The notes beneath the pieces were generated by a model. That model ran no database searches, had not been told where the DNA came from, and was given only the letters and a program-made list of their open reading frames with translations. The translations under genes and the position numbers were made by a program. A stretch of DNA of 36,986 nt from a virus. Of this stretch, positions 1-36,986 are shown piece after piece. Within the stretch, counting starts at the first letter, position 1, and every line of letters starts with the position of its first letter. The stretch spans positions 1-36,986 of the IMG/VR virus record IMGVR_UViG_3300024946_000003; one strand, given 5' to 3'.

Positions 1-1
1 A

Positions 2-1702
2 AGCGCGGCAAACATTGCAGTAAACAAGCCGGTGTTAATGCTGGCTGGTGCCAATGGCGCTGGCAAGTCAAGTATTGCCGAGGCAATTAAACACGCTCTA
101 ATTGCCGAGTGCGACCGCGTTGCTCTGAAAAAAGAATTTAACAAGCTGTTGCACAACGGTGCCGACGCTGGCCACGCAATCATTGGCACAAGCCTTGGCG
201 ATTATGCCGTGCTGTTACCTGAGGGCAAACAAACTGGCGCCGAGGGTTTGCCGTTTGGCCTTGAGTATTGCCTAAGCCCCGCCCGCTTTGCGGCATTGAC
301 GGCGGCAGACAAGCGCGCCTTTCTGTTTAAGCTCATGGGTGTAAAAGTAACGACGCAAGCCATTATTGCTAAGCTAGCCAGCCGCGGCATAGCGTCCACT
401 GATATTGACGCGATCAGCCCGCACTTAGCCAGCGGATTTGAGGCCGCACACAAAGAGGCACAAAGCAAAGCCCGCGACGCAAAAGCCGCATGGCGTGCCA
501 TTACAGGCGAAACTTACGGCGCTGTTAAGGCGGCAACATGGGAGGCGCCAGCGGCTATGCCTGACGGAGCGCTGATTGCTGAAATCAAGGCGGCACTTGA
601 GGCGGCCGACGGCGAGATTGCGGAGATTAACGGACGCTTGGGCGCTCTCAATGAGCAATTGAAAACGCACGCCAGCACCAATGCATATTTGCATAGACGT
701 AACGAAAAGTTGGAAAGCTTGCGCGAGCACTCCGGCAAGTTTGCGCGCATACAAGACAAGCTCAACCGCGACACAAAGGAGCTTGCCGAATGGGAGGTTA
801 AGGTTGCAAAAATAGAAATCTCGCGCCATAGCCAAGACGCATGCGGGTGCCCTGCTTGCGGCGTTATGTTGGTTTGGGAAAATCACGAGTTAGTTGAGGC
901 TAAAGGCATGGCAACTGGCACCGAGGACGATATTGGAAAGTTGCCGGAATATACCAAGGCCCGCGACCTGTTACGCAGTGCCGTAGCCAATGGCCAACGC
1001 GACCTTTCCGCCGCTGAAAATGCCGCACGCAACTTGGCCGAGCTTGAAGCTGAGGAGGCGCCAGCGGTTGAAAGTGCCAACGCGATCACCATAAAAATTA
1101 GCGAGGCAAAAACAGAATTGGCCACGGCAAAAGCTAAGCGCCAAGAGGTTGCCGACGAGTTGGCCAGCTATGAGCAAATACAACGTGCGGCCAATGAGGC
1201 AAGCGCCAAAACTGCAAACGCTAAGGCGCACCATGACGACGTTGTGGCTTGGGATTTTATGGCTGAGCAATTGGCGCCCGGCGGCATCCCTGCTGAGTTA
1301 TTAAGTGAGGCATTGGCACCTTTTAACACCGTGGTTGAGGATTACTACCAAATAGCACAATGGCCGCGAGTTTCAATTGACGAAAACATGGAGCTTTGGG
1401 TTGGTGGACGCCCTTACGCGCTACGCAGTGAGAGCGAAAGGTGGCGCGCCGATACGTTGCTTGCTCTGGCCATTGCTCGCATTAGCGGCGCCAAGGTTGT
1501 TGTGCTTGATCGCTTTGATGTGCTGGACTTGCAAGGCCGTGCTGACGCGCTTTATTTGCTGGACGAACTGGCAGAAAGCGGCGACGTTGAAACCGTTGTG
1601 CTAGCTGGCACGCTTAAAGCATTGCCGGCGCAATTACCGGCCAACGTGCAAGCGGCTTGGGTTGAGGCTGGCGTTGTTAAAACATTAGCGGAGGCGGCAT
1701 AA
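2..1702 (+). CDS. Rad50/SbcC/RecF-like AAA ATPase, 5' end outside window
   Basis: The frame is already open at the left edge, so the N-terminus lies outside; about 566 residues are visible. A Walker A motif GANGAGKSS (nt 47-73) opens the visible part. A long, charged, alanine-rich, coiled-coil-like middle follows, and near its centre a CGCPACG motif (nt 842-862) resembles the zinc hook of Rad50/SbcC. A Walker B-like VVVLDRFDVLD (nt 1496-1528) closes the ATPase. In phages such SMC-like ATPases usually serve DNA recombination or end processing; that role is inferred here from motifs and from the integrase and ssb downstream. A GTG at 32 could start a shorter product, but it would sit almost on the Walker A motif, so it is not a credible start. 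The next gene begins right after the stop, so the two are probably co-transcribed. Confidence 0.85.
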   Translation, partial: SAANIAVNKPVLMLAGANGAGKSSIAEAIKHALIAECDRVALKKEFNKLLHNGADAGHAIIGTSLGDYAVLLPEGKQTGAEGLPFGLEYCLSPARFAALTAADKRAFLFKLMGVKVTTQAIIAKLASRGIASTDIDAISPHLASGFEAAHKEAQSKARDAKAAWRAITGETYGAVKAATWEAPAAMPDGALIAEIKAALEAADGEIAEINGRLGALNEQLKTHASTNAYLHRRNEKLESLREHSGKFARIQDKLNRDTKELAEWEVKVAKIEISRHSQDACGCPACGVMLVWENHELVEAKGMATGTEDDIGKLPEYTKARDLLRSAVANGQRDLSAAENAARNLAELEAEEAPAVESANAITIKISEAKTELATAKAKRQEVADELASYEQIQRAANEASAKTANAKAHHDDVVAWDFMAEQLAPGGIPAELLSEALAPFNTVVEDYYQIAQWPRVSIDENMELWVGGRPYALRSESERWRADTLLALAIARISGAKVVVLDRFDVLDLQGRADALYLLDELAESGDVETVVLAGTLKALPAQLPANVQAAWVEAGVVKTLAEAA

Positions 1703-1867
1703 ATGGCGGTGGTTGAGAAATCATGCAAGACATGCCGCCACGTAACGGTTGAGCGTGCCCCAACAAACGCACACCGCTACATTGTTATTTGCACACTAAA
1801 GAAACGTGCGGCCGTTGAGGTTTGCAAAAAGTATAAACAAGTTAAGAGCACGGAGGCAAAGAAATGA
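1703..1867 (+). CDS. 54-residue four-cysteine protein
   Basis: Small frame that starts at the first ATG after the ATPase stop and ends with an ATGA overlap into the next gene. It carries CKTC near residues 8-11 and single cysteines near residues 30 and 41, so a small zinc-binding fold is possible. The C-terminal third is lysine-rich. I recognise no family. Tight packing between two genes that also carry metal-binding motifs, and the ATGA junction, support it being real. Function unknown; a nucleic-acid-binding accessory to the recombination genes is only a guess. Confidence 0.6.
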   Translation: MAVVEKSCKTCRHVTVERAPTNAHRYIVICTLKKRAAVEVCKKYKQVKSTEAKK

Positions 1868-2040
1868 CAACAAAAGCCCCAGCGCAAAAGCTTTGCCAAA
1901 GTTGCCAGCGTCGCCCGTCAATCAAAAGTATTACTGACAACATGGGCAGAAAGCGCCGCTATTGTGAAGCCTGCCACTCAAGCCGTATGGCCTCAATTAA
2001 GAAAATTAAACAAGGAGCAAAAAATGCGATTAACGCTTAA
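1864..2040 (+). CDS. 58-residue CxxC...CxxC zinc-finger-like protein
   Basis: Starts in an ATGA overlap with the preceding gene and ends inside the first codons of the following one. Two CxxC pairs (CQSC near residue 11, CEAC near residue 34) separated by about 20 residues form a plausible zinc ribbon, followed by a lysine-rich tail. This looks like the small zinc-ribbon proteins often packed in phage early operons. Its frame continues unbroken past the Shine-Dalgarno (AAGGAG) used by the next gene. No specific family is recognised; nucleic-acid binding is an inference from the motif. Confidence 0.6.
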   Translation: MTTKAPAQKLCQSCQRRPSIKSITDNMGRKRRYCEACHSSRMASIKKIKQGAKNAINA

Positions 2041-2278
2041 CGAATTACAAGCTATTACCGGCAGAACAGTGCCAGCCGCCCAAGCCCGTTGGTTTGAGCG
2101 TCATTATGGCCAAAAAATCCCCCATGACACCAAAGGCGTGATTATTACCGCCCAAGCATGGGAGGCATTGGTTGCACGCAAATGCGGCACCGTTGCCAAG
2201 GGCGAGGCCCAAAACCATATTGGCGGCGACATTGACGGGCGGCCAACGGTAAGGTTGACAAAAGGAGCCGAGCAATGA
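2024..2278 (+). CDS. DUF4224-like small phage protein
   Basis: 84 residues. I chose the ATG at 2024 because AAGGAG lies 7-8 nt upstream; an in-frame ATG at 1964 would add 20 residues that overlap the previous gene. The N-terminal pattern LTLNELQAITGR followed by AAQARW fits DUF4224, a short family commonly found just before phage tyrosine integrases, which is where this gene sits. The biochemical function of DUF4224 is not known to me. It ends in an ATGA overlap with the next gene, so the string from 1703 to 3640 is translationally coupled. Confidence 0.7.
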   Translation: MRLTLNELQAITGRTVPAAQARWFERHYGQKIPHDTKGVIITAQAWEALVARKCGTVAKGEAQNHIGGDIDGRPTVRLTKGAEQ

Positions 2279-2529
2279 GCACTTGCAAACTAGGCGACCC
2301 ACATTGTTTGGTAAACGGTGGGGCTGGGCGTTGCGAAAAGGGTTGCTTTGATAATGACGAAGTTAAGAATATTATAAATTATGATAACTCCGATTTACGC
2401 GACCTTTTTGCAAGCAAAGCAATGCAGGCCGAATTAACTTACTCAGGACTTGAGGGCAACAACGTAAAACATATTGCCTCCATGTCATACGAAATGGCCG
2501 ACGCAATGATGAAAGCTAGGAATGCGTAA
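2275..2529 (+). CDS. conserved small phage protein with N-terminal cysteines
   Basis: 84 residues, starting in an ATGA overlap and ending 8 nt inside the integrase gene. The N-terminus has four cysteines (residues 4, 10, 20, 24), possibly a metal site. The C-terminal part, with LRDLFASKAMQAEL and later MADAMMKAR, matches a pattern I associate with uncharacterised phage proteins of the 'DYFAAKAMQ...ADAMLKAR' type. The role is unknown. The position immediately before int suggests early expression together with it. Confidence 0.65.
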   Translation: MSTCKLGDPHCLVNGGAGRCEKGCFDNDEVKNIINYDNSDLRDLFASKAMQAELTYSGLEGNNVKHIASMSYEMADAMMKARNA

Positions 2530-3640
2530 ACGCCACGACAATAAAAACCTCTCGCACTCGCGCATATATGTGCGCGGGAAACGCTTTTACTTTTTCAGCG
2601 CCGACGCGATACAAAACCCCACAACCGGCAAGTGCCAAAAATGGCACTCACTTTGCCCGGTTGCTGAGGGTGAGTTGCGCGCGCGGGAGCTAGTCAACGA
2701 GATAACCAAGCTCAACACACAAGGCTCAGGCCGTGGCGACTTTGTAACCTATATTGAAACCTACCGGCTTGGCGTGATCAAAAAGCGCGAGAAGGATAAA
2801 CCGACCGACGCCGCCCGGCTCAAAATGTTTGCCGAGGCAAGCAAAGAGATAACCCGCAAGTGCAAAATACTGGCTGAGGCTTTCGGGGATTTTGACGTTG
2901 TGCAAATCATGCCTGTGGACGTGGCAAAATTCCTTGACCAATGGGAGGGCCAGCGCTCGGCTCAGGTTTACCGCTCCCGCCTTTCTGACTTTTTCGCGTG
3001 GGCCTGCCGCAAAGGTTTGCGAAATGATAACCCATGCAGGGAGGTGAAAGTTGACAAGCCGGCCAGCCGGAGCCGTTACATTGAGCATGCGGAGTTTCAC
3101 GCCATACGCAATGCCCTACTGATCGGCAAGGACGGCAAGCGCACGCCCAGCGGCGAAATGATGCAATGTTATGTTGACCTTTGTTACTTGCTTTATCAGC
3201 GCACAACCGAGGTGCGGTTGCTTAAATGGTCAGATATTGGCGACGGCTTTATTAAATTTAAACCAACCAAAACGGAAAAATCCAGCGGCGCCAATGTCAA
3301 CGTGCCAATAAGCCCGGCCGTGCAATCTGTTTTGGAGCGTGCCAAGGCAATTGGCCGCATTAAAAGCATGTATGTTATACACTCATTAGACGGAAAGCCA
3401 TACGCCACCCGCGGCGTGGGCACGGCATGGGTGCGCGCGTGCGAGCGTGCCGGGATAGTAAACGCAACGCTCAAGGATTTGCGCGCCAAGGCGCTAACGG
3501 ACGCCAAAAAGGCAGGTTACACAATGGAGCAATTAAGCGTTGCGGCCGCGCATACTGACGCGGGCATGACTGAAACTTATATCAAGCGACGGGAGGTTGC
3601 AAGCAGTGAGGTCTTAATGGCGTTGCCGCCTGAGAAATAA
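2522..3640 (+). CDS. int: tyrosine-family site-specific integrase
   Basis: 372 residues, a normal size for phage integrases. The N-terminal part should bind arm-type sites, a SAM-like core-binding region spans roughly residues 75-180, and the catalytic domain follows. Visible catalytic residues are Arg232 (TTEVRLLKW), a lysine in the beta-hairpin region near 250-253, Arg321 (KDLRAKAL), His344 (AAAHTD) and the nucleophile Tyr353 (TETYIKR). The usual His of the HxxR box is replaced by Lys318, a tolerated variation. The attachment core lies about 1 kb downstream, beyond two genes. The product should recombine attP with a host tRNA-Pro(GGG) gene. Confidence 0.93.
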   Translation: MRKRHDNKNLSHSRIYVRGKRFYFFSADAIQNPTTGKCQKWHSLCPVAEGELRARELVNEITKLNTQGSGRGDFVTYIETYRLGVIKKREKDKPTDAARLKMFAEASKEITRKCKILAEAFGDFDVVQIMPVDVAKFLDQWEGQRSAQVYRSRLSDFFAWACRKGLRNDNPCREVKVDKPASRSRYIEHAEFHAIRNALLIGKDGKRTPSGEMMQCYVDLCYLLYQRTTEVRLLKWSDIGDGFIKFKPTKTEKSSGANVNVPISPAVQSVLERAKAIGRIKSMYVIHSLDGKPYATRGVGTAWVRACERAGIVNATLKDLRAKALTDAKKAGYTMEQLSVAAAHTDAGMTETYIKRREVASSEVLMALPPEK

Positions 3641-3664
3641 TTTAAAAATAATTGCAAATACCGC

Positions 3665-3694
3665 TTGCTTTACTATTCCGCGTTCGGTATAGTA
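3665..3694 (+). promoter_or_regulatory. sigma70-type promoter with internal dyad operator
   Basis: TTGCTT (3665-3670), 17-bp spacer, TATAGT (3688-3693). The spacer plus -10 forms an imperfect palindrome: TACTATTCCG, CGTT, CGGTATAGTA (one mismatch). The same ATWCCG-N4-CGGTAT core recurs in the promoter at 4874-4902, so a common regulator probably binds both. It drives the 3726-4594 gene pair. Confidence 0.65.
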
Positions 3695-3725
3695 ACAACA
3701 TCAACAACGCAACGGGAGTGGCAAA

Positions 3726-4325
3726 ATGGCAAGAACAACCGAGTTTTACATTGAGCGAGCAACAAAAGCCTTTGAGGCTGGCTTTACAAGCAAGGCCGCA
3801 CAAAAAGAGGCTTTGAGCGACGTTAGCCGCGCTTACGAAATCTTAAAACATGAAATTCAAGGCATGTGCTTGGAAATTGCCCACGCCGACCGCACCGAGG
3901 CACAAAACGAACTTTATTGGGGCTTGCCTGATTTGCACAACTGGAAAGCCAAGCATGCTGAGCTTTCAACTCGCGTTTTTCCACAATCAGCCGATCAAGT
4001 AAGCCAAATTGAGGATTTGGTTAACCTGAGAGCGGCAATTAAAGGCGCTGAGGTTGTTAAGGTTGAGCGCAAAGAAAATGAGCGCACCGCGGCAATTACT
4101 AAATCAATCCGCGAAATCATGGAGCAACGCAACGCGCAATATGCCCGCGGCTTAAAAATTTATGACATGTTTAACGGCTTGCCTGTTAGCGTTAACGTGC
4201 ACCTTGTAGTTAACCAGCACGGCACCGAGTTTTTGAGAGCGTTTTACTTTATGGGCGGGGTAATGACGCCGCTAAATGTGATACTGGCGGTTATGGACGC
4301 CAAAGCAGAAAAAGCAGACAAATAA
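3726..4325 (+). CDS. unknown protein between int and attP
   Basis: 199 residues with a good start (GGGAG upstream) and its own promoter at 3665. The sequence is mostly helical and charged, with no transmembrane segment or signal peptide. A hydrophobic stretch near residues 150-185 (VNVHLVV, AFYFMGGVM) may be a folded core. I do not recognise a family. The position matters: after integration this gene and the next lie at the extreme prophage end beside the attachment site, a place that often carries lysogeny-expressed cargo such as exclusion or defence genes. That is an inference from location only. Confidence 0.6.
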   Translation: MARTTEFYIERATKAFEAGFTSKAAQKEALSDVSRAYEILKHEIQGMCLEIAHADRTEAQNELYWGLPDLHNWKAKHAELSTRVFPQSADQVSQIEDLVNLRAAIKGAEVVKVERKENERTAAITKSIREIMEQRNAQYARGLKIYDMFNGLPVSVNVHLVVNQHGTEFLRAFYFMGGVMTPLNVILAVMDAKAEKADK

Positions 4326-4333
4326 CCAACCAC

Positions 4334-4349
4334 CGGGGCGAAAGCCCCG
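4334..4349 (+). other. GNRA-capped intercistronic hairpin
   Basis: CGGGGC GAAA GCCCCG, a 6-bp GC stem closed by a GAAA tetraloop, lies between the 3726 gene and the Shine-Dalgarno of the next gene. No T-run follows, so it is not a convincing terminator. It may shield the upstream mRNA or tune expression of the downstream gene. Confidence 0.55.
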
Positions 4350-4363
4350 CTTAGGAGCAGAAA

Positions 4364-4594
4364 ATGAAACTAAAAGTTTATGGCGGTAACCACCACGGAA
4401 TTTTCAGGAGGATAGTTGCCGCACCAACAAAAAAGGTGGCGGCAGAGCTGTTGGGAGTTACTCTTTATTATTTTAATCAATTCTTTTGTGAAACTGGAAA
4501 TAAAAAAGAGATTGATATTTGTATGTCAGAACCATTAACTTTATTTGAACAACCGTTGAACAAAAGTGGCGCTGAATTTAAAAAGGTTGAATGA
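4364..4594 (+). CDS. unknown 76-residue phage protein
   Basis: Start set by TAGGAG 7 nt upstream. The protein begins with a KVYGGNHHG motif and contains KKVAAELLGVTLYYFNQFFCETGN, a pattern I associate with small uncharacterised proteins of Gram-negative phages. The 'AAELLGVT...F' stretch is reminiscent of a helix-turn-helix, but I would not call it one. It shares the promoter at 3665 with the 3726 gene. It is the last gene before the attachment site and would sit at a prophage terminus. Confidence 0.6.
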   Translation: MKLKVYGGNHHGIFRRIVAAPTKKVAAELLGVTLYYFNQFFCETGNKKEIDICMSEPLTLFEQPLNKSGAEFKKVE

Positions 4595-4599
4595 CAAAC

Positions 4600-4624
4600 A
4601 GTATTAGAAAAACATGCTAATACT
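4600..4624 (+). repeat. attP arm repeats, P side
   Basis: AGTATTAG (4600-4607) faces CTAATACT (4617-4624), a perfect 8-bp inverted pair. In addition AAAAACATGCTAATACT (4608-4624) is the exact reverse complement of 4834-4850 on the other side of the attachment core. Such repeats flanking a core are typical arm-type integrase sites; this assignment is inferred. Confidence 0.55.
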
Positions 4625-4671
4625 ATTATTAGAATGTTATACGGTGAAATTTGCTAGACCCGCATGTTTAT

Positions 4672-4721
4672 TGGTCGGGGCGGCAAGATTTGAACTTGCG
4701 ACCACTTGCACCCCATGCAAG
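4672..4721 (-). other. attP: phage attachment site core (attP): 3' part of tRNA-Pro(GGG)
   Basis: On the minus strand these 50 bp read as the 3' half of a tRNA. They hold an anticodon stem CTTGC/GCAAG around loop ATGGGGT (anticodon GGG, proline), a 5-nt variable region, a T stem GCAAG/CTTGC with loop TTCAAAT, acceptor strand CGCCCCG, discriminator A and CCA. The bases upstream cannot pair with the acceptor strand, so no functional tRNA is encoded. Phage DNA that restores the 3' end of a host tRNA is the standard form of an attP core. The stretch from 4595 to 4946 carries no protein gene. Confidence 0.88.
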
Positions 4722-4787
4722 CCCCCGAACTATACCAAGTTACCGATTATAAAGCAAAATTTAGTTAGGGCGTATAATACAAAACGC

Positions 4788-4803
4788 TATGCATTTATGC
4801 ATA
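4788..4803. promoter_or_regulatory. 16-bp operator-like palindrome beside attP
   Basis: TATGCATTTATGCATA, an exact copy of the element at 36599-36614 in the immunity region. It lies between the attachment core and the right arm repeat, with no clear promoter adjacent. Confidence 0.6.
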
Positions 4804-4833
4804 TTGCTATACCAAGCCTTTGATGTTTAGTTG

Positions 4834-4850
4834 AGTATTAGCATGTTTTT
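4834..4850 (+). repeat. attP arm repeat, P' side
   Basis: AGTATTAGCATGTTTTT, the exact 17-bp reverse complement of 4608-4624. It contains the AGTATTAG unit also seen at 4600-4607. Interpreted as an arm-type integrase site. Confidence 0.55.
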
Positions 4851-4860
4851 TCGCATTATT

Positions 4861-4902
4861 TATGCATAAATGCTTGATATGTCATACCGTTGTCGGTATA
4901 GT
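4861..4902 (+). promoter_or_regulatory. promoter of the DUF4942-ssb operon with two operator types
   Basis: TTGATA (4874-4879), 17-bp spacer, TATAGT (4897-4902). A variant of the 16-bp element (TATGCATAAATGCTTG, 4861-4876) overlaps the start of the -35 and is centred about 40 bp before the predicted start. A second dyad ATACCG-TTGT-CGGTAT (4884-4899) fills the spacer and enters the -10, as at 3665. Confidence 0.7.
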
Positions 4903-4946
4903 ATTAATTGTTCAGTAACGGATTAAAAAAGCTTAGGAGCTAAAAA

Positions 4947-5765
4947 TTGAGCCAATTAGTAAAGAGTGTAAGTGTTGATGATTTGCTAAATAAGCGCGAG
5001 GCGATCATTGCGCGCTTAGTGCAAATGCAAGGACTTTGGGATGAAGTTAACCAGCTAAGCCAGCAATATTTTAACGAAAACAAAGTTTATGGCTGTGCTG
5101 ATTATTTTATAAACGGGCTTAATGGACGCGGCGGGTCGTTTAAGTTGTGGGATAAAAAAGGCGAAATAAACATTGGTCTTGATAGCGCAACCCAGCGCGT
5201 TGACAAAGCCGGTTGGAAACATTTATTACACGAAAGCGGAATGCGTACCTTAATGAATAATTCCATGCGTAACCAATGGGACGGGTTGCTATATAACGAC
5301 AATGAAAAGGTGCCGGTTTTATCACGCGGAACGATTGAGGCCACGTTTGGCCAATTGCATGCTGATAGCAAAAACATATTTGAGCAAGGCGTTATTGATG
5401 TGTTTAAGGGCCTTAGTTGGGAATATAAAACCAACATGCCGCAAAAGTTTGGCAAGCGCATTGTGCTTGGCTGGGTTCGCTCATATAGCGGCAATCACTC
5501 GGCATGCGACAAGATAGACGATTTATGCAGGGTGTTTTCAATACTGGACGGCGGAACGGTTGCCGACCATAGAAACGCCGACGGCGGCGAGCTTGCCCGC
5601 TTGGCACGCGCAACCCCAAGCGGCGAGCATGCGTTTAAATATTTTGGCGCCCGCTGGTTTAAAAATAACAACGCGCACATTACTTTTACAAGGCTTGATT
5701 TGGTTGAGCAATTAAACCGGATTATTGCCAAGCACTACCCCAGCGCTTTACCGGCGCCAAAATAA
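4947..5765 (+). CDS. DUF4942 domain protein
   Basis: 272 residues with a TTG start supported by TAGGAG 7 nt upstream. From about residue 100 on, the sequence follows the DUF4942 pattern: MRNQWD, then IEATFGQLHADSKNIFEQGVI, LSWEYKTN and FGKRIVL, and near the end ARWFKNNNAHITFTRLDL with LNRIIAKHYPSALP. DUF4942 occurs in phages and plasmids, sometimes fused to methyltransferases; its activity is not established as far as I know. No methyltransferase motif is present here. First gene of the operon driven by the promoter at 4874, ending with ssb, so a role in DNA metabolism is plausible but unproven. Confidence 0.8.
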   Translation: MSQLVKSVSVDDLLNKREAIIARLVQMQGLWDEVNQLSQQYFNENKVYGCADYFINGLNGRGGSFKLWDKKGEINIGLDSATQRVDKAGWKHLLHESGMRTLMNNSMRNQWDGLLYNDNEKVPVLSRGTIEATFGQLHADSKNIFEQGVIDVFKGLSWEYKTNMPQKFGKRIVLGWVRSYSGNHSACDKIDDLCRVFSILDGGTVADHRNADGGELARLARATPSGEHAFKYFGARWFKNNNAHITFTRLDLVEQLNRIIAKHYPSALPAPK

Positions 5766-5790
5766 CTAACAATTTAAAAAGGATTTAAGC

Positions 5791-6054
5791 ATGGCCTCAA
5801 TAGTTGAATTTCACAAGGCGGTTTTAAGTAGATTTGGCCGAGAAAAAAAACGCCAGCAAGCGATTGATCAGGCGGTTGCAAATGGCAGAGCAATCATTTA
5901 CACGCTGGGCATGTTGCTGGAAAGCCAGCGCATAAGCCCGGTTACAACAACCATTGTGCGAGATATTGGCGGCCATAAGCAACGCATAGCCTTGCTTGAG
6001 GTTATCCGTGGCGCTGAGGTTGCGTTTAATGAATTGGAGGCGGTAAATGAGTGA
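5791..6054 (+). CDS. unknown 87-residue protein
   Basis: Start supported by AAGGA upstream. Mainly helical with a basic N-terminal third (FGREKKRQQAID); no membrane segment and no recognised family. It overlaps the next gene by 8 nt and sits between the DUF4942 gene and ssb in a tightly packed operon, so early expression is likely. Function unknown. Confidence 0.6.
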   Translation: MASIVEFHKAVLSRFGREKKRQQAIDQAVANGRAIIYTLGMLLESQRISPVTTTIVRDIGGHKQRIALLEVIRGAEVAFNELEAVNE

Positions 6055-6244
6055 ATTTGGCAAGCCTATGTCGGCAACTGAGGCGCAAATATATTTAGAT
6101 CAGTTTGATGAAAGATTTATTCATGAATGTAAAAAATCCGGGTTAAATGCTGAGCAAGCAAGGCTAGAGTTACTTAATAACGAGTATCGGCAAAGCTTGG
6201 TTAAGCATATATCGGAGTTAATGAGCTTAGGGACTGCACCATGA
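6047..6244 (+). CDS. unknown 65-residue protein
   Basis: Starts inside the 3' end of the preceding gene (TAAATGAGTGA junction, GGAGG just upstream) and ends with an ATGA overlap into the next. Helical, acidic, with one cysteine and no recognisable domain. The coupling on both sides is the main evidence that it is expressed. Confidence 0.55.
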   Translation: MSEFGKPMSATEAQIYLDQFDERFIHECKKSGLNAEQARLELLNNEYRQSLVKHISELMSLGTAP

Positions 6245-6426
6245 TTAAAGTCTACGGGTGCCATAGCGAAAAAGCGCCGCACCGTTGCAAGGCGTCGCAC
6301 GTTGAGCACTCAGGCGGCCGCGTGTTTTGGCCTTTTATATTTACCCGCGCTTGCCAATACGACCAGCGCGCAAATGATGATCGTTGCAATGGTTGCAAGC
6401 ATGAGCACGTAGCTGATAAGAAATAG
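6241..6426 (+). CDS. 61-residue Cys/His-rich protein
   Basis: Begins in an ATGA overlap. It contains Cys7, Cys17 and Cys38 and a C-terminal CNGCKHEH cluster, plus several histidines, so zinc binding is possible. No family is recognised. It belongs to the series of small metal-motif proteins scattered through both early regions of this phage. Confidence 0.55.
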   Translation: MIKVYGCHSEKAPHRCKASHVEHSGGRVFWPFIFTRACQYDQRANDDRCNGCKHEHVADKK

Positions 6427-6455
6427 TGATTTTTAAAAAAGAAATGAGGTGTAAA

Positions 6456-6680
6456 ATGGCGGTTACTACCACCAACGGAATAGTTAAACAAATGATTTCA
6501 GCAAAAGAGGCGGCCGCACTGCTTGGCGTATCTGAGCGACGAGTGCGCGCTCTGTGTGAGCAAGAGAGAATTGCGGGCGCTAAGAAAGTGGGCGGCACTT
6601 GGGTATTGCCTAGTGCTCCAAAGGTAAGCATTGCAGGGCGTGAGCGCACCAGCAAAATTGAATTTGTAAAGGATAATTAA
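6456..6680 (+). CDS. excisionase-like / HTH_17 DNA-binding protein
   Basis: 74 residues from the ATG at 6456, which has GAGGTG upstream; a TTG/ATG start at 6426 would be less well placed. Residues 13-55 (ISAKEAAALLGVSERRVRALCEQ, then a short wing leading to GGTWVLP) form the winged-helix pattern of the HTH_17/excisionase (MerR-like) family. The candidate roles are recombination directionality factor (Xis) for the integrase, or the regulator of the ATWCCG-N4-CGGTAT dyads at 3671 and 4884. Neither can be decided from sequence. The next gene, ssb, starts directly after its stop. Confidence 0.78.
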   Translation: MAVTTTNGIVKQMISAKEAAALLGVSERRVRALCEQERIAGAKKVGGTWVLPSAPKVSIAGRERTSKIEFVKDN

Positions 6681-7154
6681 ATGGCTAGTGTAAACAAGGT
6701 TATTTTGGTGGGAAACTTAGGGCGCGATCCTGAGGTTAAATTCATGCCTAACGGCGACGCGGTTTGCAATTTCAGCATTGCAACAACGGATAGCTGGAAA
6801 GATAAAGCAGGGGCAAAGCAAGAGCGCACCGAATGGCATAACATTGTCATGTATCGAAAGCTTGCAGAGATTGCCGGCGAGTACCTAAAAAAAGGCCGTC
6901 CGGTTTATATTGAGGGGCGCTTACAAACCCGCAAGTGGCAGGATAAAGACAATAACGACCGCTATACAACCGAAATTGTAGCAGATAGCATGCAAATGCT
7001 TGGCTCGCGCGACGGTGGCCAAGGCTCAGGCGGTGAGGACGGTTACGACCAAGCGCCACGTCAGCAACCAGCACGCCAAGCGGCACCAGCTAAAGCGCCG
7101 GCAACTACCGGCTCCGGGTTTGATGATTTTGAGGACGATATACCTTTTAGTTAG
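6681..7154 (+). CDS. ssb: single-stranded DNA-binding protein
   Basis: 157 residues. An OB fold fills residues 1-110 with the typical opening [17 protein letters not shown], the TEWHNIV strand and [14 protein letters not shown]. It is followed by a Gln/Pro/Ala-rich linker and the acidic C-terminal tip DFEDDIPF that recruits replication and repair partners. All hallmarks of bacterial and phage SSB are present and the length is normal. Last gene of the plus-strand operon; a strong terminator follows. It should coat single-stranded DNA during phage replication and recombination. Confidence 0.95.
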
Positions 7155-7184
7155 GCGGTGAGATAACCGCCTTAACAACTCACT

Positions 7185-7210
7185 AAGCCCGCGTAATGCG
7201 GGCTTTTTTA
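7185..7210 (+). terminator. intrinsic terminator after ssb
   Basis: AAGCCCGC, loop GTAAT, GCGGGCTT, then a T-run. An 8-bp stem with a T-tract reading rightward. It separates the plus-strand early operon from the 3' end of the minus-strand late block, which ends at 7211. Confidence 0.9.
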
Positions 7211-7807
7211 TTAATCAATTACCGACCTTTTCAACAACAACCGCTCTATAAACTCACGGTCTTTGCGCGTCACCTCTTGGCATGCCGTCAACTGTTGCAC
7301 CACTTCGTCGGCCTCGCTGGCTAATCCGATAAGAAATTCAGCAAGCGCGTTAGAAAGTTGGGCACCCTCGGTTTCATTATGTCTGCCGGAACCGGCAAAA
7401 GGGTTGGCTGTGGCGCCTGAGCATGCGGCTGGGTTACTATCCGCGTGCTTGTCGCGCAAGCTGATAGTGCCAGCACGATAGCTAGCAATAGTATTGTTAA
7501 GCTTTTGCTTTTCATTGGTGAGCCTTTCCTGATAATTTTTTGATACTGCATTGAGTTGGGTCGCATGGTTTCGCTCAGCAATTCGTAACTTTTCCTGTGT
7601 TGCCTGCAAATCCTCAAGCGCACTATGCAAAGCTTTGTTTTCTGCCTCTTGCCAAATCACACGCTCGGCCTGCACGCCGTTTTCATGCGCCCAGCCATAT
7701 GCTGATATAGCCGCGGCCGCAATAACGCCTAAAAGCACGCATACTGCAATTATTTTGGCTAACATTTTATATTGAGCCGGCACAAGTTTAAGTAAAAAAT
7801 TAATCAT
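7211..7807 (-). CDS. Rz: i-spanin (Rz-like)
   Basis: 198 residues from the ATG at 7807, which overlaps the stop region of the preceding gene (the adjacent ATG at 7810 is equally possible). One N-terminal transmembrane segment (roughly residues 15-37, LAKIIAVCVLLGVIAAAAIS) anchors it in the inner membrane. A long periplasmic helical, coiled-coil-like part follows (EAENKALHSALEDLQATQ and beyond). An Rz1-type lipoprotein is encoded inside it in another frame, the classic spanin arrangement. Together they should fuse inner and outer membrane at the end of lysis. Last gene of the late block. Confidence 0.85.
   Translation of the reverse strand: MINFLLKLVPAQYKMLAKIIAVCVLLGVIAAAAISAYGWAHENGVQAERVIWQEAENKALHSALEDLQATQEKLRIAERNHATQLNAVSKNYQERLTNEKQKLNNTIASYRAGTISLRDKHADSNPAACSGATANPFAGSGRHNETEGAQLSNALAEFLIGLASEADEVVQQLTACQEVTRKDREFIERLLLKRSVID
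7321..7515 (-). CDS. Rz1: o-spanin lipoprotein (Rz1-like), embedded in Rz
   Basis: 64 residues starting at the ATG at 7515 with AGGAAAGG 6-7 nt upstream. Signal sequence SLTILLLAIVLALSAC with lipobox LSAC, then a short proline-rich mature part. It lies completely inside the Rz gene in a different frame. This is the Rz1 class of outer-membrane lipoproteins that contact Rz across the periplasm. Confidence 0.88.
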   Translation of the reverse strand: MKSKSLTILLLAIVLALSACATSTRIVTQPHAQAPQPTLLPVPADIMKPRVPNFLTRLLNFLSD

Positions 7808-8114
7808 CATCGCCCCAAGTAAAATTTTGCAACTCAACTGTTTGACCAGCCATTTCGTGAGTGCAATCTGATAAATACTGAATGCGGCCGTCAGTGACAA
7901 AAGAATGACATATCGGCACTGCCGGGTTGCCTCTGCCTTGATTTACCAAAACCGACGGCGTAAAGGTTGGTTTTTCATGGTCGCCATTCCATCCCCAGCG
8001 CGGCCCTGATCCTTGCCCAACTTGTATGCCGTGAACTTGTCGGCATGCTTGGCAATAAAACAATATGGCCCCGCCTGCTCCAAGGTTTAGCTTTCCTTTT
8101 ATGTTGTTACTCAT
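7800..8114 (-). CDS. DUF6527 family protein in the lysis cassette
   Basis: 104 residues, starting in a 1-nt stop/start overlap with the endolysin gene. Features typical of DUF6527 are GAGGAILFYCQAC near the N-terminus, the W-x-WNGD motif followed by KPTFTPSVLV, and ICHSFVTDGRIQYLSDCTHEMAGQTVEL. Four cysteines and several histidines suggest a metal site. The function of the family is unknown to me. Lying between endolysin and spanins in one coupled cassette suggests a late, possibly lysis-related, role. Confidence 0.8.
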   Translation of the reverse strand: MSNNIKGKLNLGAGGAILFYCQACRQVHGIQVGQGSGPRWGWNGDHEKPTFTPSVLVNQGRGNPAVPICHSFVTDGRIQYLSDCTHEMAGQTVELQNFTWGDDD

Positions 8115-8749
8115 TAAGCCACCCCTTTAAATGCGGCCAACGCTATATTGAAAAACTTTTGTCTTTCAGCAATTCCGTTGGTGCCGCCGTTGATAATCTT
8201 TGTTTCTGCTAAAACGCTTGCGTCGTCGTCGTGCTTATCCAACCCGTTAACATGCCAAAACCAACCAGCACTCAACGCCCCCGCCCGCGGCTCAAGTAGC
8301 AACTCAGGGTTGTTTAACAAATCAACCCCAATCGCCTTGCCGCAACGTTCATAGTTGGCTTTTCCGGTGATCTGTATTGGCCCGCGCCCACGGTATCGCC
8401 AGCCGTCGCCGCTGGCAATGTCGCCGTTGCCCATTCTATTTGCATAGCAATTGTTTGCAATTGCGGCCGGGCGGCGGTGTAGCAATAAAGCCAATTGGCT
8501 TGGCTTGCCTGTTTCCTTGTCGCGGTAACGTGCTGGCCATGTTGCGGCCAACCCGTCTGCGCTGTAATTTAAGTTTTCCTCAAGCCTTGATAGGTGCGAA
8601 CTTTCGTGCGCAAGCTGGGCAACAAAGCTGGCCATTTCGTTTGGCGTGGTAATGTCAAATCGTTTCATGGCCTCGGCAATGTGAGGGTGCCATTTTGCGG
8701 CGCGATCAACTGTGCAACCAATTGCGGCCGCTAACTGTGCTGGTGACAT
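8114..8749 (-). CDS. endolysin, glycoside hydrolase family 19 (chitinase-like)
   Basis: 211 residues. The GH19 signature is clear: FVAQLAHESSHLSRLEENLNY holds the catalytic Glu49 and the second acid Glu58, and GWRYRGRGPIQITGKANY lies near residues 115-132. No signal peptide or membrane anchor, so export depends on the holin genes just upstream. It cleaves the glycan backbone of peptidoglycan at the end of infection. Overlaps the upstream putative holin gene by 19 nt. Confidence 0.93.
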   Translation of the reverse strand: MSPAQLAAAIGCTVDRAAKWHPHIAEAMKRFDITTPNEMASFVAQLAHESSHLSRLEENLNYSADGLAATWPARYRDKETGKPSQLALLLHRRPAAIANNCYANRMGNGDIASGDGWRYRGRGPIQITGKANYERCGKAIGVDLLNNPELLLEPRAGALSAGWFWHVNGLDKHDDDASVLAETKIINGGTNGIAERQKFFNIALAAFKGVA

Positions 8750-9024
8750 TTGCCGCCCTCTCGTCTAACTTGCCGCCTATTGCATATAAACCAAAGCGTC
8801 GCACCATTAATAAAAAAAGCGCCCAGCGTCATGAAAGCCATGTGCTCAAAATCAGGTTGACGCCCCATGCTGTAAAGTGCAAAAAGCGCATAACCAACGT
8901 CACCAATCATCATGAGCACCAAGCCAATTATTAATCCGGCCGGCGATTTTCCAGACATTTCGTTTGCATGGCATAAGCAGGCCACGAACATAATTACCGC
9001 GGTTAAAAAGAATACTAAATTCAT
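8731..9024 (-). CDS. small membrane protein, putative holin/antiholin
   Basis: 97 residues with three predicted transmembrane segments (about residues 2-20, 28-50 and 63-82) and a basic, His/Lys-containing C-terminus. It starts in an ATGA overlap with the upstream membrane protein gene and overlaps the endolysin gene. The position between another membrane protein and the endolysin fits a second holin component or antiholin. No family is recognised with confidence. Confidence 0.65.
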   Translation of the reverse strand: MNLVFFLTAVIMFVACLCHANEMSGKSPAGLIIGLVLMMIGDVGYALFALYSMGRQPDFEHMAFMTLGAFFINGATLWFICNRRQVRREGGKCHQHS

Positions 9025-9416
9025 TGCTTAACACTCCCTTTGCTGTCCAGCCAGTTAAAGAAAAGTGGCACGGCCTTTTGAGCTACAAAGGCAATAAAAA
9101 ACGCCACAATCATTTTGCTACCAACATTTGCGCCGTCTAGGCTATTAATTAACCAAGGTGCAAAATGCTTAGCGGTATCAATAAAAATGTTTGTAAAAAA
9201 CTGCGAGCAAACAACACCCAGCGCAGTTGATCCAAAGATACTTAAAAGCATTTGAAGTATCGCCATGCGGGCAAGCCAAATGTGTGCAATTGAGCCACCT
9301 AGCAAAGCGAGGCCGATAACTACATATTCAACACCGAAAATCGAGCCGGCGACCATTGAGGCGCTAGAGGCGCCGGCTGTTATGGCAATTGCGGTGTGTG
9401 TGGTTGGTTCAGGCAT
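9021..9416 (-). CDS. putative holin
   Basis: 131 residues with about four hydrophobic segments (roughly residues 13-43, 48-72, 84-90 and 98-118) and a polar, charged C-terminal end. First gene of the lysis cassette, directly after an intrinsic terminator. Size, membrane content and position before a second membrane protein and the endolysin suggest the pore-forming holin. The assignment rests on topology and context, not on a recognised family. Confidence 0.68.
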   Translation of the reverse strand: MPEPTTHTAIAITAGASSASMVAGSIFGVEYVVIGLALLGGSIAHIWLARMAILQMLLSIFGSTALGVVCSQFFTNIFIDTAKHFAPWLINSLDGANVGSKMIVAFFIAFVAQKAVPLFFNWLDSKGSVKQ

Positions 9417-9452
9417 GTTTAAAACCTTTCTGATTTTTATTTTTATTGGGTA

Positions 9453-9932
9453 TTAAAAAACCGCCTTGCGGCGGCTTTCTGTTGGTGTTGCATTTACTAG
9501 GTGTCTATACCAATCGCAAGGACTTGGCGGCTGGTCGTTCAATCCCCAAGGCGTTACACCACCGCAAGCCATTACGTCAATGTTGATCATTTCGCTACAT
9601 ATCACACCGCCGGCATTAACCGTGCTTTTGCCGAACAAGTGAAACAACGGGCGCAACGCAAACAAGCAGTAATCAAGCACGCCATAACGGGTTTTGTCTG
9701 TGTCTAGCATGTGCTCCAAATACTCGCGCGTTACATTTCCCGGCGCCTCAAATAGCACGTAATTCTCAGGCTTGTAAGCTGGCCACAAGCGGCGGCGGCG
9801 CAATAGGTTCATGTCGTACATGCGCCCGCTTTCCTCGTCCACAAAAGCAACGTGGTAGGCGTGGCACCCTGTCCAAAATTTAGTTAAGCGCCCGCTGAGC
9901 TTTTCAGCGTTGAATATGATTGCGATTTTCAT
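9453..9932 (-). CDS. permuted papain-like (YiiX/NlpC-P60-like) putative hydrolase
   Basis: 159 residues from the ATG at 9932 (GAGGG upstream); a longer in-frame start at 9959 overlaps the previous gene. A histidine in CHAYHVAFVDEESG (near residue 29) precedes a cysteine in GGVICSEMINID (near residue 111). This His-before-Cys order is seen in permuted papain-fold amidases and peptidases. It might modify peptidoglycan or another amide bond, but the family assignment is tentative. Its last codons encode a terminator hairpin. Confidence 0.55.
   Translation of the reverse strand: MKIAIIFNAEKLSGRLTKFWTGCHAYHVAFVDEESGRMYDMNLLRRRRLWPAYKPENYVLFEAPGNVTREYLEHMLDTDKTRYGVLDYCLFALRPLFHLFGKSTVNAGGVICSEMINIDVMACGGVTPWGLNDQPPSPCDWYRHLVNATPTESRRKAVF
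9455..9476 (-). terminator. intrinsic terminator before lysis genes, inside coding sequence
   Basis: Minus-strand stem GCCGCC, loop GCAA, GGCGGT, then TTTTTT. It lies within the last eight codons and the stop codon of the upstream gene, about 40 bp before the holin start, so readthrough is needed to express lysis genes from the late promoter. Confidence 0.85.
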
Positions 9933-9934
9933 AA

Positions 9935-10468
9935 TTAACCCTCGTAAACTACTGGCCAACCGGTTGAGAAATCATAAGCGGCAGGCTCAGCGCTTGCCTC
10001 CATGGCTACCTTGTGCACCTCAGCATTTTGGTGCGCCAGCGCGTCAAGCACACCAACCGCGGCCACAATATCAAAGGCAATTTGCGCGGTAATGTAAATC
10101 AGCGTGCCGTTTTGCGTTTTCCATTGAATATCAGCGCCGCCAACTTGCAAGCGGTCTGTCATGGCGCCGCCAGCGGCCAGCAAGTCGCGTGCTCGGTCTT
10201 TAAGGCCTAAGTGTTGCACGCGGCTTTCAACGTCGCTGTGAAACCATTTAGCGCCAACTTTTACGCCACCTTCTTTGACTTGCTCGCGCTTGGCTTTGAT
10301 AGCCTCCCATTGCGAGGCTTTAATTACTTCAATATCAGCCGGCGGAAATCTTAAAGCATTTGCCTCGGATTCAGTAATTGCAACTAAATTTTCAGGTATA
10401 AACGCATCTTGAGAACCATCCGCTTCAAAAGCGTAAACTTGATTATTTTCATCTTTGTAATATTTCAT
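9935..10468 (-). CDS. DUF4376-type tail-fibre-associated protein
   Basis: 177 residues. The C-terminal half matches the DUF4376 pattern: EAIKAKREQVKEGGVKVGAKWFHSD, then LDALAHQNAEVHKVAMEA, found in proteins encoded next to phage tail fibres. The N-terminal part (YYKDENNQVYAFEADGSQ) resembles the front of fibre-assembly proteins. It probably assists folding or assembly of the fibre encoded just upstream, or forms part of it. AGGA lies before the start. Confidence 0.75.
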   Translation of the reverse strand: MKYYKDENNQVYAFEADGSQDAFIPENLVAITESEANALRFPPADIEVIKASQWEAIKAKREQVKEGGVKVGAKWFHSDVESRVQHLGLKDRARDLLAAGGAMTDRLQVGGADIQWKTQNGTLIYITAQIAFDIVAAVGVLDALAHQNAEVHKVAMEASAEPAAYDFSTGWPVVYEG

Positions 10469-10476
10469 AATTTATC

Positions 10477-11826
10477 CTATCTAAGTTCAAGCCATTGCAA
10501 ATCACTAGCCTCAGAACCAGCGAAAAAAGATACCGAATAGGTCGCACCGACTGGGACAATTCCGCTTAAAGTGCTGTATATAACGGTCGCTGAGTTTCCG
10601 CTTGACCTTGCTACCGCTACTCCATTTATCACTAATTGCAACCCGTTGCCCGTTGTGTATGACGCATAAACATTGACCATAATTGGTCTGCTTGTCGTGT
10701 TGGTATAAGTTGTTGCTAAAGCGCGACTGCCGCTTAAACTCTGCCAAGTTTGACCAACTCCAATGTATAAATTTTTGTTTGTAATCACCCAAAATGATGC
10801 GCCAAATCTAGTCAATTCAACAAAGCCGCCAGCGGGAATAGTGTAAGTTGCTATTGAATCACCCGAATCACTAAAATTGTCTGTTCCGCTAGGTATCAAA
10901 GTAACAACTGCTGTTTGCGAACCGATTGTTATAGTTTGACCAGTAACAAAATTGTCTGCGTCTGGAATTGTAACGTTATATGAGCCAGCACCACCGCACA
11001 AAACAACTGTTCCAACGTCTGCGGCTGTTAATACTGTTGCACCACCAATGTTTGTTAAATTTCTATAACGTTTTCCAGCAAACAACAAGCCAGCGGGCGT
11101 TACTGCTCTAATTGTGTCTGTGCCTGTTTGAACTTCTGCGTTTGTTGCTAATTCAACAACGCCCTTTACTGTATCGCTTGCGTCAACAATGTTTAAATCT
11201 GTTTTTGCATCAAAAACATTTGTGCCATCGCATCCAAGAATATTGGATTTTGTTTGCGCAACAATAACGCCTGTTCCGGCTAAAGTTTTAACTGTTAATG
11301 AAAATGCGCCGCTTGTGTTGTTACGCACAATAAAGCGTTTTGCGGCCGCCGGTATAATGACATTAATGTTTGCTGTCAGCGCGCCGGTAAAGTTAAAAAT
11401 TGCTTTGCGCGCCTCGGCCGCTGTTAGTGTTACATCAACCGCACCGGCTACGCTTTTGCTTAAATAAGCGTCGTTAAAAGCTGATAACTCGCTTTCTGAA
11501 TATCCCCAGCGCTCCCAAAATATTGTCGCCGTGTCCGGTTGCTCGCCAATGTTACTTGTGCCGCTTAATGAAATGTAAGTGACATCGTTATATTGCACGC
11601 GCGCACCCGCCGGGTATTCCTCGGTTGCATCCCACTCAGGTATGCCGCGTTGCATGAAATAACGCACGCCGGTTGCCAGCCAGTTAAGCAACCAGTTAAA
11701 ACGCTGGCGGCTTGGCGGCACGGTTGAAAGCGGCCAGCCGGTTTGGATTTCGGCATTGCTTGGCTGTACCTTGTCGCCACTTTCAGCCCATGCAGGTAAG
11801 TCACTTGGTTTGTTGTAAATCGTCAT
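10477..11826 (-). CDS. tail fibre / receptor-binding protein
   Basis: 449 residues. The N-terminal 110 residues (MTIYNKPSDLPAWAESG, RFNWLLNWLATGVRYF, then PAGARVQYNDVTYIS) look like the baseplate-attachment part of phage fibres. The middle is Thr/Val/Ala-rich beta structure with NLTNIGGATVLTAADVG and TIPAGGFVELTRFG repeats. The C-terminal part from GVGQTWQSLSG on resembles a recurrent fibre tip domain. It follows the DUF2612 gene, the usual place for fibres in this virion type. Host specificity should reside in the C-terminus. Confidence 0.82.
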   Translation of the reverse strand: MTIYNKPSDLPAWAESGDKVQPSNAEIQTGWPLSTVPPSRQRFNWLLNWLATGVRYFMQRGIPEWDATEEYPAGARVQYNDVTYISLSGTSNIGEQPDTATIFWERWGYSESELSAFNDAYLSKSVAGAVDVTLTAAEARKAIFNFTGALTANINVIIPAAAKRFIVRNNTSGAFSLTVKTLAGTGVIVAQTKSNILGCDGTNVFDAKTDLNIVDASDTVKGVVELATNAEVQTGTDTIRAVTPAGLLFAGKRYRNLTNIGGATVLTAADVGTVVLCGGAGSYNVTIPDADNFVTGQTITIGSQTAVVTLIPSGTDNFSDSGDSIATYTIPAGGFVELTRFGASFWVITNKNLYIGVGQTWQSLSGSRALATTYTNTTSRPIMVNVYASYTTGNGLQLVINGVAVARSSGNSATVIYSTLSGIVPVGATYSVSFFAGSEASDLQWLELR

Positions 11827-11829
11827 TTT

Positions 11830-12513
11830 TTAAAATTCCTCCATGAGTTGACCGAGAGGGCCAACATAACCCTCCTCAGCAAAAGGGTTGGCGTTGGGTT
11901 GGCCGTCAAAGCCTAAATATCCGTTGCCGTCGTAATAGCCGCGCGTTTTAATCCGCACGCCGGCCGGGCGCGGCAAAATGTCCAGCCCGGTAATAATTGC
12001 TAATTCTGTAAGGCTTAAATATCTGCCAATGTAAATGCTTACGGCCATGTCGCCTTGGTCATCAATGATTGCCGGCGCATTAAAAATAAAGCTCAGTGAC
12101 TTAATAAAATCAGCGGTCAGGCCTTTTGCGGTGTTGCGTACAATGCGCGCCCTGATAATGGTGCGGTATTCCGGGTCAGCTAGTAAGGTTGAGCCGTCTA
12201 TTGGGTCGCCCTCGCCGTAAAAACGGCCGCCCACTGAGGCGTTGCCATCCTCGCCAAAATTGAGCGCCGCCGGGTTGCCGTCAAAGCCAAAGTATTGCAC
12301 TAGCAAAACGTTTGGGATTAAGCGGCTTTGGCCTACCCACTCGCCGATAACGTCAAGTTGGGCACCTATTGCCGCATCCAAATCAAACTCGGCGGGCAAT
12401 GTTTTGGTGAAGTCGTAAACGGCGCTCCAAGCGTTTGAAACCGCCGCCACCATTGCCGTAAATTTCGGCCGCTGGTTGTGCTCGTTTGTAATTAGCTGGG
12501 TGTAATCAATCAT
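11830..12513 (-). CDS. DUF2612 baseplate protein
   Basis: 227 residues. The pattern LDAAIGAQLDVIGEWVGQSR, with a central FGFDGNPAALNFGEDG and ILPRPAGVRI near the end, is typical of DUF2612, which sits after baseplate J in this class of myoviruses and links the wedge to tail fibres. Starts in an ATGA overlap with the J gene. Its role in the outer baseplate is inferred from family and order. Confidence 0.85.
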   Translation of the reverse strand: MIDYTQLITNEHNQRPKFTAMVAAVSNAWSAVYDFTKTLPAEFDLDAAIGAQLDVIGEWVGQSRLIPNVLLVQYFGFDGNPAALNFGEDGNASVGGRFYGEGDPIDGSTLLADPEYRTIIRARIVRNTAKGLTADFIKSLSFIFNAPAIIDDQGDMAVSIYIGRYLSLTELAIITGLDILPRPAGVRIKTRGYYDGNGYLGFDGQPNANPFAEEGYVGPLGQLMEEF

Positions 12514-13688
12514 GGCGTCACCGTAATAACAATGTCCGTATCAACAATTTGCGCGGCCTCGTCGTATGCAACTGCAATGTCAGCCGTACCGGGTGCGCCA
12601 GCGCCAACGGCTATGGTTAGCGCCGTTATGTTGTAGGTGTCGCCAAGCGCGTTATTGCTCAAGTTGGCCGGCACGTAGATTTTTGAATAAGCCACGTTTT
12701 CGCCAATCTCAAGCGCGTTGATAAAATCCAGCACGGCGGTTTTGATAAAAGGCAAAACGCTGGCCGAGTAACCGGCAAGCGGCGCAATTGTCATTGCAAC
12801 CTTAATGTCCAAAATGGTTGGCCGTGAAAACTTAACAATGTGCACGCTGTTAACCGCGTCAATAATTGTTGTGCTCAGCGTGCCAAAGGTGCCAGTGCCG
12901 GGCGTTTTCTTTTCCGCTATCGTTTCAAAGATTGTTTGCGCGTCGCCGCCCTCGGCAATAATGGCAATGCTGTGCGCCGGTATGCCGTTGGCGTCCGTCG
13001 TGTCGGTGTCGTTTTCGTAACCTTTAATGCGCGTAACCCCGGTAACGTTTGCAACCGAGCCAACAATGCCCTCAAAGATTGTTTGCGACGGAACCGCAAC
13101 GCTCAGCGCTTGCCGCACCCTTAGCTCCGCGTCACTTTCAACCGGGTTGCCCGGCACTGCGTCGCTGGGGTTGTTTACGCTTTGCCAGCCAAATGTTGGC
13201 GTTTTGATTTTTGTGATTGTGTTACTTTGGGCAATGGTTGCGCCTACGTCCGCGCATGTGGCCGTTACGGTAATTTCACCCGCAAGCGGGATTGTTACGG
13301 TAGCCGGTAATATCCAATTGTTTGTGTCGTTTTGGTCTGTCGCAATGCCGTTTGTGATAATTGAGCCAACTTGGCCAACAATCAGCAAGTCAACGGTTGA
13401 CGCGCTGGCAACCAAGCGGCTAATGCCATTAATCTTAACGTTGGAGCTTAGGCCGTTGCCTTGCGCCGTGGCCGGGCTGAAAGCGTTGTAAACCGCAACC
13501 GCCGCGGCGTTGCTATCGTTAATTGCGCTGGCAATAATTGCCAAAAATTGCCCGTCTTGGCTGTCGTTGCCCAAGTAAATGTCCGCGCCATAAATCGCGC
13601 GGTATTGCGTTTGCAGGTAATCCAAAACCTCGGCATACGTGGGAGCACTTATACCGTTTACGTCAATGGTTGGGGCGGTTAATGCCAT
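12510..13688 (-). CDS. baseplate J-like protein
   Basis: 392 residues. Shows the gpJ/Baseplate_J features: an N-terminal region with YAEVLDYLQTQYRAIYG, a NNPSDAVPGNPVESDAELRVRQ motif near the middle and a VTGVTRIKGYENDT stretch. Together with the gp25-like protein it forms the baseplate wedge around the tail tube. The order gp25-J-DUF2612-fibre is standard. Confidence 0.93.
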   Translation of the reverse strand: MALTAPTIDVNGISAPTYAEVLDYLQTQYRAIYGADIYLGNDSQDGQFLAIIASAINDSNAAAVAVYNAFSPATAQGNGLSSNVKINGISRLVASASTVDLLIVGQVGSIITNGIATDQNDTNNWILPATVTIPLAGEITVTATCADVGATIAQSNTITKIKTPTFGWQSVNNPSDAVPGNPVESDAELRVRQALSVAVPSQTIFEGIVGSVANVTGVTRIKGYENDTDTTDANGIPAHSIAIIAEGGDAQTIFETIAEKKTPGTGTFGTLSTTIIDAVNSVHIVKFSRPTILDIKVAMTIAPLAGYSASVLPFIKTAVLDFINALEIGENVAYSKIYVPANLSNNALGDTYNITALTIAVGAGAPGTADIAVAYDEAAQIVDTDIVITVTP

Positions 13689-13690
13689 TT

Positions 13691-14044
13691 TTATAGTACC
13701 TCGCTTATTGTTGCTTGCCCGTAAATAGTGCCGACGGTCGCGTTAACGGAAAGGCGCCGCGTGTTGCCGTCAAATGTGCTGTTGTAGCTCAAAATCTCAT
13801 TAACACCCTGCGTGCCAAGTATGCGTTGCTTAATTGCCGCGTCCGGGTTTCTGCCCCGCTGGCGCTTGCCTAAAATCTCAGTGCTCCACGGCGTGCCGTC
13901 GGCTGTGTCCAAAAACCACTCGCCGCGCCATAAGCGCAAGCGCGTAAGCACTGCCTGCGCTACCGCGTCCGGGTTGTTAACGTGAAAGTCTGAGCCGGTG
14001 CCAATGGTGTAATCGTCGTTTGCATCAAGTTTTCTGTATCGCAT
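13691..14044 (-). CDS. gp25/GpW-like baseplate wedge protein
   Basis: 117 residues. The pattern VAQAVLTRLRLWRGEWFLD, followed by GTPWSTEILGK, is characteristic of the gp25-like (lysozyme-related, catalytically inactive) wedge component. A TAATG stop/start overlap couples it to the spike gene upstream, and baseplate J follows. It should connect the wedge to the first sheath ring. Confidence 0.88.
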   Translation of the reverse strand: MRYRKLDANDDYTIGTGSDFHVNNPDAVAQAVLTRLRLWRGEWFLDTADGTPWSTEILGKRQRGRNPDAAIKQRILGTQGVNEILSYNSTFDGNTRRLSVNATVGTIYGQATISEVL

Positions 14045-14766
14045 TAGATTGGTGCCCCTGTATTGCCGCCGCCCGGCTGTACGCCGCTATGTACGTGAGT
14101 GTTAAGGTTTACGCCGTTGCCAATGGTTGTGCCGCCAACGTTTAAGTTGCCCGTTATTTCAACATTGCCCACAAGCTTGATTGTTGGAGCCGTAACAACT
14201 GCCTCGCCGCTTGCCGTTACATTTGCGTTGCCGCCTGCTGTTATGTTTGCGTTGGCCGGCGTCACGACGTTTACGTTTTTGCTGGCTGGGTTAACCTCAA
14301 CGTATGCCGCGCCGTCGTCGGTGCGTAGTTGCGCGCTTGTGGTATTAACTGAAAATGCTCGCGGCTGTGAGCGCACGCCGGCAAAAATAAAGCCGTCGCT
14401 CAAGTCATGCATGCGTAGCTCGGCTTGGCCTTTAATGCCGCCTTGTTGCCACCATGCATCAATGCAACGGCTGGCAAATATCATTAAGCACTCGTCGCCC
14501 GGCTTAATGGGAAACGTCAGGGTTACGCCACCGCCGCCGGGGAAAAACACCGGGCAATCTAACAACAATGGCATTTTTATTTCTTTACTTGTGCCGTCTT
14601 GTTGGCGTACTATACCGTTAACGGTAGGCTGTGCCTCGCAAGTCATGGCCGTGGGGTTAAAGCTTTGGATAATGGCGGGTAAAGCCGTCCAAATCTGTGC
14701 TTGCTTGCCATCCATAGCAAGCCGCATCATTTCCTCCGGGTCGTAATAGCGCTCGCGTCTATCCAT
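14044..14766 (-). CDS. baseplate spike protein (gpV / Gp138-like)
   Basis: 240 residues. The N-terminal OB-like domain contains PVFFPGGGGVTLTFPIKPGDECLMIF, typical of Gp138_N spike proteins. The C-terminal part is a repetitive beta-helix (VTPANANITAGGNANVTASG, then TGNLNVGGTTIGNGVNLNTH) ending in HVHSGVQPGGGNTGAP, the His-rich tip that often binds iron. It forms the membrane-piercing trimer. No good Shine-Dalgarno precedes its start, perhaps because the region upstream carries the start of an opposite-strand gene. An ATACCG-TTAA-CGGTAG dyad lies at 14612-14627 in its coding sequence. Confidence 0.9.
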   Translation of the reverse strand: MDRRERYYDPEEMMRLAMDGKQAQIWTALPAIIQSFNPTAMTCEAQPTVNGIVRQQDGTSKEIKMPLLLDCPVFFPGGGGVTLTFPIKPGDECLMIFASRCIDAWWQQGGIKGQAELRMHDLSDGFIFAGVRSQPRAFSVNTTSAQLRTDDGAAYVEVNPASKNVNVVTPANANITAGGNANVTASGEAVVTAPTIKLVGNVEITGNLNVGGTTIGNGVNLNTHVHSGVQPGGGNTGAPI

Positions 14767-14782
14767 TATTTAGGAGCCAATC

Positions 14783-15172
14783 TTGAAAAAAATATTATTA
14801 ATAATGTGCTTAGCCTTGCCAATGCTGGCCAGCGCCCAAAGCGGCGAGCTTGCTTATGTCATGTCGCCATACGGCAAGCGCATGCAACCCGGCGACGAAG
14901 TGCTTGAAACTGGAATTGACCGGCTGGTTTATTACAACAAGCCTTGTAAATTGCAAATTGTCGGTGCCGAGCACATGCGTTACTACGTTGAGCGCCCAAG
15001 CGCAAACGTCAGCCGCTTAGAGGGTTGCGCTGGGTTAACCGCTACGGGGAAAGTTAAAACGCTGGTAATCCGCGGCGAGTTTGAGGATTGGCAAGTTTGG
15101 CCAAAGTCCTTATTTTTTCGCGGGCGGGTTAACGGCGAGGGCACCGCTGAATATATAGAGCCGTTGCGTTAA
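14783..15172 (+). CDS. secreted protein on the opposite strand of the late block (moron candidate)
   Basis: 129 residues, TTG start with AGGAG 8 nt upstream. The N-terminus is a clear Sec signal peptide (KKILLIMCLALPMLASA, cleavage before QSG). The mature part of about 110 residues has two cysteines that could form a disulfide, and no known domain. It is the only plus-strand gene among minus-strand tail genes, inserted between hub and spike. Its stop codon shares TTAA with the stop of the convergent hub gene. An isolated gene in the opposite orientation with an exported product is the typical look of a lysogeny-expressed moron, for example surface exclusion. No convincing promoter is visible, so expression is uncertain. 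Confidence 0.75.
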   Translation: MKKILLIMCLALPMLASAQSGELAYVMSPYGKRMQPGDEVLETGIDRLVYYNKPCKLQIVGAEHMRYYVERPSANVSRLEGCAGLTATGKVKTLVIRGEFEDWQVWPKSLFFRGRVNGEGTAEYIEPLR

Positions 15173-16146
15173 CCGTATTTCTTAATGCTGTTGACGTACT
15201 CTTGGCCAATCGGGAATTGCGGCGCAAATAGCGGCGTCACGGTTGCATCAATAGCCAAGCAAATAAGGCTTGAATACCACTCATTGCCGCGGGTGTCGCC
15301 GTTGTGGTCGGCAATCATCACGTAATAAAGCCCGTCGTTGTTGGTCTTGGCCTGTATCGCTATGCTTTCGTTTACCGCACCTTGCCCTAGCGCCAAGTCG
15401 TAGCGCAAGCGGTTAATGCTTTCGTTATCAAGTTTTACCGCTTGGCCAATTTTGATGTTGGGGTTTAGCAGGGTTTTAAGCTTGATGCCGTTTTGCGTTT
15501 GCTCAGGCAAGCCAATCATGCCGGTTGCCGCCGTAATTACCGGAATTTCACCCGGCACATAAGCGGTAATCGGTATCATGTTTAGCTTGCCGTCTTGTAT
15601 GCTCCAACTGGTTTGCGTGTTTTTGGCAATCTCGCGCATTTTGTCGCGGCTCATGCCATACACTGCTTTGCCCCGCGGCAACGGCGCACCGGGTAAGGCC
15701 GGGATATAGCCGCCTGTTACGCTGTAATTGCCCATGTCCTGCAACACGGCCTCAACCGCATTGGCTGGCGTTGAGCCTGCCGCCAATGAAAAAACGCTCA
15801 TAGCGTAGTTGTAAGCGCTGTCACCGTCTGCCGCGGTAATATCAATGTAAGTGTCCGTTTGCGTTTCACGGCCGCGGCGCACCTGTTTAATTTGCCCGTC
15901 AAAAATCACGGCAAAATTGCCCTCATACCCGGCTTGCAGTACAACGCGGGTAAACTCGTTTTGCACCGCTTGCGCTGTTTGCTCGCTTACGTTGTAAACC
16001 CTAATGTCGGCACTGTTTGGCGTCTGAATATCACCGCGACGCACTGAAAACCGAAAGCGCAATTCTGATAAATCAATGGCGCCCCGGCTGGCCTCATTTT
16101 GGCCAACAATCAAGCTTGCCTTGCGGATATATTGCGCTACGCTCAT
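15169..16146 (-). CDS. baseplate hub protein (gp27/gpD-like)
   Basis: 325 residues. The N-terminal region with LSELRFRFSVRRGDIQTPNSADIRVYN and FDGQIKQVRRGRETQTDTYIDITAADGD matches hub proteins of the gp27/late-control-D fold in this virion class. It should form the ring at the tube end that carries the spike. Start abuts the stop of the plug gene (TAAATG). In position it corresponds to the hub that precedes the gpV-like spike. Confidence 0.82.
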   Translation of the reverse strand: MSVAQYIRKASLIVGQNEASRGAIDLSELRFRFSVRRGDIQTPNSADIRVYNVSEQTAQAVQNEFTRVVLQAGYEGNFAVIFDGQIKQVRRGRETQTDTYIDITAADGDSAYNYAMSVFSLAAGSTPANAVEAVLQDMGNYSVTGGYIPALPGAPLPRGKAVYGMSRDKMREIAKNTQTSWSIQDGKLNMIPITAYVPGEIPVITAATGMIGLPEQTQNGIKLKTLLNPNIKIGQAVKLDNESINRLRYDLALGQGAVNESIAIQAKTNNDGLYYVMIADHNGDTRGNEWYSSLICLAIDATVTPLFAPQFPIGQEYVNSIKKYG

Positions 16147-16461
16147 TTAGTCAGTTACCCAATATAAAAAGGCCTCAGTGCCCAAGTTTAAAAATGTCGG
16201 CGGTGCGTTAGGGTCGTTTGCCGTTTGCACCCACATGCGCCCACCAAAACCCAAGTGCGCGTATTGCTCAAGCAGGTTAGTGCCGGTAACAAGCGGTATG
16301 CCGTTAACAATTGGTAAACTGTTAACGTCGGCAATGTCAATAAACCACCCGCCCTCGTCAATATCGCGGTAAGCCAGCAATATGTTGTAATCAACACCGC
16401 TTAATTGCACCGTGAAAAGTTGAGGGGTTGGGGTTAACGGTATTTCAAAGAATTTTGCCAT
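16147..16461 (-). CDS. baseplate plug protein (Pam3 gp18-like)
   Basis: 104 residues beginning FEIPLTPTPQLFTVQLSGVDY, with WFIDIADVNSLPIVNGIPLVTG and LEQYAHLGFGGRMWV. This pattern belongs to the small plug protein that sits between Dit-like and hub proteins in simple myovirus baseplates. Its start directly abuts the upstream stop. The function, filling or gating the baseplate interior, is known from related phages only. Confidence 0.78.
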   Translation of the reverse strand: MAKFFEIPLTPTPQLFTVQLSGVDYNILLAYRDIDEGGWFIDIADVNSLPIVNGIPLVTGTNLLEQYAHLGFGGRMWVQTANDPNAPPTFLNLGTEAFLYWVTD

Positions 16462-17085
16462 TTACCAACCTCCGCTCGCGCCGTTGCCTCTAAAAGTGCC
16501 ACCGCCTGCTTGAACTGGCGGCACTGCACCGCCCGGCGACGGCGTGCGTGTTTTTGTTTGCTTAACGCCGGTCTTTTGCACCTCGGCTGTTTTTGCCGGC
16601 TCGGCCTGTTGCTCGCGCGGCGGCAATGTAGTTGCCTGCGTGTTTACAATAATTATTTGCTTGCACGTAGCCGTTACCATTAGCGCGTTACTGGTTTTAT
16701 TGTCAGTGTCCACGCGCAAGCTTTGGATAAGCATGTTTGTGTACTGGCGCTTGCCGGTCGTCACATTGAAAGGCTGGCGGCTTTCCTGCAACGCAAGTAA
16801 TTGGCTGTAAACGCCGCTTACATAATCCGCGGCACTTAACCCGCCGCCGGAAAACAACGCCTCAACCGCACCGGATAGCGCCGTGAAACTGCTATTTGTC
16901 CATCCGCACCGTATAACAACCTCGCTTGGCCGTTTAAAGCTATGGTCGGTAATGTCGGCGCCTTGCTCAACCGGGTGGTCGGTCGTCTGCAATGCGTCGC
17001 TGTAAACTTCCTCAAGGCTTGCCATTATTTCAATGTCACCAATGGCGCTCTTGGGCGATATTTGCAAAAAGTCTAAGAGTGCCAT
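16462..17085 (-). CDS. Dit-like baseplate protein
   Basis: 207 residues. The N-terminal half carries the Dit-like pattern TTDHPVEQGADITDHSFKRP with RQPFNVTTGKRQYTNMLIQSL. The C-terminal 50 residues are low-complexity Pro/Gly/Thr/Lys. Dit-like proteins form the ring that joins tail tube and baseplate. Its ATG follows the tape-measure stop without a gap (TAAATG) and lacks a strong Shine-Dalgarno, so translation probably depends on reinitiation. Confidence 0.78.
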   Translation of the reverse strand: MALLDFLQISPKSAIGDIEIMASLEEVYSDALQTTDHPVEQGADITDHSFKRPSEVVIRCGWTNSSFTALSGAVEALFSGGGLSAADYVSGVYSQLLALQESRQPFNVTTGKRQYTNMLIQSLRVDTDNKTSNALMVTATCKQIIIVNTQATTLPPREQQAEPAKTAEVQKTGVKQTKTRTPSPGGAVPPVQAGGGTFRGNGASGGW

Positions 17086-18696
17086 TTAGTTATACGCCAC
17101 TTGTAAGTTACGGGTTAATGATGCATTGACGCGCTCTTGCTCGCCAGCCACCGCGCGGCCGGTTGCCATAGCGTCGCCGCCTGCAACGTTAATGTTGGTT
17201 GTTTGGGCAATTTGCACGGCTGTATTGGCTCGTTTCAACGCCTCTGCCTCTTGCTGGGCTGGGCGCTCGTAATGCCTTGATACAATCGCACCGGCTTGCT
17301 GGGCGTTGGTTGACGCGCGCAACAAATTGCCGGCTTTTTGCTCGGCGCCTTGCGTTAGCTCATAGTTAACAAAAGCCATTTGCTCTTGCACGCTTGAGCC
17401 GCGAATGTCTTTACCAGCCCACTTTTTAAAGTTGGCTTGGCGGTCAGGGTGCCATTGCGCAATACCGTAAGCCTTGCCGCCGTCGCCAATTGCGTTAGGG
17501 TCAAGCGCGCTTTCGTGTTGCAAGTTGGCCACAATCCCAGCCGCTTGCTCTTTTGTCCAGCCCATGGCCATAAAGAAGTTAACCGGGTCAAGAGAATTGC
17601 CCGGCTTGCGAATTTTGCCGCTTTGGCTTTGCGCACCGCCAACCATGCCGCCGTTTTCCGGCTCGCCGTTAAGCTTTCTGTTAATCCACTCGCCAATTTT
17701 CCAGCCAGCAATACCCGCGCCAGCAATTGCCAATATAGGCAACGATAGTGCGCCAAATGCGCCCGCCAGCGCCCAAATTCCGGCCACAATTGCAGGGCCT
17801 CCCAGCATAGCAAATGCACCGGCAAGCACAATTAACTTAGTGCTCCAACCGTCGGTTGCCTTATCCATTTGCATGAATTTATCAACAAGCCAGCCAATAG
17901 CCGGCGCCAGTGTTTCGGCCACGTTAAGCACGGTAATTAAAACGTCAGCAACGCGCTTAGCAATCACTGGCATGTTTTCACGCACCCAAGTGTTTATTTG
18001 CTCCATGCTCATGCCGAGCTTTTCAACGAGCGCCTTTTGCACCTCAACCGCAAAAATCATGAGTTGAGTTTTAAGCTCGCGTAAGCCAATCATAAATTTA
18101 TGGCTGGCCTCGGCGGCCTTGTCAAAGCCGCTGTCTTTTAATAATGCACGTTGTTTTTCAACTTCACGGGCAAAGTCGCCGTTTAGCATGGCGCGCAACA
18201 TATCCTCACTAATGCCCAGCATGTCGCCATACTGTTTGGCCATGTAATAAGGCTTGTTTTGCATGGCCTTGCCCAAGTCAACCATAATGTCGGTTGTATC
18301 TCGGAGCTTTCCGTTTACTTCGCGGGTATCAACCCCCAGCGCCTTTAAAAAGCCCTCACTGCCGGGAGTTTCGCGCATGAAACGCGCAAGGCTTTGCACG
18401 CTTTGCAACGCCTCCTCGCTTTGCGCACCAAAGTTGGCCGCGGCATTGCCAAAGGCTTGCAGGTTTTTAGCGCTTGAGCCGGTTTTAATTGCGGCAAAGT
18501 ACATGCGCTCAAGGTTGCTGGCAAAAGCCGCCACGCCGGCGCCAATAGTCAGCGCGGCGCCCTGTATTGCGGCCACCAATTTAAAAACGTTTTTGGTTGC
18601 GCCGGTTACGCCGTCAGTGAATTTTTTTAAGCCGCGCTCGTCCTGCTGAAAGCCCAAGCTAACTAAAAATTCTTTAATGATTGCGGTATCAGCCAT
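17086..18696 (-). CDS. tape measure protein with C-terminal tail lysozyme
   Basis: 536 residues. The N-terminal 250 residues are helical (IIKEFLVSLGFQQDERGLKKF, then an Ala-rich coil), followed by hydrophobic segments near residues 285-335 typical of tape measures. From about residue 370 comes a phage tail lysozyme domain (NFFMAMGWTKEQAAGIVANL, then QHESALDP with the likely catalytic Glu, and AYGIAQWHPDR). It sets tail length and opens peptidoglycan during DNA injection. The short length implies a tail of roughly 80 nm if the usual 0.15 nm per residue holds. Overlaps the tail-chaperone extension by 8 nt. Confidence 0.88.
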   Translation of the reverse strand: MADTAIIKEFLVSLGFQQDERGLKKFTDGVTGATKNVFKLVAAIQGAALTIGAGVAAFASNLERMYFAAIKTGSSAKNLQAFGNAAANFGAQSEEALQSVQSLARFMRETPGSEGFLKALGVDTREVNGKLRDTTDIMVDLGKAMQNKPYYMAKQYGDMLGISEDMLRAMLNGDFAREVEKQRALLKDSGFDKAAEASHKFMIGLRELKTQLMIFAVEVQKALVEKLGMSMEQINTWVRENMPVIAKRVADVLITVLNVAETLAPAIGWLVDKFMQMDKATDGWSTKLIVLAGAFAMLGGPAIVAGIWALAGAFGALSLPILAIAGAGIAGWKIGEWINRKLNGEPENGGMVGGAQSQSGKIRKPGNSLDPVNFFMAMGWTKEQAAGIVANLQHESALDPNAIGDGGKAYGIAQWHPDRQANFKKWAGKDIRGSSVQEQMAFVNYELTQGAEQKAGNLLRASTNAQQAGAIVSRHYERPAQQEAEALKRANTAVQIAQTTNINVAGGDAMATGRAVAGEQERVNASLTRNLQVAYN

Positions 18697-18934
18697 TGCT
18701 ATTTTTCCGTTCTATATATTGCCTTGCGATTGTTTCATTGTCGGCTTTGACGGCTAAAGCGTCATTCATCAAGCCAACGTCGCAAAGGTCAAGCGTGCCG
18801 TCTTTGAGGCTTTCATACTTGCAAAGCCCTGCAATGACGGGAGCCAGTAACCAATCCTCGCCGCTGGGCAAGGATTGCCACGTTATGCCTCCAAATTCGC
18901 TGTGCCCGCTTGGCTCATAAGCAGGCCTTGAATA
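18689..18934 (-). CDS. -1 frame extension of the tail assembly chaperone (T part of G-T)
   Basis: 81 codons of open frame in the -1 register relative to the preceding chaperone. They contain a DUF6889-like region: LPSGEDWLLAPVIAG, then KYESLKDGTLDL and LMNDALAVKADNE. A stand-alone product could only start at a TTG at 18871 without a well-placed Shine-Dalgarno. The frame is open back to the slippery site at 18934-18940, so this part is most simply made as a frameshift fusion of about 210 residues (129 zero-frame plus 81). This mirrors gpG-GT of lambda, where both products are needed to chaperone the tape measure. Confidence 0.82.
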   Translation of the reverse strand, partial: YSRPAYEPSGHSEFGGITWQSLPSGEDWLLAPVIAGLCKYESLKDGTLDLCDVGLMNDALAVKADNETIARQYIERKNSNG

Positions 18935-19320
18935 AAAGGGCCTAAGCTATCTTGTACAACCTTGATAACTATTTGCATCATCACGCCCAAATCCATGTCG
19001 TCAAACATGCATGAGTTGGCGCCTTTATTCCAAACCGCCGCCCAATTCCCGTTGCTCTCGCGGCTAACAACCGCCAAGCAAGTAGCAATAATGTACTCAC
19101 TGTCAGCGTCGCTCATGCCGGCCAACCCCTCAGCAAATGGGCCTAGCAATTCGCTAAATGCGCCCAAATCCTCGGTAAGCTTTTTGTCTTTTGATAACCG
19201 CACAAAAATTGGTATTAGGGTTGGCACAATGGGCGCAATCTTGCGGCTTACGTGAAACTGCTTGAAAGCATCCATTTTGCCAGCGCGGTAAGTGTTACCG
19301 CTTAACTCAAATTCAACCAT
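18883..19320 (-). CDS. tail assembly chaperone (G part)
   Basis: 145 residues (VEFELSGNTYRAGKMDAFKQFHVSRKIAP opens the protein in two adjoining stretches). Position between tail tube and tape measure, size and composition match the phage tail assembly chaperone family. Ribosomes that do not shift end here at 18883; those that slip at 18934-18940 continue into the extension. GGGAG precedes the start. It probably binds the tape measure and recruits tube subunits before tail polymerisation. Confidence 0.85.
   Translation of the reverse strand: MVEFELSGNTYRAGKMDAFKQFHVSRKIAPIVPTLIPIFVRLSKDKKLTEDLGAFSELLGPFAEGLAGMSDADSEYIIATCLAVVSRESNGNWAAVWNKGANSCMFDDMDLGVMMQIVIKVVQDSLGPFIQGLLMSQAGTANLEA
18904..18940 (-). 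promoter_or_regulatory. programmed -1 ribosomal frameshift signal
   Basis: In the zero frame of the chaperone the mRNA reads GGC CCT TTT, giving the X XXY YYZ heptamer C CCT TTT (18940-18934). A 7-nt spacer ATTCAAG follows. Then comes a hairpin of GCCTGCTT, loop ATGAGCC, AAGCGGGC (18926-18904; 8 bp with one T-G wobble). This is the canonical layout of -1 frameshift sites, at the usual place between tail tube and tape measure. Confidence 0.85.
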
Positions 19321-19331
19321 GCCTTACTCCC

Positions 19332-19772
19332 TTAAAACGTGCCCAAAATTGTGTCAATCTTGATTGCATCCCAAACCCACTCAACAATGTCGCCGTCTTT
19401 GCGGTAATTTAGGTCGGGCTTTTTCTTAAACGCGCACTCGCGCGCAACTGTTACGTCGCCGCTTTTGCTGTTTGTTACCGTGATAACGTTTTGGCCGTGT
19501 AACTGGCTGGCAATAGTTTGCGCGTCATACATGGCTTGCAACTTCGCATTTTGCGGCGAGGTTTTGAGCAAGCGCACTGTGAGTTGCCCGGATTTGTCAG
19601 CGTGCAAGCTATGCATGCCCTCGCCGTCCGCGCCAATCATCATGGTGTTTTTGTCACCGCCGGCGGCAATACTAATGCCCTCCTCGCTGTTGGCCGCGCC
19701 ATAGCCTAAGTTAATCACGCCGGTTGGGCCAACGAGCGTTGCCTGTACGTCTATAAATGAATATGTAGCCAT
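19332..19772 (-). CDS. tail tube protein (DUF3277)
   Basis: 146 residues opening ATYSFIDVQATLVGPTGVI, with GADGEGMHSLHADKSGQLTV and a C-terminal GDIVEWVWDAIKIDTILGTF. This is the DUF3277 pattern of tube proteins encoded after a DUF3383 sheath. AAGGA lies 7 nt before the start. It polymerises into the inner tube around the tape measure. Confidence 0.88.
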   Translation of the reverse strand: MATYSFIDVQATLVGPTGVINLGYGAANSEEGISIAAGGDKNTMMIGADGEGMHSLHADKSGQLTVRLLKTSPQNAKLQAMYDAQTIASQLHGQNVITVTNSKSGDVTVARECAFKKKPDLNYRKDGDIVEWVWDAIKIDTILGTF

Positions 19773-19782
19773 TTTCTAATCC

Positions 19783-21273
19783 TTAGCGGTTAACGTTAAT
19801 AATGCAATCAACAAAGTGCACCGCACCCGCTAACTTGATTGCGCATTGAATTACCGGCGCCTTGCGTGCCTCGCGGTCTGCTTGTGATTGCGTTGCAACC
19901 GCTGGAGCATAAGTGTAGTAACCGGTGCTCAGCGTGTCGCCTTGGTTAAGTGCACCAAATCCCGGAGCGTTCCAAACGCCCGGCGCAACTAAGCCGTTAA
20001 CAACCGCTTGCTCTAAGCGTTGGTTAATTGTGGTTAAGATTTGGTTAATACCTGCGTCGGTTTGCGGCACCTTGGTTGGGCTTGTGTAAAGTAAATTCCA
20101 AACCGCGGTTTGCACGTCGTTTTGTAACCAATCAGTACCGTGCACCTCGTCAAAGAAAAAGCCGTTAACCATGACGCCCTCTTGAATGATTGAGGTGTCG
20201 TTGTTATAGCGCACAAATACGTTGCAATTCTTATCGCGCAACGTTGCGGCTTGGCTTGAGGTCAATGTTTCAGCGCTAACGCCCGGCTCTTGCTTGAATT
20301 TGATTGTTAGCGTTGTGTTGCTACCGTCAAAGTTAACCGTAAATGCGCGGCCAAAGATTGAGGCGGCGGCGTGTGCGTTTGAGCTTGAATACTGCACAAA
20401 AGTGCGTTTGTAACCTAGCGCTTTTAATTGGCTGGCAATGTCGCTTGTAACAACGCTGTCCAGCACTGCCGTTGCTTGCGTAGTAACGCCGTAAATGCGG
20501 CTAAGGCCTGAGCCCTCAATGTAGGCCGCAACTGCCAGCACTTCGTCGTTTGTCGGCACCGGGTCGCTTGCAACATAAAGGCCGTACCAATCGCTTGACA
20601 TATTGGTGAGCGTTTGCACTGCGTCAACCAAAGCCTCGGCAACAACGCCGTCCACGCGGTAGCCCTCGTCATCTGAGCCAATACGGAAAGCGTTTGTAAT
20701 GTCTGTGCCGGTAGCCGGTGCGCTTGCAAAACTTACGGTTGAGCTTGCGCCGGTGCTTGAGCTTGTAATTACAAAGCGGGCGTTGTTGCTATCCCAAACA
20801 ACGGTTGCGCCTGTAATGGCTGTGTCTAAGATTGCCGCAACTGCGTTAAGGTTGGCCGCGCCGCTAAAGTCCAAGCCGCTAAGCACTTTCTCAGCGCCGC
20901 CGTCAACTGTAATTTTTGCACCGCCGGCAGTAATTGCCGTGAAGTTGGCAAGCGCTTGTTGCGCTGTTGATAGCACGCCGCCGCGTAATAGGCCGCTGGT
21001 TGCTGATTGCGCCCATTTGCCCACATAGCAAATGCTAGGTTGCGGGGTTTGTCCGTAGTAAAGCGCCGCCGCTTTGTACTCAGGCGCGTTGGTGCCAAAG
21101 TCTTGAGCGATTGCGTCAAGGGTTGTGTATAAGCGCAAGCGCTCGGTTGTATCAATAACGTTGCTGTCGCCTAAAATCAGCAACGAGCCAAAGTTGCGGG
21201 TTTGCGCGGCCAATGGTGTAAGCACCACTTGCACGTTAACAATATCGCTTATTGGTAAGCCTAGTGTTGTCAT
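19783..21273 (-). CDS. contractile tail sheath protein (DUF3383)
   Basis: 496 residues. It starts [19 protein letters not shown], has [27 protein letters not shown] in the middle, and a C-terminal part with VEFF-like packing motifs ([17 protein letters not shown], then [15 protein letters not shown]). This is the DUF3383 sheath typical of AP22-like and related small myoviruses. Its presence shows the phage has a contractile tail. GGAG precedes the start. Confidence 0.92.
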
Positions 21274-21289
21274 TTCTTAACTCCAATGA

Positions 21290-21865
21290 TTAGTTTGTAA
21301 TAATTCCAATCTCGTCGGAGATAAGAATTGGGTCTGCTGAAAGAATGTTAAGCACGCTGTAATCGCGCACAATTTGACGGCTGAAAAATAGCGGCAAGTC
21401 GTAGCGCTTAATCCATTGCTGATTTACTAGCTCCGGCACCGCTTGAATTTCGCCAACGTTGGTAAGGCCAATGTTTACCAGTGCCAGCAAATCCAAGTTT
21501 TGCGGCATTTGTATGCCGTCGCGCATGGTTGCCGCATTGCGTTTACTGTTTGGCCCGTAAAACGTGCAAAGCACTTTAATTGCCTCATGACGCTTTAGCG
21601 TGTCTTTGCCGTCACCGGCGCCGCTGTGCTGTATATGCGGCGTCGCGTCCGGGGTCTGTGTTGCAATGCCGATTGCGCACCAATCAGTCGTTGCCTCCGG
21701 TTGCTTAGGGTTGCCCGGTTGCCAGCGCGGCCGCACCATTGCACCCTCAAGCCCGGTAATGCCTGCGACGGCTTTTTGAAATTCTGCGTCTAGTGCGTCA
21801 TCCTCAAGCGGCGGCGTGGTTACGCTTGGCGATAAATAACCGCCGGTTGCGCTAGTGTTTGGCAT
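21290..21865 (-). CDS. tail terminator / neck protein (gp12-like)
   Basis: 191 residues. The central pattern GLEGAMVRPRWQPGNPKQPE, TDWCAIGIA and later LKRHEAIKVLCTFYGPNS matches phage neck terminator proteins of the gp12-like (LIC_12616) type. It caps the tail tube and sheath and joins the head. The position directly before the sheath gene supports this. AGGA is 8 nt upstream of the start. Confidence 0.78.
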   Translation of the reverse strand: MPNTSATGGYLSPSVTTPPLEDDALDAEFQKAVAGITGLEGAMVRPRWQPGNPKQPEATTDWCAIGIATQTPDATPHIQHSGAGDGKDTLKRHEAIKVLCTFYGPNSKRNAATMRDGIQMPQNLDLLALVNIGLTNVGEIQAVPELVNQQWIKRYDLPLFFSRQIVRDYSVLNILSADPILISDEIGIITN

Positions 21866-21869
21866 GTGT

Positions 21870-22241
21870 CTATCCTGATAATGGTTTCAATGCACAAATT
21901 GCCGCAACAAAACCGCGGCCAAAATGTGTATAGGGGTCTATTTTTTCAACGGTGTAGCGTTTGCCTTGCCAAAGTATCTCGTCAGCGGTTAATCCCGCCG
22001 CACCGTCCTGCAAGGTAAATTTTGTGTGCACCGTAATAGCGCCCTTTATCACTTCACCGTCAGGGTTGCGCAAAAGTTGCAATCCACTGTTGCTAGTTAC
22101 TACTGCGCTAAAAGTAAATGGCACCTCGGTATTGGTTGCTATGCCGTTATCGCCAACAACTTGCGCACGGCGGTAACAAATAAGCCCCGCATCCATAAAA
22201 TCCGGGTCTGTCAGCACTTCGCTAACGTCTAGTAATGCCAT
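21870..22241 (-). CDS. neck / head-completion protein
   Basis: 123 residues from the ATG at 22241; an in-frame ATG at 22271 lies inside a terminator hairpin and is rejected. Beta-rich protein with PFTFSAVVTSNSGLQLLRN and ILWQGKRYTVEKIDPYTHFGRGF, a pattern seen in small neck or head-closure proteins preceding the tail terminator. No strong Shine-Dalgarno is visible. The role is inferred from gene order. Confidence 0.65.
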   Translation of the reverse strand: MALLDVSEVLTDPDFMDAGLICYRRAQVVGDNGIATNTEVPFTFSAVVTSNSGLQLLRNPDGEVIKGAITVHTKFTLQDGAAGLTADEILWQGKRYTVEKIDPYTHFGRGFVAAICALKPLSG

Positions 22242-22253
22242 TGCGTGCCCCAA

Positions 22254-22280
22254 ATAAAAAAAGCCCCGCATAGGGGCTTT
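22254..22280 (-). terminator. intrinsic terminator inside the late block
   Basis: Minus-strand AAAGCCCC, loop TATG, CGGGGCTTT followed by a T-run (seven Ts, then ATTT). It lies between the gp10-like gene and the neck gene; the late transcript must read through it to reach sheath and tail genes. Confidence 0.88.
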
Positions 22281-22307
22281 GTGTGCGTTTGTTAACTTAC
22301 AAGTTAA

Positions 22308-22844
22308 CTATTTATTGCGTACAACATAATTAATGCTGTTGCGTAGTTGGCCGGTGTCAATCAGCGGCCTTGCATTGTCGTTGTTTGGCGCATTGCCTGC
22401 GGCTCGGCTGGCAAGCTCAGCTTGTGCACCTTTACGGCCTTTTGCCGCCCGTGCGCGTAATGTTGCCATGGCCAGCGGCTCAAAGTCGCCGCTGTTAATC
22501 TTACGCTTTACGCTGTCGCGGGCAATCATTCCGGCCGCCTCTAGCTCGTCGTCGCTTTTGCGTCGCTGGCTATTAAGTGCGGCTTTTGCGGCTTTATTAA
22601 GCCTTTGCTCTATGCGTTCCTGCGCATCCTCAACGCCCGGCACCAAAAACGGCCGCGCGGGTATGTTGCGCACCGGGCTACCGTTCTCATGTATGTAACC
22701 CAGCGTTGCATTGTTTACCGGCTCGCTGTCGTCGCGCTCGGTTGTAGTATCAGGTATGCCAACAAGCACGTCCTTTTTTACCAAGTCGTTAATGCTCCGC
22801 ACCACTTCGGCCAATATGTCTTTGGTAACTTTTACGCCTTTCAT
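22308..22844 (-). CDS. HK97 gp10-like head-tail joining / tail completion protein
   Basis: 178 residues. It contains DVLVGIPDTTTERDD, then the conserved LGYIHENGSPVRNIPARPFL and RPLIDTGQLRNSINYVV near the end, the pattern of HK97 gp10-like completion proteins. The start overlaps the stop of the upstream small membrane protein gene by ATGA. A terminator follows its stop codon. Confidence 0.8.
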   Translation of the reverse strand: MKGVKVTKDILAEVVRSINDLVKKDVLVGIPDTTTERDDSEPVNNATLGYIHENGSPVRNIPARPFLVPGVEDAQERIEQRLNKAAKAALNSQRRKSDDELEAAGMIARDSVKRKINSGDFEPLAMATLRARAAKGRKGAQAELASRAAGNAPNNDNARPLIDTGQLRNSINYVVRNK

Positions 22845-23071
22845 GGCGTGCCCCGCATATTGTCTAGCTCATCGTGTTTAAGCCACGGGAAAGCGTCAAC
22901 AAATAGCTCCGGCCGCGTTAGCACAAACCATAGCAAGCGCACGCGGTTAATGCGGTTACTGGTATCTGCCGGCGCCCGCAAGCTTTTGCCCAGCATTACA
23001 AGCACCCATGCGCCAAAAAGCGTAACCAGTACGCCGGCCAAGCATAGTGCTGTCAATAATACTGTAAGCAT
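22841..23071 (-). CDS. small single-TM membrane protein in the head-tail region
   Basis: 76 residues from the ATG at 23071 (AAGGA 8 nt upstream). One long N-terminal hydrophobic segment (TVLLTALCLAGVLVTLFG onward, about residues 3-28), then a basic cytoplasmic-looking tail with LRAPADTSNRINRVRLLWF. A membrane protein among neck genes is unusual. It might be an exclusion factor or an accessory late protein. No family is recognised. Confidence 0.6.
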   Translation of the reverse strand: MLTVLLTALCLAGVLVTLFGAWVLVMLGKSLRAPADTSNRINRVRLLWFVLTRPELFVDAFPWLKHDELDNMRGTP

Positions 23072-23081
23072 TCTTTTGTCC

Positions 23082-23465
23082 TTATAGTTGCACGCCACCG
23101 GCGCCAACCAACATGAGTAAATTCCAATAACGCAAGCCGTAGCTTGTCATATTCCAAAACCCTGCGTCGTCGTATGTAACGCGGCTCGCGTCATAGCTAA
23201 CGCTTACTTTATCCACTGATTTAGCGGTTACGTTGCCTTGCACGGCTCCGGGTATGCCGCCGGCGGTTGCCGTGGCTAGGTCTTTTGCTCCAATAGCTAA
23301 ATGGTGCGCCGTGAAAAGCTCAAGCCCTTGGTCTAAAAGGTCAAACCACCTCTCGGCACGCAAAAGCTTGCCGCCCACGCCGAGCCAAAACGTAACTTGC
23401 GCGTCCGGGTAATCGGTTGTGCTGGCAAACTCCGGGAAATCTTGCCGAAAGGTGATAATGTCCAT
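23082..23465 (-). CDS. DUF4054 head-tail connector protein
   Basis: 127 residues opening with TFRQDFPEFASTTDYPDAQV and continuing with FTAHHLAIGAKD and SKSVDKVSVSYD-type motifs (KSVDKVSVSYD), ending GLRYWNLLMLVGAGG. This is the DUF4054 pattern of connector proteins downstream of the DUF2184 capsid gene. AAGG lies before the start. Confidence 0.86.
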   Translation of the reverse strand: MDIITFRQDFPEFASTTDYPDAQVTFWLGVGGKLLRAERWFDLLDQGLELFTAHHLAIGAKDLATATAGGIPGAVQGNVTAKSVDKVSVSYDASRVTYDDAGFWNMTSYGLRYWNLLMLVGAGGVQL

Positions 23466-23474
23466 TTTAATACC

Positions 23475-23798
23475 TTACTCTGTTACTGTTAAAATCGCAT
23501 CACGATCAGCGGCTTTAATTGCTGGCAAGCCTGCCTCTTTTAATGCGGCGTTAATTGCGTCCATAATTGGCACCGGCTTTTCGTCCGTCACCAACCCCTT
23601 AACGATTGCCGCGGTTTCCTCAGCCACTTGCTCGGCTGTTTTCTCATTGTCTGCCGGCGCCGCCTCTGCCTCAATGAAATGTTGCACCCATGGGTGCTTT
23701 GCCACCTCGTCGGTAACTTCGTGCTTGCCAACCGGGTAATGCGTAATTACCGCATCAACGTTAAGGTTAAACGCTTTTACAACTTGAATTGTCGCCAT
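23475..23798 (-). CDS. small head-associated protein (STY1053-like)
   Basis: 107 residues. The first 50 residues (TIQVVKAFNLNVDAVITHYPVGKHEV, with HPWVQHFIEAE) resemble the STY1053-type phage proteins found right after major capsid genes. The rest is acidic, Ala/Glu-rich and helical. It is probably a minor head or connector component; the exact role is unknown. AAGGGG precedes the start. Confidence 0.65.
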   Translation of the reverse strand: MATIQVVKAFNLNVDAVITHYPVGKHEVTDEVAKHPWVQHFIEAEAAPADNEKTAEQVAEETAAIVKGLVTDEKPVPIMDAINAALKEAGLPAIKAADRDAILTVTE

Positions 23799-23809
23799 GC
23801 CGTTTCCCC

Positions 23810-24793
23810 TTAAATGTTATCGCGGTAGCCAAGTGTTTCGGGATAAACAAACTCAACCACACCCAAGCGGCCAAAGTATGTTGTCAACTGGCGCAAGTCG
23901 CGGTATTCCAGCGGTGTACGTTGTAACGGCACCAATGGGAAACGCACTTTGTCGTCGTCAGGCGTGTAAGCAACCATGCGGTTTGTGTTGCTTGTGCCAC
24001 GATTAGTTAACCACTTAACCGGTTGAATATCAAGCGGTCTGCCGTTGATTGAGTTTGACAAGCTGTTTTGTTTCAAAAACTCAAGGATTGAGATATTGCC
24101 AGCGGTTGAAACCAGCTTGCTTACTAAGCGGCTGTAATTTACCGGGTCAATCAGCAATTTGCTTGGGCATACAGCGTAAGCTGAGGCTGTCCAAACTGAG
24201 TTAAGCAACTCGTTAACGTCTGCCAAGATTTGGTCAGCGGTAGCTGTGCCCCAGCCGCCGGTTGTTGCGTTGGCAACGTTTGTAACCAATGAGCTATTAA
24301 CCAAGCCAGTAAAGCCAAGCGCTGTGTCACCAATGTACACTTGCTCGTCAATATCCATTTGGTATTTTAATTGCATACCGCTGAATTTTTGCTGGTCAAC
24401 TGGACGGCCTAACTTCTGCGCACTTTCTAACTCCGGCAAAGTCCAGCCCAATTGCATTGCCCACAAAGGCAATGGGTTTGAAGTCTTGCCAATGTCCAGC
24501 GAAATGCCAGTAATAGCGTTGGCATCTTTGCCAACCCATGCCTTGCCTGAGCCTTGCACGCCCGGAGCGGCCGCAAAGCTTGAGTTTGTAAATGAGCTAA
24601 ACTCGTCGGCAATGCTTACGTCCTCGCGTAGCATAATGTCGCGCGACCAAGTAACGGTCGCAAGCGGCATGTGTAGCTTTTGGTCTAAGCGTTCAAGCTC
24701 GCCAATTAAGAAAACGCCAGCGCTATCAATAGTGCGAGCGTCAAAAGTCATAAGCGCGTCGCGTGTTGCGACACGAATTAAATTGCGTTTCAT
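23810..24793 (-). CDS. major capsid protein (DUF2184)
   Basis: 327 residues. The opening with DALMTFDARTIDSAGVFLIGELERLD and TVTWSRDIMLREDVSIADEFSS, and the C-terminal RTPLEYRDLRQLTTYFGRLGVVEFVYPET (given in parts), follow the DUF2184 pattern. This capsid protein is used by a group of small myoviruses together with DUF2213 and a cement protein. Size and order fit. AAGGGG precedes the start. Confidence 0.9.
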   Translation of the reverse strand: MKRNLIRVATRDALMTFDARTIDSAGVFLIGELERLDQKLHMPLATVTWSRDIMLREDVSIADEFSSFTNSSFAAAPGVQGSGKAWVGKDANAITGISLDIGKTSNPLPLWAMQLGWTLPELESAQKLGRPVDQQKFSGMQLKYQMDIDEQVYIGDTALGFTGLVNSSLVTNVANATTGGWGTATADQILADVNELLNSVWTASAYAVCPSKLLIDPVNYSRLVSKLVSTAGNISILEFLKQNSLSNSINGRPLDIQPVKWLTNRGTSNTNRMVAYTPDDDKVRFPLVPLQRTPLEYRDLRQLTTYFGRLGVVEFVYPETLGYRDNI

Positions 24794-24806
24794 GTTCTAC
24801 CCCTTA

Positions 24807-25298
24807 TTAAATGTTGTAAGCAATTTCAACGTTGCCGTTAGCGTCTGCGGCACCTGCGAAAGTTGCGCCAGCAATGGCAATTGTGTTAACGCCGTCAGCC
24901 GCCGCCTCAAAACCGCCAATAGGCTTGCCTGCCGCCGCCGCCGCAATACGCACATAAACTGCGCCGCCCACCGCCGGGGTGCCTGCGTTGTTTTTAACGT
25001 TGATATAGCCTGAGCGTAAAACGTCAGCCAAGCCCGTTTTTGGTGGCACTGAGGTGCCCAGCGGGTCGCTTGCGTTTGTGCCCGTAATTGGATAAGGGCG
25101 CACTAAAATGCCGTAAGCGTCGGCGGCTGTTTCTGCGCCTGCAAACGGCACAAACTTGCCGGATGCAATCTTGCCAAATAAGCCAAATGCTGAAAAAGGC
25201 AAAGAGGCGTTTAAAACTTGTGCCTCAATCTTTGCTTGTGATTGGCGAGTTACGTCGCCGGGGATGCCAAAAGGCATACGAGTTAAAAAAGCTACCAT
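24807..25298 (-). CDS. capsid cement / decoration protein (Gp24-like)
   Basis: 163 residues with MPFGIPGDVTRQSQAKIEAQ near the N-terminus, then SAFGLFGKIASGKFVPF, and a beta-rich Gly/Ala-rich second half ending ANGNVEIAYNI. This matches the structural cement proteins encoded next to DUF2184 capsid genes. It should bind the outer capsid surface. AAAGGA precedes the start. Confidence 0.78.
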   Translation of the reverse strand: MVAFLTRMPFGIPGDVTRQSQAKIEAQVLNASLPFSAFGLFGKIASGKFVPFAGAETAADAYGILVRPYPITGTNASDPLGTSVPPKTGLADVLRSGYINVKNNAGTPAVGGAVYVRIAAAAAGKPIGGFEAAADGVNTIAIAGATFAGAADANGNVEIAYNI

Positions 25299-25315
25299 GG
25301 TAATTTTCCTTTATG

Positions 25316-26059
25316 TTAGCGGCCGGTTTGCTTGGCCCAATGTTCCCGATTACGGGCGTTAATATCGGCTGGGCTTGTCGCTTTACCGAAATCCGTTGTT
25401 TTCGCGGCGCTCATGCGCATGCCGCGATTGTTGTTGCTTGCTCGCATCAACTCAGCCGCGCCAGTAAACACCGCGCTTAATGCGTCGCCGGTTAAAGTTT
25501 TAATTTCGCGCTTCATCAAAAACGGCTCGATTGCCTTTTTGCCGTCAGCGGTTGCGTATGCTGTGCTTAAAGCCTTGCGTTGCAATGTTGCAATCGTTTT
25601 GCTTGAGCCTTTGGCGTCGCCTGTTGGCACTTGAATGCCCGGTGCTAAAATCTCAGCGCGTGCAATTACTGCTTTTAAGCTGTCGCCTGTCAGCACTTCG
25701 CCCTTAGCCTCTTTGTTAGTTTCCGCGGGTTCAGCCTCAAGCACGTCGTCGCCGGTTTTAACCTCGTCTTCGTCCTCCGGCTCGTCGCCATCAGCGTCAA
25801 GGCTAGTTTCGTGCTCAGCCTCCTCCATTGGAACTAACTTGGCCAACACCGCCTCAATACGTGCTAAGCGCTCGCCAATGTCGTTCTCGTCTGTGGTTTT
25901 TTCCTCAGCCTCAAGCTCTGATTTTCCGGCCGGCACTTGGCTTTCCATTTCGTCCTCGTCGCCGGTTTCTTTTTCCAGTTTCTCAGCCTCAACCTCGCTG
26001 TCTAAAAACTTTTTGAGCTTGTCAATAAAGCTCAACTTTCCTTTTGGTTTCTGTTTCAT
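25316..26059 (-). CDS. nested in-frame scaffold protein
   Basis: An ATG at 26059 inside the DUF2213 gene is preceded by AAGGA at 7 nt spacing, better than the Shine-Dalgarno of the full-length start. It would give a 247-residue acidic, helical protein identical to the C-terminal part (MKQKPKGKLSFIDKLKK...). Nested protease/scaffold pairs (lambda C/Nu3 type) are well known. That this one is used is inferred from the ribosome-binding site and composition. Confidence 0.6.
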   Translation of the reverse strand: MKQKPKGKLSFIDKLKKFLDSEVEAEKLEKETGDEDEMESQVPAGKSELEAEEKTTDENDIGERLARIEAVLAKLVPMEEAEHETSLDADGDEPEDEDEVKTGDDVLEAEPAETNKEAKGEVLTGDSLKAVIARAEILAPGIQVPTGDAKGSSKTIATLQRKALSTAYATADGKKAIEPFLMKREIKTLTGDALSAVFTGAAELMRASNNNRGMRMSAAKTTDFGKATSPADINARNREHWAKQTGR

Positions 26060-26617
26060 GTCTAAATCCTTATCTTGAATTGAACAACGCGGGCCAGCGC
26101 GGCCACGCTCTACAAGCGCCACATGATTGCCAATGATGTTCAGTTGGCGCCCTTTGCCGGGTGCCGTTTGCTCATAATCAGCCTCATAGCCGCACGAAAC
26201 CTCTCGAAGCCCCGCGCGTACTGCCTCAATCGCTTGCTGGTCGGTTACTAACAAATCAGCAAGCAAAAGGTCGTCCTCAATACCGGCGCCGCGGCGCACG
26301 TTTTGAGTTACCCCAACGGCTAACTCTTTCCAGTTTTCCGGGTTAACGAAAGTGTCGGGGTGGTCAATCGTTACCGGCTTGCCCTCAAAGCTCGCCAGCG
26401 TTTCATCTTTAAATACTTCATCAGGGGCGCGCTCAATCTGCAAAAGACCATCAGCGTCGCCCTCTAGCGGGATTTCTTTGTCGCTATACATTTGATTGCC
26501 AATGCGAGCAATGGGCACGCTCTCGCATAGCAAAAAGCCCTCAGGCGTCATGCTTTGCTTGGGGCCTAGTTGCTCAACCGTCAAAAATCCCATGCGGTCG
26601 TTTGTTTTGGTTTTCAT
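25316..26617 (-). CDS. DUF2213 prohead protease with scaffold-like C-terminus
   Basis: 433 residues from the ATG at 26617; an in-frame TTG at 26629 is less likely. The N-terminal 180 residues carry the DUF2213 pattern: FEGKPVTIDHPDTFVNPENW, then LREVSCGYEADYEQ and GNHVALVERGRAG. This includes His and Ser residues of the likely protease. The second half is acidic and coiled (KLKKFLDSEVEAEKLEKETG, repeated Glu/Asp runs) as in scaffolds. A well-formed internal start produces the C-terminal part alone. The family is regarded as a prohead maturation protease. Confidence 0.85.
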   Translation of the reverse strand: MKTKTNDRMGFLTVEQLGPKQSMTPEGFLLCESVPIARIGNQMYSDKEIPLEGDADGLLQIERAPDEVFKDETLASFEGKPVTIDHPDTFVNPENWKELAVGVTQNVRRGAGIEDDLLLADLLVTDQQAIEAVRAGLREVSCGYEADYEQTAPGKGRQLNIIGNHVALVERGRAGPRCSIQDKDLDMKQKPKGKLSFIDKLKKFLDSEVEAEKLEKETGDEDEMESQVPAGKSELEAEEKTTDENDIGERLARIEAVLAKLVPMEEAEHETSLDADGDEPEDEDEVKTGDDVLEAEPAETNKEAKGEVLTGDSLKAVIARAEILAPGIQVPTGDAKGSSKTIATLQRKALSTAYATADGKKAIEPFLMKREIKTLTGDALSAVFTGAAELMRASNNNRGMRMSAAKTTDFGKATSPADINARNREHWAKQTGR

Positions 26618-26628
26618 GGTCTTGTCCA

Positions 26629-26652
26629 ATAAAAAACCCGCCGGAGCGGGTT
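26629..26652 (-). terminator. intrinsic terminator before the DUF2213 gene
   Basis: Minus-strand AACCCGC, loop TCCG, GCGGGTT followed by TTTTATT. It lies between the gp7/F-like gene and the protease-scaffold gene, about 12 bp before the protease ATG. Confidence 0.88.
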
Positions 26653-26675
26653 GTGTGTGTTGCGTCGTGCATGTG

Positions 26676-27395
26676 TTAATCAGGCAATAAAACTTGCGCC
26701 CAGCAACGGCAATTTGGGAAACAACCAGCGTGTCCGGTCATGCCGTCAAGCGTTGGCGGGTCGCTCCATTTCACAATCTTGCCTTGCATTTCTTTGTGAC
26801 TTTGGCGCACGTCGCCGTCGCGGCTGGTCTGCCAAATATAGCCGTCACTGCCAACGTGCTTGGCCCTCGCCTCGGTCAATACTGAGCCAGTGCGGGCAAC
26901 CTCAGTGCGTGCAATCAACATAGCCTTGCTTTTACTGACTTCGCCACTCCGCAAAATCTCTTTAGCGATTTGGTTTGCGCGGGTGCTGTCCTCCAACCCT
27001 TTGAGCGTCAAATCATGAACGCGCTGTGCGGCGTCAATTGGCATGCTTTTAATGAGCGTCACTTGCTCGCTTAATAGTGCTCGCATAACCTCGCCAGCCG
27101 GGGCCAGCATAATGTCGCGCATAAGCCCCTTGCTTATTTCGCCGCCAAGCGCACGCCATGCGTTTATATCGCGCGCGTTTACTTCGGTTAGCATGTCAGT
27201 TGCAACCTTGGTCGCCCATGGCGTTAGCGCCTCACCGTAGCGCCTCAGCATGTCGTTTAACGTGCTGGCCTCGTTTAAGTCTTTTGGCTGGTAGCCGGTA
27301 ATAATTTGGCCAATTTGCTTGGCAAGTCGGCTAAGTTGCTGGGCGTATATCCTCTCGGCTCGCCTCGCTTGTACCGGGTTTCGGGTTTGTTTCAT
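26676..27395 (-). CDS. head morphogenesis protein (SPP1 gp7 / Mu F-like)
   Basis: 239 residues. The C-terminal half holds the Mu F/gp7 signature: SKAMLIARTEVARTGSVL, then the TSRDGDVRQSHKEMQGKIV box and GHAGCFPNCRCWAQVLLPD at the end. The start lies 65 nt inside the portal gene. These minor head proteins sit next to the portal and are packaged in small copy number. A terminator follows directly. Confidence 0.88.
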   Translation of the reverse strand: MKQTRNPVQARRAERIYAQQLSRLAKQIGQIITGYQPKDLNEASTLNDMLRRYGEALTPWATKVATDMLTEVNARDINAWRALGGEISKGLMRDIMLAPAGEVMRALLSEQVTLIKSMPIDAAQRVHDLTLKGLEDSTRANQIAKEILRSGEVSKSKAMLIARTEVARTGSVLTEARAKHVGSDGYIWQTSRDGDVRQSHKEMQGKIVKWSDPPTLDGMTGHAGCFPNCRCWAQVLLPD

Positions 27396-28785
27396 TATCT
27401 AAGTCCTCGCCCTCATTACCTACCTCGTTAAAGTCGGGCGGCGGCTCATTCTCAGCCTCTTTAATGTCCTCGTCGGTAATGTTGCTAAACACGCCTGTTA
27501 CTGCGCTGGATTGTCGCAACTCTTTAAGCGCTGTGTGTCTGTCAATTAAGCCGCTGTCGCTGGCCTTAGTTACCGCGTCAGTTACCGAGTTGGCAATCGT
27601 TGCTTTTTCCGTATCGCTCACTTGCCACAACGGATTAAACTCAATCGCCATGTTGGCTGGTGGTGCCTCGCCAAATGTTGATCTGTAAAGCACGTTGTAA
27701 ATGGTTTCGACGGCTGAGCGCAATTTACGCTCTTGTTGTTGCTTAATGCTGTCGTAGTAATTGCGCAAGTCGCTTTCACCGGTAGCATTTAAGCCGGCAG
27801 GGCTTTGTCCAAACAAGCGCACAAGCGGAATATCAATTGCGCCGCTTAGTTGCTGTCCAAACTGTAAAAGCACGTCGTTTAATCCAGCAAAGCTATAACT
27901 GTGCGTCTCAAAGGTGTCCTCGGCGTCCATAAGGGTCATGCCCTCATTAGTTTGGAATTGCCGGATTGCATCAATTTGAGCAATCAGACCATCAAACGCC
28001 TTGCCACCCGCGCCGATAATTTGGCGTAAGCCTTTCACTTTGTAAGTGCGTAAGTGCGCTTTGTAAACTAATTGCGCCGCGCCCTCTGTGGTGCTGTCAA
28101 ATGCAACCAGCCTATCCCATAAGCGCTCAAGCACTGATTGGCCCCACCCGTTCTCAGCAATGCGTTGCCAGTACGGTAACTCTACCCCGTCAAGGCGCAA
28201 CACTCGGCTGTAATGTATGTTTTGATTAACTAGCGCCTGAGCGTCAGCCAGTATTTTGTAATACTTAGGCTTGCCCAAGTCCGGGCCGTAATCTGTCACC
28301 AAGTCCTCAAGGGTTGGTTGAATCATCCAGCGGTCAAGGACTAGCAAGCCCTTGAATTGGTCTTTTTGTATCGTGTCTTTGCGTAGCGGTGTGCTAGGGT
28401 TTTGGCCGTCAATCAGCATAACCGCAATGGCGCCGCCGTAAAGGCGCGACCATTTAGTTGTGTCGTTAATGGCATCCCATATTTTTAGCTTGCCGGCGGC
28501 TTTTTCCAATTGCTCCAACTTGTCCGGCTCAATGTCGCACTTGACGTTAACCCCCTCGCGCGTCATGTCGTCCGCAAAAGCGTCAACGCTCTTGCCCGCA
28601 ATCCAGCTTGAGCGGTAAGCAAATTCAAGTTGAATGCGGTTGCGGCTGATCGGTGAAAAGCCGTAATTACTGCCGTCGTTTTGACTGCCTGCACCCAAAC
28701 CCACCCGCGCAAGCAGATTTTGAAAACTATCGGCAACCTTAGCCGCAATAGTTTTGCCGCCTGCGTCGTTTGTTTGAGTGCTCAT
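27331..28785 (-). CDS. portal protein (DUF1073 family)
   Basis: 484 residues. The pattern EFAYRSSWIAGKSVDAFADDMTREG, WSRLYGGAIAVMLIDGQNP, LRLDGVELPYWQR and RLFGQSPAGLNATGESDLRNYYD (each shortened here) is that of DUF1073 portals. The C-terminal 60 residues are acidic and Pro-rich. It forms the ring through which DNA is packaged. AAGGA is 7 nt before the start. Confidence 0.9.
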   Translation of the reverse strand: MSTQTNDAGGKTIAAKVADSFQNLLARVGLGAGSQNDGSNYGFSPISRNRIQLEFAYRSSWIAGKSVDAFADDMTREGVNVKCDIEPDKLEQLEKAAGKLKIWDAINDTTKWSRLYGGAIAVMLIDGQNPSTPLRKDTIQKDQFKGLLVLDRWMIQPTLEDLVTDYGPDLGKPKYYKILADAQALVNQNIHYSRVLRLDGVELPYWQRIAENGWGQSVLERLWDRLVAFDSTTEGAAQLVYKAHLRTYKVKGLRQIIGAGGKAFDGLIAQIDAIRQFQTNEGMTLMDAEDTFETHSYSFAGLNDVLLQFGQQLSGAIDIPLVRLFGQSPAGLNATGESDLRNYYDSIKQQQERKLRSAVETIYNVLYRSTFGEAPPANMAIEFNPLWQVSDTEKATIANSVTDAVTKASDSGLIDRHTALKELRQSSAVTGVFSNITDEDIKEAENEPPPDFNEVGNEGEDLDNETNPKPGTSEASREDIRPAT

Positions 28786-28803
28786 TTAACAATCCTTGTT
28801 TAT

Positions 28804-28995
28804 TTACTTTTTAAGCTTTTCTTTCAGCGCTCTAACTTCGTTTAAGGCTGATTGCATTAACTCTGCCCGGCTCATATCCTCGTCAAACGCTCCCGTTGCA
28901 ATAAGAGTTTCGTCCTCCCCGCGGGTAGGGTTGTAAAACTCCTCGTCGCTGACTTCCGGCGCTCTAAAGTTTGGATTTTTAGGAATTGGTAACAT
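28804..28995 (-). CDS. unknown 63-residue protein before the portal gene
   Basis: Starts in a TAATG overlap with the upstream metallopeptidase-domain gene. Acidic N-terminus (PEVSDEEFYNPTRGEDE) and a helical, basic C-terminus (LNEVRALKEKLKK). It has no recognisable domain. Small genes of this kind are often found between terminase and portal; a packaging accessory role is only a guess. Confidence 0.55.
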   Translation of the reverse strand: MLPIPKNPNFRAPEVSDEEFYNPTRGEDETLIATGAFDEDMSRAELMQSALNEVRALKEKLKK

Positions 28996-30530
28996 TATTT
29001 AATTTTCTCAAAAAGCCAGTCAACATGCGCCTCCAACTGTGCTGGCAACGTACCGCGCTTATAATCCGGGTCTGTCACCATTGCGGCCAATTCCGCATCA
29101 AGCTCATTTATGTTGGTTGTTGCATACTCGCTTATGTTCTGCCTTATCCAATCCCGGCGTTTGCTCCGGTCGGGTAAAGCTTCGTCCATTACCTTAGCCA
29201 AGCGGTCGGTTGATCTGACGTTTTCACGCAAGCCCAGCGCGTGAGCTAATTCGTGCACAATAGTTGCTCTCGTTTGGTCTTTTGCTGAGGAGGAAACCGA
29301 CCAACGTCCTTGTCCGGCGGCAATTCGTGCCTCATGGCGGTTGGATTGCTCCTCATTAAATGAGCCGCGCTTTGTCGGGCTTATAGAAAAATAGCCGTCA
29401 TTGCCTTGGCCCATCATGCCGCCACCCCATGCGTGCCCATTAGCCGCGCCGGTTGAGCCTGCAACAAGTTGCACGTTTGCCTTGCTTAATGCCTTTTTAA
29501 CATCAAACCCGGAGGCTTGCAGTGTTGCCATTGCGTTATCAACGTGCGTTATCATTTCGCGCATTGCCTTTGCTGAGGCTGTCTTTTGTGTAATGTCAAT
29601 TGAGGTGTGCCCGCGTAGCCTATGGCCGGGGTCTTTACTCTCAATTTGTTGCAGGCGGTTATATTCCTGCAAGCGGCTTTTTAATTCCTCCGGCGGTAAA
29701 TTTCTGCCGCGGACTATTTCTTGCCGGTAATATTCTTTTGCTTTGCCTTGCTTTACGCCGTTAGAAAATCCAAGCCCCCAACTTTCGCTCAGCTTAGCGT
29801 GTACGCTTTCGGGCGTGTCGTCAGCAAATGAGCGCCCGGCTGGCGCCTCTTTTTTCTTACGTGGCTGGCCTTTTTTGGCCTCTTTTTCAAGCTTAGCAAT
29901 TTGTTTTTTATGTGCGTGGTATGCAATAGCGTGCTGAGTTAACTCTTTCGGCCTTGCCGCTTTCCAAGCATTCCAAGCGTTATATGCCGCAAGGTGAGCA
30001 ACCATTGCCGCCTTTTCGTCCTCAAGCGTCTTTGCGTTTTCCGTTAACTCATTGGCTTTTTTGGATAACTCAATTTTTTTGGCTCGCTCAAATTCGTAAC
30101 TTTCTTTTGAGCCTCTAGCGTAAGGGTTGACGTCGCTTGGTGCCGGTGCGGCCGTTGGTGTTACTGTCGGCGCCGTTGGTGCGGGTGCCGGGGCCGGGGT
30201 TGGTGCCGCGGCAGGCTTTGGCGCTGTCGCGGGTGCGGTTGCGCCGGTGCCTGCTGAGGTGTTTGTTTTTTGCTCCGGCTTTGCAGGCCCCAACCATATT
30301 GCAGGGGCGTGCTGGCCCTCGGTGCCGCGCTTTTCCGGGCTCTTGCTCTTAGGGCTTACAACTTTGCCGTTGAGCTTGCCACCCGCGCCGCCGATAATCT
30401 GGCCAGCGCCGTTGATCAGTGCCGGGGTGCCCTTGCCGTTGCCTTTACCATTTGGGTGTAATGTAATCCAGTGCTCGGCGTCTTTAAATCCTACGTCGCC
30501 AACAACGCGCTTATACATTAACTTGCTCAT
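28995..30530 (-). CDS. phage protein with C-terminal HExxH zincin domain
   Basis: 511 residues. The N-terminal 60 residues (EHWITLHPNGKGNGKGTPAL, GGAGGKLNG) are a pattern seen at the front of phage head-associated proteins. Residues ~85-150 are an Ala/Pro/Thr-rich linker. A long helical, basic region follows, then a C-terminal zinc-peptidase motif TIVHELAHALG (His426, Glu427, His430) with Glu476 or Glu480 in NINELDAELAAM as the likely third ligand. Gluzincin-like domains in structural proteins may be injected into the host or act during maturation; no substrate can be named. It sits between terL and portal. Confidence 0.75.
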   Translation of the reverse strand: MSKLMYKRVVGDVGFKDAEHWITLHPNGKGNGKGTPALINGAGQIIGGAGGKLNGKVVSPKSKSPEKRGTEGQHAPAIWLGPAKPEQKTNTSAGTGATAPATAPKPAAAPTPAPAPAPTAPTVTPTAAPAPSDVNPYARGSKESYEFERAKKIELSKKANELTENAKTLEDEKAAMVAHLAAYNAWNAWKAARPKELTQHAIAYHAHKKQIAKLEKEAKKGQPRKKKEAPAGRSFADDTPESVHAKLSESWGLGFSNGVKQGKAKEYYRQEIVRGRNLPPEELKSRLQEYNRLQQIESKDPGHRLRGHTSIDITQKTASAKAMREMITHVDNAMATLQASGFDVKKALSKANVQLVAGSTGAANGHAWGGGMMGQGNDGYFSISPTKRGSFNEEQSNRHEARIAAGQGRWSVSSSAKDQTRATIVHELAHALGLRENVRSTDRLAKVMDEALPDRSKRRDWIRQNISEYATTNINELDAELAAMVTDPDYKRGTLPAQLEAHVDWLFEKIK

Positions 30531-30539
30531 TAAAAATTC

Positions 30540-32006
30540 CTAATCGGTCATTCGTGCCCATGTGTCCAATATGTTGCCCGTGGCCACCATGTCGTTAATT
30601 GCGTCAACCATCGGGTCAATTTGGTCGTCGTGTTCGTGGCTGTCGGTTGGCGTAAAAGCCTCGCACTCGCCCACAAACTCGCTAACCCAAGCCGCATCAT
30701 CCGGGAGGTAAACGCGGCCGCTTTCAATGTAGCCGGTTATGTCCATAACTCGCGTTAACTTATCTTTAACCCGCTCAATAGCTTCAACCGGGATTGCGCT
30801 AGTAACGCTCAGGTCTTGAATTAAGCCCGTGCCGCTGGCTTTGTCCTCAATGGCCATGACGCGCAAGGCGCCATATTCCACCGGGTCAACGGCTTGGTGT
30901 TTATTCCAAAAGTCCACAACGCGGCGCTTTAACTCCGGCGCCTCCCACTTGCCACGCATTTGATCAATCAAATATGCGTAACCGTCAGCACCTTTGCCCC
31001 AGCATTGCAAAACTGTAAAGTCGTTATGCTCTTTGGTCTTTTGCGCGGTATCTGCAAAAATCTTGCGATAAGTCAAATGCGGCAATACGCGGTAACGCTT
31101 AAACCATGCGCCCTTGATAATGCCACCGCCGAGCGGTGCGGGTCGTTGCTGGTATTGCCCAGCGTAAACGTAACTGTTTTTGCCACGCATGACGGCCAGC
31201 ATGTCGGCCGTGTGTTTTGCAGGCCATAGCGGCTCGCCAATCGCGCGCCCCAGCGGGTCGTCTGTGCTGTCGCACTCAGCCGGCAAAATAACGGTTTCCC
31301 ATTTCTCGCCGTTGCCGCCTTTAATCAACCAACCGGCCAAATCGCTTTCATGCAATCGTTGCATGATCAGAATTATTGGCGTGTTGGTCGGGTCGTTTTT
31401 TCTGCTCTCAAGTGTATTGGTAAACCAATCAAGCACGTTTTGCCGCATTACTTGGCTGGTCGCCTCGTCCGGTTTGTGCGGGTCATCAATGATGATTGCG
31501 CCACCAAAGCCTTTGCGGTGCTTGCCAGCGCCGTAGCCGGTAATCGTGCCGCCTGCACCCGCGGCATACACAATGCCGTTTGCGGTCGTGCGCCATTCGC
31601 CTTTTGCTGAGCTATCACTGCGTAAATTCGTGTCCGGAAATATTGCCTTATATTCCTCATGCTGGATTAGCTCACGGGCAACCCATGCGTTATTAGTCGC
31701 AAGGCCGCCGGCGTAGCTGGTCAAAATAAACTCGCTATCGGGCACCTTGCCCAAGCACCAAGCAATGAAGTTAAGCACCAACTCAGTTTTTGAGTAGCGC
31801 GGCGGTATGTTGATGATCAGGCGCTTGCAATCGCCGGTATAAACGCGCATGAGCGCATTGCAAACAAGCTCATGGTGCGGCGCCTTAATCCAAGCAAAGC
31901 CTTTGCGCTTGAGAAACATCCAGCGGCTAAAGTCGTATAAATCAGCCCTTGCATAACCTCGCGCGGCCAATATCTCGGCATCATTAAAACTTGTTTCTAA
32001 TGCCAT
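30540..32006 (-). CDS. terL: terminase large subunit
   Basis: 488 residues. The ATPase part has the variant Walker A PPRYSKTE (68-75), Walker B GGAIIIDDPHKP (Asp174, Asp175) and the coupling motif LIMQRLHESD (near 215-222). The nuclease part has KIFADTAQKTKEHNDF, AIEDKASGTG and HDDQIDPMVDAI with the metal-binding aspartates. It powers DNA packaging and cuts the concatemer. It overlaps terS by 23 nt with GAGG 9 nt before its ATG. Confidence 0.95.
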   Translation of the reverse strand: MALETSFNDAEILAARGYARADLYDFSRWMFLKRKGFAWIKAPHHELVCNALMRVYTGDCKRLIINIPPRYSKTELVLNFIAWCLGKVPDSEFILTSYAGGLATNNAWVARELIQHEEYKAIFPDTNLRSDSSAKGEWRTTANGIVYAAGAGGTITGYGAGKHRKGFGGAIIIDDPHKPDEATSQVMRQNVLDWFTNTLESRKNDPTNTPIILIMQRLHESDLAGWLIKGGNGEKWETVILPAECDSTDDPLGRAIGEPLWPAKHTADMLAVMRGKNSYVYAGQYQQRPAPLGGGIIKGAWFKRYRVLPHLTYRKIFADTAQKTKEHNDFTVLQCWGKGADGYAYLIDQMRGKWEAPELKRRVVDFWNKHQAVDPVEYGALRVMAIEDKASGTGLIQDLSVTSAIPVEAIERVKDKLTRVMDITGYIESGRVYLPDDAAWVSEFVGECEAFTPTDSHEHDDQIDPMVDAINDMVATGNILDTWARMTD

Positions 32007-32526
32007 TTTTTATGGCCTCGTCCAATTGCTCCGGGGTTACGATTGATTGCTGTATAGGGCCGCCGTTTGCCCCGGTAACTTCCTGCTGTATTTTGTCGCC
32101 GTATTTCTTAGGCAATAGTCTTGAGGCAACCCACTTGCGGCTGTCAATCCTAAGCTTTTGATGTTGCACAAAAGCGCTGTCCATTCTCGCGGCTCCTGCG
32201 TCGTCAACAACAAGCTCCGGCGGTTCGTCTGCAATCTCAACTATTTGGTCGGCGTAGTTTTCAGCCTGCAACTCTTTTGCGCGCGTGTATTGCTCAGTAA
32301 ATTCTTTGTCCTTGCTCAGCCATTCCCAAAACGTTTGGAAAGTTAAGCCAACGGTAATGCATGCCTTGCGCGCGCTCAGCCCGTCCTCAGCTATCAACCG
32401 GCAAAGCTCATTTTTAAGCACGTCGGTTTTAATCGTCGGCCTGCCAACTTTCCGCTTTTCTGTTGCTGGTTGTTTTGTTACTGTTTTTTTAATGCCGTCT
32501 TTTGACGGCTTTTTTACGGTCGTCAT
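31984..32526 (-). CDS. terS: terminase small subunit
   Basis: 180 residues. A basic N-terminus is followed by a helix-turn-helix region (LSARKACITVGLTFQTFWEWL) that should recognise the packaging site. Then comes an oligomerisation helix and a C-terminal part with RKWVASRLLPKKYGDKIQQE, typical of one terS family. It is the first gene of the late block and lies directly behind an intrinsic terminator and the structured region at 32607-32714. Confidence 0.9.
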   Translation of the reverse strand: MTTVKKPSKDGIKKTVTKQPATEKRKVGRPTIKTDVLKNELCRLIAEDGLSARKACITVGLTFQTFWEWLSKDKEFTEQYTRAKELQAENYADQIVEIADEPPELVVDDAGAARMDSAFVQHQKLRIDSRKWVASRLLPKKYGDKIQQEVTGANGGPIQQSIVTPEQLDEAIKNGIRNKF

Positions 32527-32537
32527 AATAAGCCTTT

Positions 32538-32563
32538 AAAAAAATCCCCAGCCGGAGCCGGGG
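32538..32563 (-). terminator. intrinsic terminator directly upstream of terS
   Basis: Minus-strand CCCCGGCTCCGGCTGGGG (stem of about 6-7 bp with a G-T pair) followed by ATTTTTTT. It ends about 12 bp before the terS ATG, so late transcription has to pass it. Its position resembles tR' of lambdoid phages. Confidence 0.85.
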
Positions 32564-32606
32564 TAAGAGGAGTGCATGTCAGGCGCTTACGCATCAACAA
32601 ATGCTA

Positions 32607-32714
32607 GGGAGGGCACCGCGTTGCTTAGGAGCAAAGGGAGGGCCGGCATGGAAACCGAGCGGTGCCCAAAACGGTAAGGGGCTGATAACAGCCATTAACT
32701 CGGTTTCTATCCGG
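32607..32714. other. pseudoknot-capable structured region upstream of terS
   Basis: Nearly 400 bp (32527-32923) carry no credible protein gene, but this part is packed with complementary segments. GGGCACCG (32611-32618) pairs with CGGTGCCC (32660-32667). GAAACCGAG (32651-32659) pairs with CTCGGTTTC (32699-32707), and this stem is extended by CCGG (32643-32646) with CCGG (32711-32714). The two main stems interlock as an H-type pseudoknot with adjacent strands. Two hairpins fill the loops: TTGCT-TAGG-AGCAA (32621-32634) and GGCTG-ATAA-CAGCC (32680-32693). GGGAGGGC occurs twice (32607, 32636). It may be an RNA element in the late leader, a separate small RNA, or part of the packaging site. Confidence 0.7.
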
Positions 32715-32815
32715 TCAGTTATCGCCCGCAAAAACTTTTATACGGCTGGTTACTATGCTCAAGGTGAATTACGCGATTACCCTCAATGTTGCACAATAAC
32801 CATGCGTATAAACAC

Positions 32816-32836
32816 AAAACCCGCAATTAAGCGGGC
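32816..32836 (-). terminator. intrinsic terminator in the late leader
   Basis: Minus-strand CCCGC, loop TTAATT, GCGGG followed by TTTTG. It lies about 25-45 nt downstream of the predicted start of the promoter at 32868-32896. Transcripts would be cut to roughly 45 nt unless the polymerase is modified. Confidence 0.65.
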
Positions 32837-32867
32837 TTTGGTGATAGGTGTTGCTAGAATAGGTTTT

Positions 32868-32896
32868 ATTTAACTCTTTTGTCCTGAGCGTGTCAA
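32868..32896 (-). promoter_or_regulatory. candidate late promoter
   Basis: Minus strand: consensus TTGACA (32896-32891), 17-bp spacer, TTAAAT (32873-32868). Predicted start near 32861. It points through two terminators into terS. It lies immediately after the stop of the putative late regulator gene. Confidence 0.7.
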
Positions 32897-32910
32897 TGCA
32901 TTTATGCATT
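32895..32910. promoter_or_regulatory. 16-bp operator-like element at the late promoter
   Basis: AATGCATTTATGCATT, a full palindrome-like copy of the element found in the immunity region. It overlaps the upstream edge of the -35 by 2 bp and is centred near -41.5 relative to the predicted start. A TTTGCATAAAT half-site lies next to it (about 32922-32932). Confidence 0.65.
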
Positions 32911-32923
32911 AAACATAATAAAT

Positions 32924-33538
32924 TTATGCAAACGCACTGTCTGGCACTATCCCCTCGCGTTGAAATATTGGCGTCAACTTGTCAATGCTCCGGTTTTCCA
33001 GCTCGCGCAAAGATTTTTTAACTTGAGGAAACACCCGGCACAACTCGCTTTTACTGCCGCCGGCTTGCTCCTCAATATCCCGAAACGTTGGGCGCACATG
33101 CTCAAGCTCACCGCATGCCCTTGCAATCAGCCACAAAACCGCGTTGCTTGGTATGCTTGAGTAATTCGGGGCCAAGTTACGCGCAAGTTGTCGCATGGCG
33201 TCCACCCGCTCCGGGGTGAAAACGTAAGACTTTGGTTTGCCTTGTCGTTCAATGGTTTTGGTTTGGCCATACTTGGCTTTGATTGCCCAAGCCTCGCAAG
33301 GTGCTAAATGCGTATTGATTGCTGAGCGTATCATGGCCGCTTGTCCTCTCACCTCCATTGCGCTTAAGCCGCCAAAGTCAATGCTACTAGGCTCACGCTC
33401 GCCGGTGCTCATGCCTAACTCCTCCAAATGCCGGCGCAATATCTTTCCCATTGCGCTCTCTGCTCCTGGTTCGTATGCCTCAATCAAAAAAGAGAAATGC
33501 ACCGCTTGGCTAGTGCTTTGAAATATCGGGTTAGTCAT
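32924..33538 (-). CDS. putative late regulator (antiterminator or activator candidate)
   Basis: 204 residues. The opening TNPIFQSTSQAVHFSFLIEA and SSIDFGGLSAMEVRGQAAMI matches a recurrent, uncharacterised protein at the same location in proteobacterial phages. The C-terminal third (RPTFRDIEEQAGGSKSELCR, then LRELENRSIDKLTPIF) could contain a helix-turn-helix. It is the last gene before the late promoter and terminators, the position of lambda Q. I propose a late-gene regulator from position; there is no direct motif for antitermination. AGGA precedes the start. Confidence 0.6.
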   Translation of the reverse strand: MTNPIFQSTSQAVHFSFLIEAYEPGAESAMGKILRRHLEELGMSTGEREPSSIDFGGLSAMEVRGQAAMIRSAINTHLAPCEAWAIKAKYGQTKTIERQGKPKSYVFTPERVDAMRQLARNLAPNYSSIPSNAVLWLIARACGELEHVRPTFRDIEEQAGGSKSELCRVFPQVKKSLRELENRSIDKLTPIFQREGIVPDSAFA

Positions 33539-33668
33539 TTCCTAAAACCTCCCCAAGTTGTTTCTCTGCTTTGTTAACTAAATGTATTAACAAGCCGATT
33601 ATTGACGCAGATAAATAAAAACCAATAACAATGCCCAAGCCTAAAATCTGCCAATTACTTAACTGCAT
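33531..33668 (-). CDS. 45-residue single-TM protein
   Basis: Short frame starting at the ATG at 33668 with AAGGGG upstream. It overlaps the 3' end of the previous gene and the first codons of the next. One central hydrophobic segment (ILGLGIVIGFYLSASIIGLL, near residues 8-27), then a charged tail (NKAEKQLGEVLGND). The coupling on both sides supports it as a gene. Possible roles are early membrane functions such as exclusion or a small lysis-related protein; nothing specific can be shown. Confidence 0.55.
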   Translation of the reverse strand: MQLSNWQILGLGIVIGFYLSASIIGLLIHLVNKAEKQLGEVLGND

Positions 33669-33867
33669 TGCCTACCCCTTTACGTTTGAAAAAATTGCAA
33701 CGAGTGCCGCCGTTGTCGCTGTGCTTGTTTCCTCGGTCGCATGATCTCGTTTTGGTATCTTTGAACATAATCACGTTTTCATTAACACAACCGTCGCATT
33801 GCTGGCGGCGTATGGCGTCCACTAACTCGCTTGGGTCGCGGTAAAACTGTGCCGGGTATGCTGTCAT
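33655..33867 (-). CDS. 70-residue four-cysteine protein
   Basis: Starts in an ATGA overlap with rusA. Cysteines at CDGC (residues 24-27), near 43 and near 57 could bind zinc. The C-terminus is basic (NFFKRKGVGN). Similar small Cys proteins lie elsewhere in both early operons. No family is recognised. Confidence 0.6.
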   Translation of the reverse strand: MTAYPAQFYRDPSELVDAIRRQQCDGCVNENVIMFKDTKTRSCDRGNKHSDNGGTRCNFFKRKGVGNAVK

Positions 33868-34298
33868 GCCTCGGCCTCCACAAACTCACTTATTTGCACT
33901 TGGGCATTCGCGGCCTCACCGTAGCGCTTGATGCATAGTAATGAAACAATTTGCTTGTCGTCCTTGTAAACAATCTCATTCATTGCGTCAAAAATTCCCT
34001 TAATCACATTGTCCATGTCCGGCTTGCTGGTCGGGTAAATCTCGCCGTTTAGTGCTTGTGCCTTTTTCTTTTTGCTCCAACTTTCCGGCGGTGTTACGGT
34101 TAAATAAATATGCGCTGATAACGCACGCTCAAACGGTTTGCACCCGCGCATTGCGTCCATAGCCTTAACCTTTACTAAGTTTTCATAGCTGGCGGTTTTC
34201 TCAGGCGTGTAGGTGGCAACAAATTTACCTCGGCGAGCGAAACGTGGGCGACCTTTGCCAACCGGCGTGCCGGGTATGTGAAAAACGATTTTACTCAT
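33864..34298 (-). CDS. rusA: RusA-like Holliday junction resolvase
   Basis: 144 residues. N-terminal GTPVGKGRPRFARRGKFVATYTP (given here without its ends) and the key box SKPDMDNVIKGIFDAMN with later DDKQI are the RusA signature. Asp94, Asp96 and Asp113 or 114 bind the metal and Lys100 matches the catalytic lysine. It resolves branched DNA before packaging. GGAGG lies directly upstream and the start overlaps the previous gene by ATGA. Confidence 0.93.
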   Translation of the reverse strand: MSKIVFHIPGTPVGKGRPRFARRGKFVATYTPEKTASYENLVKVKAMDAMRGCKPFERALSAHIYLTVTPPESWSKKKKAQALNGEIYPTSKPDMDNVIKGIFDAMNEIVYKDDKQIVSLLCIKRYGEAANAQVQISEFVEAEA

Positions 34299-34687
34299 GC
34301 CGCCTCCATTTCATGCATATTTGCATAACGCTGGGCGTGCTTAGGCGCTGGACGGTTTGGTGAGGCACGGTAAGCAAACAAATTGCAATAATTCGGATAA
34401 CGAAGCGCAAACAAGCGGGCCATGTCCGGGATAGTGTGATCATTTAGCTTAAATGGGCTGTTATTTTCGCGGACTGTTGTTTGGTGGCGCAAATACTCGC
34501 CAATTGTTCGAGCGCTGTAATGTTCGCGGCCTGCTTTTGCTACTTGTAGCGCCTCGTTTTCAAATTGCAGATAAAGGCCCCAATTGTCTGCAACCCATGC
34601 CACAAATCCCGGCCTAAATTCGGCCGCATTTTCTCTCAGCAAGTTAAGTGTTAACTCGCTAAATTTAACTGTTTTATCATTTTCCAT
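34295..34687 (-). CDS. conserved phage protein of unknown function
   Basis: 130 residues. The core FVAWVADNWGLYLQFENEAL, followed by SARTIGEYLRHQTTV and NDHTIPDMARLFALRYP, is a pattern that recurs in uncharacterised proteins of many tailed phages. It has no catalytic motif. It lies between a Cys-rich small protein and rusA in the early leftward operon, so a role in DNA metabolism is possible. Its 3' end includes an operator-like sequence (34312-34327). Confidence 0.68.
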   Translation of the reverse strand: MENDKTVKFSELTLNLLRENAAEFRPGFVAWVADNWGLYLQFENEALQVAKAGREHYSARTIGEYLRHQTTVRENNSPFKLNDHTIPDMARLFALRYPNYCNLFAYRASPNRPAPKHAQRYANMHEMEAA

Positions 34688-34690
34688 TTA

Positions 34691-34903
34691 TTATTTTCCC
34701 TTTGTTAAAAAATCAATTCTCGATTGCACCATTGCGGGCGCGGCTTCAATGTGCTTTGCACAATCTCTCTCGTAACGCGCGCTTGTATAAGTGCCTGTTG
34801 CCTCATACTCACAATAACCAAAACCATGCACGGCCATTGGTGAAGTGCCACCCTGTTTGTTTTTCAGTGAAAAACGTTTGCAAGTTAGGCATTGCACGGT
34901 CAT
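34691..34903 (-). CDS. 70-residue Cys-containing phage protein
   Basis: Starts in an ATGA overlap with the upstream replication gene. The order is CLTCKRFSLKNK, a central GFGYCEYEATGTYTSARYERDC and a helical end. This combination occurs in small uncharacterised phage proteins with a four-cysteine site. Its start lies 12 bp downstream of a 16-bp operator-like element. Function unknown. Confidence 0.65.
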   Translation of the reverse strand: MTVQCLTCKRFSLKNKQGGTSPMAVHGFGYCEYEATGTYTSARYERDCAKHIEAAPAMVQSRIDFLTKGK

Positions 34904-35559
34904 GCTACGGCTCTAATGCATTTATGCATAATTTTTGGCGCAACTTCACCAAGTAAATTTATTGCCTGTGTCATTCCTATTAGCGGGGCATTAGTGCCGC
35001 CTGCAATCACGGCCTGAGCCTTTACTGTGTCGCCTATCAAAATAGGAGGCTCAACCTTAAAGCCGCCCTTGCGATTTTCGGCGCCAGCTATGCCGATTAA
35101 AATTGGCGGGTATTCCTTAGTGTCGCGCTTTATGTGATAGCCGCGGTAACGATTCTCAAACTCTTTGGCAATAAACGGCCACTCATGCTCATTTTTTCCG
35201 CACAATGCAATCCAACCGCCCATGTCTAAAATTACTCTGTGAATGATCCAGTCATCAAATGCAATGTCCGAATAAATGCCTGCGCGCTTAACTGCGTTAT
35301 CAACTTTTGTCCAAGCAATGTATGCGCCGTCGGTGCTAGTGCCCTCAAGCATCAAAACAATGTCGGCCACCTTTGGCATAAACTGGCCATTCTCAGGTTT
35401 TTGCGTGTGATTGAAAAATGCGCGCTCGACCGCCTTAAGGTCATATTTGCGCAAAGCATGCCAGTAAAGTGCGATTGTTGTTTCTGATAGGTTTTTTTCG
35501 TAGTAATCAGCCAATCCAATTAAAACATCAATAAATCGTTTTTTGTCGTCGTCCTGCAT
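34900..35559 (-). CDS. replication-associated protein (DUF6475, P-like)
   Basis: 219 residues from the ATG at 35559, which has AGAGAGG upstream; a start at 35640 would overlap the preceding gene by 80 nt. The sequence DVLIGLADYYEKNLSETTIALYWHAL, QFMPKVADIVLMLEG, WTKVDNAVKRAGIYSD and EWPFIAKEFENRYRGYH (shortened) matches DUF6475 proteins that follow an O-like initiator. It probably loads the host helicase, as lambda P does; this is inferred from order. Confidence 0.78.
   Translation of the reverse strand: MQDDDKKRFIDVLIGLADYYEKNLSETTIALYWHALRKYDLKAVERAFFNHTQKPENGQFMPKVADIVLMLEGTSTDGAYIAWTKVDNAVKRAGIYSDIAFDDWIIHRVILDMGGWIALCGKNEHEWPFIAKEFENRYRGYHIKRDTKEYPPILIGIAGAENRKGGFKVEPPILIGDTVKAQAVIAGGTNAPLIGMTQAINLLGEVAPKIMHKCIRAVA
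34915..34930. promoter_or_regulatory. 16-bp operator-like element in the early leftward operon
   Basis: AATGCATTTATGCATA. It lies in the last codons of the DUF6475 gene, 12 bp before the next gene. No strong promoter is visible at this place. Confidence 0.55.
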
Positions 35560-35560
35560 A

Positions 35561-36262
35561 CTAACCTCTCTCCATAAATCTTGCGGCCGCCTCGCGGGTT
35601 GCCATGCCTGCCTTACCCAAAACATTGCTTTGTTTGGCAAGCGGCTGATCTAGCCAGCGAGCTTGGTTTAAATACGTGCTTGGGTTAGGAATAAATTGGC
35701 CATTTTCCTTTTGCCATTGTTCACTTTCAATTTGCCAAGCTAATGCGTCAGCAATTAGCAATAGTGTTTCTGATTTTTCTTTTAACTTACCCCATGCTTT
35801 ACTTGCCGCGTCTTTACCAACTTTTTTGGGGTACAACTGCCAAAACCGTTCAAAATTATCGTCGTGGTTGTTTTTGGTTTTTTTGGCCAATGGTGTTTTT
35901 GTCTTTGTCTCTATCTCTGCCTCTGTCTCTCTCTCTGTCTCTGGCATAGCACCTTGATTGCAATCCGCTAGCGCAATGCTATCACCAATAAAAAAACCGC
36001 TTTCAATCAACGGGTTAAGTCCTGCCACCACCTCGTCAACGCTAGTGCGCAACCTAAAAGCAAGTTTTCGCGGGTCTGCGTCAATTGATCCGTCTATTTG
36101 CTCGCTTGCTAGCAACCACAACATTGGTGCTAGCGCTCTGCTAGCAAGAGGCAAGCTTTGATATTCAAAATTATCAAGTAAAGTTTTGTGTAATTTAATC
36201 CAAGGTGGCGAGCGGTCTTTGTAGTGCTGAAATGACGCCCAGCCCTTAACAATCAATTTCAT
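35561..36262 (-). CDS. replication initiation protein (O-like)
   Basis: 233 residues from the ATG at 36262 (AAAGG 7 nt upstream); a start at 36316 would lie within the terminator stem region and is rejected. The N-terminal winged-helix-like part (WIKLHKTLLDNFEYQSLP and LRTSVDEVVAGLNPLIESGFF) should bind the origin. A Glu/Thr/Lys linker comes from a TCTCTG-type simple repeat. The C-terminal part, NFERFWQLYPKKVGKDAASKAW, is the common end of phage replication proteins. The next gene follows after 1 nt. Confidence 0.8.
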   Translation of the reverse strand: MKLIVKGWASFQHYKDRSPPWIKLHKTLLDNFEYQSLPLASRALAPMLWLLASEQIDGSIDADPRKLAFRLRTSVDEVVAGLNPLIESGFFIGDSIALADCNQGAMPETERETEAEIETKTKTPLAKKTKNNHDDNFERFWQLYPKKVGKDAASKAWGKLKEKSETLLLIADALAWQIESEQWQKENGQFIPNPSTYLNQARWLDQPLAKQSNVLGKAGMATREAAARFMERG

Positions 36263-36285
36263 AAATTGCCTTTCAATTTGCCCAT

Positions 36286-36352
36286 TAATAAAAGCCCGGC
36301 GTGGGGCGGTGGGCAAATATCACCGCCCCAGCGTATGCACACGCCTGCCGGG
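36286..36352 (-). terminator. terminator between cro and the replication genes (tR1-like)
   Basis: Minus strand: an inner 9-bp stem GGGGCGGTG / CACCGCCCC with a 9-nt loop (36329-36303), partly overlapped by an outer pairing CCCGG/CCGGG plus CGTG/CACG, then CTTTTATT. Either fold leaves a GC-rich stem before a short T-run. It would limit expression of replication genes after cro, as in lambda. Confidence 0.65.
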
Positions 36353-36362
36353 GTACTGCTCA

Positions 36363-36605
36363 CTAACCTCTCGCTTTCTTAGCGGCTGGTTGTTGTTTGG
36401 GTTCGTTTGCTATGAAGTAATCTAAAAGAGTTTGACTTGAGCTTAAAGCTGGATCAGTTGCGCCTCGCGCAATTCTGCTAATGGTGTGCTGGCTTACGGT
36501 CTTTAATTCTTTTGATAGCGCCAAGTGCTTGCGCTTATATTCGGTGTTTAGCTTTCTTTGTAAATACTTAATAATTGGTTCGCCGGTTGGGGTTGCATTA
36601 TGCAT
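36363..36605 (-). CDS. Cro-like HTH repressor
   Basis: 80 residues. A helix-turn-helix of the XRE/Cro type spans about residues 18-65 (NTEYKRKHLALSKELKTVSQ, HTISRIARGATDP). The tail is Ala/Lys-rich. It is divergent from the CI-like gene, the normal Cro position. The start ATG at 36605 lies inside a 16-bp operator, with AAAGG about 10 nt upstream. It should compete with CI for the operators in this region. Confidence 0.8.
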   Translation of the reverse strand: MHNATPTGEPIIKYLQRKLNTEYKRKHLALSKELKTVSQHTISRIARGATDPALSSSQTLLDYFIANEPKQQPAAKKARG

Positions 36606-36614
36606 TTATGCATA
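36599..36614. promoter_or_regulatory. operator over the cro start codon
   Basis: TATGCATTTATGCATA. On the minus strand it lies between the Shine-Dalgarno and the first codons of cro, so a bound repressor sits at about +31 of the transcript. Confidence 0.7.
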
Positions 36615-36639
36615 TCCTTTCATAAAATTAGTTGGTATT

Positions 36640-36673
36640 TATGCATTTAAGCATAATGGCTTATTGTGCGCAA
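36640..36673 (-). promoter_or_regulatory. cro promoter with operator over its -10
   Basis: Minus strand TTGCGC (36673-36668), 17-bp spacer, TTAAAT (36650-36645). The operator TATGCATTTAAGCATA (36640-36655, one change from the 36599 copy) covers the -10, a position that blocks transcription. Confidence 0.7.
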
Positions 36674-36692
36674 TACCCTTTAATAAAAAAAC

Positions 36693-36737
36693 TTGCATAT
36701 TTGCTTATATGATGTGCTAATATTGCTTATATGCATA
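36693..36737 (+). promoter_or_regulatory. CI promoter, leaderless, with degenerate operators
   Basis: TTGCAT (36693-36698), 19-bp spacer, extended -10 TGCTAATAT (36715-36723). The predicted start falls at or next to the ATG at 36731, so the mRNA would be leaderless, like PRM of lambda. A degenerate operator TTGCTTATATGCATA (36723-36737) covers the start codon and another (TTGCATATTTGCTTA) covers the -35. Confidence 0.6.
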
Positions 36738-36986
36738 CTTTTAACCTACCTCAAATGATTGCAACGCGCCTGCGAGAGCTTATGGACGGGAGCTTGGACA
36801 TGCGCACGCAATCGGCAGTAGCTAAACGTTCCGGTGTTGATCAGTCAACTATCGGCCGCATATTAAATCAGCAAAATAAAACTACTATCGGCACGCTTGA
36901 AAGCATTGCAAAGGCTTTTAATGTTGAACCGTTGGAACTTATTATTAACAAGCCTGCCAATAACGAACTTAACGAGTGGCAAACGT
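36731..36986 (+). CDS. cI: CI-like XRE-family repressor, 3' end outside window
   Basis: About 85 residues are visible. The XRE helix-turn-helix covers residues 9-65 (RTQSAVAKRSGVDQSTIGRIL, then NKTTIGTLESIAKAFNVEP). The ATG at 36731 has no Shine-Dalgarno and coincides with the predicted transcription start. An ATG at 36755 is possible but also lacks one. It is divergent from the Cro-like gene. It is probably the prophage repressor; whether it has a LexA-type autocleavage domain cannot be seen here. Confidence 0.82.
   Translation, partial: MHTFNLPQMIATRLRELMDGSLDMRTQSAVAKRSGVDQSTIGRILNQQNKTTIGTLESIAKAFNVEPLELIINKPANNELNEWQT

Follow-up and report, generated by a model that had tools for sequence, protein, structure and literature searches.

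A probable late-gene control region upstream of terS in a temperate phage, with an AlpA-class regulator gene and a conserved three-way junction

The window, by which we mean the whole 36,986-nucleotide stretch of DNA analysed here, is an IMG/VR virus record whose late genes lie on the minus strand. These genes run in the order terS (Sf6-like, PF20901), terL, then head, sheath, and tail genes. The 397 nt on the 5ʹ side of terS are gene-free; beyond them lie a 204-aa gene of family phrog_17923 and then RusA and replication genes. In lambdoid phages, such a position is the classical place of the Q antiterminator. The gap holds no convincing gene, in agreement with a first-pass annotation that had found about 400 bp without a protein; the sole longer frame (plus strand, 32601–32873, 90 aa) is a mechanical ORF. 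The features of the region are listed in Table 1.

Table 1. Features of the terS-proximal region, with positions in the window.
Feature	Position	Strand	Basis or state in relatives
AlpA-class (Q-type) antiterminator gene (predicted), phrog_17923, upstream of gap	32924..33538	-	profile and fold
-35 TTGACA of late promoter	32891..32896	-	conserved in L003, L101
AlpA-binding-element-like box AGGACA (candidate), -25 to -20	32880..32885	-	GGGACA in relatives; AlpA GGGACG
-10 TAAATA	32867..32872	-	TAAATT in relatives
-10-like pause TATTCT (predicted), -1 to +5, A+1, T+5	32856..32861	-	TACTCT in relatives
Intrinsic terminator T1, starts at about +21	32815..32840	-	stem kept in L003/L101 with G.U/G-C exchanges
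Long inverted repeat, arms 32791–32812/32737–32758, between T1 and the element	32737..32812	-	pairing, fold
Helix 2, pseudoknot-forming in this phage only	32651..32707	-	pairing and shuffle test
Three-way junction (3WJ) RNA (predicted)	32611..32667	-	fold, conservation
Conserved tail: second CTCCCT plus GCATTTGTTGATG	32591..32610	-	1 difference in 20 nt against L003/L101
Intrinsic terminator T2, starts at about +298	32546..32563	-	pairing kept against L003
terS, Sf6-like (PF20901), first late gene	31984..32526	-	Terminase_2 terS instead in relatives

The gene upstream of the gap had been put down as a late regulator, and it encodes an AlpA-class protein by both profile and fold; phrog_17923 itself is annotated as of unknown function. 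With a profile from alignment A2, in which the relatives are 71, 43, and 28% identical to the regulator, the one confident PDB sequence match is P. aeruginosa AlpA (7xya/7xyb, E = 1.6e-7). An AlphaFold2 model of the regulator, built from four sequences only, has a mean pLDDT of 81, and its top PDB matches in Foldseek are 7xyb and 7xya, the AlpA-loaded and AlpA-loading complexes (probability 1.00; TM normalised by target 0.74/0.77). Of the five residues with which AlpA contacts DNA, three have identical counterparts (R128, K138, and S139 as R153, K163, and S164), and the other two, T140 and H142, are replaced by E165 and C167. The regulator was found neither in 301 genomes from the order of a Methylovulum genome, a guessed host, nor in 369 from its class. 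Distant phrog_17923 regulators occur at L160:1699-2520 (Burkholderia phage BgManors32) and L161:4001-4720, with promoter-like hexamers and an intrinsic terminator directly after them; these two regions are without the three-way-junction block and may be further AlpA-type late regions.

Among the viral and genome contigs covered by DNA-pattern scans, the conserved element within the gap, described below, is carried only by L003/L004/L005 (also seen as L087, L089, and L100) and by L101, which form one lineage. The L003/L004/L005 regulator is 71–72% identical to that of the window, and L101 is near-identical to these relatives over the gap. A nucleotide search of phages and plasmids gave no real match, and the element is absent from 80 terS relatives. 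Additionally, covariance model R1 found no further member among 161 sources (the window plus terS, TerL, and regulator loci) and none among 399 genomes of the phylum of G003, a weak result, there being no known positive genome.

Downstream of the regulator gene, positions 32896–32867 of the minus strand form a well-supported promoter. Its register assumes that the -10 hexamer occupies -12 to -7, and the start site is read from that hexamer. The AlpA element, GGGACG, lies at -25 to -20 within the motif GGGACGN5GGTA (PMC7969949), and a -10-like pause lies at -1 to +5, where A+1 and T+5 matter (PMC9371919). The candidate box in the window occupies exactly the position of the AlpA element and shares 4 of its 6 bases, or 5 of 6 in the relatives; after a further N5 comes GTTA, against AGTA in L003 and L101 and GGTA in AlpA. 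Likewise, the predicted pause element appears to fit the AlpA-class pattern in its position and in its A+1 and T+5. L003 and L101 carry TTGACA, GGGACA, AGTA, TAAATT, and TACTCT in the same register, and the composite promoter score is matched at no other of the 73,852 positions on both strands of the window.

Between this promoter and terS stand two intrinsic terminators, T1 and T2, both conserved. Compared with L003, one T2 pair has switched from C-G to U-A and a second from G.U to G-C. The long inverted repeat, whose minus-strand fold has z = -5.1, contains two pairs in which both sides have changed. Minus-strand G.U pairs occur in T1, in T2, in the long inverted repeat, and in stem P2 of the junction described below, and point to RNA of that strand, although paired protein sites could also co-change. 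With two divergent versions only, the search for compensatory changes in relatives that the first-pass annotation had recommended supports T2 and the long inverted repeat, not the main junction stems P1 and P3; these are sequence-identical in the relatives, and covariation is therefore silent on them, neither for nor against. An RNA of the plus strand was rejected, its promoter-like hexamers not being conserved and its fold being weaker in the window; a plus-strand promoter-like site near 32502–32529 is not kept in the relatives. As a separate observation on the minus strand, GCATGG in the inverted repeat (32800–32805) complements CCATGC in the P2 loop (32646–32651), a match kept in both lineages that may reflect a loop contact.

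The 3WJ sits between T1 and T2, with about 85 nt separating its end from the start of terS. On the minus strand, P1 (32659–32667/32611–32619) has 9 bp, P2 (32654–32658/32643–32647) has 5–6 bp across the two lineages, and P3 (32630–32634/32621–32625) has 5 bp, with CCUCCC unpaired in the P2–P3 linker (32635–32642) and again after P1. This fold is better than those of shuffles in both lineages (z = -3.5 in the window, -4.5 in L003). P2 of the window is one C-G pair shorter than that of the relatives and has two G.U pairs, and its minus-strand pairing survives. Positions 32591–32652 are identical to the relatives at 60 of 62, and the block from TTTGGGCACC to GTTGATG is almost unchanged. Measured against coding sequence, the conservation of the gap is modest, its best window (91%, 70 columns) lying within the top 3% of coding windows. 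A separate promoter for the 3WJ was not found, and Rfam, at the gathering score and at E<=10, offers nothing convincing for the element. A pairing of CCUCCC with the ribosome site of the regulator gene (GGGGAGG) was considered and dropped as generic in L003.

The 3WJ might be nothing but a folded 5ʹ leader on the late mRNA, protecting it or tuning terS translation, with no role in trans; the remainder of the region would then operate as in the main reading given below. Its short distance from the terS start agrees with this, as does the location of the terS Shine-Dalgarno sequence AAAGG after T2, with which CCUUU of the linker could pair. However, that pairing is short and generic, and the loops and linker are more conserved than a passive stem needs (60/62); we regard a leader-only role as possible but rather doubtful.

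A location directly upstream of terS also invites the reading of the conserved block as a cos or pac packaging site for terminase, its inverted repeats being protein-binding dyads. The GGGAGGGC repeats could be binding sites, and in Bcep176, which shares a DUF6475 gene, the linear record ends between the early genes and terS. The relatives, however, have exchanged terS for a member of a different family, Terminase_2, and have kept the block nearly identical. Because a site bound by TerS would be expected to change along with terS, packaging becomes less likely; the retention of the block speaks against TerS binding, not against a cut site. Moreover, the flanking helices show compensatory and G.U changes in keeping with RNA, and minus-strand G.U pairs preserve P2. 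On balance, a packaging site seems unlikely. Despite the exchange (window 31984–32526 against L101:5263-5859), terL and the neighbouring head genes remain about 78–88% alike, and both terS share an N-terminal MTTVKKPS..DG. A side observation concerns L005:5051-6151, where the first 47 codons of the Terminase_2 terS give way to a GIY-YIG endonuclease domain (PF22945), with a second terS frame after it. This looks like the insertion of a homing endonuclease into terS, because the L101 frame is uninterrupted at the same place.

The first-pass annotation had drawn attention to this region through two interlocked complementary pairs, and both exist. Helix 1 (GGGCACCG/CGGTGCCC, 32611–32618 with 32660–32667) is perfect and reaches 9 bp when 32619/32659 is added; helix 2 (GAAACCGAG/CTCGGTTTC, 32651–32659 with 32699–32707) is likewise perfect. 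Because base 32659 is common to both, their co-formation is limited to 8+9 or 9+8 bp. When each helix must have at least 8 bp and the two together at least 17, an adjacent interlocked pair arises in 2 of 2,000 dinucleotide shuffles of the gap (12 of 2,000 without the adjacency requirement), and no second adjacent pair of such size occurs elsewhere in the 37-kb window. Also present are the 5-bp hairpins TTGCT/AGCAA (within 32621–32634) and GGCTG/CAGCC (within 32680–32693), the 4-bp CCGG extension, and the direct repeat AGGGAGGGC (32606–32614 and 32635–32643), which is 9 nt long rather than the 8 claimed.

The H-type pseudoknot proposed from this layout stands in so far as two interlocking helices can form, and helix 2 alone amounts to about -12.5 kcal/mol. 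However, helix 2 combines the 5ʹ strand of P2 with a strand further upstream whose sequence is different in the relatives, and it is not kept in L003 or L101; its longest equivalent in L003 has 6 Watson-Crick pairs (7 with G.U). Since helix 2 is missing in the only relatives found, the pseudoknot is possible in this phage and is not a conserved property; we think that it is most likely no more than an additional conformation here.

These helices had also suggested an RNA that, like HK022 put, brings about antitermination in cis, or a genuine pseudoknot controlling late transcription. The rarity of the interlocked layout, the stability of helix 2, and a position before T2 would suit such an element. 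Against it stand the absence of helix 2 in the relatives and the placement of T1, which lies upstream of the element and beyond its influence. Furthermore, a predicted protein antiterminator with DNA elements is present, and this protein, its candidate DNA site, and the predicted pause account for the region. AlpA and 21Q act via a nozzle on polymerase and are loaded from promoter DNA (PMC9371919), so that no RNA antiterminator would be needed. Because an AlpA-type regulator, a DNA site, and a pause are all present, antitermination here probably comes from the protein, and a put-like or pseudoknot regulator is very unlikely. The other suggestion, a C4-like antisense RNA pairing with a phage messenger, fares no better. 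Like C4 (RF01695), the element would be a compact phage RNA that combines several hairpins with single-stranded segments, and in this phage two leader segments pair in helix 2. However, the RF01695 covariance model matches neither the window nor the relatives at E<=10, and the helix 2 complementarity is not conserved, which leaves control of this kind highly improbable.

Homology, position, and promoter geometry make it very probable that the gap serves the control of late transcription, and the earlier description of a structured, non-coding region on the late strand agrees with homology, promoter geometry, and fold. More specifically, the gap is probably where a temperate phage controls its late genes, with an AlpA/Q-type antiterminator and a 3WJ leader or small RNA. 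Host polymerase would start at the minus-strand promoter that immediately follows the regulator gene, pause on the -10-like hexamer at -1 to +5, and by default stop at the tandem terminators T1 and T2. Once made, the regulator would bind the box between -35 and -10 and load onto the paused polymerase, which would then read past both terminators into terS and the rest of the late genes. We infer a transcript between T1 and T2 that folds as the conserved 3WJ with its CCUCCC stretches exposed, serving as a leader or as a small RNA that, much like StxS or lambda 6S RNA, ends at T2. As T1 lies upstream of the 3WJ, the latter would come chiefly from transcripts extending beyond T1, few of which should arise without the antiterminator.

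Conservation and fold incline us slightly towards a 3WJ that acts as RNA, whether leader or small RNA; that it is a trans-acting small RNA is plausible at best. By analogy, an StxS/6S-like leader RNA is our best guess at its role. A more tentative idea is that the 3WJ represents a new family of phage RNAs, working together with AlpA-type antitermination as a small RNA or riboregulator whose anti-Shine-Dalgarno-like CCUCCC would act on phage or host messengers.

Among known systems, the alpB and PA0807 promoters of AlpA (PMC7969949, PMC9371919) share with the window a homologous regulator fold with its HTH, a box at -25 to -20, a -10-like pause at -1 to +5, and terminators before the first gene. 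PA0807 has two of these, predicted at +26 and +247 (PMC7969949). Unlike at those promoters, phage late genes follow here, the box is AGGACA or GGGACA rather than GGGACG, two of five DNA-contact residues are changed, and a conserved 3WJ RNA lies between the terminators. The phage 21 Q and lambda Q regions (pR'-tR') likewise have a late promoter adjoining the regulator gene, a pause element, and terminators before the late genes, whereas the regulator here resembles AlpA in sequence, not 21Q or lambdaQ. GafZ of the Caulobacter GTA likewise serves a phage-like late cluster as antiterminator, and its site also falls between -35 and -10, but it acts with GafY and IHF and the site is palindromic (PMC11150451). 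In Stx phages, the pR'-tR' transcript is processed to the stable sRNA StxS (PMC7873438). The 3WJ is likened to StxS by position, as RNA from an untranslated stretch between late promoter and terminator; here, however, T1 lies upstream of the predicted structured RNA.

For phrog_17923, this analysis proposes a likely function as the late antiterminator of a phage group, and AlpA-type control would extend from the Pseudomonas cell-death locus to phage late genes. The DNA site, pause, and terminators are predicted to the base and are therefore testable in one in vitro transcription experiment. The analysis also singles out a conserved folded leader RNA that is without an Rfam match. Finally, just upstream of the -35, the window carries a direct repeat, AATGCATTTATGCA/AATAAATTTATGCA, with a 22-bp spacing (32895–32930, plus-strand letters), which is possibly a further regulator site.
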